Source: a virus
DNA: 36,469 nt
Direction: 5' to 3' (one strand)
Virus record (IMG/VR): IMGVR_UViG_3300008262_000158
Location: 1 to 36,469 of that record
Part shown: piece after piece, positions 1-36,469 of the stretch
How positions within the stretch are numbered: the first letter of the stretch is position 1
How the letters are laid out: every line of letters begins with the position of its first letter
Notes under the pieces: generated by a model
Told to the model about the DNA's origin: nothing
Database searches by the model: none
Seen by the model: the letters and a program-made list of their open reading frames with translations, nothing else
Position numbers and translations under genes: made by a program

Positions 1-1
1 C

Positions 2-421
2 TTCGAAGCAAAGCGAGATAGAAAACTTGTTATGCCTACTGGACGAATCTACTACTACGAACCTGAAATAAGAAATGGTAAAGTGAATTATCCTAGAACA
101 AAGATACTAAACTATCCTGTTCAAGGGTTGGGAGCAGATCTCATGTCGATTGCTCGAGTCAGTTTAAGAAATAGATTGAAAGGTATGGAAGCTATCCAAA
201 TGGTAAATACTGTACACGATTCAATAATACTTGACTTTGATCAAAAAGTATGGGATAATATAAGTATAGTCAACATTGTTGACAAATGTTTTAATGATGT
301 GCCAGCTAACTTTAACAAGTTATTTGGAAAAGAGTTCAACCTTCCTATGAGGGTTGAGTGTCAAATTGGACCCAATTGGGGCGATATGCAAATCGTATCA
401 GCAAATCATAACAAGGAGTAA
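2..421 (+). CDS. DNA polymerase, family A (C-terminal part, 5' truncated by window)
   Basis: This is the end of a replicative family A (Pol I/T7-type) DNA polymerase. The frame is open to the left edge from base 2, so the ATG at 32 is an internal Met rather than the start. The visible part covers the end of the palm: 'LNYPVQGLGADLMSIA' matches the O1/Q-helix region (NYxVQGxGADL) and 'VHDSIILD' is motif C, carrying the catalytic Asp of the HD pair with Ser where many family members have Glu. The last residues, 'PMRVECQIGPNWGDMQ', are the usual polymerase C-terminus (GxNWGDM). The gene is followed three bases later by the SSB-like gene, so the two are probably co-transcribed. The identification rests on several independent motifs. 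The exonuclease and finger domains lie outside the window. Confidence 0.95.
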   Translation, partial: FEAKRDRKLVMPTGRIYYYEPEIRNGKVNYPRTKILNYPVQGLGADLMSIARVSLRNRLKGMEAIQMVNTVHDSIILDFDQKVWDNISIVNIVDKCFNDVPANFNKLFGKEFNLPMRVECQIGPNWGDMQIVSANHNKE

Positions 422-424
422 TAT

Positions 425-958
425 ATGCAAATCACAGTAATTGACGTAGGTGCACCAAATACACACGCTGCTAAGAATGGTAGATCATACCAGTCTATGG
501 AAGTAACTTATAAGAATGAGCAAGGTCAAACTCAATCTAAAAAGTTAATGTCTTTTTCTAATCCTGAAGTGTTTAAACAAGCTAAGGATTGGCAAAAAGG
601 AGACAGTGTTAATGTAAATATGACTAAAGATGATGCAGGTTATTGGCAGTGGGTAAGTATTGGTGAAGCAGGTTCAGCACCATCAACTCCACCACAAGCT
701 TATTCAGGTAAGCCACAAGCCTCTGCTACACGAGTCACTGGTTCTAACTATGAGACTCCTGAAGAACGTGCTAAGAAACAAGTTTACATTGTTCGTCAGA
801 GTTCAATCTCAAGTGCCATTGATTTACTTAAGTCAAATGGTAATGATGTAAAAGTAGAGAATGTCTTATCAGTAGCTAAACAACTTGAAGATTATGTCTT
901 TGGTAAACAAGCTGGTGTTGAAGGCATTATCTCTATGCAGGATGATATTCCTGTTTAA
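425..958 (+). CDS. single-stranded DNA-binding protein-like (OB-fold)
   Basis: A 177-residue protein that starts three bases after the polymerase stop with a good AAGGAG site. Residues 1-80 have alternating beta-strand character with an aromatic pattern ('SYQSMEVTYKN', 'YWQWVSI') typical of phage OB-fold ssDNA-binding proteins. Residues 80-110 are a Ser/Pro/Ala/Gln-rich linker. The C-terminal third is helical and ends in the acidic tail 'QDDIPV', reminiscent of SSB tails that recruit replication partners. Its position between the polymerase and the 5'-3' exonuclease supports a replication or recombination role. I infer the function from fold pattern, tail and context, without a family-specific motif. 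Its TAA overlaps the next ATG (TAATG), so translation is probably coupled. Confidence 0.7.
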   Translation: MQITVIDVGAPNTHAAKNGRSYQSMEVTYKNEQGQTQSKKLMSFSNPEVFKQAKDWQKGDSVNVNMTKDDAGYWQWVSIGEAGSAPSTPPQAYSGKPQASATRVTGSNYETPEERAKKQVYIVRQSSISSAIDLLKSNGNDVKVENVLSVAKQLEDYVFGKQAGVEGIISMQDDIPV

Positions 959-1656
959 TGCAAGCCTTACTTGATCAGGACTTAGTATGTTTTAGATGTG
1001 CTGCTTCGGCAGAACACGATGATCTAGGTATTGCGATATACCGATTAGATGAGCTCGTAGATACTATTCTCGCTAAGACTGGGGCTAGTAGCTATAGAGC
1101 TTTTCTAACTGGTAGTACTAATTTTAGGAAACAAGTTTATCCTGAATACAAAGCTAATAGAACTCAGCCTAAGCCTGTACATCTAGAAGCCTTACGCAAC
1201 TATAGTCTTGATAAGTTAAACGCAGAGTATGCTCCTGATGGTTTAGAAGCAGATGATGCTCTAGCAATTAACCAAACTAATGAAACAATTATTTGTACAT
1301 TAGATAAAGATTTACTACAAGTACCAGGTTCTCACTTCTCCTGGGAAATTAGTGGTAAAGGTTGGACAAGACCTGACAGATTTGTTGAACAAACAGAACT
1401 TGAGGGTCTTCGTCTTTTCTACGAACAATGTCTTAAAGGTGATACTTCAGATAACATAAAAGGTATTGAAAAGATTGGTGAGAAGAAGGCAAAGGTTATG
1501 CTTGCTGGTTGCCAGTCAGAACAAGAGATGTTCAATATCGTAAGGAATTTATATGGTAATGATGATGAATTCATTATGAACGCAAGAGTCTTATGGATCC
1601 TTAGATCTATAGATGACGATTGGAAAAAGAGATTTGATGCCAACATTCAAAAGTAA
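958..1656 (+). CDS. 5'-3' exonuclease (FEN-like, PIN/H3TH)
   Basis: A 232-residue flap-endonuclease-type 5'-3' exonuclease. Visible motifs in order are: 'FRKQVYPEYKANR' (56-68), the Arg/Lys-rich arch segment; 'GLEADDALA' (95-103) and 'TLDKDL' (114-119), which supply metal-binding acidic residues; and 'GDTSDNIKG' leading into 'IGEKKAKVML' (161-182), the helix-3-turn-helix DNA-binding element. In T7-like phages this activity degrades host DNA and removes RNA primers. The start ATG overlaps the preceding stop, and the 3' end overlaps the start of the endonuclease I gene by about 20 bases, so the polymerase, SSB-like, exonuclease and endonuclease genes form one compact unit. The N-terminal Asp ('LLDQD') sits where the first PIN Asp is expected. 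Confidence 0.93.
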   Translation: MQALLDQDLVCFRCAASAEHDDLGIAIYRLDELVDTILAKTGASSYRAFLTGSTNFRKQVYPEYKANRTQPKPVHLEALRNYSLDKLNAEYAPDGLEADDALAINQTNETIICTLDKDLLQVPGSHFSWEISGKGWTRPDRFVEQTELEGLRLFYEQCLKGDTSDNIKGIEKIGEKKAKVMLAGCQSEQEMFNIVRNLYGNDDEFIMNARVLWILRSIDDDWKKRFDANIQK

Positions 1657-2020
1657 ACTAGAAGAGAAAGTCTGGGCTTCTTTAAAGAAAGTATTCCCAA
1701 CGGTTAAATATGAACCTACTAAATACAAATATGTACAACCAGAGCAAGAAAGAACTTACACTCCTGATTTTAAAACTGGTCGTAGGAATGTATTTATTGA
1801 AGCTAAGGGTAAGCTTGATCTCGAGACTAGAAAGAAAATGGTGTGGTTTAAACAGTGCAATCCTAACATTATTATTATATTTCTATTTCAAAATCCTGAT
1901 AACAAATTAACTAAAAGAAGTAAAACAACTTATGCTATGTGGGCTGAAGCTCAAGGGTTTCTATGGTTAGACTTCAGAAAGGACTGGCTAAGTGCTTATC
2001 AAAAACTGTGTGAAAAATGA
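1637..2020 (+). CDS. endonuclease I (T7 gp3-like Holliday junction resolvase)
   Basis: A 127-residue protein when started at the ATG at 1637, which has a purine-rich GGAAAAAGAGA site in front; an upstream in-frame start at 1613 would add eight residues that do not look like the family. The fold is a PD-(D/E)xK nuclease: E9/E10 in the first helix, D44 in 'YTPDF', and E55-x-K57 in 'VFIEAKGKLD'. This is the same order and spacing of catalytic residues as T7 endonuclease I. In that family the enzyme resolves branched DNA before packaging and helps break down host DNA. Its place directly after the 5'-3' exonuclease supports a shared DNA-processing role. The size is slightly below the 149 residues of T7 gp3. 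Confidence 0.9.
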   Translation: MPTFKSKLEEKVWASLKKVFPTVKYEPTKYKYVQPEQERTYTPDFKTGRRNVFIEAKGKLDLETRKKMVWFKQCNPNIIIIFLFQNPDNKLTKRSKTTYAMWAEAQGFLWLDFRKDWLSAYQKLCEK

Positions 2021-2189
2021 AAATGGAGGTTACGACTTTCAGTTTAGTGTCAATGATGAGGAAGCCGAATATCTTATACACTTGGCTATTGAAATGTTGA
2101 TTCACAGTGGTACTATTCAACTACAAGATCAAGAGTCTGCTCAAGATGAACTTGATTATTATATAAACAATGGAGGTAAAATATCATAA
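1992..2189 (+). CDS. small acidic protein, function unknown
   Basis: A 65-residue protein starting with GTG at 1992; AAAGGA at 1977-1982 is a well-placed ribosome site. A second GTG at 2010 is an alternative start. The reading frame overlaps the endonuclease I gene by 29 bases. The sequence is acidic with a helix-rich pattern ('VNDEEAEYLIHLAIEMLI') and a C-terminal run of Asp, Glu and Tyr. I do not recognise a family with certainty. It ends on the ATG of the next gene (ATAATGG), so the two are probably translationally coupled. Confidence 0.7.
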   Translation: MLIKNCVKNENGGYDFQFSVNDEEAEYLIHLAIEMLIHSGTIQLQDQESAQDELDYYINNGGKIS

Positions 2190-2401
2190 TGGACTTTATA
2201 AATCTAGATAATATGTACACACCATTGTCAGCTACGTACTCAGCTTATGAGTATGTGATTGATAAAAACGTAAAGTATCCATCGGCATTACCAAAAGATA
2301 AGCAAGAGAAGTTTGAAAAGATGTTAAAGGAAGACGGATTTAAAACAGATTTACATCGTAAGATGTGGAATCCTAATTGGATTTATTCTAAGGAGGAATA
2401 G
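2189..2401 (+). CDS. small hypothetical protein
   Basis: A 70-residue protein with mixed charge and many aromatic residues ('MYTPLSATYSAYEYVIDKN', 'KMWNPNWIYSKEE'). It starts on the stop codon of the preceding gene and is preceded by GGAGG at 2173-2177. It ends one base before the exonuclease gene at 2403, and its own last codons (AAGGAGGAA) form the ribosome site of that gene. No domain is recognised. Tight packing and coupling show it is a real gene in the replication operon. Confidence 0.72.
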   Translation: MDFINLDNMYTPLSATYSAYEYVIDKNVKYPSALPKDKQEKFEKMLKEDGFKTDLHRKMWNPNWIYSKEE

Positions 2402-2402
2402 A

Positions 2403-3149
2403 ATGAGCAAGATATTATTATTAGATATAGAGATGGCTCCGAATGTGGCTCATGTGTGGGGTATCTGGGATCAGAACATTGGTATCAACCAGCTTCAAGA
2501 ATCATCGTATGTCATGTGCTATGCAGCTAAGTGGTTAGGTGATAAGAAGATGGTCTTTGATTCTGTTAAAAAATCAGGTGACAAGAAGATGTTAGAAGGT
2601 ATCCATAAGCTTCTTGATGAAGCAGATGCAGTCATACATTATAATGGTAAACGATTCGACATACCTTCACTTAATAAAGAGTTCCTATTACATGGAATGT
2701 TTCCACCAGCACCATTCAAAGAGATTGACTTACTTACTGTAGCTAAAGGTAGATTTAGATTTGTATCTAACAAGCTAGACTATGTTGCTCAACAGCTTGG
2801 ACTTGGTAAGAAGACTGAACATAGTGGACATGAGTTATGGGTACAGTGTATGGCAGGTATCCCAAAGGCTTGGAAGATCATGGAAGAATACAATCGTAAT
2901 GATGTTATACTTCTTGAGAAAGTATATGAACGATTTAAACCTTGGATTAAGAATCATCTTAACCGTAATCTTGTTGAAGGTACTGACCTATGTTGCCCTA
3001 CATGTACCTCTAAGAATTTCCAGCGAAGAGGGTATAACATGACTTCGGCAGGCAAATATCAACGATATCAATGCCGTGCTTGTGGTAATTGGTTCAGAGA
3101 TAATAAGAATCTGAAAGTTAAAGGTGATCTAAAGTTGGTGAATGTATGA
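2403..3149 (+). CDS. DnaQ/RNase H-fold 3'-5' exonuclease with C-terminal zinc ribbon
   Basis: A 248-residue protein with two parts. Residues 1-180 are an RNase H-like 3'-5' exonuclease domain: 'LLLDIEMAP' gives the first D8-x-E10 pair, 'VIHYNGKRFDIP' (78-88) supplies the ExoII-type Asp, and 'YNRNDV' (163-168) the ExoIII-like Asp. Residues 197-228 form a zinc ribbon, with C198/C201 ('CCPTC') and C224/C227 ('CRACG') around a basic segment, probably for nucleic-acid binding. The substrate is not apparent. Because the polymerase N-terminus is outside the window, I cannot tell whether this is the main proofreader or an extra nuclease. An AAGGAGGAA site precedes the ATG, and the stop overlaps the next start (ATGA). 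Confidence 0.87.
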   Translation: MSKILLLDIEMAPNVAHVWGIWDQNIGINQLQESSYVMCYAAKWLGDKKMVFDSVKKSGDKKMLEGIHKLLDEADAVIHYNGKRFDIPSLNKEFLLHGMFPPAPFKEIDLLTVAKGRFRFVSNKLDYVAQQLGLGKKTEHSGHELWVQCMAGIPKAWKIMEEYNRNDVILLEKVYERFKPWIKNHLNRNLVEGTDLCCPTCTSKNFQRRGYNMTSAGKYQRYQCRACGNWFRDNKNLKVKGDLKLVNV

Positions 3150-3376
3150 AGCCCTTAGCCTGGTTGATCAGAGAGTTTGACAGTAAAGGTAATCTAGTTT
3201 GGTACGGCTTACTTACGAGTGAGCCGACTGAACTTTCCTGGTTTAAAGACCTCAAGAATAAGCAACATAACGTAGAGATCATTCCTTTGATTGCTGATGA
3301 AAAGAATATTAAGAAAGTTAATAATGTAAAGAAGTATGATAGTAAACTCTTAGTGGAGGCTAACATTGGATTATGA
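3146..3376 (+). CDS. small hypothetical protein
   Basis: A 76-residue protein that starts on an ATGA overlap with the exonuclease gene and ends on an ATGA overlap with the SprT-like gene, so it is read as part of one coupled series. The sequence begins 'MKPLAWLIREFDSKGNLVW', suggests a small alpha/beta fold, and has a Lys/Asn-rich middle. 'RNLVWYGLL'-like Trp and Tyr residues could form a small core. I recognise no family and propose no function. Confidence 0.7.
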   Translation: MKPLAWLIREFDSKGNLVWYGLLTSEPTELSWFKDLKNKQHNVEIIPLIADEKNIKKVNNVKKYDSKLLVEANIGL

Positions 3377-3717
3377 GTCAACTATTAGATAAAAGATTCC
3401 TTCGTAAGTTATATGATTGTTATATAACACTTCCTCCATTTTGTGGTTTGCGTATGCCTCCAGCTAGAAAAGTAACCTTCGAGATTACTGATGCTGAAGA
3501 TTACTATGGATTGTTTATTCCATATCCAATGAGGATACAAATTAGTACTGAAAACAATACCTTCTATATGTTATGTGATACTTTACTTCATGAGATGGTT
3601 CACTTGTATTTGTTTTATAATGGACATTCAGATTACAATCAACATGAAGAAAAGTTTAAGAAATTATCTGATGAAATATGTGAAACTTTAATGTTAAATC
3701 GTGAACATTTTCATTGA
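3373..3717 (+). CDS. SprT-like zinc metalloprotease
   Basis: A 114-residue protein with the zinc-protease signature H73-E74-M-V-H77 ('LLHEMVHLYL') and a third candidate ligand H91 in 'YNQHEEKFKKL', the spacing found in SprT/Spartan family domains. Residues 30-65 are the beta strands that normally precede the metal helix. Cellular relatives cleave proteins crosslinked to DNA. In this DNA-metabolism operon a role on DNA-bound proteins is plausible, but the phage substrate is unknown. The protein lacks the C-terminal zinc ribbon of bacterial SprT and is close to a minimal protease domain. Its ATG overlaps the previous TGA. Its stop overlaps the -35 box of the promoter at 3714. Confidence 0.85.
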   Translation: MSQLLDKRFLRKLYDCYITLPPFCGLRMPPARKVTFEITDAEDYYGLFIPYPMRIQISTENNTFYMLCDTLLHEMVHLYLFYNGHSDYNQHEEKFKKLSDEICETLMLNREHFH

Positions 3718-3742
3718 CAAAGTTGTTTAAACAAGGTATAAT
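3714..3742 (+). promoter_or_regulatory. consensus sigma70 promoter with palindrome in the spacer
   Basis: TTGACA at 3714-3719, a 17-bp spacer, then TATAAT at 3737-3742: both boxes and the spacing are perfect consensus. The spacer contains the 12-bp perfect palindrome TTGTTTAAACAA (3723-3734), which could be an operator or the site of a DNA-binding protein. The expected transcription start, about seven bases past the -10, is near 3749. This lies at the second codon of the 36-residue membrane peptide and about 100 bases before the DUF3310 gene. The promoter overlaps the SprT-like stop codon and would feed the DUF3310 to SLOG segment, including ribonucleotide reductase. Confidence 0.85.
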
Positions 3743-3745
3743 ATT

Positions 3746-3856
3746 ATGGTGGAAGAGTTTATTGGATACGTTTTACATATAATACTTACATTACCTTTAT
3801 GGGTATTAATTATCTTTATGTTTAAACAGTTTTATGATGAAGCGGAGGACGAATGA
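3746..3856 (+). CDS. 36-residue single-pass membrane peptide
   Basis: A short reading frame beginning ATG GTG GAA and ending in an ATGA overlap with the DUF3310 gene. Residues 4-26 are strongly hydrophobic (including 'HIILTLPLWVLIIFMF'), a clear membrane segment. It is flanked by acidic residues at the start (MVEEF) and an acidic end (DEAEDE). No ribosome site is visible, and the ATG lies only three bases past the -10 box of the promoter at 3714. Translation must therefore come from readthrough transcripts, or from a leaderless message starting at the GTG at 3749. The ATGA coupling and the membrane segment argue that it is real. Its function is unknown. Confidence 0.6.
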   Translation: MVEEFIGYVLHIILTLPLWVLIIFMFKQFYDEAEDE

Positions 3857-4152
3857 GTGCACTTGATAAGCAAGTAAGTGGTAGTCACTACAAGCAGTTT
3901 AAGATACAACCTATCGAATTTATTACAAAGAATAATATTCCATTTATAGAAGGTAATGTGATAAAGTATATCTGTAGATGGAAAGATAAAAATGGTCTAG
4001 AAGATCTGGACAAAGTTATACACTATGTAGAGTTATTAAAGGAGTTAGAATATGGCAAGTCAGAACGACCACACGGGTGCAAGACTCGTGTCAAAACCTT
4101 TATCCAAGGATGGACAAGACAATTGGGATCGTATTTTCGGAAAGAGAATTAA
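3853..4152 (+). CDS. DUF3310 family protein
   Basis: A 99-residue protein. Residues 1-66 show the DUF3310 pattern: 'SGSHYKQFKIQPIEFI' near the start, 'NVIKYICRWKDKNGLEDLDK' and 'VIHYVELL'. This domain is very common in phages, and some members have been called nucleotide-kinase-like, but its biochemical role is not settled. The ATG at 3853 has GGAGG at 3844-3848. The last 33 codons (from about 4052) lie in a different frame within the next gene and have a basic, low-complexity composition unlike the domain. This tail may simply be readthrough of a frame whose natural end was lost. Confidence in the family is high; confidence in the C-terminal tail is lower. Confidence 0.9.
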   Translation: MSALDKQVSGSHYKQFKIQPIEFITKNNIPFIEGNVIKYICRWKDKNGLEDLDKVIHYVELLKELEYGKSERPHGCKTRVKTFIQGWTRQLGSYFRKEN

Positions 4153-4255
4153 GGAACAAAAACTTTCAACTGAAGATATGTTACCTGAGTACGAATTAAA
4201 TAAATCTAGTGGTGAAGTTCAACGAGTTTCTAGAATAGATGACAAATGCAATTAA
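4052..4255 (+). CDS. small conserved-type phage protein, function unknown
   Basis: A 67-residue protein starting 'MASQNDHTGARLVSK', with 'DNWDRIFGKR' further on. From memory this resembles a small protein seen in many phages (HTGxxLVSK...DRIFG), whose function is unknown. It overlaps the 3' end of the DUF3310 gene by about 100 bases in another frame, with AAAGGAG at 4038-4044 in front of its ATG. Its stop overlaps the start of the next gene. If the family resemblance is right, this frame is the conserved one in the overlap. Confidence 0.75.
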   Translation: MASQNDHTGARLVSKPLSKDGQDNWDRIFGKRIKEQKLSTEDMLPEYELNKSSGEVQRVSRIDDKCN

Positions 4256-4431
4256 CATTCGAAGAAATATGTGAACACTTAAAGAAGTATGATGAAACTA
4301 TGTTACTAGAATTACTTAACATAAATTCAGAAGAAATAGTAGAGAAGTTCCAAGACAAAATAGAAGATAACTTAGAGGCTCTTGCAAAAGAGATTGATAA
4401 CGAAGAAGAGGAATACGATATATATGAGTAG
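4246..4431 (+). CDS. small acidic helical protein, function unknown
   Basis: A 61-residue very acidic protein ('MQLTFEEICEHLKKYDETML' at the start, 'IDNEEEEYDIYE' at the end) that is almost entirely predicted helix. Proteins with this N-terminal pattern (LTFEEIxExL...LLELLxIxSEEIVExFQD) occur next to nucleotide-metabolism genes in many phages; the role is unknown. It overlaps the preceding gene by ten bases and the reductase start by eight. It lies immediately upstream of ribonucleotide reductase, so a link to that enzyme is possible but unproven. Confidence 0.78.
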   Translation: MQLTFEEICEHLKKYDETMLLELLNINSEEIVEKFQDKIEDNLEALAKEIDNEEEEYDIYE

Positions 4432-6298
4432 TTTACCAAGTGTTTACCAAGAAGTAATTGCTATGAGCAGATATGCTCGCTTTATACCTGAAAAGAATAG
4501 ACGTGAGACATGGGATGAAACTGTGTCTAGATTAGTTGAGTACCTAAAGACTAAGGTAGAACTAGATGAAAAAACATGGACTGACTTGAGACAATCAGTA
4601 GAACGTCTTGAAGTTATGCCTTCCATGAGACTACTAATGACTGCTGGAGAAGCTTGTGAAAGAGATAATATCGCTGCTTATAATTGTAGCTATCTTGCTA
4701 TTAATAATAAACGTGCTTTTAGTGAAGCTTTATATATACTCATGAACGGTACAGGAGTTGGATTCTCTTGTGAACGTCAAGAGATTTCTAAACTTCCTGA
4801 GATTCCTGCTGAATTAAAATACTGTGATGATGTTATCTTCGTAGAGGATAGCAAACTAGGTTGGGCTAAAGCATTTAAGAAACTTTTATCTTCTCTATGG
4901 GAAGGTGATATTCCTACATTTGATTTCAGTAAAGTTCGTCCAGCTGGTGCTAGACTTAGAGTATTTGGTGGTCGTGCCAGTGGTCCTGAACCTCTTAAGA
5001 AATTATTTGATTTTGTAGTAGAGACGTTTAAACAAGCAGTAGGTCGTAAATTAAATTCAATTGAAGTACACGATATCATGTGTATGATTGGTGAGATTGT
5101 AGTGGTTGGTGGTGTTCGTAGATCAGCACTTATCTCTTTATCAAATCTTACTGACAGACGTATGCGTGAAGCTAAAATGGGAGCGTGGTATAATGATAAT
5201 TCACACAGAGGACTTGCAAACAACTCAGTCGCCTATACAGAGCGACCAGATAGTGAAACTTTCATGGAAGAGTGGCTATCTTTGGTTAAATCCAAGTCAG
5301 GTGAACGTGGAATCTTTAATCGTATTGCTGCTCAAAATCAAGCAAATAAGTGGGGAAGACGAGATCCAACTCTCAGTTACGGAACCAATCCATGCTCAGA
5401 AATTATCTTGCGTGATAAACAGTTCTGCAACCTTACGGAAGTGGTTGTACGAGCAACTGATACCGAGCCTTCACTTGTCAAGAAAGTTAGACTCGCAACA
5501 ATACTCGGTACAATTCAATCAACCTTAACTAACTTCCAATTCTTATCCTCTGAATGGAAGAAGAATACAGAAGAAGAAAGACTTCTTGGTGTTAGTTTAA
5601 CTGGTATTATGGATTGTGAGATTACAAGTAATCCTGATCCTAAGATGTTAGAAAGGTTAAGAGATGTCGCTAGACAAACAAATGAAGAGTATGCTAAGAA
5701 ATTTGACATACCATCTTCTGCTTCTATCACTTGTGTTAAGCCTTCAGGAACTGTATCGCAGTTGGTTGATTCCGCTAGTGGTATCCATGCTCGTCACAAT
5801 GACTTTTATATCAGACGCATACGCATGGATAAAAAGGATCCAATCTATAACTACCTCAAGGAAAAAGGTGTAGCTGTAGAAGACGAAGTGTTTAGACCTG
5901 ATAGTACAGCAGTGTTCTCATTCCCAATGATGGCTCCTAAAGGTGCTATTCTTAGAAATGATAAGAACTCTATTGAACAATTAGACAATTGGTTAATCTA
6001 TCAACGCCACTGGTGTGAACATAAACCTTCAGTAACTATCTCTGTTAAAGATGAGGACTGGGTTGAAGTAGGTGCGTGGGTATGGAAATACTTTGATGAG
6101 ATTAGTGGTGTGTCATTCTTACCACACTCTAATCATACATATCAACAAGCTCCTTATGAAGATTGTACTAAAGAGCAATACGAAGAGCTTCTTGCAAAGA
6201 CACCTAAGGTTATTGATTGGGAGAACTTTAAAGAAGATGAAGATAATACTACAGGTGCCCAGACATTAGCTTGTACTGGTGGTTCTTGTGAAATCTAA
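4424..6298 (+). CDS. nrdJ: ribonucleoside-triphosphate reductase, class II (adenosylcobalamin-dependent)
   Basis: A 624-residue monomeric class II reductase, which makes deoxynucleotides from ribonucleotides using an adenosylcobalamin radical. All five functional cysteines are visible: C88 ('YNCSY') and C335 ('QFCNL') as the redox pair; C324 in 'NPCSEI' as the thiyl-radical residue, 11 residues before C335 as in the Lactobacillus RTPR; and C617/C622 ('ACTGGSCEI') as the C-terminal shuttle pair. The substrate loop 'GGVRRSALISLSN' is also present. No small radical subunit gene is seen in the window, as expected for class II. The ATG at 4424 is preferred over 4382 because a GAAGAGGAA site precedes it. 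The enzyme avoids iron and oxygen dependence but needs B12 from the host or its surroundings. Confidence 0.95.
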   Translation: MSSLPSVYQEVIAMSRYARFIPEKNRRETWDETVSRLVEYLKTKVELDEKTWTDLRQSVERLEVMPSMRLLMTAGEACERDNIAAYNCSYLAINNKRAFSEALYILMNGTGVGFSCERQEISKLPEIPAELKYCDDVIFVEDSKLGWAKAFKKLLSSLWEGDIPTFDFSKVRPAGARLRVFGGRASGPEPLKKLFDFVVETFKQAVGRKLNSIEVHDIMCMIGEIVVVGGVRRSALISLSNLTDRRMREAKMGAWYNDNSHRGLANNSVAYTERPDSETFMEEWLSLVKSKSGERGIFNRIAAQNQANKWGRRDPTLSYGTNPCSEIILRDKQFCNLTEVVVRATDTEPSLVKKVRLATILGTIQSTLTNFQFLSSEWKKNTEEERLLGVSLTGIMDCEITSNPDPKMLERLRDVARQTNEEYAKKFDIPSSASITCVKPSGTVSQLVDSASGIHARHNDFYIRRIRMDKKDPIYNYLKEKGVAVEDEVFRPDSTAVFSFPMMAPKGAILRNDKNSIEQLDNWLIYQRHWCEHKPSVTISVKDEDWVEVGAWVWKYFDEISGVSFLPHSNHTYQQAPYEDCTKEQYEELLAKTPKVIDWENFKEDEDNTTGAQTLACTGGSCEI

Positions 6299-6307
6299 GG
6301 AGATATT

Positions 6308-6442
6308 ATGTTAATCGGTGCAGAATTAATTTGTGGTGTTAATGTAGGATTTGAGATTGTAGAAGATAGTGATTACCACTATTTACTTATAGATCTTTTT
6401 ATTATAAGATTACAATTCTGTAAAGAGAAACCTCAAGTATGA
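6308..6442 (+). CDS. 44-residue protein, function unknown
   Basis: A short frame with a near-perfect ribosome site (AAGGAG at 6298-6303) right after the reductase stop, ending in an ATGA overlap with the next gene. The protein begins 'MLIGAELICGVNVGFEIV' and continues with 'DYHYLLIDLFIIRLQFC', suggesting two short beta hairpins or a membrane-associated strand. I have an impression of similar small proteins near phage reductase genes but cannot name the family. The strong start site and coupling make it a real gene. Confidence 0.75.
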   Translation: MLIGAELICGVNVGFEIVEDSDYHYLLIDLFIIRLQFCKEKPQV

Positions 6443-6810
6443 AGGTATGTATTATAGGAAGTCGTAGCATAGACAAAGCAGAAGTTGTCTTTCCTATTTT
6501 AGATAGATTCATTAAAGAACAAACCAACGGCAAGCCTACATTTATATCAGGATGTGCTAAAGGTGTAGATCAATTGTCAAAGAAGTATGCAGAAGCAAAT
6601 GGATTTGACTTTGTAGAATTTTTACCGTATCATTTAATAGATCAAACGGTAGAGTTTAGTAGTAAATATTTCTTCATTAGAAATAAACAAATGATTGACA
6701 ATGCAGATAAGGTTCTGGTAATATGGGATGGTAAGAGTAAAGGTACTGAATATGGTATCAAGTATACTCAAAAGAAGAACCTACCTGTGATGATAATCAA
6801 AGTAGTTTAA
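6439..6810 (+). CDS. SLOG/DprA-like Rossmann nucleotide-binding protein (YspA/DUF2493-like)
   Basis: A 123-residue single Rossmann-type domain. 'MKVCIIGSRSI' is the N-terminal strand and Gly-rich loop; 'FISGCAKGVDQLSKKYAEANG' (about 39-59) is the signature GGAxGxDxxA-like motif; 'RNKQMIDNADKVLVIWDG' followed by 'GTEYGIKYT' is the second half of the binding site. Proteins of this superfamily bind nucleotides or nucleotide-derived ligands, and several act as sensors or hydrolases. Its position after ribonucleotide reductase hints at nucleotide or NAD-like substrate handling, which is inference. It is the last gene of the plus-strand block and is followed by a terminator-like hairpin. Confidence 0.85.
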   Translation: MKVCIIGSRSIDKAEVVFPILDRFIKEQTNGKPTFISGCAKGVDQLSKKYAEANGFDFVEFLPYHLIDQTVEFSSKYFFIRNKQMIDNADKVLVIWDGKSKGTEYGIKYTQKKNLPVMIIKVV

Positions 6811-6818
6811 TCGTCCCT

Positions 6819-6897
6819 TAAGGCTATAGCAGACGTAAAGATTCTATTAGGGCTGCCTCTCCCTGATCAGAGTTGTTTGTTATAGCCTTACTTTTTT
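6819..6897 (+). terminator. terminator-like hairpin at the convergent gene junction
   Basis: TAAGGCTATA (6819-6828) pairs with TATAGCCTTA (6881-6890), a 10-bp perfect stem followed at once by CTTTTTT (6891-6897). This suits termination of plus-strand transcripts arriving from the SLOG-like gene. The loop is unusually long at 52 bases and contains its own small pairings (AGGG/CCCT around 6849-6864 and the palindrome CTGATCAG). The T-tract overlaps the stop codon of the minus-strand gene at 6896. There is no T-tract for minus-strand transcripts, so it looks one-directional. Confidence 0.65.
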
Positions 6898-9163
6898 ATA
6901 GGGATGCGAATTTATTAATGTAGTTTTTAGCTTCTACAGTAATATGTTTCTTCCAGTTTATTGGATCAATATCAATAGCATTTCTTACAACTGCAGGTCC
7001 TGCATTATAAGCTGCTAAAGCTTTCTCCATATCGTTACCGAATTCTTTTAACATAGCTGATAAGTAGTCAGTAGCAAAGCGTTTATGCTCAGCTTCTGGT
7101 GCTTTAGCTAAGTCAGGTATTGGTGTAATACCGAATCCTGGATCTTTTGCTGTAGATGGTAAGATTTGATACTTACCTAATGCTCCTGTAGGAGATTTAG
7201 TAAGATTACCTTTTACATCTAAGTGTTGATTGCCAGACTCAATTTGAGCCAGCTTGGGGATCACTAAGTCTACAGATGCCCCTTTTACTGTAGACTCAGG
7301 GTTTTTTTTATCCAAAGTTCCTGTAGGTACGAGTGATGGTAACTTTCCGTAGAATTGTACCCTAGCCTCGGATAAAGATAAACCGCTAGTATTATAGAAA
7401 GCAGTAAATGTTTCATTGATACTCCTTACAGTTTGTGCGTTAAACTGATTAACTGATCGTGCATCTTGGTCAGTACCAGTAACGACAATAGTACCATCTT
7501 TATCATTAAATGTCACGTTTAAATTACCTGGATTGGTAATCCTAAACTGATTAACTGCGTTATTCAATAATGGTACATAGTCAGAGATATGTCTTTGTAA
7601 TCCTGACAAGATTGCTGGGTCTTTAATTTCAGACGCAACTTGTTTAAACTGTGGATTAGCTAAAGACCTGATTAAGTCTTGTGTAATTTGTTTGCCAGTA
7701 GCAGGATTAGTATCCAATTTGGCTATATATTTAGATAGTGTAGCTTCTAGTTCTGCACCTCCTCGTTTTTCAGTAGAAGTAATTTTAATGTTTTCATCAA
7801 GGAATGATTTAGCAACAGTATCCTTGCCTCCAACTTTCGTAGTAAATGCAGCATCAGATTTATCATAATCTGTGCCCATTACTTTATCAGAAGTAGTGAG
7901 TATATCTTTAATTAAATTATCAAATTGTACTTGTAATTGAGCTTGACTTCTTGGAGACAATTTTTCAAAGACATTAGCTTTAGCTTCAAGTTCAATAAGT
8001 GAAGGTGTCTTACTATACATTTCATACTTTTTAGTATCCACTAATCCAGAGAGTCTATTCTTAGCTTGTTCAGCTGTATAAGTACCATTAGCTTGTTTAA
8101 CATAAGTGTCTTGAATAAGTTTTAATTGACTATCAAATAAGTCTAGAGCTGGTTTGATTCTAGGATCATCAGGATTAACATTGTTAATAACAAATGCTCT
8201 TCTAGCTAAAATTGTAGCGTTGTTAGCTACTTGTGTAAATGCCATTTCTTTATTTGCAATAGTATTGTTTTTAAGAATACTATCAAACTGAGAATTAATA
8301 TTGTCAGTCACAGCATCTGTAACTTTATAGTGAAGACCTGAATCAGATACTTGTTGAGCATTAAGATTAGAGATAGCTTGATTAGTTTTAACTGATTGGT
8401 CAACAGCATTAAATAAAGCTTTCTTCTCTATCTTTTCACCTGTATCTTGAGCAATTTTGTCATAGTTTTTAGAACCATCTGGGTTCTGATATTTAGGACT
8501 ATAAATATTGATTTCATTTTGAAGAGCTTGATTTTCGAGTTGCTTAACTTGAGCATCAAAAGATGCTTGTTGTTGTTTAATAATATTAACGTCTTGACTA
8601 ACTCTAGCAGATAAGTTATTAACTTCAGCAATCGTGCCTACATGAGAAGCTATCTCACGAGCATAAGCAGGATTAGCAGCTAAGGCTTCACGAGTAATCT
8701 TAGAGAGTCTTTCTTTAAGTTCAAACTCAGTCATTACTCCTTGGTTTTTAGCTCTTACTAAACGATCAGCTTTATCAGTAAGTACATTTTGAATACCTAC
8801 TACATCTTTACTTAATTGTTGATTAAGCATGATTGGATAAGTCTCATCATATCCAGCCATTTTCTTAACTTGTTCCATTTGGGCTTGAGTTCCCATAACA
8901 TCTTTTTCAAGAGAAGCTACACCACCAAGACTTCTTTGTTGTTGTTCATTGACAATATCATTAACTTGTTGAGTCACACCTTCAAGAGTTTTAGCTTTAT
9001 CATAAGCTTGAACACCTTTAATGATTGTTCCTCCTATATCAGCAATAGCTCCTAGTTCAGCACCTTTTCTTAAACCAGGAGCTCTATTTACAATAGGTTC
9101 AGCAACGTAAGGTTTTACGTTATACTCTTGCATGATTTGTTGAAAGTCAGGTGCTTTTGCCAT
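6896..9163 (-). CDS. internal virion protein (gp15-like position) with C-terminal lytic transglycosylase domain
   Basis: A 755-residue protein. Most of it is helical and Gln/Asn/Lys-rich, without enzymatic motifs, as in T7-type ejection proteins. The last 120 residues are a soluble lytic transglycosylase domain: 'LAQIESGNQ' with catalytic E642, 'GALGKYQI' (the G-x-YQI motif) and 'ALAAYNAGP' (716-724). This domain should nick peptidoglycan during DNA entry. In T7 the transglycosylase is in gp16, whereas here it is at the end of the gp15-like protein. The gene is the last of the late transcript, two bases after the 1567-residue internal protein, and its stop lies in the convergent terminator. 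Confidence 0.87.
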   Translation of the reverse strand: MAKAPDFQQIMQEYNVKPYVAEPIVNRAPGLRKGAELGAIADIGGTIIKGVQAYDKAKTLEGVTQQVNDIVNEQQQRSLGGVASLEKDVMGTQAQMEQVKKMAGYDETYPIMLNQQLSKDVVGIQNVLTDKADRLVRAKNQGVMTEFELKERLSKITREALAANPAYAREIASHVGTIAEVNNLSARVSQDVNIIKQQQASFDAQVKQLENQALQNEINIYSPKYQNPDGSKNYDKIAQDTGEKIEKKALFNAVDQSVKTNQAISNLNAQQVSDSGLHYKVTDAVTDNINSQFDSILKNNTIANKEMAFTQVANNATILARRAFVINNVNPDDPRIKPALDLFDSQLKLIQDTYVKQANGTYTAEQAKNRLSGLVDTKKYEMYSKTPSLIELEAKANVFEKLSPRSQAQLQVQFDNLIKDILTTSDKVMGTDYDKSDAAFTTKVGGKDTVAKSFLDENIKITSTEKRGGAELEATLSKYIAKLDTNPATGKQITQDLIRSLANPQFKQVASEIKDPAILSGLQRHISDYVPLLNNAVNQFRITNPGNLNVTFNDKDGTIVVTGTDQDARSVNQFNAQTVRSINETFTAFYNTSGLSLSEARVQFYGKLPSLVPTGTLDKKNPESTVKGASVDLVIPKLAQIESGNQHLDVKGNLTKSPTGALGKYQILPSTAKDPGFGITPIPDLAKAPEAEHKRFATDYLSAMLKEFGNDMEKALAAYNAGPAVVRNAIDIDPINWKKHITVEAKNYINKFASL

Positions 9164-9165
9164 AA

Positions 9166-12100
9166 TTATTCCTTAAATATATCTTGTTGTGGTTTACTAT
9201 TCTCTTTAATTCTTTTTACTAAGTCTTTTACTACTGGATCTCCAGAAGCAGAGAAGCGATTGATAATGTTTCTCATATCAGCATCCATAGCATCTGTATT
9301 CATTATATAATTAATTAAGCTTGTTGTCTTATCTGAATCAAATCTACGTCTATCTCTTTCCATAAGACCCTTAACAATACGATCCATTTCGCTTGGAGAG
9401 AACTTACCTGTCTTCTCCATAGCACTAATCTGCATATTAATCACAGCAAAGAACTTCTCAGGTGATGGTTCATTCTTTAGAACGTGGATAATCTCTTTAT
9501 CAAAACCATCAACGGCTTCAGTAATTCTTCGTTCTTTGGTCATCTTAAGTTCTTCAATCTTCCATTGATCTAATTCACGTCTAGTTTTAAAGCCTGCCAT
9601 CTGAGCAAAAGCTTCACCAGTTGTAAGTTTTAGATCTTTATTATAACCATTCTTAGTGATAAGCTCTTCACCAGCTATAGCAGTCATAGCTTTAGTAAAG
9701 TTATTACCAGCTGAAGTAATCTGAGCTATCTCACCAATACTCTTTAAGAATGAATCACCAGTAACATCATTGTATGCAAATATGTCAGCTGCTGATTGGA
9801 ATCTTTCATAAGCTCTGATACCTACAGATACTGAAGGAATATTAGGTTTCTGTACTCTAGGATCACCAGTTACAAATCTATAGAAGTTGATTTGTTCTTT
9901 TAAAATATCTGCAAAGAAGTTAGTTGCATTGATAGATGAGCTTTCACTTAATGAGAAATCAGTTTCACCTTGAGTAACCAACTGCATCATGTCATTAGCT
10001 ATTATATCAAGAGCACCTCTTCTTAAGAGTTCTGCATTTTGTACAATGCTTTCATCTTCACTGCTTACAAAGTAATCATATAAGAGTTTACCACCAGCAA
10101 GAGGAGTACCATATTCAACACCATGGATTAACATTCTAGCTGCAGTAAGTTTAACTCTATCTACTTTACTTAAATTAGTAGCATTATCTTGAATTAGATT
10201 CATGAAACCTTTAAGATTAATCGCTTGGAACTGTGTTACAAAACCAAGTAAAGGTAATCTTTGGAAAGCCAATGCACCAGAAGAGGTCATAGCACCAGAT
10301 TGTTTCCATGATTGGAACGCAATTTCTTGGATATTTTGTGGTGTATCCCATCTTTCACCAGGATGAGAAGCTTTCCATCTTTCTTTAGTTTGTAAGAATA
10401 GACCAACTCTGTTAGTTAATTCGCCTGCTGTAAAGCCATAACGATTAAATACATTCGTAGTGGCTGTGCCTACATCTTTAAGAGCACCAAATGCTTTACC
10501 TGCTAAGGTAGATCTTTCAGCTAATGATACTGTCTTACCTTTAAGAACTTCCATAACAGCTAAGTTTTGGTCAATAGATTCTAAAACACCTAGACTTCTT
10601 AAAGCTTTAATTTCTTTATCAAACTCTACTCGTTCTTCTTTAGTTAAGAACTCTCTTAGTCTTGTACCATGTTCTCTTAATGTAGGATGACCACTTAATA
10701 ACTCCATAACAGCAATCGGAGCTTTCTTCATAGTCTGTTTAAACGTACTTGGGAACACAATTGATTGCTCATAGAACATCATAGGTTGGATAACCATGTG
10801 ACGTAATGGGAACTGATAAGTAATCAATGCCAATGAAGCTAGTTTCTTAGGGAATCCAGTAATAGGATAAGCACCAAGATCACCTGTTCTTCTAGCTAAA
10901 TCAGAACCTGCTTTAAATTTAACCTTCTCAAATACATCTGCTAGACCATGTAAAGAGTTTTGCATGAATCTATCTACAGATCCAGCTGCTCTGTTTTGGA
11001 AATGTGTATGACGATTCCATACCATTTGAGCATCTTTAACCATAGTTCTTAGTTGAGGTGAAGCTTCTTTACCAGCAATACTGATATCATCTAAAGATGT
11101 TGGAAACTCTCCACCTTTTAGAACAGGTTTGAAGTCTCTTACATAAGCTTCTTTAAATGCTTTATCGAATTGACTGTAAGCTGCAGTTCTAGAAATACGG
11201 TTTGCTGCGTTATTAAGTGCCTCTAAAGGATCAACAAGAACTGAGTCACCTTGCACTGTTCTGATATCTTGATTACGAGATAAAGCATTTCTATAGTTAT
11301 CTTCTGTAAGTTTGTACTCAGCAGTAAAGTCTGTAAGTGAACCTTCTTTAGCTTGTCTTGGTTCTAGAATATCAAAGTCTCCACCAAGTTCTTGTTTAAG
11401 TTGTTCAACAAGCATATCTGCTTCGTAACGAGTCGTAGCAGTACCTTTTACTTTAACAAATTCATTGTATCTTGGATCACCTTTTTGTAGGACTTTACCA
11501 TTTAACTCAATAACTTTAGGTCTTACTTCGACAAAGAAGTGGCTCTTATATTCTTTATAGTTGTGTCCAGGTAGTTTGTTTAGAACTCTTTGTGGTAAGA
11601 TACCTAGTTCAGCGTTCTTACTTAATAGACCATATTCAACAGCAGCATTATCTACTACGTGTTTACCATCAAGTTTAACAAGTTGTTGACCTTTAGAATT
11701 AGCAGCATTACCTTTAGATTTATCTGCTTTGAATTCTACAATTTGACCTGTTTCAAAGTCTAATACTTTAGTAGGTACTTCATCATCAAGAAGATTGAAT
11801 ACTTGTTTTACAGGACCTTTGTATTCATTGTTAATATAAATACCTTTATCATATCCATTATTAATGAGACGAGTCTTCTCACCTTGATTGGTTATATCAA
11901 AGAGTGTATCTTGTGTAGCTCTCCAAGCTTGTTGGATCTCATCTAACTTAGCAATCTGTGTTGTTGTAAGTTCTGGATGGTTTCTAGATAGTTCTGCAGT
12001 AGAGAATAAATCTTTACCTTCTACTTCCATTTGATTAACCATAGCACGAATATCTTTATGCAACGGTTTATTAGTATCAATAAGATAGTTTAATTGGACA

Positions 12101-13869
12101 GTAATATCAGCTTTAGTTCTACCTGCTTTAGGACTTAGAGCAGCTCTAGCTCTTTCATACCAACCTGCAGTAGTACCAGTACTAAATAAGAACTCACCTA
12201 CGACTGATCGTTTAAGAGCATTACCAATGTTACCACCAAAGCCAAAGAATGATATATTAGTATCTGCTAAACCTTGACCTAGAATCTCATTGTCTAGAAG
12301 TTTGTAGTTCTTTTTAAATTCCCACTCAACATTAAACTGACCACGAGTCTTATTGAGTTTATCAAATTGTTCTGGAGTGTAACGAGTATTAGTCTTGATA
12401 TCTCTAACAAATACTTTACCTTGGTCTTTAGCTTCAAGCTCAAGTATATTCTTTGATAGATCATCAATAGCATTAGTTACAGCTTTCTTAGTTGTAAATG
12501 CGTAATCTGGACCTTGAGTAAATACCATCTTACCTTCAAGACGAGTATCAATCATGTTAAAATGTGAGTTAGCTTGATTGTAGTAGAGTTTAGTTCCTTG
12601 ATGGATATTAGCTCTACGCTCATAATCAATGAGTCGTTCTTGCTTATTAATGATATTATCATCAAATAGAAGATCAATCTTAGCTTGTACTCTAGGATCA
12701 GGATCACTAAATTCAGTAGCTAAACGATCATTAATATCAGGTTCTACTTTAGGTTTAGATCTTTCTATGTAGTCTGGTAGAACATTCTCAGCTACCACAG
12801 CTTCTACAGTTGTACCTGCAGCATCAGCAAACTTAGCACCATCAGGATCTTTAACAGTATTTATTGCCATTTCCTTAGCAACTCTAGGATTAGCATTAGT
12901 TGTTACATCCCAAGCACTGCCTACTTTATGTCTAAGATTATCAAAACCTGCTTTTAAGTAAGGTTTAGTAAACGGAGTAGTTAAAAGAAAAGCATCTGTA
13001 AGAACTTTAAATTGACCTCGTTTAAACGTACCTGGAGGAAGAATAGGACCATCTGCAAGCTTCTCATCTATAAAATCAATTGCTTGACCTATAGATTCAA
13101 AAGCTTTAGATGTAGCAGCATTGTTATATTCTTTTTCTACACCAGCATACTTAGCAACATTCTGGAGTCTCCAGTCAAATACTGAAGCTAAAGGATCATT
13201 CTCTGCAAAGTTTTGACCAGCTTGAATAGCAGCTTCCCAGTCTAGTGGATTCTTACTATTGATAGCTTGACGAACTAAATCAGTTACAGTTCCACTTGTA
13301 GCAAGAGCAAAGTTAGGAAGAGAAGTAATCAAGTTTACAATAGCTAGAGCTTCACCAGAAGCCATCTTAGGAATCTCTTTAGCTACTTGCTTAGCTGACA
13401 CAGTTACTGGAGCTTTCTTAACTTCATCCATTTTAGCTAAAGTTAAATTAAGATCATCTACAATTTGATCTTGAGCAGTTCTATCAATATGAGTATCTGC
13501 AATATCTAGAATAGCTGTATCTTGAACATACTTATCTCTAATATCAGTTGAGATATAATCACCAGTACTATAGCCATTAAGAATTTTAAGTTTAGTTTGC
13601 TTATCAATGGTTGGATCATTAATAAGATCAGCAATTACTACTTTGTCCTTGGCTTGTTGTTCATTAGCCCAATTAATTTTAGTATTAGCATAAGCTTGAG
13701 AGTACCCTTGTCTTACTAAATCATCTACTACTTCATTAAATCCTGAGATCATATCTGCAGGTTTATTAATAGCAGTTGTATAAAATGCAGCTTCCTTAGC
13801 CTGTTTCTCAGGCATAGCAGGAACAACATTTATAGGTTCAAGAGGTAACTCGTATTCTTCGAATTGCAT
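9166..13869 (-). CDS. large internal virion (ejection) protein, gp16-like
   Basis: At 1567 residues this is the largest protein here, matching the size and position of T7 gp16-type internal core proteins, which form the channel that carries DNA across the cell envelope. It is mostly helical. The middle and C-terminal parts contain semi-hydrophobic helices ('KKLASLALITYQFPLRHMVI', 'AFQRLPLLGFVTQFQAIN') that could enter a membrane. I see no transglycosylase motif, and that activity sits in the neighbouring 755-residue protein. The gene lies between the gp14-like and gp15-like genes, all three probably translated from one message. Functional assignment rests on size, composition and gene order rather than a diagnostic motif. 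Confidence 0.8.
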   Translation of the reverse strand: MQFEEYELPLEPINVVPAMPEKQAKEAAFYTTAINKPADMISGFNEVVDDLVRQGYSQAYANTKINWANEQQAKDKVVIADLINDPTIDKQTKLKILNGYSTGDYISTDIRDKYVQDTAILDIADTHIDRTAQDQIVDDLNLTLAKMDEVKKAPVTVSAKQVAKEIPKMASGEALAIVNLITSLPNFALATSGTVTDLVRQAINSKNPLDWEAAIQAGQNFAENDPLASVFDWRLQNVAKYAGVEKEYNNAATSKAFESIGQAIDFIDEKLADGPILPPGTFKRGQFKVLTDAFLLTTPFTKPYLKAGFDNLRHKVGSAWDVTTNANPRVAKEMAINTVKDPDGAKFADAAGTTVEAVVAENVLPDYIERSKPKVEPDINDRLATEFSDPDPRVQAKIDLLFDDNIINKQERLIDYERRANIHQGTKLYYNQANSHFNMIDTRLEGKMVFTQGPDYAFTTKKAVTNAIDDLSKNILELEAKDQGKVFVRDIKTNTRYTPEQFDKLNKTRGQFNVEWEFKKNYKLLDNEILGQGLADTNISFFGFGGNIGNALKRSVVGEFLFSTGTTAGWYERARAALSPKAGRTKADITVQLNYLIDTNKPLHKDIRAMVNQMEVEGKDLFSTAELSRNHPELTTTQIAKLDEIQQAWRATQDTLFDITNQGEKTRLINNGYDKGIYINNEYKGPVKQVFNLLDDEVPTKVLDFETGQIVEFKADKSKGNAANSKGQQLVKLDGKHVVDNAAVEYGLLSKNAELGILPQRVLNKLPGHNYKEYKSHFFVEVRPKVIELNGKVLQKGDPRYNEFVKVKGTATTRYEADMLVEQLKQELGGDFDILEPRQAKEGSLTDFTAEYKLTEDNYRNALSRNQDIRTVQGDSVLVDPLEALNNAANRISRTAAYSQFDKAFKEAYVRDFKPVLKGGEFPTSLDDISIAGKEASPQLRTMVKDAQMVWNRHTHFQNRAAGSVDRFMQNSLHGLADVFEKVKFKAGSDLARRTGDLGAYPITGFPKKLASLALITYQFPLRHMVIQPMMFYEQSIVFPSTFKQTMKKAPIAVMELLSGHPTLREHGTRLREFLTKEERVEFDKEIKALRSLGVLESIDQNLAVMEVLKGKTVSLAERSTLAGKAFGALKDVGTATTNVFNRYGFTAGELTNRVGLFLQTKERWKASHPGERWDTPQNIQEIAFQSWKQSGAMTSSGALAFQRLPLLGFVTQFQAINLKGFMNLIQDNATNLSKVDRVKLTAARMLIHGVEYGTPLAGGKLLYDYFVSSEDESIVQNAELLRRGALDIIANDMMQLVTQGETDFSLSESSSINATNFFADILKEQINFYRFVTGDPRVQKPNIPSVSVGIRAYERFQSAADIFAYNDVTGDSFLKSIGEIAQITSAGNNFTKAMTAIAGEELITKNGYNKDLKLTTGEAFAQMAGFKTRRELDQWKIEELKMTKERRITEAVDGFDKEIIHVLKNEPSPEKFFAVINMQISAMEKTGKFSPSEMDRIVKGLMERDRRRFDSDKTTSLINYIMNTDAMDADMRNIINRFSASGDPVVKDLVKRIKENSKPQQDIFKE

Positions 13870-13883
13870 TAGATAATCCTAAA

Positions 13884-14489
13884 TTAAGTAGTCTCAGTAG
13901 TCTTAAAGATATTTCCAAATGAAGTAGGAAAACTACTTGCCATTGAACCAATTTGTTGCCAACCTTGTTGTTGAGATTGAGCTTGGAATTGTTCTGAAGC
14001 AGCTCCACCAATTTGTTGGTTAATACCTGTAAGTGTTTGACCTGTAGTTTCAGCTACGTTAATATTACCAATGCCTGTAGCAGCCTGTGTTCCTAAGGCA
14101 CCTACTGAACCTGTAAATGAAGAAGTACCTGCCATACCTAAACCAGAACCACCTGTTTGAGCTACAATGTTACCAGTACGAATACGTTGTTCTCTAAAAG
14201 TAGCAGCTCTTTGTCTTTGAGCAAGGACTTCTTGGTATCTAGATTCTTGAGTAGCTTTTTCTTTACTTAATTCAAATTGTTTTTGAGCAGCATCGGCAGC
14301 TCTACCTGCATATTTTCTTTCTTGCATACCTGAGAATAATTGAGCACCTAAACCAATAGCACTTAATACATTAGCTCCAGGAATAAAAGAAGATACTGCT
14401 GGTATAGCTTTAGCCACAGAACTTACTACACTTGTGACTGCTTTAACTGCACCACCATAACCTACTTTTCGTACATTTTTATGTTTCAT
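13884..14489 (-). CDS. internal virion protein (gp14-like)
   Basis: A 201-residue protein with the layout of T7 gp14-type core proteins. It has a Gly/Ala/Ser-rich hydrophobic N-terminal region (residues 10-55, including 'VTSVVSSVAKAIPAVSSFIP' and 'VLSAIGLGAQLFSG'), then a charged coiled-coil stretch (60-105, 'AQKQFELSKEKATQESRYQE'), then a Gly/Gln/Ser-rich tail. In T7 this protein inserts in the outer membrane at infection. It is directly upstream of the two larger internal proteins, and an AGGTT-type site plus the ATG lie just after the GNAT-like gene's stop. The call is based on composition and synteny. Confidence 0.77.
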   Translation of the reverse strand: MKHKNVRKVGYGGAVKAVTSVVSSVAKAIPAVSSFIPGANVLSAIGLGAQLFSGMQERKYAGRAADAAQKQFELSKEKATQESRYQEVLAQRQRAATFREQRIRTGNIVAQTGGSGLGMAGTSSFTGSVGALGTQAATGIGNINVAETTGQTLTGINQQIGGAASEQFQAQSQQQGWQQIGSMASSFPTSFGNIFKTTETT

Positions 14490-14490
14490 A

Positions 14491-14793
14491 TTAAACCTCC
14501 AACCTTGTTATTATATTGACTATACCATCTTCAGTTGTTGCTACTTCACCAGTAGGTAAAGCACCAAACATTTTATTAAACTTTAATGACTTTTGATTAT
14601 CTACAAGACCATAAACTTCGTAGATACCTCGTTCTCGTAGCATCATTCTAATCTGTTTAAACACTTCTTTATAGCGTTTAAATTCTGATACACTCCAAGC
14701 TTTAAGCTCATTGTGCATTATCCAAACTTGTAGTCGGTCATCAAATGATAATCCAACAAATCCATTACCTTCTTCAGCGTAAAGTATTTCCAT
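14491..14793 (-). CDS. GNAT-like acyltransferase-fold protein (gp13-like position)
   Basis: A 100-residue protein. The second half, 'RGIYEVYGLVDNQKSLKFNKMFG' followed by beta strands to the end, resembles the late helix and strands of GNAT acetyltransferases ('N.KS..F..K.GF' pattern). The full acetyl-CoA loop (Q/RxxGxG/A) is not evident, so it may be a catalytically inactive structural descendant. Proteins of this type occur at the gp13 position between tail tubular protein B and the internal proteins in several podoviruses. It overlaps the neighbouring gene by one base and is followed at once by the gp14-like gene. Confidence 0.65.
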   Translation of the reverse strand: MEILYAEEGNGFVGLSFDDRLQVWIMHNELKAWSVSEFKRYKEVFKQIRMMLRERGIYEVYGLVDNQKSLKFNKMFGALPTGEVATTEDGIVNIITRLEV

Positions 14794-17042
14794 TAGACTT
14801 TACTTGTAGCTGATGCTGAGATACCCCATCCTAGTAATTTCATGTCCTTACCAGCTTCAGATTGTATCTTTAAACTTAAACATTTACCTGAGCCTCTTAA
14901 TTTATTCTTTGTTACAATGACTGAATCACCATAATCAAATGGATCACCTACACCACTTGGAATGTAGTTTCTTAATAATTTATACGCTTGGAACTGATTA
15001 CCCCACTTACCACTATTAGCAGAATTTGCCCAATTCCACTGAGCTTGTACTAAACATGATGAAGGATTATCTAAAAGTAAATTAGCTCCTGATAAACTAA
15101 ATCCATCTTCTGTTCTGTTAAAGTAAAAGAAAATATAAGGTGCTTGTTTTTTACGCATAATGTCATTAAACATTTCATAGCCTGTAACTAAATAGCTAGA
15201 ATAATCAGCACCAGTACCTGAACCTGCTGTTTTCCAATCAGTAAATGATGAACTATTATATTTAGAAATAGTAAAATTGGAATTTACCATAGTTAGGAAA
15301 CTAAATAAAGAACTACGATTAGTTAAGATACTATCTGTTACTACCACTGTAGTACCTGAAGTGACAATAACATCATCTGTTCCTACTTCTACAGTACTCT
15401 CTGCAGTTGAAACTGCGTAACCAGGTATTTCAATATAATCTATAATAGCTGGAGAATTACTTGCTAAAGAGGATATAGTATTTGTATACCAAGCTTGTAA
15501 TGTTAAATCAAGTACAAGTTCTTTAGTGTATCTATTAATATAGTTTGTTGTAGAATATGTTGTTGAATCATTATACATCCAACGAACTCTATTCTCTTTT
15601 TCATCGTAGAATCCTTTACAATGGTTCTTACTTAAATCTGGAATGTCTAGATAAAGTTTTTGAATTGATGTAAGAGAAATAGATTGAGCAGAGAAACGAC
15701 CAGATCCTGGATCAGGGCTTAGTAAATAAATACCTGCTTTAGACCAGTATACAAAGTTTCCACCTACATTTACAATTGATTTTGGATTAATGATACCATT
15801 AGGTGAGATCTTAGATACTTGGAATGAAGTAGCAATAAATCCACCAGTGTCACCATAAACTTCCCATACACCATTCTCTGCAAATACAAGTAAAGAAGAT
15901 TGTGATGAGAGTACTTTAATAATTTGAGTGGCTTCTGGAATTTGAATAGATCCACCATCAGAAGCTACTAAGTCATTAATAGAAGGATCAGTTGGGTCAT
16001 TTACTTGGTAACATTTACCTAACTGATCATTACTTTGAATAACTTGTGTAAAGAATATATATCCACTATAGTTAGGTGATCTAGCATCACCACCAGAAAC
16101 AATAGAGTTTATTCCAGAATAGAATAAGCGTTGAGCATAAGATGCTACTGTAGTTATATTGTTTGTTTCTTGATCTAAATTTAAGCCAGTAATACCTGAG
16201 GTAGTTGTTCTATCCGTTCCTCTAGTAAACGCATCAATAATGTAACTACCACGAGCTACTTGATAAATAGAAGTAGAGTTTTTCTTTAATACATTAGGAT
16301 CATACTTCTCATAATCAGCTGAACCTGCATTACTAATTTTACCTAGAGTCCATACATCAGAATTACTTGGGAATGATCCAAGAATTGTTTTGGTATAGTC
16401 AATAGCATCAGCACCAGAGACTGTAGAAATTGTAGGATTCCAACCTTGATTTCTTAAGTTATACTTGTGAGTGTTACTTAAAGAACCTGGTCTTTCATCA
16501 ATAAGTAATCCATCATCCACACCCCAAATATCTCTAACTTCAATACTAATAGTAGTTTGTGAAACTACATCTGTAGAACTATTATAACTTAACACAACAG
16601 GTTTTGATAAATCTTTTGAAACAATAATAAGTTTATTATTAATAACTGTTGTTTCAATGTTAGAATCATTTAATCCTGCAAGAGAGATTGAATTTCCACC
16701 ATTAAGAAAGTTATTACTAGGATTGTTCGTAAGAAGATCAACAAACCAGAGTTTATCATTAACACGAACTACACCAATAGAAACAGTTGTATCTCCACTT
16801 GGAGTATCCCAACGATGAAATGATTGTCTACCTGAAGCTAACTGAGCAGCAGTAAATCCTGTGGCTTTAAGACCATAGTTGTCTTCATAATCGACACCTA
16901 AACGTCTAGATCTAGAACCATCACGATTAAGAACAAAGTTCTGTTCATCAATAGACGCATTTTCAGGGAATGTAAGAGGACTAGCCTCAGTTACAAGACC
17001 CTTAATAAATGATCTATAGACTTTCTCAGTTAAAGCTGCCAT
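14793..17042 (-). CDS. tail tubular protein B / nozzle protein (gp12-like)
   Basis: A 749-residue beta-rich protein. The opening resembles the T7 gp12 family: 'YRSFIKGLVTEASPLTFPEN' then 'DEQNFVLNRDGSRSRRLGVD', where the conserved elements are KGL-x-TEASPL, the DE-x-N contact and the RR-LG turn. In T7 six copies form the tail nozzle below the gatekeeper. The size is close to T7 gp12 (794 residues). It comes after tail tubular protein A, separated by the 39-, 81-, 132- and 79-residue genes that have no T7 counterpart. Assignment is confident from the N-terminus, length and position. Confidence 0.9.
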   Translation of the reverse strand: MAALTEKVYRSFIKGLVTEASPLTFPENASIDEQNFVLNRDGSRSRRLGVDYEDNYGLKATGFTAAQLASGRQSFHRWDTPSGDTTVSIGVVRVNDKLWFVDLLTNNPSNNFLNGGNSISLAGLNDSNIETTVINNKLIIVSKDLSKPVVLSYNSSTDVVSQTTISIEVRDIWGVDDGLLIDERPGSLSNTHKYNLRNQGWNPTISTVSGADAIDYTKTILGSFPSNSDVWTLGKISNAGSADYEKYDPNVLKKNSTSIYQVARGSYIIDAFTRGTDRTTTSGITGLNLDQETNNITTVASYAQRLFYSGINSIVSGGDARSPNYSGYIFFTQVIQSNDQLGKCYQVNDPTDPSINDLVASDGGSIQIPEATQIIKVLSSQSSLLVFAENGVWEVYGDTGGFIATSFQVSKISPNGIINPKSIVNVGGNFVYWSKAGIYLLSPDPGSGRFSAQSISLTSIQKLYLDIPDLSKNHCKGFYDEKENRVRWMYNDSTTYSTTNYINRYTKELVLDLTLQAWYTNTISSLASNSPAIIDYIEIPGYAVSTAESTVEVGTDDVIVTSGTTVVVTDSILTNRSSLFSFLTMVNSNFTISKYNSSSFTDWKTAGSGTGADYSSYLVTGYEMFNDIMRKKQAPYIFFYFNRTEDGFSLSGANLLLDNPSSCLVQAQWNWANSANSGKWGNQFQAYKLLRNYIPSGVGDPFDYGDSVIVTKNKLRGSGKCLSLKIQSEAGKDMKLLGWGISASATSKV

Positions 17043-17281
17043 TAGTCTTCCTTAGGAATGAAGGCTACTTTTTCTTCTTTTTTAGCTTTAGTTTCAGCCG
17101 ATCTTAGTAAGTAAGCACTCACAGCAATATTAGCCATAGCAAGTGATGTATAAAGACCAGTAAGTTCTTGTGGTAATTCTCCACCAGGAACAAATTGAAT
17201 TTTATAGTGAGCTGTCTTTGGATCTATAATAACTTGGACTTTTTTACCACCACTAGTTTCTTGTTCGCTTAATACTCTCAT
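17042..17281 (-). CDS. 79-residue hypothetical protein in the tail gene region
   Basis: A small protein with a mixed N-terminal strand region ('GGKKVQVIIDPKTAHYKIQF'), a helical middle ('SLAMANIAVSAYLLRSAE') and a Lys/Glu-rich end. It overlaps the 132-residue gene by four bases and the nozzle gene by one base, so it is translated in the late operon. No known domain is recognised. The position between tail tubular proteins A and B suggests a virion or tail-assembly part. Confidence 0.68.
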   Translation of the reverse strand: MRVLSEQETSGGKKVQVIIDPKTAHYKIQFVPGGELPQELTGLYTSLAMANIAVSAYLLRSAETKAKKEEKVAFIPKED

Positions 17282-17676
17282 TTTTTTCCTTTAAGTAGTT
17301 CTCTTCTTTTAATTTCATCTTGACGCATAGTTTCTGTAGTTTGTGTAGACTCATCTTGTAGTTTATTCCAAAATGGAGACTTACCTTCGGCTATACGTTT
17401 CTCTGCACTTCTTTGAGATGTAGCATAAACATCTTCAGGTACTTTACCTGTTTCTCTAATATAGTTAAGATCAGCTGGATGAATACCTTTAGTAAGAGCA
17501 GGTCTATATGTTTCACTAGTTCCAGGTTTACCAATAGATACTTCAGTCATTACATCACGTTGATTAGGTAATCTAACTTCACCTAAGAAACCACGTTCTT
17601 TACTTTCTCCAGTAAATTCTCTTTTACCATAATCAGGTGTTTGAGCTCTTTTTAATTTAGAATAAGGACCAGCCAT
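17278..17676 (-). CDS. 132-residue virion-region protein, shares its C-terminal peptide with the upstream neighbour
   Basis: The N-terminal half ('SKLKRAQTPDYGKREFTGES', 'GEVRLPNQRDVMTEVSIG') resembles a protein seen beside tail genes in many podophages, which often carries a KREFTGESKERG-like segment; the function is unknown. Residues 85-105 ('SAEKRIAEGKSPFW') look like a helical end of that family. The last 19 residues contain 'TETMRQDEIKRRELLK', which matches 'TEKMLQDELKRREMMK' at the end of the 81-residue protein encoded next to it. The start overlaps the neighbour's stop by one base. Confidence 0.72.
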   Translation of the reverse strand: MAGPYSKLKRAQTPDYGKREFTGESKERGFLGEVRLPNQRDVMTEVSIGKPGTSETYRPALTKGIHPADLNYIRETGKVPEDVYATSQRSAEKRIAEGKSPFWNKLQDESTQTTETMRQDEIKRRELLKGKK

Positions 17677-17921
17677 TATCTCTTCTTCATCATTTCTCTA
17701 CGTTTTAATTCATCCTGAAGCATCTTTTCAGTGATAGTCATTGAATTCTTAGCAGCATCTGCTGGTGAAGTAAATGTACCTTGATCAATAGCTTTTTTAA
17801 TTAATGAATCTTGTTGCATATCCATAACTCTTCGAATCTCAGAAATAGGAACTTCTTCCATATCAGGTACAATACTACCTGGAGGTAATTTCTTTTTCTT
17901 TTGCATAGGCATAGTAGACAT
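17676..17921 (-). CDS. 81-residue basic helical protein, shares a C-terminal peptide with the next gene
   Basis: The protein begins with a Lys-rich patch ('MSTMPMQKKKKLPPG') and is then largely helical. Residues 64-79 ('TEKMLQDELKRREMMK') match the end of the 132-residue neighbour at 11 of 16 positions. It starts immediately after the stop of the 39-residue capsid-mimic gene, and GGAAA precedes its ATG. No family is recognised. The shared amphipathic terminal helix suggests that both neighbours bind the same partner. Confidence 0.7.
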   Translation of the reverse strand: MSTMPMQKKKKLPPGSIVPDMEEVPISEIRRVMDMQQDSLIKKAIDQGTFTSPADAAKNSMTITEKMLQDELKRREMMKKR

Positions 17922-17922
17922 A

Positions 17923-18042
17923 TTATTTTCCTAACTTTTTAGATTGTTTTTTAACTTTTTTAGTAGTTACTTTCTTTTTAGATTTCTTACCATATTGTTG
18001 AGCATTAATAAATGCTGGTGTATTACTTGTGAGCATAACCAT
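17923..18042 (-). CDS. 39-residue Lys-rich protein with a capsid-like N-terminal peptide
   Basis: This short gene starts on the stop codon of tail tubular protein A (TAATG) and ends one base before the next gene. Residues 4-18, 'LTSNTPAFINAQQYG', match residues 4-18 of the major capsid protein (LTSNTTAFIEAQQYS) at 12 of 15 positions. Residues 19-39 are a basic tail with 13 Lys. Most shared residues use different codons in the two genes, including a TCT/AGT Ser switch, so the peptide looks selected rather than freshly copied. A capsid-associated or DNA-binding minor virion protein is my inference. Confidence 0.78.
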   Translation of the reverse strand: MVMLTSNTPAFINAQQYGKKSKKKVTTKKVKKQSKKLGK

Positions 18043-18812
18043 TAGTATTTTCCTGATGAGCTTTGTCTACGTCCATAGTTTGGATATGTAATACCATTCT
18101 TAATCTTCCAAGCTTCTTGACTCATTCTACGTTTTTGAGACACTGCTTGTTGTTCTACTTTAGGATTAGCCATTTGTTTTAATGTAACAAAACAAGCTGA
18201 CTTCGCATCATTAAGAAGATAACTAAACATCTGAACTGGGATATCTGGTATAAATGAATCAGATAAAGTAAAGGTTACTGATCGTTTACCATGACATTGA
18301 GTCTTACTATTTTGTAAAGAAGACTCTATAGTATTGTTAAAAGCATCAAATACTACATAGTCATCATCAAAAGAAGTAAAATAAGTAGGAGCTTTATCTT
18401 TATAGATATTAAGTTTAATACCTGTAGCGTCAGTTACTACTTGGATATTAGTAGCTGTACTTAATCGTTTATCTATGATATCAAGAAACTCTTCTGGAGT
18501 TTTGTATTCAATCTTTGTATAACGATTACGAGTCTCACCTGATTTCTTACAATCATATTTAATCCATTCAAGATCAATGATTGTTTCAGGTAATCTCATG
18601 TGTGTAGGACGAGTTACCGTACCACTTGTATCTAATTGGAATAGCTCTTTAAAGAATGGATAGTCTTTACCATCTACAATGTTGTAGTAAGTAGACTTAA
18701 TAATTTGAGCTACTTGAAGAGATTCTGTACTATCATTGATAGAGTTGACTTCATCTGAATCCATATCAGACATGATGTCTTGTACCATCTCAAGTAGTGT
18801 CATTTTAGCCAT
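18042..18812 (-). CDS. tail tubular protein A / gatekeeper (gp11-like)
   Basis: A 256-residue protein beginning 'MTLLEMVQDIMSDMDSDEVN', the helical start typical of podoviral gp11/head-tail connector proteins ('LLEMVQDIL-x-DMD...VN-I'). 'SLQVAQIIKSTYYNIV' continues the family pattern, followed by a beta-sandwich region and a C-terminal helix with 'QKRRMSQEAWKIKNG'. In T7, twelve copies form the ring between portal and nozzle. It is about 60 residues longer than T7 gp11. It lies between the head-protein genes and the small tail-region genes, which fits the T7 order. Confidence 0.87.
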   Translation of the reverse strand: MAKMTLLEMVQDIMSDMDSDEVNSINDSTESLQVAQIIKSTYYNIVDGKDYPFFKELFQLDTSGTVTRPTHMRLPETIIDLEWIKYDCKKSGETRNRYTKIEYKTPEEFLDIIDKRLSTATNIQVVTDATGIKLNIYKDKAPTYFTSFDDDYVVFDAFNNTIESSLQNSKTQCHGKRSVTFTLSDSFIPDIPVQMFSYLLNDAKSACFVTLKQMANPKVEQQAVSQKRRMSQEAWKIKNGITYPNYGRRQSSSGKY

Positions 18813-18821
18813 GATTTATTC

Positions 18822-19391
18822 CTATAGTCTAATAGCAGAAAGTCCTGCTTCAATAACTGTAATTGCTGTACCAGAGGATGTAGCATCTCCACCTACATAA
18901 ATAGATAACACTTGGTTAGCTGTAGCTGTAGTTAATCCTGATGCTGATATATGTAACTTATCAGAACCATTAGATGTTTTAGAAACTGTAAGTGTTCTTC
19001 CAGAAGTTGTACCATCTAAAGCAAATTTAAAATTATATAGTGTACCTGAAGCAATAGCAGCAGTTGAGAATTGGCACCAGAAGTTAATTAAGTATGTGCC
19101 AGCTTCTACTAAAGTAATAGTTCCGTCTGTAGCATTAAGTGTTAGAATATTAGTTACACCAGCTGTCCATTCAGTACCTGGATCTAACCTAGCATAAGCA
19201 GAAGAACCTGAAAGAGTTTGAGAAGTTGCACCTGCGTCAATATACACCTCACCGTGTACTCGACCAGATGGATATGTCCATGCACCTGAACCTGCACCAT
19301 CAGATAAATATACTTTACCTACAGTAGCTGCGGCTACACCTTTAGGTTCGTGAATATCTGGATCTGTGATTAATTTGTGTTGGATCGTCAT
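18822..19391 (-). CDS. head fibre/decoration-like protein with C-terminal jelly-roll
   Basis: A 189-residue protein. Residues 1-35 ('HKLITDPDIHEPKGVAAATV', then 'GKVYLSDGAGS') resemble N-terminal anchors of phage head fibre or decoration proteins. Residues 40-189 are Gly/Ser/Thr-rich beta strands with 'AGTYLINFWCQFS' and 'YNFKFALDGT', a C1q/TNF-like jelly-roll pattern. Such proteins commonly coat the capsid or bind surfaces. The gene is three genes downstream of the capsid gene and separated from the preceding decoration gene by a stable hairpin. Exact location on the virion is inferred. Confidence 0.7.
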   Translation of the reverse strand: MTIQHKLITDPDIHEPKGVAAATVGKVYLSDGAGSGAWTYPSGRVHGEVYIDAGATSQTLSGSSAYARLDPGTEWTAGVTNILTLNATDGTITLVEAGTYLINFWCQFSTAAIASGTLYNFKFALDGTTSGRTLTVSKTSNGSDKLHISASGLTTATANQVLSIYVGGDATSSGTAITVIEAGLSAIRL

Positions 19392-19415
19392 TTGAATTCC
19401 TTATAAGAATGGAGA

Positions 19416-19437
19416 GGCTCCTAGCAATCTAAGAGCC
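19416..19437 (-). terminator. stem-loop after the capsid/decoration genes (attenuator or 3' stabiliser)
   Basis: On the minus strand GGCTCTTAG-ATTG-CTAGGAGCC forms a nine-pair stem (one G-U) with a four-base loop, beginning 17 bases after the stop of the 163-residue decoration gene. The downstream sequence TCTCCATTCTTAT is pyrimidine-rich but not a clean T-run. It could partly terminate transcription after the highly expressed capsid genes or protect their mRNA 3' end. Confidence 0.6.
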
Positions 19438-19453
19438 CATCCAAGTTTGTTAC

Positions 19454-19945
19454 TTAGTCCTTGTTGTAGATATACTCAACAACGATGCGACCAGCACCAG
19501 CTGTTAAGTCATCAACTGAAGGAGTAACTTTTAATTCACCAGCTGCAGCACCAATTGTTTTACCAACTAGAGCACCTGCACCAGTAACTACATTACCTGC
19601 AGTACCAATTGCTGTTTGAGTTGCCTCAGCTACAGTAATTAGACCGTCAGCATCAATTACAGTACCACCAGCTTGATAAAGACCTACGTCTAAATCAGTA
19701 GTAGTAGATGTTGAAGTAAATGCTACGTCAACATATAATTTAGCTGAAACGATAGTTGCATTAGCTGGGATAGAAAGTTGAAGACCAGTACTTCCTTGTG
19801 AAGGAAGATCATTGTAATCAAAGTCCCATACAGCTGACTTAATAATACCGTTCTTTGTTGATTGTTGAGCACCAAACTTACCGTTTGTTGTTCTAACACC
19901 GTAGTGGTTTAGAACGCCACGTTTTCCATCAATTTCGAATGTCAT
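19454..19945 (-). CDS. capsid-adjacent structural/decoration protein
   Basis: A 163-residue beta-rich protein ('LQLSIPANATIVSAKLYVDV', many Thr/Val/Ala/Gly) with no Cys and few Lys in the second half. It comes 11 bases after the major capsid gene with a strong GGAGAAAT site, and is followed by a hairpin that ends the capsid-decoration segment. The start 'MTFEIDGKRGVLNHYGVRTT' resembles N-termini of small proteins following the capsid gene in podophages. A capsid decoration or stabilisation role is inferred from position and composition; no specific family is recognised. Confidence 0.72.
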   Translation of the reverse strand: MTFEIDGKRGVLNHYGVRTTNGKFGAQQSTKNGIIKSAVWDFDYNDLPSQGSTGLQLSIPANATIVSAKLYVDVAFTSTSTTTDLDVGLYQAGGTVIDADGLITVAEATQTAIGTAGNVVTGAGALVGKTIGAAAGELKVTPSVDDLTAGAGRIVVEYIYNKD

Positions 19946-19956
19946 AATATTTCTCC

Positions 19957-20940
19957 TTAGTATGTAGAACCACTTGTTAAAATAACGCCAAGTGTGTCAA
20001 CACGTTGGGCACCGAAACCGAAGCGTGATGTTACTTGATACTTATCAGCACGTTCTTCGTTGTCTCTCCAGCCTTCTGTCTTAGGAGCTCGTCTCCATGC
20101 GTGCATAACTGGTTTTGTTGAATCATCAGCTACACTCATGAATACGTTAGCAACGTCACCAATTTCTGCAGTGTCATTAGCTAAACCATAAGAAGAAGCG
20201 TTTAATGCTTCTGTTGCAGTTTTAACTGGTAAGTAGTTAGAAGTCCAAATATCGAAACCGAAAATGTTCTTCACAAACTTATGATCACGAGCAAAACCTG
20301 ATGTTACGATACCTTCGAACATTGGGTTGTTTGAAACATTGACCAAGTTGGTGATGCTATTTAAAGTAGCTTCAACAATTGGATCAACAATAGCAATACG
20401 ACCACCAGCAGGAACGCCAGCTTTATCAAATGCTAATTTCATAGCAATGATGTCGCTTAAAGTCATAACACGAGTTGTACCACCTGAACCACCTGCTACA
20501 AAACGATGTGGACGACCATTTACTAAGTTTACGTTTGCGTTAGTTTGAGCACCGTTTGCTACAGCTAGGAAACGTGATTCATGGTTTTCACCAAGAGCAC
20601 GTGTAGATTCCATAGCACGCATTGACATAAGTGCATCAACTTGAGCACCATCTTCACGTAGTTCATCAGAAACTTTCCAAGCGTCACCAACATAGTCAGT
20701 GATAGAAAGTGTAATGTTACCTGTGTCGATAGGATTAAAAGCTAAAGGTGTATCTTCAGCAGCATCTTGAAGTGTAACTGTACCAACTGTCTTAATGTTT
20801 AAAGTAGTGCCTGAACCAAAGTCTGATACATCTCTGTATAAACCTTCTGGCAATAAGAAGTCGTGTAAGTTGTCAAGAATGAACTGTGAATACTGTTGTG
20901 CTTCAATAAAAGCAGTAGTATTAGAAGTTAATTGAGACAT
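19957..20940 (-). CDS. major capsid protein
   Basis: A 327-residue protein with the sequence features of a HK97-fold capsid: a helical N-arm (residues 1-30), a long mixed region containing 'GENHESRFLAVANGAQTNAN' and the P-domain-like helix 'LSDIIAMKLAFDKAGVPAGG', then 'IAIVDPIVEATL' and the strand-rich C-terminal A-domain ('YQVTSRFGFGAQRVDTLGVI'). It follows the scaffold gene and precedes decoration genes. Ribosome site AAGGAAA lies in front of the ATG. Residues 4-18 are repeated as the N-terminus of the 39-residue protein at 17923. The assignment rests on these features and on gene order. Confidence 0.92.
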   Translation of the reverse strand: MSQLTSNTTAFIEAQQYSQFILDNLHDFLLPEGLYRDVSDFGSGTTLNIKTVGTVTLQDAAEDTPLAFNPIDTGNITLSITDYVGDAWKVSDELREDGAQVDALMSMRAMESTRALGENHESRFLAVANGAQTNANVNLVNGRPHRFVAGGSGGTTRVMTLSDIIAMKLAFDKAGVPAGGRIAIVDPIVEATLNSITNLVNVSNNPMFEGIVTSGFARDHKFVKNIFGFDIWTSNYLPVKTATEALNASSYGLANDTAEIGDVANVFMSVADDSTKPVMHAWRRAPKTEGWRDNEERADKYQVTSRFGFGAQRVDTLGVILTSGSTY

Positions 20941-20952
20941 AATATTTCCTTA

Positions 20953-21669
20953 TTAGTTAAGTTGAGATTTAACTTTTTCACCAGCAATCTTCCACGCATT
21001 AACTAAATCTTTCGTTGTCGCACCTGATTTAACTCTAGCTGAAAGCTGATTGGGATCAACTTTAGTATTGAGTGCCTCTGTGTTCACAGAACTTGATGAT
21101 TTACCTACTGGTGTAGATGAGCCTTCAAGACCTGAAAGTTTTAATACTACGTTTGGAGAACTAGCTGCCAAGTTATTTAATTGCTGAACATTTAGACCAC
21201 TCTCTTGAGCTATTTTATTGTAGACTTCCTCAGCTTTATCGCCATATTTTTCTACAAATTTACGAGCTACTGCATCAGCATTAGACTTAGCTTTAGCTTG
21301 TTTTTCTCTATTCTCTAGAGTTTGGTTTAAAAGGTTCGTAATTGTATCTTGATCTATTCCAGCAGATTGAGTGGTATTCTCAGGTTGTTGGATGCCAGAC
21401 TTCAATTCATCTAGAAGTTCTTCTGCAGTCTTACGTTTAGTTAGTTCTTCCTTCAAAGTAGCTAATTCAGACTCTAAAGTTTGAATATGCTTCTGTGCGT
21501 GAGGAACTGATTTTAACGCATCTTCTACAGAGTTATACTTCTTACCATCGCCTACAAAGTCTACAGCTTCTGTCGGAATCTGAAACTCAGGTTTTTGGCT
21601 ATCTTGTGTTTGAACTTCGTTGGTACTTGGTTCGTTATTCGTTGCTTGTGTTGCTGTTGCTTCCGTCAT
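20953..21669 (-). CDS. capsid assembly scaffolding protein
   Basis: A 238-residue, highly charged, mostly helical protein. Residues 1-40 are Thr/Asn/Gln/Glu-rich and disordered; residues 65-100 are a coiled coil ('IQTLESELATLKEELTKRKT'); the Lys-containing C-terminus 'VNAWKIAGEKVKSQL' is helical, as in scaffold proteins where this end contacts the capsid. It lies between portal and major capsid as in T7 (gp9). It overlaps the small upstream gene by 35 bases. Confidence 0.87.
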   Translation of the reverse strand: MTEATATQATNNEPSTNEVQTQDSQKPEFQIPTEAVDFVGDGKKYNSVEDALKSVPHAQKHIQTLESELATLKEELTKRKTAEELLDELKSGIQQPENTTQSAGIDQDTITNLLNQTLENREKQAKAKSNADAVARKFVEKYGDKAEEVYNKIAQESGLNVQQLNNLAASSPNVVLKLSGLEGSSTPVGKSSSSVNTEALNTKVDPNQLSARVKSGATTKDLVNAWKIAGEKVKSQLN

Positions 21670-21889
21670 TTATTGCTCCTTGGTCAGGAATAAGATTATA
21701 TAGTTTAAGAAAGGCTTTTTGGAAGCCTAATTGGTACGCTTGATGCTCAGACCAGGCAGGTAGAGAGAAGTTATCCTCATCTAACGACTTACGGTTTGAC
21801 AAATCAAGCTGTTCTTGGATATACTTTCTAAGTTCTAAAAAGACTTGGTTTTTAGACAAGCTTTTAGCTTTTTCAGATTTTAAATCCAT
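21635..21889 (-). CDS. 84-residue protein upstream of scaffold, probably translated from a leaderless mRNA
   Basis: A small helical protein ('SLSKNQVFLELRKYIQEQL', 'AWSEHQAYQLGFQKAFLKLY') with an acidic/Asn-rich tail. Its ATG at 21889 is exactly where transcription from the promoter at 21896-21924 should begin, and no ribosome site is possible on that message; readthrough transcripts from the portal gene also lack a clear Shine-Dalgarno. Its last 35 bases overlap the scaffold gene. The function is unknown. Small proteins with this helix pattern precede scaffold genes in some podophages, and a head-assembly role is possible. Confidence 0.75.
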   Translation of the reverse strand: MDLKSEKAKSLSKNQVFLELRKYIQEQLDLSNRKSLDEDNFSLPAWSEHQAYQLGFQKAFLKLYNLIPDQGAINDGSNSNTSNE

Positions 21890-21895
21890 ATAATA

Positions 21896-21924
21896 ATTAT
21901 ACCATAGTTTTGTTAAAAAGTCAA
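21896..21924 (-). promoter_or_regulatory. sigma70 promoter for scaffold/capsid genes
   Basis: Read on the minus strand: TTGACT (21924-21919), a 17-bp spacer, TATAAT (21901-21896). One -35 base differs from consensus. It lies in the 42-base gap between the portal stop and the 84-residue gene, the only substantial gap in this part of the operon. The predicted transcription start falls on the A of the ATG at 21889. It shares GGTATAAT and the following AT-rich bases with the promoter at 3714. An extra promoter here would raise scaffold and capsid expression above that of terminase and portal. Confidence 0.82.
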
Positions 21925-21931
21925 GTTAAAC

Positions 21932-23734
21932 TTACATCATACCAGCATTAGGATTAAGGGCTTCTTCTTGCTGCATGAGCATTTGTTCCTCTAATCCTGG
22001 TGTGGCTTGTTCAGTTTGTATTGACTGCTGTACTTGATTTACAAGTTTTTGAGTCTCGGCTTGTTCAAAGATAGCAGCATTATCCTTAATAAATTCATAT
22101 TGTTCAAAGCCCATATACTCTTCAATCATAGACGCTAAGCGTTTAGAAGAGAGATGTGGAGCTATCATTTGACCCATAGGACTATTAAAGATACCTAACA
22201 TATTTTGAATGAGCTGTGCTCTAGCAGCATAATGACGAGCTCCGATAGGACGAAGTTTGCCTTTAGCCGTTATATCTTCTTTCGTAATAGAAATGAAATC
22301 AGCTACGCCAAGATCATCATCCATTACCCTAGCAACTTCTGCAATATCCATATATCGTTTAGATACTTCTAACATAGTGTTGATGATTGGTTCTAGGAAT
22401 TCAATCTCAAATTTGTTAATCTTATGTTGGAAGATGCGACTTGCGGCATTTTGCAGTTGCTGTACTTCAAAAGCAGTTTTCTCACCTGGACTACGGAATC
22501 CCATAGCTTCTTTAGGTGCACCAGCCATTTCTTCCATAAGTTGAATAAGAGTGCCAATTTCATTATTAACTTGGAAAGCAGCTTGGTTAGGAGGCATTGC
22601 AGTTACATCACCATCTTCAGGAATATGGATGGTTGATTCTGGACCCCAAATAAATGGTTCTACATCACCTTTAATCTTAAGAGGTGGATGGATAGTTAAG
22701 TCAAGAGCATCAGCTTTTAAGTTCTCTAGATGGTCAATTCGGTATTGCATACCTACTAAATTATCTAAAGGACCCATAGCATAAAGGTTATCTGGACGAG
22801 TTCTCCAACCTACATGATGTTTAGAATCACGACCTAACCATGATGGATTTTCAATGTTACGGATAATGTATCTACGATCAATGATAGTAATCAGACGTTT
22901 TTCTAGTAATTCGTCTTTTGTTTCATCAAATACATCACCTTCAAACTCAATAATTTCAATTAAACCTGATTGATAGTATTCATAAAGAGAACCAAAACCA
23001 TCAATGAGATAACCTTCAGCTTTATTAACATCTTCCATTTGGAAAGCAGAAAGGTGTTTACGGAACTCTGTAGCATGTTTAAACGCAGCTTCGTCATAGT
23101 TTAAATCTGGACGATACTGGATATCTTTCTTTAATTCACCAAGAGATTTAACATAACGAGTAAACTTAGGTGATTCAGCAAAACTTGATGCTGTAGGATT
23201 AAATACAATATCAAATGGTGAGAGTCTTTGTAGTTTAGGACCACGGTAAGTAGTAATATCTTCTTTAGTATAAGGATCTGTATGAACTTGGTTTACATAA
23301 GTAACTTCAGCAAATACGTTACCATAGTCAATATAATCATAAAGAAGTTGAGATACTGTTTCTCTGAAGCCAGATTCTCTAATCTTAGTTTTTAGATAGG
23401 ACTCAATAGCTCTACGTTTCTTTTGTGTAGAATCTTCTAGGTTATACCCTTCCCATTTCATCCAGTTATCATTAGGGAATAAAGCATCCATGTAGTTAGC
23501 ATGAAGATTATCTCTAATCTGTGTGAGTTTAGGTAAAGTTGTCTTGTTCTTCCAAGGTAACTTAGAATTGGTTGTTTTAGTAGTATCTGTAGCAAATAGA
23601 TAGTTACGGAGTTCTCTCCATTCCTGTTCTTTTTCTCTACGTTGAATCCACCAGTTATTATAAAGACCTGATAGTTGTCTAGCGAGATTATCACCAGCCA
23701 TTAGTTCTCTAATTTGAGCTACTTTTCCAGCCAT
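21932..23734 (-). CDS. portal (head-tail connector) protein
   Basis: A 600-residue portal protein of the podovirus type. 'WWIQRREKEQEWRELRNYLF' at residues 28-47 and 'LPWKNKTTLPKLTQIRDNLH' (59-78) are typical of the N-terminal wing. The central part contains 'GMQYRIDHLENLKADALDLT', and 'GFRSPGEKTAFEVQQLQNAA' with 'QHKINKFEIEFLEPIINTML' makes up the stem/crown helices. The C-terminus is Gln/Glu-rich. Twelve copies form the DNA gate and bind terminase during packaging. It lies between terminase large subunit and scaffold genes. Confidence 0.93.
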   Translation of the reverse strand: MAGKVAQIRELMAGDNLARQLSGLYNNWWIQRREKEQEWRELRNYLFATDTTKTTNSKLPWKNKTTLPKLTQIRDNLHANYMDALFPNDNWMKWEGYNLEDSTQKKRRAIESYLKTKIRESGFRETVSQLLYDYIDYGNVFAEVTYVNQVHTDPYTKEDITTYRGPKLQRLSPFDIVFNPTASSFAESPKFTRYVKSLGELKKDIQYRPDLNYDEAAFKHATEFRKHLSAFQMEDVNKAEGYLIDGFGSLYEYYQSGLIEIIEFEGDVFDETKDELLEKRLITIIDRRYIIRNIENPSWLGRDSKHHVGWRTRPDNLYAMGPLDNLVGMQYRIDHLENLKADALDLTIHPPLKIKGDVEPFIWGPESTIHIPEDGDVTAMPPNQAAFQVNNEIGTLIQLMEEMAGAPKEAMGFRSPGEKTAFEVQQLQNAASRIFQHKINKFEIEFLEPIINTMLEVSKRYMDIAEVARVMDDDLGVADFISITKEDITAKGKLRPIGARHYAARAQLIQNMLGIFNSPMGQMIAPHLSSKRLASMIEEYMGFEQYEFIKDNAAIFEQAETQKLVNQVQQSIQTEQATPGLEEQMLMQQEEALNPNAGMM

Positions 23735-23747
23735 AATTTTTCCTTAA

Positions 23748-25286
23748 TTAAAAACTTACACCGCCAAAGCGAGAGTGTGTCATAACATTTTGTCCTAAAC
23801 TAAATGAACCTACTCTTTGTTTAGGTATGATTGCAATTGTGATAGCATTAGATAAAGCGTCTTTAATGTCATCGTGTGGAGGATGAGCCATAACTAGCTC
23901 TTCTTCTAAGGTTTGACAATTACCACCTTTATAATGCCATATCTGCATATTATCATACTTTGGTTCAAGTACTGCACCAACACGTTCTTCCTTATCACCA
24001 AGATGTCTTGTTGGTCTGAATTCATCTATAGATAAAGCAATTCCATTAGGTTTAAGGTAACTTTCTTTAAGTTCCTTAACAATTGTTTGTTGAGCTACTG
24101 TAATTTCAGCTCTTAACTTCCTGAATCCCCACTTTTCCCAAGCAGTCACTATATGGTTATAGTATTCAATGATTCGATCAGTTTTAAATCTATCTATGTC
24201 TAATACGTAGAAATTACCTTGATGATCTACACCAATCACTACAAGAGCAGTGTAGTCGGCTTTCTTTCTTAATGAGAACGCAAAGTCAATAGCAGCATAA
24301 ACATTAAGTTTTCTATCTCTGATATACCAGTCACCTTCTTTATTTTGTAGTACTGCTCTATCATAATACTGGAACTTATCTGCATCAATCCTAGCAGTAT
24401 CACCACTATTCGGATTGTTATAATACTGAGCATAAAATTGAGTTTGATCCACATATTTAGCTTTAATCCTTGCAAGTTCTTTAGAGTCAAATCCAAATGT
24501 CTTACCATCTGCACGAGTTTGTTTAGTCCAAAGGTATTCACCATCTGTTTCTACGACTCTTTGGAATAGTTCGTAAACTTCTTCTTCTAATTCTACTTCA
24601 CCTGATTCATTGAAGTGAACTTCCTTCATGTTAATCATAGTGTCATAGATATCTTTTGGATGGTATCTAGTACCTACAACCCATTCAAGTGCTCCTGGAT
24701 TCTCAATAGAAGCTAACTGTGAATATGCTGAGGAAACTTTATCACGACCATCTTCAGTGTAAGCGTTACCAGGTACAACAATGTCATCAAGAACAACAAC
24801 GTCAGCATGAAAACCTGTGGTATTAGATGTAAGTCCAACGGCTTTACATGTTGCATCTCGAATACCTTCCAATTTACGTTGTGGATGATCTACGGCAATT
24901 TCAGCTACTGCCCATTTCTCACGTTTACCTTCATCAGGATTAATCATCTCTGACCAGTATCTACGATAAATAGGACTATCTATAATCTGTTTAATAGCAT
25001 AAAGCTGTTTCTCAGCTAAGTCTGCTGTAGCAGATACATATAGAATCGTTGTTTCTGGATGTTTAGTAATCCACCAAGCAGTTCTATAAGCAATCAGTTT
25101 ACTCTTCATGTGACCACGAGGAAGTAGAACTAATTGATTGTTCTTAGCTTCGGAACGAGTCCACCATTGGATGAGTTCTTCGTGAACAGATCCAAGCATC
25201 AAGTGTGGAGCTACTAACTTAATAAATACTAATAAGTCATCCTCAGCTGACTGACGAATAGCTTCGACTCTAGTTTGCATTACCAC
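23748..25286 (-). CDS. terminase large subunit
   Basis: A 512-residue packaging motor. The ATPase half shows 'VLLPRGHMKSKL' (53-64; Walker A variant, as in T7-like terminases), 'ILYVSATADLAEKQL' (81-95; coupling motif) and 'VVVLDD' (163-168; Walker B). The nuclease half has 'YAAIDFAFSLRKKADYTALV' near residues 334-353, with the first catalytic Asp of the RNase H-like fold, and 'HPPHDDIKDAL' near 471-481 with the last acidic pair. It pumps DNA into the procapsid and cuts concatemers. The gene overlaps the 83-residue gene by seven bases and precedes the portal gene by 13. Confidence 0.95.
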   Translation of the reverse strand: MVMQTRVEAIRQSAEDDLLVFIKLVAPHLMLGSVHEELIQWWTRSEAKNNQLVLLPRGHMKSKLIAYRTAWWITKHPETTILYVSATADLAEKQLYAIKQIIDSPIYRRYWSEMINPDEGKREKWAVAEIAVDHPQRKLEGIRDATCKAVGLTSNTTGFHADVVVLDDIVVPGNAYTEDGRDKVSSAYSQLASIENPGALEWVVGTRYHPKDIYDTMINMKEVHFNESGEVELEEEVYELFQRVVETDGEYLWTKQTRADGKTFGFDSKELARIKAKYVDQTQFYAQYYNNPNSGDTARIDADKFQYYDRAVLQNKEGDWYIRDRKLNVYAAIDFAFSLRKKADYTALVVIGVDHQGNFYVLDIDRFKTDRIIEYYNHIVTAWEKWGFRKLRAEITVAQQTIVKELKESYLKPNGIALSIDEFRPTRHLGDKEERVGAVLEPKYDNMQIWHYKGGNCQTLEEELVMAHPPHDDIKDALSNAITIAIIPKQRVGSFSLGQNVMTHSRFGGVSF

Positions 25287-25531
25287 TTGACTTTATTAGC
25301 CCAAAAAGCAGCACTCATCTTACCTTTAGCAATATTCTTAGCGTGTCTTGCTTTAAAAGATTTAGCTCTAGCAGTATCAGTCTTATCTCCAGATACACCT
25401 TTTTGACCAAAACGAATAAGCTTCTCTTTATCACCTTCTTTAGCTAAAACAGCATGACTCTTAGTAGGATGACTAGGTGTTCTCTTAGGTTTATTATAAC
25501 CTGAGAATGTTTCCTTGCCCTTCTTAATCAT
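25280..25531 (-). CDS. 83-residue basic protein upstream of terminase
   Basis: A Lys-rich protein with the pattern 'GYNKPKRTPSHPTKSHAVLA', 'IRFGQKGVSGDKTDTARAKS' and 'RHAKNIAKGKMSAAFWANKV'. I recall this as a widespread phage protein (KSHxVxA...IRFGQQGVxG...AKGKMSAAYWA), often near head genes and possibly DUF6321; the role is unknown. It overlaps the 49-residue gene by four bases (ATGA) and the terminase start by seven. The basic, Gly-rich character would suit binding to DNA or RNA. Confidence 0.8.
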   Translation of the reverse strand: MIKKGKETFSGYNKPKRTPSHPTKSHAVLAKEGDKEKLIRFGQKGVSGDKTDTARAKSFKARHAKNIAKGKMSAAFWANKVKW

Positions 25532-25677
25532 TTCTTCTTCGCAGTCTTTGCAGCTTGTTTAAACGCTTTGGCAGTTGGAGCACCCTTAGTTCCAGGTTTT
25601 CGCATCTTTTCTCCAGAACCTGCAGCTATACGTTTACGTTTAGCATGAAGATTGGCATATAATCCAGGTTTAGCCAT
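25528..25677 (-). CDS. 49-residue very basic phage protein
   Basis: The protein begins 'MAKPGLYANLHAKRKRIAAG' and continues 'SGEKMRKPGTKGAPTAKAFK' before a Lys-rich end. I recognise this pattern (MAKPGLYANIHAKRxRI...GEKMRKPGxxGAPT) as a small conserved protein in many aquatic phages; its function is not known to me. The ATGA overlap with the next gene and eight-base overlap with the previous one show coupled translation. It is too short for default gene-calling cut-offs used in many pipelines. Confidence 0.78.
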   Translation of the reverse strand: MAKPGLYANLHAKRKRIAAGSGEKMRKPGTKGAPTAKAFKQAAKTAKKK

Positions 25678-25798
25678 TTTTCATAGCTTTCTTTGTAGGT
25701 TTAGACATCATTTTCTTGCCTGATTTTTTAGCTGCTTTTTTTGCGGCTTCCACACCAGTCTTAGTGTAACTGTATTTTTTTCCGTTTACCATTGGCAT
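25670..25798 (-). CDS. 42-residue Lys-rich protein
   Basis: The protein begins 'MPMVNGKKYSYTKTGVEAAK', followed by repeated AAKK-type blocks ending 'KPTKKAMKNG'. The start (MPxVNGKKYxYTxxG) resembles a small basic protein that recurs in aquatic phage genomes. It sits between two other small basic genes, overlapping the downstream one by eight bases. Composition (over one third Lys/Arg) suggests nucleic-acid binding, possibly as a minor virion protein; this is inference. Confidence 0.72.
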   Translation of the reverse strand: MPMVNGKKYSYTKTGVEAAKKAAKKSGKKMMSKPTKKAMKNG

Positions 25799-25800
25799 GA

Positions 25801-25938
25801 TTATTTACCTTTCTTTTTAGTTTTAGCCATCTTTTTTTCTTTGGCTTCTTCTTTCTTACCTTCTTTTTTCTCATGAAGTTTTTTAGCCTTCATAGATTTA
25901 TATTTCTCTTTACCACCATACTCTTTGATCATAGCCAT
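25801..25938 (-). CDS. 45-residue Lys/Glu-rich protein
   Basis: Begins 'MAMIKEYGGKEKYKSMKAKK' and then is almost only Lys, Glu, Ala and Gly, a single charged helix. GGAGA lies a few bases before the ATG, inside the end of the preceding gene, and the ATG overlaps that gene's TAA by one base. It belongs to the run of basic genes between the endolysin and terminase genes. 'MIKEYGGKEKYxSKxAMxKHE' type sequences occur in phages, but I know no function. Confidence 0.7.
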   Translation of the reverse strand: MAMIKEYGGKEKYKSMKAKKLHEKKEGKKEEAKEKKMAKTKKKGK

Positions 25939-26096
25939 TATTTTCTCCTTTTAGAAATACCTGCTTGACTTAGTGCAATTGCTATTGCTTGTTTTTGTGA
26001 TTTAACTTTCTTAGGTGATTTACCTACGTTAAGTTCACCACGTTTAAACTCTTTCATCACTTTAGATATCTTTTTTTGTGCTTTAGTTTTTTGCAT
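25938..26096 (-). CDS. 52-residue basic protein (DUF6496-like)
   Basis: Contains 'KVMKEFKRGELNVGKSPKKV' and 'SQKQAIAIALSQAGISKRRK', the pattern of the small DUF6496-like proteins (KVMxEFKxGxL...KQAIAIALSxAG) found in phage and bacterial genomes. The family role is unknown. The conserved C-terminal helix and basic ends suggest nucleic-acid binding. Its ATG overlaps the endolysin stop by one base, and its stop overlaps the next ATG. Confidence 0.78.
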   Translation of the reverse strand: MQKTKAQKKISKVMKEFKRGELNVGKSPKKVKSQKQAIAIALSQAGISKRRK

Positions 26097-26548
26097 TATA
26101 CAGTTCCTTCAAATAACTTACGTTCATCTAATCTTCTCTTCTGTAAACCTTTTAGTACCTTACCACCAGCTCTACAATACTTAACTAGCGATTCCATAGC
26201 CGCTTCTTTATCGCCACGTAGCAACGCTTGACGGATGGTTGAACGCTGAAAGCATCCAAGACCCAGATTGAAGCAAAAAGAAACAATGCTATCGAATTCG
26301 TGTTGTCTAAGAGGCACGTTAGGTAACATCTTAGATACTCCCAACTCGAAACGATTGAGGTCGTGTTTAAGAATTCCATCTATTTCCTCGTTTGTAAATG
26401 TTTTATTCCATGCTTCTGGAAGAGACTTACCATCTCCAATAAGATGACCCACACCGACAGTCCATAAACCAGCAGGACACTTATAAGGCTTATTACGAAC
26501 ACCTTCATGATGTCGGATTAACTTAATTGCCTCTTTAGATACTTTCAC
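26096..26548 (-). CDS. endolysin, GH24 phage lysozyme (T4/P22 type)
   Basis: A peptidoglycan-cleaving lysozyme. Counting from the GTG at 26548 (150 residues), the GH24 triad has canonical spacing: E15, eight residues, C24 (a known replacement for Asp), five residues, T30 ('YKCPAGLWTVGVGH'). 'LRQHEFDSIVSFCFNLG' and 'GLQKRRLDERKLF' are the usual C-terminal elements. A longer frame from a TTG at 26623 adds 25 residues that look like a Lys-Lys start plus hydrophobic anchor (LLLQVLLAFTLVLALG), but it has a poor ribosome site and lies in another frame of the holin-like gene. I prefer the GTG. Confidence 0.92.
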   Translation of the reverse strand: MKVSKEAIKLIRHHEGVRNKPYKCPAGLWTVGVGHLIGDGKSLPEAWNKTFTNEEIDGILKHDLNRFELGVSKMLPNVPLRQHEFDSIVSFCFNLGLGCFQRSTIRQALLRGDKEAAMESLVKYCRAGGKVLKGLQKRRLDERKLFEGTV

Positions 26549-27032
26549 GTTTCTTTTCCCAAGTGCGAGAACCAAAGTAAAAGCCAATAATACTTGCAGT
26601 AATAGCCATTTCTTCAGAACCAAATACTTCTTGAGAAGCTACAACAAAATCTACACCAGACCACATAGCCCAACCTAATGAGATAAGGTTAATAATAACA
26701 AGTTCACCTACAAAGATAAACGCTACTACAGGTCTAACCATAGCGTTCCAGTTCTTAACTGTAGGACTTGCACTTTCTACTAACTTAGCATCGTGAGTAT
26801 ATAAAGCTTCACGTTCTTGAGCATAAGTCTCAGCATAAGTGCCTTCTAATTCAATAGCTGCAATCTTTTCTTGAGCTACAAAACCTTTTTCTGCCATAAG
26901 CAAAGCTTGGGCATTTTGTAATTGAGCCATTTCACGCTCATGTTTTTGATCTCCTTTTTGTTGGAAGAATCCAAGCAAAGAAGGTAATCCTGAAGTAGCA
27001 AATCCTAGTATACCAGATAATATTGATAACAT
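26535..27032 (-). CDS. holin-like membrane protein (GTA_holin_3TM-like)
   Basis: A 165-residue membrane protein. It has an N-terminal hydrophobic segment (residues 1-22, 'ILSGILGFATSGLPSLLGFF'), a charged helical middle, then 'VKNWNAMVRPVVAFIFVGEL' (the W-x-x-x-VRP signature before a membrane helix, about 93-122) and a last hydrophobic segment 'AITASIIGFYFGSRTWEKKR'. This layout matches the three-segment holin family described for gene transfer agents and many phages. It directly precedes and overlaps the endolysin gene, as expected for a lysis pair. Function is inferred from family layout and position. Confidence 0.75.
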   Translation of the reverse strand: MLSILSGILGFATSGLPSLLGFFQQKGDQKHEREMAQLQNAQALLMAEKGFVAQEKIAAIELEGTYAETYAQEREALYTHDAKLVESASPTVKNWNAMVRPVVAFIFVGELVIINLISLGWAMWSGVDFVVASQEVFGSEEMAITASIIGFYFGSRTWEKKRESI

Positions 27033-27033
27033 G

Positions 27034-27429
27034 TTAGTTTCCTAGTGGGTTAATAACTGCTTTTTTAAGAGCCTTCATGTCTTCTTTGACATTAGTTACT
27101 GTATCAGCAATCTTGTCTTGTGAAGATCTAGCCATAGCATTAGCTTCAATAGCCTTACCATAAGCTTCGTTAGCTTTCTCTAGAGCACGATTGTTAGACA
27201 TCATTACGTCTACAAGTTGTCTCTCAGTGGATTTAGATCTATCTTCTAATACAGTAATGCGTGTTTCTACATTACTCATTTTCTTTACTTCATCAATCGT
27301 ACTCTGTAAGTCGTTGAAGAGGGTTATTCCGTAGTAGACTGGTCCACCTATTGCGGTTAAGAGAATCGAACCTATCACCAATAGTTGTTTCGGTGAGAAG
27401 CGTGAGAGTAAACTCTTGAGTTCGTCCAT
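27034..27429 (-). CDS. membrane-anchored coiled-coil protein, candidate inner-membrane spanin
   Basis: A 131-residue protein with one membrane segment near the N-terminus ('LLVIGSILLTAIGGPVYYGI', about 15-35) and a long periplasmic coiled coil ('VETRITVLEDRSKSTERQLV' onward). This is the topology of i-spanins (Rz-type), which fuse inner and outer membranes at lysis. It lies upstream of holin and endolysin. Its first 137 bases overlap, in another frame, the end of the Cys-rich exported protein gene. No separate outer-membrane lipoprotein with a lipobox was found nearby, so the spanin role is a proposal. Confidence 0.62.
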   Translation of the reverse strand: MDELKSLLSRFSPKQLLVIGSILLTAIGGPVYYGITLFNDLQSTIDEVKKMSNVETRITVLEDRSKSTERQLVDVMMSNNRALEKANEAYGKAIEANAMARSSQDKIADTVTNVKEDMKALKKAVINPLGN

Positions 27430-28345
27430 ATTCTTGTTCCTGTTCTAGTTTAAATATTTCTTCTATTTGTTGTTGTTGCATGTTATAAGATTGATTAATT
27501 AAATTCAAACTCATAACTAATCCAAATCCTGGTACTAAATCTTTACCTTTTGGTACATCAGGAGTCTTTATTTCTACTTTTGCTGATCCTGCTGTTGTAT
27601 TTGCAGGTATTCTAGCCTCTGTAGCCGATGTCGTCGTAGTATCTTTTACTTGTACGGTTGTTACCGAAGTAGCTGGAGTCTCCACCGTCGTTTGCAACGC
27701 AGTCAGTTCCTGTGCAATTACAGGTTCTGGTTGGATTAACGGAGCAGTTGTGACTTGCGACAAAGGACTCATTGGATTCAACGGACTTATCGGACTTACA
27801 GGTGATTCCACATTCGTGGGATTTGTGATAGATTTCGCACACTCGTTTAAAACCACAGTCCAAGGACCAAATATGGGAGTTGAATAAGGATCTGAGCATA
27901 TTGAGCTTCTCGACTCTTGAATTGATCCAATATATCCAGCTTCGCATGTTAAAGTTCTGTATTCTCTTGCTTCGAAACAGGTTGGCGGATCTTGCGTGCA
28001 ATTGTCACTAGCCGTTGTCCAATCTGACCAGCTTTGTGTAGAGCAACTATAATTCCTGCTTTGATTAATCCCACCGCTATAATGAGGTAACGGACAAGCA
28101 AGTGTCCTAGTTTCAATACTATCGGTGCAACTCGGTTGTAAATACATCGAACAATACGGATCGTTAGGTCTATACCACGTACAATAATGGTTTTGCATAA
28201 CATCAGGAACTGTAATACCTTCACAAAACATTGACCCATCTTGATACCACCCTTCTGGAGTTGACGAAAAAGAACAATACCAGGCATACGCATTACTTGC
28301 TGTCAGAGACAGTAGGAAGCTCAGGAAGATTGAAATCCTCACCAT
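27293..28345 (-). CDS. exported Cys-rich protein with two TSP1-like repeats and Pro-rich linker
   Basis: Started at the ATG at 28345 the product has about 350 residues, because 'MVRISIFLSFLLSLTASNAYA' is a clear signal peptide; the longer frame to 28399 would bury it. After the signal come a Cys/Trp/Tyr-rich region, then two related repeats of about 45 residues. Each has a 'RTLxC' segment, a 'G-x-I-x-x-SR' turn, a Trp-Thr and a closing Cys, as in thrombospondin-like or bacterial Cys-repeat modules. A Pro/Ser linker ('SPVSPISPLNPMSPLSQ'), a Thr/Val-rich stretch and a charged helical end follow. It is probably periplasmic or surface-exposed. Its function is unknown; adsorption block or lysis partner are possibilities. 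Confidence 0.72.
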   Translation of the reverse strand: MVRISIFLSFLLSLTASNAYAWYCSFSSTPEGWYQDGSMFCEGITVPDVMQNHYCTWYRPNDPYCSMYLQPSCTDSIETRTLACPLPHYSGGINQSRNYSCSTQSWSDWTTASDNCTQDPPTCFEAREYRTLTCEAGYIGSIQESRSSICSDPYSTPIFGPWTVVLNECAKSITNPTNVESPVSPISPLNPMSPLSQVTTAPLIQPEPVIAQELTALQTTVETPATSVTTVQVKDTTTTSATEARIPANTTAGSAKVEIKTPDVPKGKDLVPGFGLVMSLNLINQSYNMQQQQIEEIFKLEQEQEYGRTQEFTLTLLTETTIGDRFDSLNRNRWTSLLRNNPLQRLTEYD

Positions 28346-28778
28346 AGAGTGCTTTAAACCTTTCTGGATATCGTTTAAACCATGCTTTTCTAGCTGCATG
28401 ACCCATCATTCCTGCATAAGGGCAAGGACTACCTGACATTTCCATAGCGTTCCAGCCTCGGATGTCTTGACAAAGGACACTTACACCTGTTACTTTTAAA
28501 CCTCCAGTATTAAACGCATTGAATATCTTAATACGTTCACAGTTCTCATCTACAATAGTCATACCACCACTGATAGATAGTACACCTGTATTAGCACCAC
28601 CACTTACACCTGAACGACACATATCGTTAGAGAAACCAGAGATACTTGGTGCCATAGCTGACGGTACTGGCATACCTTTTTGATTAATTGTGGTAGTATC
28701 TGCATGAGCATGATCTACAAACCAGAGTACTAATAAAACTATAACTGTCCAACTAAATACTTTAGAGAATGTTTTCAT
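28293..28778 (-). CDS. exported protein with four or more Cys, function unknown
   Basis: A 161-residue protein with a signal peptide ('MKTFSKVFSWTVIVLLVLWF' then VDHAHA|D). The mature part is Gly/Ser-rich with Cys in 'NDMCRSG', 'DENCERI', 'VLCQDIRG' and 'SGSPCPYAGMMGHAA', probably forming disulphides in the periplasm. The C-terminal 'KAWFKRYPERFKALYGEDFN' is amphipathic. It is coupled to the Cys-rich repeat protein by a 53-base overlap, so the two exported proteins are likely made together. I recognise no family. Confidence 0.75.
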   Translation of the reverse strand: MKTFSKVFSWTVIVLLVLWFVDHAHADTTTINQKGMPVPSAMAPSISGFSNDMCRSGVSGGANTGVLSISGGMTIVDENCERIKIFNAFNTGGLKVTGVSVLCQDIRGWNAMEMSGSPCPYAGMMGHAARKAWFKRYPERFKALYGEDFNLPELPTVSDSK

Positions 28779-28783
28779 TCTTT

Positions 28784-28942
28784 TTACATAAACCTGTGAG
28801 TTAATAGAAACACAATTACAAAACCTGCAGTACCAAGTAATATCTGCTCTAGTCGTTTTAATCTAGCATTGATCTGTTCATAACGTAATGCACAGATCTC
28901 TTCGTGCGTATTTAGCTTTGATTCTACGTCATGTTTAACCAT
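28784..28942 (-). CDS. 52-residue C-terminally anchored membrane protein
   Basis: A short gene: residues 1-34 are charged and helical ('HDVESKLNTHEEICALRYEQ', 'NARLKRLEQ') and residues 35-50 are a membrane segment ('ILLGTAGFVIVFLLTH'). Similar small proteins (THExxCAxRYxxIxxRLxRLE followed by a membrane helix) occur in phage lysis regions and are sometimes called holin-like or spanin-like. It starts one base after the homing endonuclease stop and precedes the exported-protein genes, so it belongs to the lysis/envelope segment. Confidence 0.72.
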   Translation of the reverse strand: MVKHDVESKLNTHEEICALRYEQINARLKRLEQILLGTAGFVIVFLLTHRFM

Positions 28943-28943
28943 G

Positions 28944-29483
28944 TTATTCCTCTGCTGGTAAAGGTGTGTTGTTTTGTTTTTTAATCATACTAATTTTCAT
29001 TTTAGTTTCTTCCGTTAATTTACGACCTAATGATTTTAGTCTTATTTTTTCTTTAGTTTCTTCTGATAGTTTTCTACCAAGTTTAGCTTGCCTTAACTTC
29101 TCACGATGCTCTGGAGTAAATTTAGGAACATTAGGCTTATTAGCCATTTGTATCTTTACTTGTTGAGAATAATCTTTTCTAGCCTTATCGTAAGTTTTAG
29201 AAGATACTCTTTCGTATCTACCAACACTACTCATCATAAAGAAAGCTCTAGTCATGTTCTCACCATAAGCCTTCCACAACATCCAATGAGCTATGTAATG
29301 TTGCCTAGCAGTTAATGCTACTAGATTACTTTTATCATTAGAACCACCACTACTTTTAGGTATGATGTGATGAAGTTCATAATATCCAGCTATAACTTGA
29401 CCTTTTAATACTGCTATAAACTTGTTATAGCGGTTTAAATAGTGTTGATTAAGCACTAGGTTTGTCAGCTGGAATAGGAACAT
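28944..29483 (-). CDS. HNH homing endonuclease with NUMOD3 repeats
   Basis: A 179-residue free-standing homing endonuclease. 'ELHHIIPKSSGGSNDKSNLV' (36-55) is the HNH core with its His-His pair and Asn, followed by 'ARQHYIAHWML'. Near residues 135-165 there are two copies of the NUMOD3 DNA-binding repeat (GRKLSEETKEKI and GRKLTEETKMKI). These enzymes cut alleles that lack them and spread by repair. The start lies inside the 55-residue fibre-associated gene in another frame, and the C-terminus 'NNTPLPAEE' resembles the end of that gene's product (NVPIPADKPSA). A different start is possible, since the first 15 residues are not typical of the family. Confidence 0.88.
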   Translation of the reverse strand: MFLFQLTNLVLNQHYLNRYNKFIAVLKGQVIAGYYELHHIIPKSSGGSNDKSNLVALTARQHYIAHWMLWKAYGENMTRAFFMMSSVGRYERVSSKTYDKARKDYSQQVKIQMANKPNVPKFTPEHREKLRQAKLGRKLSEETKEKIRLKSLGRKLTEETKMKISMIKKQNNTPLPAEE

Positions 29484-29616
29484 TTCCTTCCGACAACCAC
29501 TTTTGATACTCTACAAAATCCATGTTATCTGGGTCAAATGGGATGCAAGCGTTGTCTAATAATCTTAAAATGCAATTTAATTCTACTCCATTATATTCTT
29601 GATATTTTTTATACAT
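29449..29616 (-). CDS. 55-residue tail-fibre-associated (chaperone-like) protein
   Basis: A short gene between the 365-residue fibre gene (two bases away) and the HNH gene. 'VELNCILRLLDNACIPFDPD' and 'DFVEYQKWLSEGNVPIPADK' follow a pattern (R...DNxxIPFDPxNxDYxxYxxWxxEGNTPxPAD) that occurs in small proteins encoded beside phage tail fibres. They are thought to assist fibre assembly or to be small tail components. Its last 35 bases overlap the HNH frame. It was probably the original 3' neighbour of the membrane protein at 28784 before the endonuclease gene arrived. Confidence 0.75.
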   Translation of the reverse strand: MYKKYQEYNGVELNCILRLLDNACIPFDPDNMDFVEYQKWLSEGNVPIPADKPSA

Positions 29617-29618
29617 TT

Positions 29619-30716
29619 CTATAGCTCCGCAGAAAATTTAATCATTCCAGTTGTTCCTGCATTTATAATTACACGGCCAGCAGTAAATGGAGACGTGCTT
29701 GTATCTAGAACTATCCATCCACCAGTTTCTGATGTTGCTGTTCCAAAAAAGAAATTATTCATAGTGGTCACAACATTTGGACCGCCTTGAGGTTGATTAA
29801 GTGTTCCTTTAGTAGCATCAAGTGTTCCTGTTGGTGATGCTCTCATTGGAACTGGATATTGATAAGTTAAAGAAACCCTATTAGAAAGTTCTGCTACTCC
29901 ACAAGCTCCTCCACCAGCAAGCAAACAAAAATACCTCTGACAATTAGCCAATTCCTGATTATAAAGTCTGCGTTCAAATGGTGTTGCTGATGTGCCTATT
30001 TCTAGTTGGACACCAGTGATGTACCATGTAGCTCCGTTAGTGCCTACTACGGATGTTGCTCCTGTGGCTGATACATATAAGTTTGAAGACCAAGAACCAG
30101 CAGTTGCACTGTAAGTAGAGCCAACTCCTAATCCAAAACGAACCCACATACCAATACCATTAGTTGTTAGCCAAGTTCCAGATGTATCTCCAGGAATGGT
30201 AATAGAAATTGTAGTCCAAGTATTTGCAGAGCTAATTGTATAACTAAATGGATAACTTCTATTTGCAGCACTATTATGAATAGCACCACCAAATGTACCA
30301 GTTAGTGAAGAATATACTTGAAATGATAATGTTACTGTTTTTGCATTAGCTGTCCCCCATGCAAGGTCAGCTATATTAAAACCTTCTATTTTTTGGGTAT
30401 AAATAAAATAATCTGAAGCACTTAATGAATAAGAGGATAATGATGTTATTTTTGTTGCATAAGTATATCCTGTAGGAACTACAGATGTTTGTTGCTGAAC
30501 TGAATATTTTGACGCTTGACTTAAAGCACATTCCCATCTATCCAATACATAAGTACCATCACTTGTAGGGGTAACACTAGCACCAGCATTTCTCTGGTCA
30601 ATCCTCATGTCACCATTGATAATACGGTTCTTTAGCACATAAGGTGACGCTGCAGCTCCTTGTAGAGATGAGTCGTTAAACGTGACTCCGTTTGAGCCAT
30701 CTAAAATCATTGACAT
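29619..30716 (-). CDS. tail fibre / receptor-binding protein with carbohydrate-binding-like domain
   Basis: A 365-residue beta-rich fibre protein. Residues 1-25 ('MSMILDGSNGVTFNDSSLQG') are a short attachment region. 'KNRIINGDMRIDQRNAG' (29-45) followed by 'LDRWECALSQ' is a hallmark start of a jelly-roll module found in many phage tail proteins and prophages (NRIINGxMxIxQRxxG...DRW). The middle ends in 'WYITGVQLEIGTSATPFERR' and 'ELANCQRYF', also typical of this module. It probably contacts the host surface. It shares an overlap base with the upstream XkdW-like gene and precedes a chaperone-like gene, making one fibre cassette. Confidence 0.85.
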   Translation of the reverse strand: MSMILDGSNGVTFNDSSLQGAAASPYVLKNRIINGDMRIDQRNAGASVTPTSDGTYVLDRWECALSQASKYSVQQQTSVVPTGYTYATKITSLSSYSLSASDYFIYTQKIEGFNIADLAWGTANAKTVTLSFQVYSSLTGTFGGAIHNSAANRSYPFSYTISSANTWTTISITIPGDTSGTWLTTNGIGMWVRFGLGVGSTYSATAGSWSSNLYVSATGATSVVGTNGATWYITGVQLEIGTSATPFERRLYNQELANCQRYFCLLAGGGACGVAELSNRVSLTYQYPVPMRASPTGTLDATKGTLNQPQGGPNVVTTMNNFFFGTATSETGGWIVLDTSTSPFTAGRVIINAGTTGMIKFSAEL

Positions 30717-30982
30717 TATGCTACTCCTTTAGGAAACTTATTTTTAACTACATCAATAGATGTTTTCCATGCGTCATAGCCACCATGATAGAGAGTATCT
30801 AGTTGGTCTACGATAGATGGATATGCTCTAGCTCTATCATATTTGTATTGTTCTGGATCAACCCAAGCATTAACTAAATCTAAATTTATTTCTACTTTGT
30901 TACCATTGGAATCAAATGCACCAGTGCCTTCATTTATGATAACTACTTGTGGATATAGTTTATATATAGCTTTATGATTCAT
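30716..30982 (-). CDS. XkdW-like small tail protein / fibre chaperone
   Basis: An 88-residue protein whose C-terminal half ('RAYPSIVDQLDTLYHGGYDA' then 'WKTSIDVVKNKFPKG') fits the XkdW-type pattern (R...YPxIxDQLDxLYHGGxDxWKxxIxxVKxKFPK) common downstream of phage tail fibres. The N-terminal half is a small beta region. It is placed directly after the 202-residue fibre and shares its boundary bases with both neighbours. It is likely a fibre assembly helper or small baseplate-like part. Confidence 0.82.
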   Translation of the reverse strand: MNHKAIYKLYPQVVIINEGTGAFDSNGNKVEINLDLVNAWVDPEQYKYDRARAYPSIVDQLDTLYHGGYDAWKTSIDVVKNKFPKGVA

Positions 30983-31590
30983 TATCCTTTAATCTCCATA
31001 ACTGTTATTGATGATACTGCTCTTCCATCGTATCCTAGGTTATTATCATCTCTACCAGATCTATTGATAGCTATAGCAGTTCCATTAGAACTTAAAACTT
31101 GAATTTTATATGTAGTGGCAGAAGTTGTTGATGGAGAATCAAGGTAAGAACCACTAAATGTATATTGCCCTTGTCCATTTGTATTTACAATAAATGTAGA
31201 ACATCTTCTAATTCCAGCAGCGTCCGCTTTAAATATTTCGGTAGAGTTTCTTACTAATGTTCCGTAGCCATGACAAATATCTCCATTTGTTCCCGCATCA
31301 ACTGAATACATAATTAAAATTTTACTAGAAGTGGAAGATGGAGTAATAGACACAGATAATCCTGTAATATCGACATAAGACGTGCTTGTAACTGTAGTGG
31401 CATCCGTTTTTGTAGATTGAATTACTTGAACAATAGAACCAGCTGGTAATGATGATGAACTAATAGTACTTGAGTTTGTTAAAACTGTACCACTAGTGGA
31501 TGGTAACGTAAGTGTAGTAGTGCCAGCTACATCTGGTGCTGATAGTGTTACTGATCCGCTGGTGTTACCAGCTATAAGTATACTAGACAA
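30982..31590 (-). CDS. tail fibre protein, 202 residues, TTG start
   Basis: A beta-rich fibre protein beginning 'MSSILIAGNTSGSVTLSAPD', with Thr/Ser-rich repeats ('TTTLTLPSTSGTVLT') that recur at the N-terminus of small phage fibres, then a jelly-roll-like domain ('KILIMYSVDAGTNG', 'GQYTFSGSYLDSPS'). The start codon is TTG at 31590 with a strong AAGGAGC site eight bases upstream. This site lies in the coding sequence of the GIY-YIG endonuclease, whose stop codon is inside the new gene. The original ATG may have been changed when the endonuclease gene inserted. Confidence 0.8.
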   Translation of the reverse strand: MSSILIAGNTSGSVTLSAPDVAGTTTLTLPSTSGTVLTNSSTISSSSLPAGSIVQVIQSTKTDATTVTSTSYVDITGLSVSITPSSTSSKILIMYSVDAGTNGDICHGYGTLVRNSTEIFKADAAGIRRCSTFIVNTNGQGQYTFSGSYLDSPSTTSATTYKIQVLSSNGTAIAINRSGRDDNNLGYDGRAVSSITVMEIKG

Positions 31591-32167
31591 TTTGATGCTC
31601 CTTCAATTTGCAATTATTCATGTGCCATCTTTTCATAGGGATAATTCCTCCAACTTTATTGCAATGAGGGCAAGTAACTGTAGGAAAATGCTTTCCCTTC
31701 ATTGTTGGTATACGATTCATATTTGCTATTCTTAATGCTTCTTTGTTTTTAGCAGACATTGGTCTGCCAATCAAACCTTTAATTCTTTTTTCTTTTTCTT
31801 CTTTAGTATGAATTCTTCCTGTATTAGCTTTTATTACAGCTTCAATAACATGAGGCAATGCTGGTATGCCTTTATTCCATCTACTAATTGGTGGATTGCC
31901 ACCGCCTTTAACAATGTTCCAACCAATATTATCTGTGCTTCTTAATGCTTTTTCTATCATAAAACAATAAGCATCATCTGCTACAAGTATAATTTGTTTT
32001 ACTAGATTATCCCATCCATATTTATTAATAGCATTTTTAAGATGTGGATTATCACTACGTTTAGCATGATTTCTAAAACGTCTTTTCAAATCTTTTGACA
32101 CACCTATATATCCTTGTGAGAACATATCAGTATGCTCTGGATGATGTATCCAGTAGACTGAACTCAT
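31583..32167 (-). CDS. GIY-YIG homing endonuclease with NUMOD3 and zinc-finger tail
   Basis: A 194-residue enzyme. The nuclease domain shows V4-Y5-W6, G19-Y20-I21-G22, R29 and E72, matching GIY...YIG, the conserved Arg and the metal-binding Glu. After it come a NUMOD3-like segment ('NTGRIHTKEEKEKRIKGLIG', about 113-135) and a C-terminal zinc finger with 'CPHCNKVGG' and 'RWHMNNC', which should aid site binding. It starts on an ATGA overlap with a chaperone gene and ends eight bases into the next fibre gene, so it sits between two fibre cassettes. Confidence 0.92.
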   Translation of the reverse strand: MSSVYWIHHPEHTDMFSQGYIGVSKDLKRRFRNHAKRSDNPHLKNAINKYGWDNLVKQIILVADDAYCFMIEKALRSTDNIGWNIVKGGGNPPISRWNKGIPALPHVIEAVIKANTGRIHTKEEKEKRIKGLIGRPMSAKNKEALRIANMNRIPTMKGKHFPTVTCPHCNKVGGIIPMKRWHMNNCKLKEHQIV

Positions 32168-32325
32168 GCTAATTGCTCCTGTGTTGGTTTAGCTAGTGTA
32201 GGGTGTTCCCATTTAGCTATGTAATCTCCACGACCATCAGAGTCGTTTTGTAATCTTATAACAGTCATAAAGTCATTGTCTGTAAGTTGTGGATATATTG
32301 ATTTAATTTTATCGTATAATGTCAT
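32164..32325 (-). CDS. 53-residue XkdW-like fibre-associated protein
   Basis: A short gene with the pattern 'MTLYDKIKSIYPQLTDNDFM', 'IRLQNDSDGRGDYIAKWEHP' and 'LAKPTQEQLA', resembling XkdW-family proteins (KIxxLYPxLTxxDF...IxLQNDSDGxGDYIxKWxHPxxxxPTxEQL) encoded downstream of phage fibre genes. It overlaps the end of the 193-residue fibre (TAATG) and the start of the GIY-YIG gene (ATGA). The usual C-terminal part of longer family members is absent, so it is a short form. Confidence 0.8.
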   Translation of the reverse strand: MTLYDKIKSIYPQLTDNDFMTVIRLQNDSDGRGDYIAKWEHPTLAKPTQEQLA

Positions 32326-32906
32326 TATGCAGCCCTCACTAAAGCACCATTAAACCAAGTTGCTAAATTGCTATTTGTTATAAGAGTGGCTGTTGCCCCA
32401 GTATTTTGCAATACATAAACTTCTATGTAATCTGTAGAGCCATTAAAATAAACAAGAGAACTATTACCAGCAGATGTATTTGATCCAGACCTTATAGTTG
32501 CTTGAGCTTCTTTATAATCTGAACCATTTTTATAAATTGTGCATAGCATAGTTCCAGCAGCGCTATTGTTTTCTATTTTTACTTGAGTATTTATTTGATA
32601 ATATCCAGCTATTGTAGGTGTAAATCTATAGTTAGTAGTATTATCAAAATTGCTATTAGTGTCAAATTCTTCAACTTGAAAAGCAACTTTATAATATGTA
32701 TTATTGTTTAATGTTTGAGTTGCATTGTTTCTTGCACTAAATGCTGGACCAGTTGGAGCTAATAATTTACCACTAGCCATAGATAATCCAGTGCTATTAA
32801 TTGTAGCAATTGTTGTGCCACCAGATTGTAGGTTTAAAGTCCCAGTGTTATCAGCAGTGGTTATTATTCCACCAGCACCACTCGTTGAAGCATCTATTGA
32901 AGCCAT
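32325..32906 (-). CDS. tail fibre protein with C-terminal C1q-like domain
   Basis: A 193-residue protein. Residues 1-50 ('GGIITTADNTGTLNLQSGGT' and following) are the repeated Gly/Thr start seen in short phage fibres. From about residue 54, 'PAFSARNNATQTLNNNTYYK', 'FTPTIAGYYQINTQV' and 'GSSLVYFNGSTDYIEVYV'-like strands form a C1q/TNF-type jelly-roll, a trimeric module often at fibre tips. GGAGAAAT precedes the ATG. It forms a cassette with the 53-residue protein that follows. Confidence 0.82.
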   Translation of the reverse strand: MASIDASTSGAGGIITTADNTGTLNLQSGGTTIATINSTGLSMASGKLLAPTGPAFSARNNATQTLNNNTYYKVAFQVEEFDTNSNFDNTTNYRFTPTIAGYYQINTQVKIENNSAAGTMLCTIYKNGSDYKEAQATIRSGSNTSAGNSSLVYFNGSTDYIEVYVLQNTGATATLITNSNLATWFNGALVRAA

Positions 32907-32915
32907 TTATTTCTC

Positions 32916-33359
32916 CTATAATACGACCCAGCGTTGACCGCTAGGAACTGTAACTGTTACGCCAGAAGCGACTGTGATTGGACCTACACTAAAACCATTT
33001 TTAGCTGTACTTAATGTATAATTGGATGAGATGCTATTTGAATTTTCATATATGACACCACCAGCAGAGGCACCACCACCAATTGAACCCCAAGCTGTTG
33101 TATAACCTTCAAAACCACCTGATGTGGTATTGTAACGAATCATACCTGCAGTTGGTGTTCCTGGACGAGCTCCGTCATTACCCTTTGGAAGAGTTAGAGA
33201 ACCTGTACCTGGCATTGTAATTTCGTTGCCACTAAATACAAATGTAGCAATCTGAGTACCAGTAACCTTTTTACTTGTACCCGCTTCGTTTATTTCAAAT
33301 TCATTGGCACCTGCAACGGAACCCGCTGCGGTTAATCCTGATATTTTTACATTTGCCAT
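32916..33359 (-). CDS. tail fibre-like protein, 147 residues
   Basis: Begins 'MANVKISGLTAAGSVAGANE', then 'FEINEAGTSKKVTGTQIA', a common beginning of phage tail or head-fibre proteins (KISxLxxA...xxEFExNxxGTSxKVTxxQI). It continues with 'ARPGTPTAGMIRYNTTSGGF', a shaft-like motif (RPGTPxxGMxRYNxxxxxxE) found in many fibre proteins, and ends in a short beta region. It is one of six or more short fibre-type proteins in a row, so the tail appears to carry several small components rather than one long fibre. It abuts the next gene with no gap. Confidence 0.8.
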   Translation of the reverse strand: MANVKISGLTAAGSVAGANEFEINEAGTSKKVTGTQIATFVFSGNEITMPGTGSLTLPKGNDGARPGTPTAGMIRYNTTSGGFEGYTTAWGSIGGGASAGGVIYENSNSISSNYTLSTAKNGFSVGPITVASGVTVTVPSGQRWVVL

Positions 33360-33665
33360 TTAATAAACCCTTTTCCAATTTCCACTTTGTTTAATATAAA
33401 TCTGATCTGGTAGTTTCCACGTTCCATTATGTTTAACATAAGGTGTTGATACTTTCCACGAACCTCCAACATTGTAATACATGTTCTGATAGAATGTAGT
33501 TAATGTTGGTATTGCGTTTAAATAACTATTAACATTATTTACAATAACATCATTTGTAATTCTAGTATCGCCAGCTTCTGTAATTCTCGTATCATCTGCT
33601 TCAGTAATACGAATTACATCTGTAGCTATTCCTGATTCAACTTGTCCGTATTGAATTAAAGGCAT
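33360..33665 (-). CDS. small tail protein with RITEA repeats and the shared C-terminal domain
   Basis: A 101-residue protein made of two recognisable pieces. Residues 18-42 carry an eight-residue repeat (RITEADDT, RITEAGDT, RITNDVIV). The final 44 residues share 28 identities with the last 44 of the upstream 293-residue protein, including 'STPYVKH-GTWK' and a terminal 'W-RVY'. This terminal block has regularly spaced Trp/Tyr and may be a small beta domain binding a common tail partner or sugar. The two genes are adjacent, suggesting duplication of the end piece. Confidence 0.78.
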   Translation of the reverse strand: MPLIQYGQVESGIATDVIRITEADDTRITEAGDTRITNDVIVNNVNSYLNAIPTLTTFYQNMYYNVGGSWKVSTPYVKHNGTWKLPDQIYIKQSGNWKRVY

Positions 33666-34547
33666 CTAGTAAACCCTCGTCCAAGTACCACTTACTTTTT
33701 TATAAATGTATTCTGGTATCTTCCAAGTACCAGCATGTTTGACATAGGGAGTAGATGTCTTCCATGCTCCACTGACTTTGACATACATTGTTGAAGTGAA
33801 TGGTACTAACGTTCCTTCAGGAGTGATAGATCCTGTAGCACTTAAACTTGTAGATCCACCAATCTTACTATCACCATCTGCTGCTATACTACCAGCTCCA
33901 CTAAGAGCTGATTCACCAAACTTAATTCTAAATCCAATAGAACTTATACTACCTGTACCTGTTAAACTTGTAGCTCCGTTTAATGTCAACTTAGGAACAA
34001 CTGACATGGTACCTGTAGCTTGTAGATCTGAATTTCTATAAGCAACGAGTCTAGAGTCTTCAGTAATTGTAGCTACACCAGTAAAATTATGGACATGTCC
34101 AATAAATTTACCAATACTAAAGAACGCTTCTGAAGCAGTTGCAGATAAATCTACTGTTGTTCTATAAGTAGTATGTCCATCAAATGAAGCACTACCTGTA
34201 GAACTTAAATCTGCAAATACATATTTAACTACACGAGCTTGTGAATCTAAAGATCCTTGACCTGTTAAGTTAGAGAATCCTTTTGCTTGTAGATTACCTA
34301 CATCATCTAACGTACCTGTACCTGTTAAGGCACTTGCACCATATCTTGTTAAGGTAGCTACTGATGCACAGTATCCTTCACCACCATTATCAAAAAACCC
34401 TACTTGCTTTAAACTTTGAAGTGCACTTAAACTTCCAGTTGCACTTAGATCACTGAATTGTTCAGAGAACTTCTCAGTGATTCGGAACACATCTGCTTCC
34501 GTGATCCTATAGTCCCCATTTTCGAGAACACGAAAGCCATCAGCCAT
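33666..34547 (-). CDS. repeat-containing tail protein, 293 residues
   Basis: The protein has a RITE-type start ('GDYRITEADVFRITEKF', residues 11-27), then about ten imperfect repeats of roughly 22 residues. Each contains a short [L/F]-[S/T/Q]-[A/G/S]-[T/G/V]-[G/A]-[S/T] core (for example LSATGSLS, LTGTGTLD, LTGQGSLD, LSSTGSAS, LQATGTMS, LTGTGSIS, LSGAGSIA, LSATGSIT) and alternating beta strands. The last 44 residues are the Trp/Tyr domain shared with the downstream gene product. The repeats probably form an extended beta-helical or beta-solenoid shaft. Confidence 0.8.
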   Translation of the reverse strand: MADGFRVLENGDYRITEADVFRITEKFSEQFSDLSATGSLSALQSLKQVGFFDNGGEGYCASVATLTRYGASALTGTGTLDDVGNLQAKGFSNLTGQGSLDSQARVVKYVFADLSSTGSASFDGHTTYRTTVDLSATASEAFFSIGKFIGHVHNFTGVATITEDSRLVAYRNSDLQATGTMSVVPKLTLNGATSLTGTGSISSIGFRIKFGESALSGAGSIAADGDSKIGGSTSLSATGSITPEGTLVPFTSTMYVKVSGAWKTSTPYVKHAGTWKIPEYIYKKVSGTWTRVY

Positions 34548-34549
34548 GA

Positions 34550-34942
34550 TTAAGCTAGAGTTAGATCAATATTGCCGATTGAGAATTCTAGTGTATCGCC
34601 GTCAGCTACAGACTTAGATGCTGTCATAGCACCATGCCATAGTAAGTTACCACCAGATGAGTTATCAAAAATACCAATGTGAGATACTGTACCCCAAGAA
34701 CCACCAGATGCTGTGAATGTAACTGCACCTGTGTTTGAAGTTGTACCACCTGGGCTTGATGCTGCACCGAATGTCACTGCTTGACGTGAATAACCTGAAC
34801 CTGATACTTCTGTACCACCACCTGAATCAGATGGAGCTGCAGTGTATAATGCAACGTACCATGCTGTTGGTCGTGTTGCAGAGCCTGTAGTCATTGCAAA
34901 ATCTAGCAATAACTTCTCTGCGTAATCTGATAATGCTGCCAT
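34550..34942 (-). CDS. small tail structural protein, 130 residues
   Basis: Begins 'MAALSDYAEKLLLDFAMTTG', followed by 'RPTAWYVALYTAAPSDSGGG', 'EVSGSGYSRQAVTFGA' and 'GTVSHIGIFDNSSGGNLLWH'. This pattern (AEKxLLDWxL...RPTxWYxALxTxAPSDxGGGTEVSGxGYxRQAVTF...) belongs to a well-spread phage tail-fibre-region protein whose exact role I do not know. GGGAGAAAT precedes the start. It sits between the gp17-like N-terminal piece and the repeat protein in the fibre island. Confidence 0.82.
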   Translation of the reverse strand: MAALSDYAEKLLLDFAMTTGSATRPTAWYVALYTAAPSDSGGGTEVSGSGYSRQAVTFGAASSPGGTTSNTGAVTFTASGGSWGTVSHIGIFDNSSGGNLLWHGAMTASKSVADGDTLEFSIGNIDLTLA

Positions 34943-34957
34943 GTATTTCTCCCTTAA

Positions 34958-35290
34958 TTAAACGCTTACTTTAAACCAAATATCTCCATTCGTACCACCT
35001 GAAGGAGAACTTGTACTGATTGTGACTCGATTTGTTAGTGCCTCATACTCATCGTAGATAGTTTGCATCGTTGTGATAATATTAACACCATCTACTTCGA
35101 CATCACCTACGTTGATTATATTGTTACCGTTCATATCAAGATCTTGTTCCATTTGGTTTGGTTCACCGCTTGGAACGTCTCGATATAAAACTTTGTTATT
35201 TAATTCTGCTTCAAGAGCATTGAACGCATTATTTAGTTGTGTGGTACTTGCATAACCTGATGCAATATCACTGATGGTAATCTTTGCCAT
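34958..35290 (-). CDS. short tail fibre / tail-attachment protein (gp17-like fragment)
   Basis: A 110-residue protein. 'TTQLNNAFNALEAELNNKVL' is a coiled segment; 'YRDVPSGEPNQMEQDLDMNG' followed by NNIINVGDVEVDGV is the typical shaft-start pattern of T7-like and related fibres (LxRDGxxPNxMxxDLDMNxxxIxNV). The end is a short beta piece with 'GDIWFKVSV'. It is too short to be a complete receptor-binding fibre, and may be an adaptor that attaches the other small fibres to the tail. Confidence 0.8.
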   Translation of the reverse strand: MAKITISDIASGYASTTQLNNAFNALEAELNNKVLYRDVPSGEPNQMEQDLDMNGNNIINVGDVEVDGVNIITTMQTIYDEYEALTNRVTISTSSPSGGTNGDIWFKVSV

Positions 35291-35294
35291 TTAG

Positions 35295-35555
35295 TTAATA
35301 TCCCCTCTTCTTACGAAGTGCTTCTTTTGTTAAATTTGTTTTAGCTGAAACAACACGAAGGTTGCTTCTTGAATTACTACCACCTTGAACCAGTGGTTTC
35401 TTGTGATCTACTTGACGACTGTCTCCTACTTTGAGACCTGATATCTTACGAGCAGCGTTACGCTTTGCCCTATCTTTAACTCGACTTGGTTTAGATGATT
35501 TCTCCCAAGCCAACTCTTTTTTGTAATCTCTTTTACCGTTAGTTGTAAATGGCAT
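35295..35555 (-). CDS. small HNH nuclease
   Basis: An 86-residue protein from the ATG at 35555; a GTG at 35579 would add eight unrelated residues. 'MPFTTNGKRDYKKELAWEKS' and the basic 'KDRAKRNAARKISGLKVGDS' precede 'RQVDHKKPLVQGGSNSRSNL' (48-67), the HNH core with D50-H51 and the later Asn. Small HNH proteins of this kind are common near phage terminase genes and can be needed for packaging-related cleavage; others are selfish. No NUMOD repeats are present, unlike in the homing enzyme at 28944. It lies two genes downstream of the putative small terminase. Confidence 0.88.
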   Translation of the reverse strand: MPFTTNGKRDYKKELAWEKSSKPSRVKDRAKRNAARKISGLKVGDSRQVDHKKPLVQGGSNSRSNLRVVSAKTNLTKEALRKKRGY

Positions 35556-35556
35556 A

Positions 35557-35739
35557 TTATGGGTAGAGGTAATCAGCACCGTTAGTGGTGTAGTACAATC
35601 TCATAAGATCAGGTAAAGAGAAACCTGTGACAGATAGATCTGTTTCCAGTGCTTTCTTCAAACCATCATTGTACTGAGTAGGATAGCCTTTGGTAATGCA
35701 ATAAGCACGAAAGGTATCTTGATCTGGAAAATTCATCAT
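35557..35739 (-). CDS. 60-residue hypothetical protein
   Basis: A short protein ('MMNFPDQDTFRAYCITKGYP', then 'GLKKALETDLSVTGFSLPDL') with a likely helical fold. It is placed two bases after the putative small terminase gene and ends one base before the HNH gene's ATG. I recognise no family. Proximity to packaging genes suggests, but does not show, a role in DNA packaging or head completion. Confidence 0.7.
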   Translation of the reverse strand: MMNFPDQDTFRAYCITKGYPTQYNDGLKKALETDLSVTGFSLPDLMRLYYTTNGADYLYP

Positions 35740-35741
35740 GA

Positions 35742-36293
35742 TTACTCTTTACCTCCATTGACAATCTTTAAACCAATACGTTCCATATCAGACTCAAGTT
35801 CTCTATTGACCCCCGCTTGAACCTTACGTTCACGTTCCACTTCTTCTTTAGAAGGACGACCACGTTTAGGAAGGTAGCCTTTCTCAGCGAGGTACTTTGC
35901 AGCATTCACTCCTTTGGCATCATTGTCCATTGAAGCTATGATCATAGCCTTGAGTGTCTTAGCCTTAATCTTGATATCAAGTTCTTCTCTCCAAGTTTTG
36001 ATTTCATCTTTGATTGCAGGAATGGTATCATTAGCTAACTTAGTCCAGTGATCCCAAGAATTGAAAACATCTAGAGCAAACTCGTATTCGAAGTTTGGTA
36101 TGTGATCGTATGCCATGTAAATCTGTTTTAGAGAAGGATAAGTCCCCTCAGGTTTTACAAGGTCATAACTCTTTAACGAAAAGATCGGAGGGTATCTATT
36201 GTCATCATCGTGGCGTAGCTCCCAGAAGAGACTCTGGGTTCTGTAACGACCCATGTCATCTTTCATGTGAGAGTGTAGCTTAGTTAAGTCCAA
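35742..36293 (-). CDS. putative terminase small subunit
   Basis: A 183-residue protein, the first complete gene after the late promoter. The N-terminal part is rich in aromatic residues with helix-turn-helix-like spacing ('YPSLKQIYMAYDHIPNFEYE'). A central charged coiled coil follows ('EIKTWREELDIKIKAKTLKA', about 100-120), then 'NAAKYLAEKGYLPKRGRPSK', ending in an AT-hook-like RGRPSKEE (about 149-156) and a charged helix. DNA-binding start, oligomerising helices and basic motif fit a small terminase, but no diagnostic motif is seen and the large subunit is 10 kb away. A transcription factor is an alternative. Confidence 0.6.
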   Translation of the reverse strand: MDLTKLHSHMKDDMGRYRTQSLFWELRHDDDNRYPPIFSLKSYDLVKPEGTYPSLKQIYMAYDHIPNFEYEFALDVFNSWDHWTKLANDTIPAIKDEIKTWREELDIKIKAKTLKAMIIASMDNDAKGVNAAKYLAEKGYLPKRGRPSKEEVERERKVQAGVNRELESDMERIGLKIVNGGKE

Positions 36294-36342
36294 TAGAAGT
36301 CCTTAGAGAGAAGAATAGATAAATTACAACGCTTATGTAAAT

Positions 36343-36371
36343 ATTATATCACAGAAGTCTTAGTTTGTCAA
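36343..36371 (-). promoter_or_regulatory. late-region sigma70 promoter (consensus, extended -10)
   Basis: Read on the minus strand: TTGACA (36371-36366), a 17-bp spacer, TATAAT (36348-36343), with TGA directly before the -10, giving an extended -10 as well. Transcription should start near 36336, leaving a leader of about 43 bases with an AAGGA site before the ATG at 36293. This is the likely main promoter for the 29-kb late region. Use of such a consensus promoter implies transcription by host RNA polymerase. The TG of the extended element is part of the stop codon of the partial upstream reading frame. Confidence 0.88.
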
Positions 36372-36469
36372 GAACTATTTGATAGTATTCCATCGAAGAA
36401 GGATCTTTCACTTCTGAAAGACAATACTTCAGCCTTATATCATATTTCACATATTTAATAATATAATAT
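36349..36469 (-). CDS. possible partial gene running in from the right edge
   Basis: A minus-strand frame is open from the window edge to a TGA at 36349-36351. The visible end includes 'YDIRLKYCLSEVKDPSSMEY' followed by 'YQIVLDKLRLL', which has plausible helical amphipathic spacing. An internal GTG (36448) could also start a 33-residue peptide. The stop lies in the spacer of the late promoter. I cannot identify it and it may be chance coding; the genome sequence beyond 36469 would decide. Confidence 0.4.
   Translation of the reverse strand, partial: YYIIKYVKYDIRLKYCLSEVKDPSSMEYYQIVLDKLRLL
36404..36421. repeat. small inverted repeat near the right edge
   Basis: TCTTTCA-CTTC-TGAAAGA forms a seven-pair perfect stem with a four-base loop. 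No T-run follows on either strand, so it does not look like a terminator. It lies about 33 bases upstream of the late promoter's -35 box and inside the possible partial gene. It could be a regulator site or chance. Confidence 0.35.

Follow-up and report, generated by a model that had tools for sequence, protein, structure and literature searches.

A small lysine-rich phage protein that resembles the N-arm of its own major capsid protein

Organization of the locus

The window analyzed here, meaning the whole stretch of DNA under study, is a single IMG/VR virus record of 36,469 bases. Its terminase, portal, scaffold, major capsid protein (MCP), and adaptor genes keep the conserved order seen in Zobellviridae, and the nearest named phages are the Methylophilales phages MEP401 and MEP402, which are placed under Zobellviridae in GenBank. 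The MCP of the window is 84% identical to that of ctOsX528, 78% to that of MEP402, and 77% to that of MEP401, with less than 60% identity to other Zobellviridae. The small gene, adaptor, MCP, and scaffold features described below lie on the minus strand. The adaptor, a tail-tube-A-like protein (18042..18812), matched phrog_7592 with an E-value of 4e-93 and is labeled 'head completion adaptor' or 'putative adaptor protein' in relatives. The scaffold protein (20953..21669) was assigned to phrog_7931, and the same position is annotated as scaffold in MEP401 and MEP402.

The small gene (17923..18042) encodes a protein of 39 amino acids, MVMLTSNTPAFINAQQYGKKSKKKVTTKKVKKQSKKLGK, made up of an N-arm-like tag and a polylysine tail. 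Its ATG shares one base with the adaptor stop codon (TAATG), and an AGGA lies upstream within AGGAAAA (18048..18054), which was read from the sequence as the likely ribosome-binding site and falls within the end of the adaptor gene. A one-base overlap of start and stop codons with AGGA upstream is a usual form of translational coupling. Residues 4–18 form the tag, LTSNTPAFINAQQYG (17989..18033), and residues 19–39 form the basic tail (17926..17988), the sequence of which varies between relatives. An earlier note on this DNA had claimed 13 Lys for the tail, but the count is 12, with no Arg, Asp, or Glu.

The MCP (19957..20940) has a T7-like HK97 fold, based on a phrog_267 match (E 6.5e-45), an AlphaFold monomer model (pLDDT 76, pTM 0.73), and Foldseek, where the top matches of the model were cyanophage A4 (E 8e-16), P-SCSP1u, Kp7, and Kp9. 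Its N-terminus reads MSQLTSNTTAFIEAQQYSQFILDN, and the N-arm peptide at residues 4–18 is LTSNTTAFIEAQQYS (20887..20931), which is conserved in MCPs of phages with and without the small gene. Residues 1–28, the N-arm, had a pLDDT below 50 and were disordered in the monomer model, as expected since the arm needs neighbors. The arm was left unplaced, and because of its low pLDDT no docking site could be placed.

Both open reading frames (ORFs) were found where the earlier note had put them, and its peptide match was reproduced, with 12 of 15 residues identical at residues 4–18 in the same register and different codons at 7 of the 12 shared residues, in line with the codon divergence it had described. 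Its statement that the peptide stands at the same distance from the start is true of the window but loose for relatives, which start with MLTSNT, MVMLTSNT, MSQLTSNT, or MEGNKMLTSNT. When the 1081 distinct putative N-termini of the window were compared with the MCP peptide, the small ORF was the sole strong match besides the MCP itself, the runner-up reached 8/15, and the score never exceeded 8 when the peptide was shuffled 20,000 times. The resemblance between the small protein and the MCP is real and not due to chance.

No further ORF of the window, ctOsX528, or MEP402 was found to begin with the tag. A terminase peptide, GLTSNTTGFHAD (within 23748-25286), was considered as a third copy and rejected as a coincidental, conserved terminase stretch, because it still reads LTSNTT in MEP401 and MEP402, whose MCP and small-protein tags differ (TTANT/NTANT).

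Distribution of the small gene

Related viral contigs were fetched with the adaptor protein as the query. Among the 216 loci holding both the MCP start and the adaptor stop, a short tagged ORF was present at the adaptor stop in 199; of these, 197 fit a strict motif, and L207 and L225 are variants. Since many of the 216 loci were near-duplicates or one contig fetched twice, the figures to go by are the 62 distinct pairs of MCP tag and small-protein tag and the roughly 90 distinct small proteins. All IMG/VR contigs were also scanned for the exact pattern, irrespective of neighboring genes, which returned 36 matches. The 12 that were inspected, including contigs new to the set, all adjoin the same adaptor gene, and 10 of these 12 contigs also hold MCP sequence; the remaining matches fall on already known contigs. 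No relative of the adaptor was found in the bacterial genomes scanned for it.

The small gene was absent from CW02, Klyazma, CVT22, ICP2, PA11, PS32B-12, and Pecta (searched up to 7 kb to either side of the MCP, as far as the record extends), from the whole genome of ctOsX528, from its allies L211, L212, L216, and L243, and from L145, L148, and L152. At 158 further loci with MCPs of the wider Zobellviridae type, the MCP peptide was conserved and a second tagged protein was not found. Since the MCP peptide is kept where the small gene is absent, the peptide is, by its distribution, primarily a feature of the MCP, and the small protein is a lineage-specific accessory that borrows it.

The earlier note had suggested comparing the short frames on the adaptor stop with the N-terminus of their own capsid protein, and had named loss of the frame, or of the peptide on the small side while capsids keep it, as signs of chance similarity or a local remnant. 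In the comparison, the frame and its tag proved conserved (199/216) and two tag residues tracked the MCP, as detailed below, but some relatives, such as ctOsX528, have no small gene while their capsid protein keeps the peptide.

Anatomy of and selection on the tag and tail

The small proteins share the consensus [ND]-T-x-[ASP]-F-[IVM]-[HNKED]-x-[EQDN]-x-Y-[GSE], followed by the tail, and the MCPs of the compared pairs share NT-x-A-F-[IV]-E-[AS]-[QET]-Q-Y-S. The T, F, and Y residues are held in both proteins, and N and I/V nearly so. Where the MCP has Glu13, the small protein mostly has His, Asn, or Lys, and where the MCP has Ser18, it mostly has Gly; given the replacement of Glu13, the arm would not have been copied in all its functions. 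Beyond the Tyr, the tails run for a median of 33 residues, with 39% Lys and 1.6% Asp plus Glu, and are basic in every case, with a net charge of +5 to +20 (median +14). Behind the one tag, about 18 classes of tail can be roughly distinguished, and some of the bodies are recognizably different, with L436 and L440 adding MAIKEYGGKEVYKSKAAMKKHEKKEGKK and L449 adding SEDSLAKQSRKKGKLGQRKLLNTSLKK.

The pN/pS ratio across relatives was 0.35 for the small-protein tag and 0.85 for tails of the same length, compared with 0.22 for the MCP tag and 1.24 for the tag read in a shifted frame, a pattern by which the small-protein tag is under purifying selection at the amino-acid level. The same codon was used at 51% of the shared residues versus 50% predicted by codon usage alone; the match is therefore kept at the protein level rather than by recent copying or gene conversion. 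These results bear on the possibility that the small gene is a functionless remnant left by partial duplication of the start of the MCP nearby. Its absence from some relatives would fit such an origin, but the conservation across 62 different tag pairs and some 90 different proteins, the purifying selection on the tag, and the exclusion of a chance match all speak against it. The remnant or chance reading is already contradicted by this conservation and selection, and we consider it scarcely credible.

The anatomy of the tag also bears on a shared processing site, at which one protease would cut both N-termini, as Prp does with L27, capsid, and scaffold in S. aureus. Although a shared N-terminal motif has a precedent as a cleavage mark (PMC5744158), the residue after the conserved Tyr differs here, being mostly G in the small proteins and S in the paired MCPs, and the conservation of the MCP extends unbroken past the tag and through the following helix. 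Moreover, no protease domain was found in the structural ORFs scanned with Pfam, some of which received no assignment. The shared protease, which had been offered earlier as an alternative, thus appears very unlikely.

Covariation of the tag with the capsid protein

Counted from 'NT', positions −3 and −1 are variable in the small protein and in the MCP alike. An MCP with LTSNT is mostly accompanied by a small protein with LTSNT, one with TTANT by TTANT or NTANT, and one with STGNT by NTGNT. The small protein matched its own MCP with a frequency of 0.565 at −3, versus 0.31 for permuted partners, and of 0.484 at −1, versus 0.29, values that none of 5000 permutations reached. When the small-protein residue was simulated on the adaptor, MCP-body, and joint trees, P was 0.0005–0.0015 at −3 and 0.0095–0.0145 at −1. 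The partial Mantel correlation after removal of the adaptor and MCP-body distances was 0.24 (reached in 0/2000), and Pagel's dependence test for Leu at −3 gave P = 0.001. By these tests, tag residues −3 and −1 follow the MCP of the same phage beyond phylogeny. The other variable columns tested (5, 10, and 11) showed no match to the own MCP.

Five loci (L071, L117, L130, L164, and L193) pair differing tags. Such exceptions are expected under occasional gene exchange or a loose fit, and some mixing is tolerated. As far as sequence comparison can tell, the tag resembles the N-arm of the phage's own MCP and varies with that arm at two positions, with exceptions.

Proposed function of the small protein

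In HK97-fold phages, the N-arm lies inside the procapsid against the scaffold and afterwards threads onto neighboring subunits; in related capsids it forms a helix on the scaffold in the procapsid and is then found under the E-loop of a neighbor (PMC6813328, PMC9965877, PMC10575957). The arms of SPP1 pair in antiparallel fashion via Ile10, Pro12, Phe15, and Tyr18 (PMC6813328), whereas acidic arm residues are the scaffold-bound ones in P22 (PMC9965877). In P-SCSP1u, pentons and hexons are joined by the arms, and one penton is replaced by the portal (PMC10575957).

Against this background, our preferred reading, which we hold to be probable with moderate confidence, is that the small gene product is a two-part head protein in which a mimic of the N-arm docks a polylysine tail in the head. 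The tag would dock in or on the capsid, so that the protein would be part of the virion, and the lysine-rich tail would hang into the head and neutralize or organize the packaged DNA. The tail is probably DNA-binding by analogy with T4, in which lysines of the internal proteins touch DNA phosphates (PMC3012670). The conserved frame and tag, together with the two tracking residues, support a putative partner or docking site shared by the tag and the MCP arm. The hydrophobic and aromatic residues of the arm are retained in the small protein, whereas the acidic one is mostly gone, a pattern from which we infer contact with the groove of the capsid rather than a P22-like scaffold contact.

In one version, offered as a proposal only, the small protein would occupy arm sites that stay vacant because a penton has given way to the portal; with the small gene coupled to that of the adaptor, these sites are attractive. 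Placed before interchangeable polycationic tails, a copy of the capsid arm would then fill arm-docking sites that lack a subunit, for example at the portal vertex, and tether the genome there. This fuller statement is put forward tentatively, as something possible; if so, the tag would be a modular, self-derived capsid-targeting tag. Against an arm mimic, the covariation does not go beyond two tag positions and has exceptions, and the close relative ctOsX528, with an MCP 84% identical, lives without the small gene.

Capsid targeting might instead be mediated by the scaffold. The MCP-binding end of the scaffold would bind the tag in the procapsid and carry the basic protein into the head, where it would stay with the DNA after scaffold exit, the mature groove playing no role. 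The scaffold touches the N-arm of the MCP in P22, 80alpha, and SPP1 (PMC9965877, PMC5644958, PMC6813328), and the T4 internal proteins carry an N-terminal tag of about 10 amino acids (PMC9958956), much as the tails here vary behind one tag. However, the P22 contact is made by acidic arm residues, and the small protein usually loses Glu13 and lacks the following helix. The C-terminus of the scaffold (DLVxAWKxAGxKVK) also looks alike among close relatives that carry the small gene and those that lack it. We rate this route as unlikely.

The covariation of the tag would fit a competitor as well as a resident of the head. The small protein could accordingly be an assembly modulator, with a tag that competes with the N-arm of the MCP for its site and delays or gates the assembly or expansion of the shell, and a lysine tail that holds the protein on DNA or membranes, with no stable place in the virion. 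A small protein sharing one binding motif competes in assembly in the case of SaPI1 CpmB and the 80alpha scaffold (PMC5644958). A strongly basic tail that is always present, in different sequences, is not readily explained by such a role, which we regard as quite unlikely.

Returning to the two-part head protein, the initial observation has been confirmed and extended to a conserved family, and the main reading of the earlier note is partly supported: the idea of a docking tag with a basic tail finds support in its testable part, the shared partner or site and the basic tail, and its physical part is inferred. If it is true, the phage recruits head cargo in a simple manner, by copying the capsid's own arm as a tag, and the hypothetical proteins of one family, found in widespread environmental phages, would gain a function. 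Proteins could be loaded into T7-like capsids by means of a natural short tag, and how capsid arms are received could be tested with a peptide of 15 residues and with MEP401 and MEP402, both of which are in culture.

Comparison with known systems

The tagged small proteins that were scanned had no match in PHROGs and none above the cut-off in Pfam, and by these searches they are not related in sequence to any known family, of internal proteins or otherwise; literature searches returned no report of the small-protein family and no published equivalent. The T4 internal proteins IPI–IPIII with their capsid-targeting sequence (CTS) are similar in having a short N-terminal tag before differing bodies and lysines that contact packaged DNA (PMC3012670, PMC9958956), and a short tag common to differing bodies was found here as well, as one tag before about 18 rough tail classes. 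Whereas the window protein carries a copy of the MCP N-arm as its tag, T4 employs another tag, together with a scaffold core and the gp21 protease.

In 80alpha, an N-terminal peptide (the Prp motif) is likewise common to the capsid protein, the scaffold protein as a second assembly protein, and L27 (PMC5744158), but there it is the site of a host protease. No sign of cleavage was found here: the residues after the tag are YG versus YS, and no phage protease was detected in the structural ORFs scanned with Pfam. SaPI1 CpmB and the 80alpha scaffold share a short motif (RIIK) that puts a small protein and a major assembly protein at the same binding place (PMC5644958); that motif belongs to the scaffold and binds the capsid, whereas the motif here is the capsid's own arm.

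The direct homologues of the small protein are MEP402_gp39 (WBF78159.1) and MEP401_gp37 (WBF78090.1). They differ from the window protein in having a TTG start and a longer tail, and are labeled only 'hypothetical protein' in GenBank, but they lie at the same place, and their tags, both TTANT, are close to those of their own MCPs, TTANT in MEP402 and NTANT in MEP401.

Likeness of a terminase peptide to the capsid tag

The peptide GLTSNTTGFHAD in the terminase (23748-25286, minus strand) is similar to the N-arm tag of the major capsid protein (MCP). It was rejected as a further copy of the tag, since it is kept constant as LTSNTT in relatives whose MCP differs, and on this sequence pattern the likeness is judged to be coincidental. 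A basic ORF of 83 aa lying before the terminase (25280-25531, minus strand) matches phrog_7595, a family of unknown function.

Neighboring reading frames

In the related viral locus L012 and its relatives, another lysine-rich small ORF, MAEKWIQKAIKKPGALRKALGV...KKPGKMGQRARLAQTLKKM, overlaps the tagged gene and starts around 70 bases past the stop codon of the tail-tube-A-like adaptor gene. Its homologues occur in Pelagibacter phage HTVC027P, Rhizobium phages, and Thermus phages. Its similarity to fusellovirus VP2 was weak and below the cutoff. Downstream (3′) of the small gene, the adjacent minus-strand ORFs 17278-17676 and 17676-17921 end in a common motif, which reads MLQDELKRREMMKKR in one and MRQDEIKRRELLKGKK in the other at the C-terminus, and the relatives' small ORFs at this position have comparable endings, such as DEEERRKKMKGK.

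Two adjacent minus-strand tail ORFs (33360-33665 and 33666-34547) have in common N-terminal RITEAD repeats and the C-terminal ending YVKHxGTWKxPxxIYxKxxGxWxRVY. Three minus-strand endonuclease ORFs within or adjoining the tail-gene region, of HNH/NUMOD3 (28944-29483), GIY-YIG-like (31583-32167), and HNH-like (35295-35579) type, are probably homing endonucleases. Near the capsid gene, ORF 18822-19391 (minus strand) had weak, below-cutoff similarity to BclA_C (TNF-like); at its position, phage CW02 carries an annotated possible head fibre.
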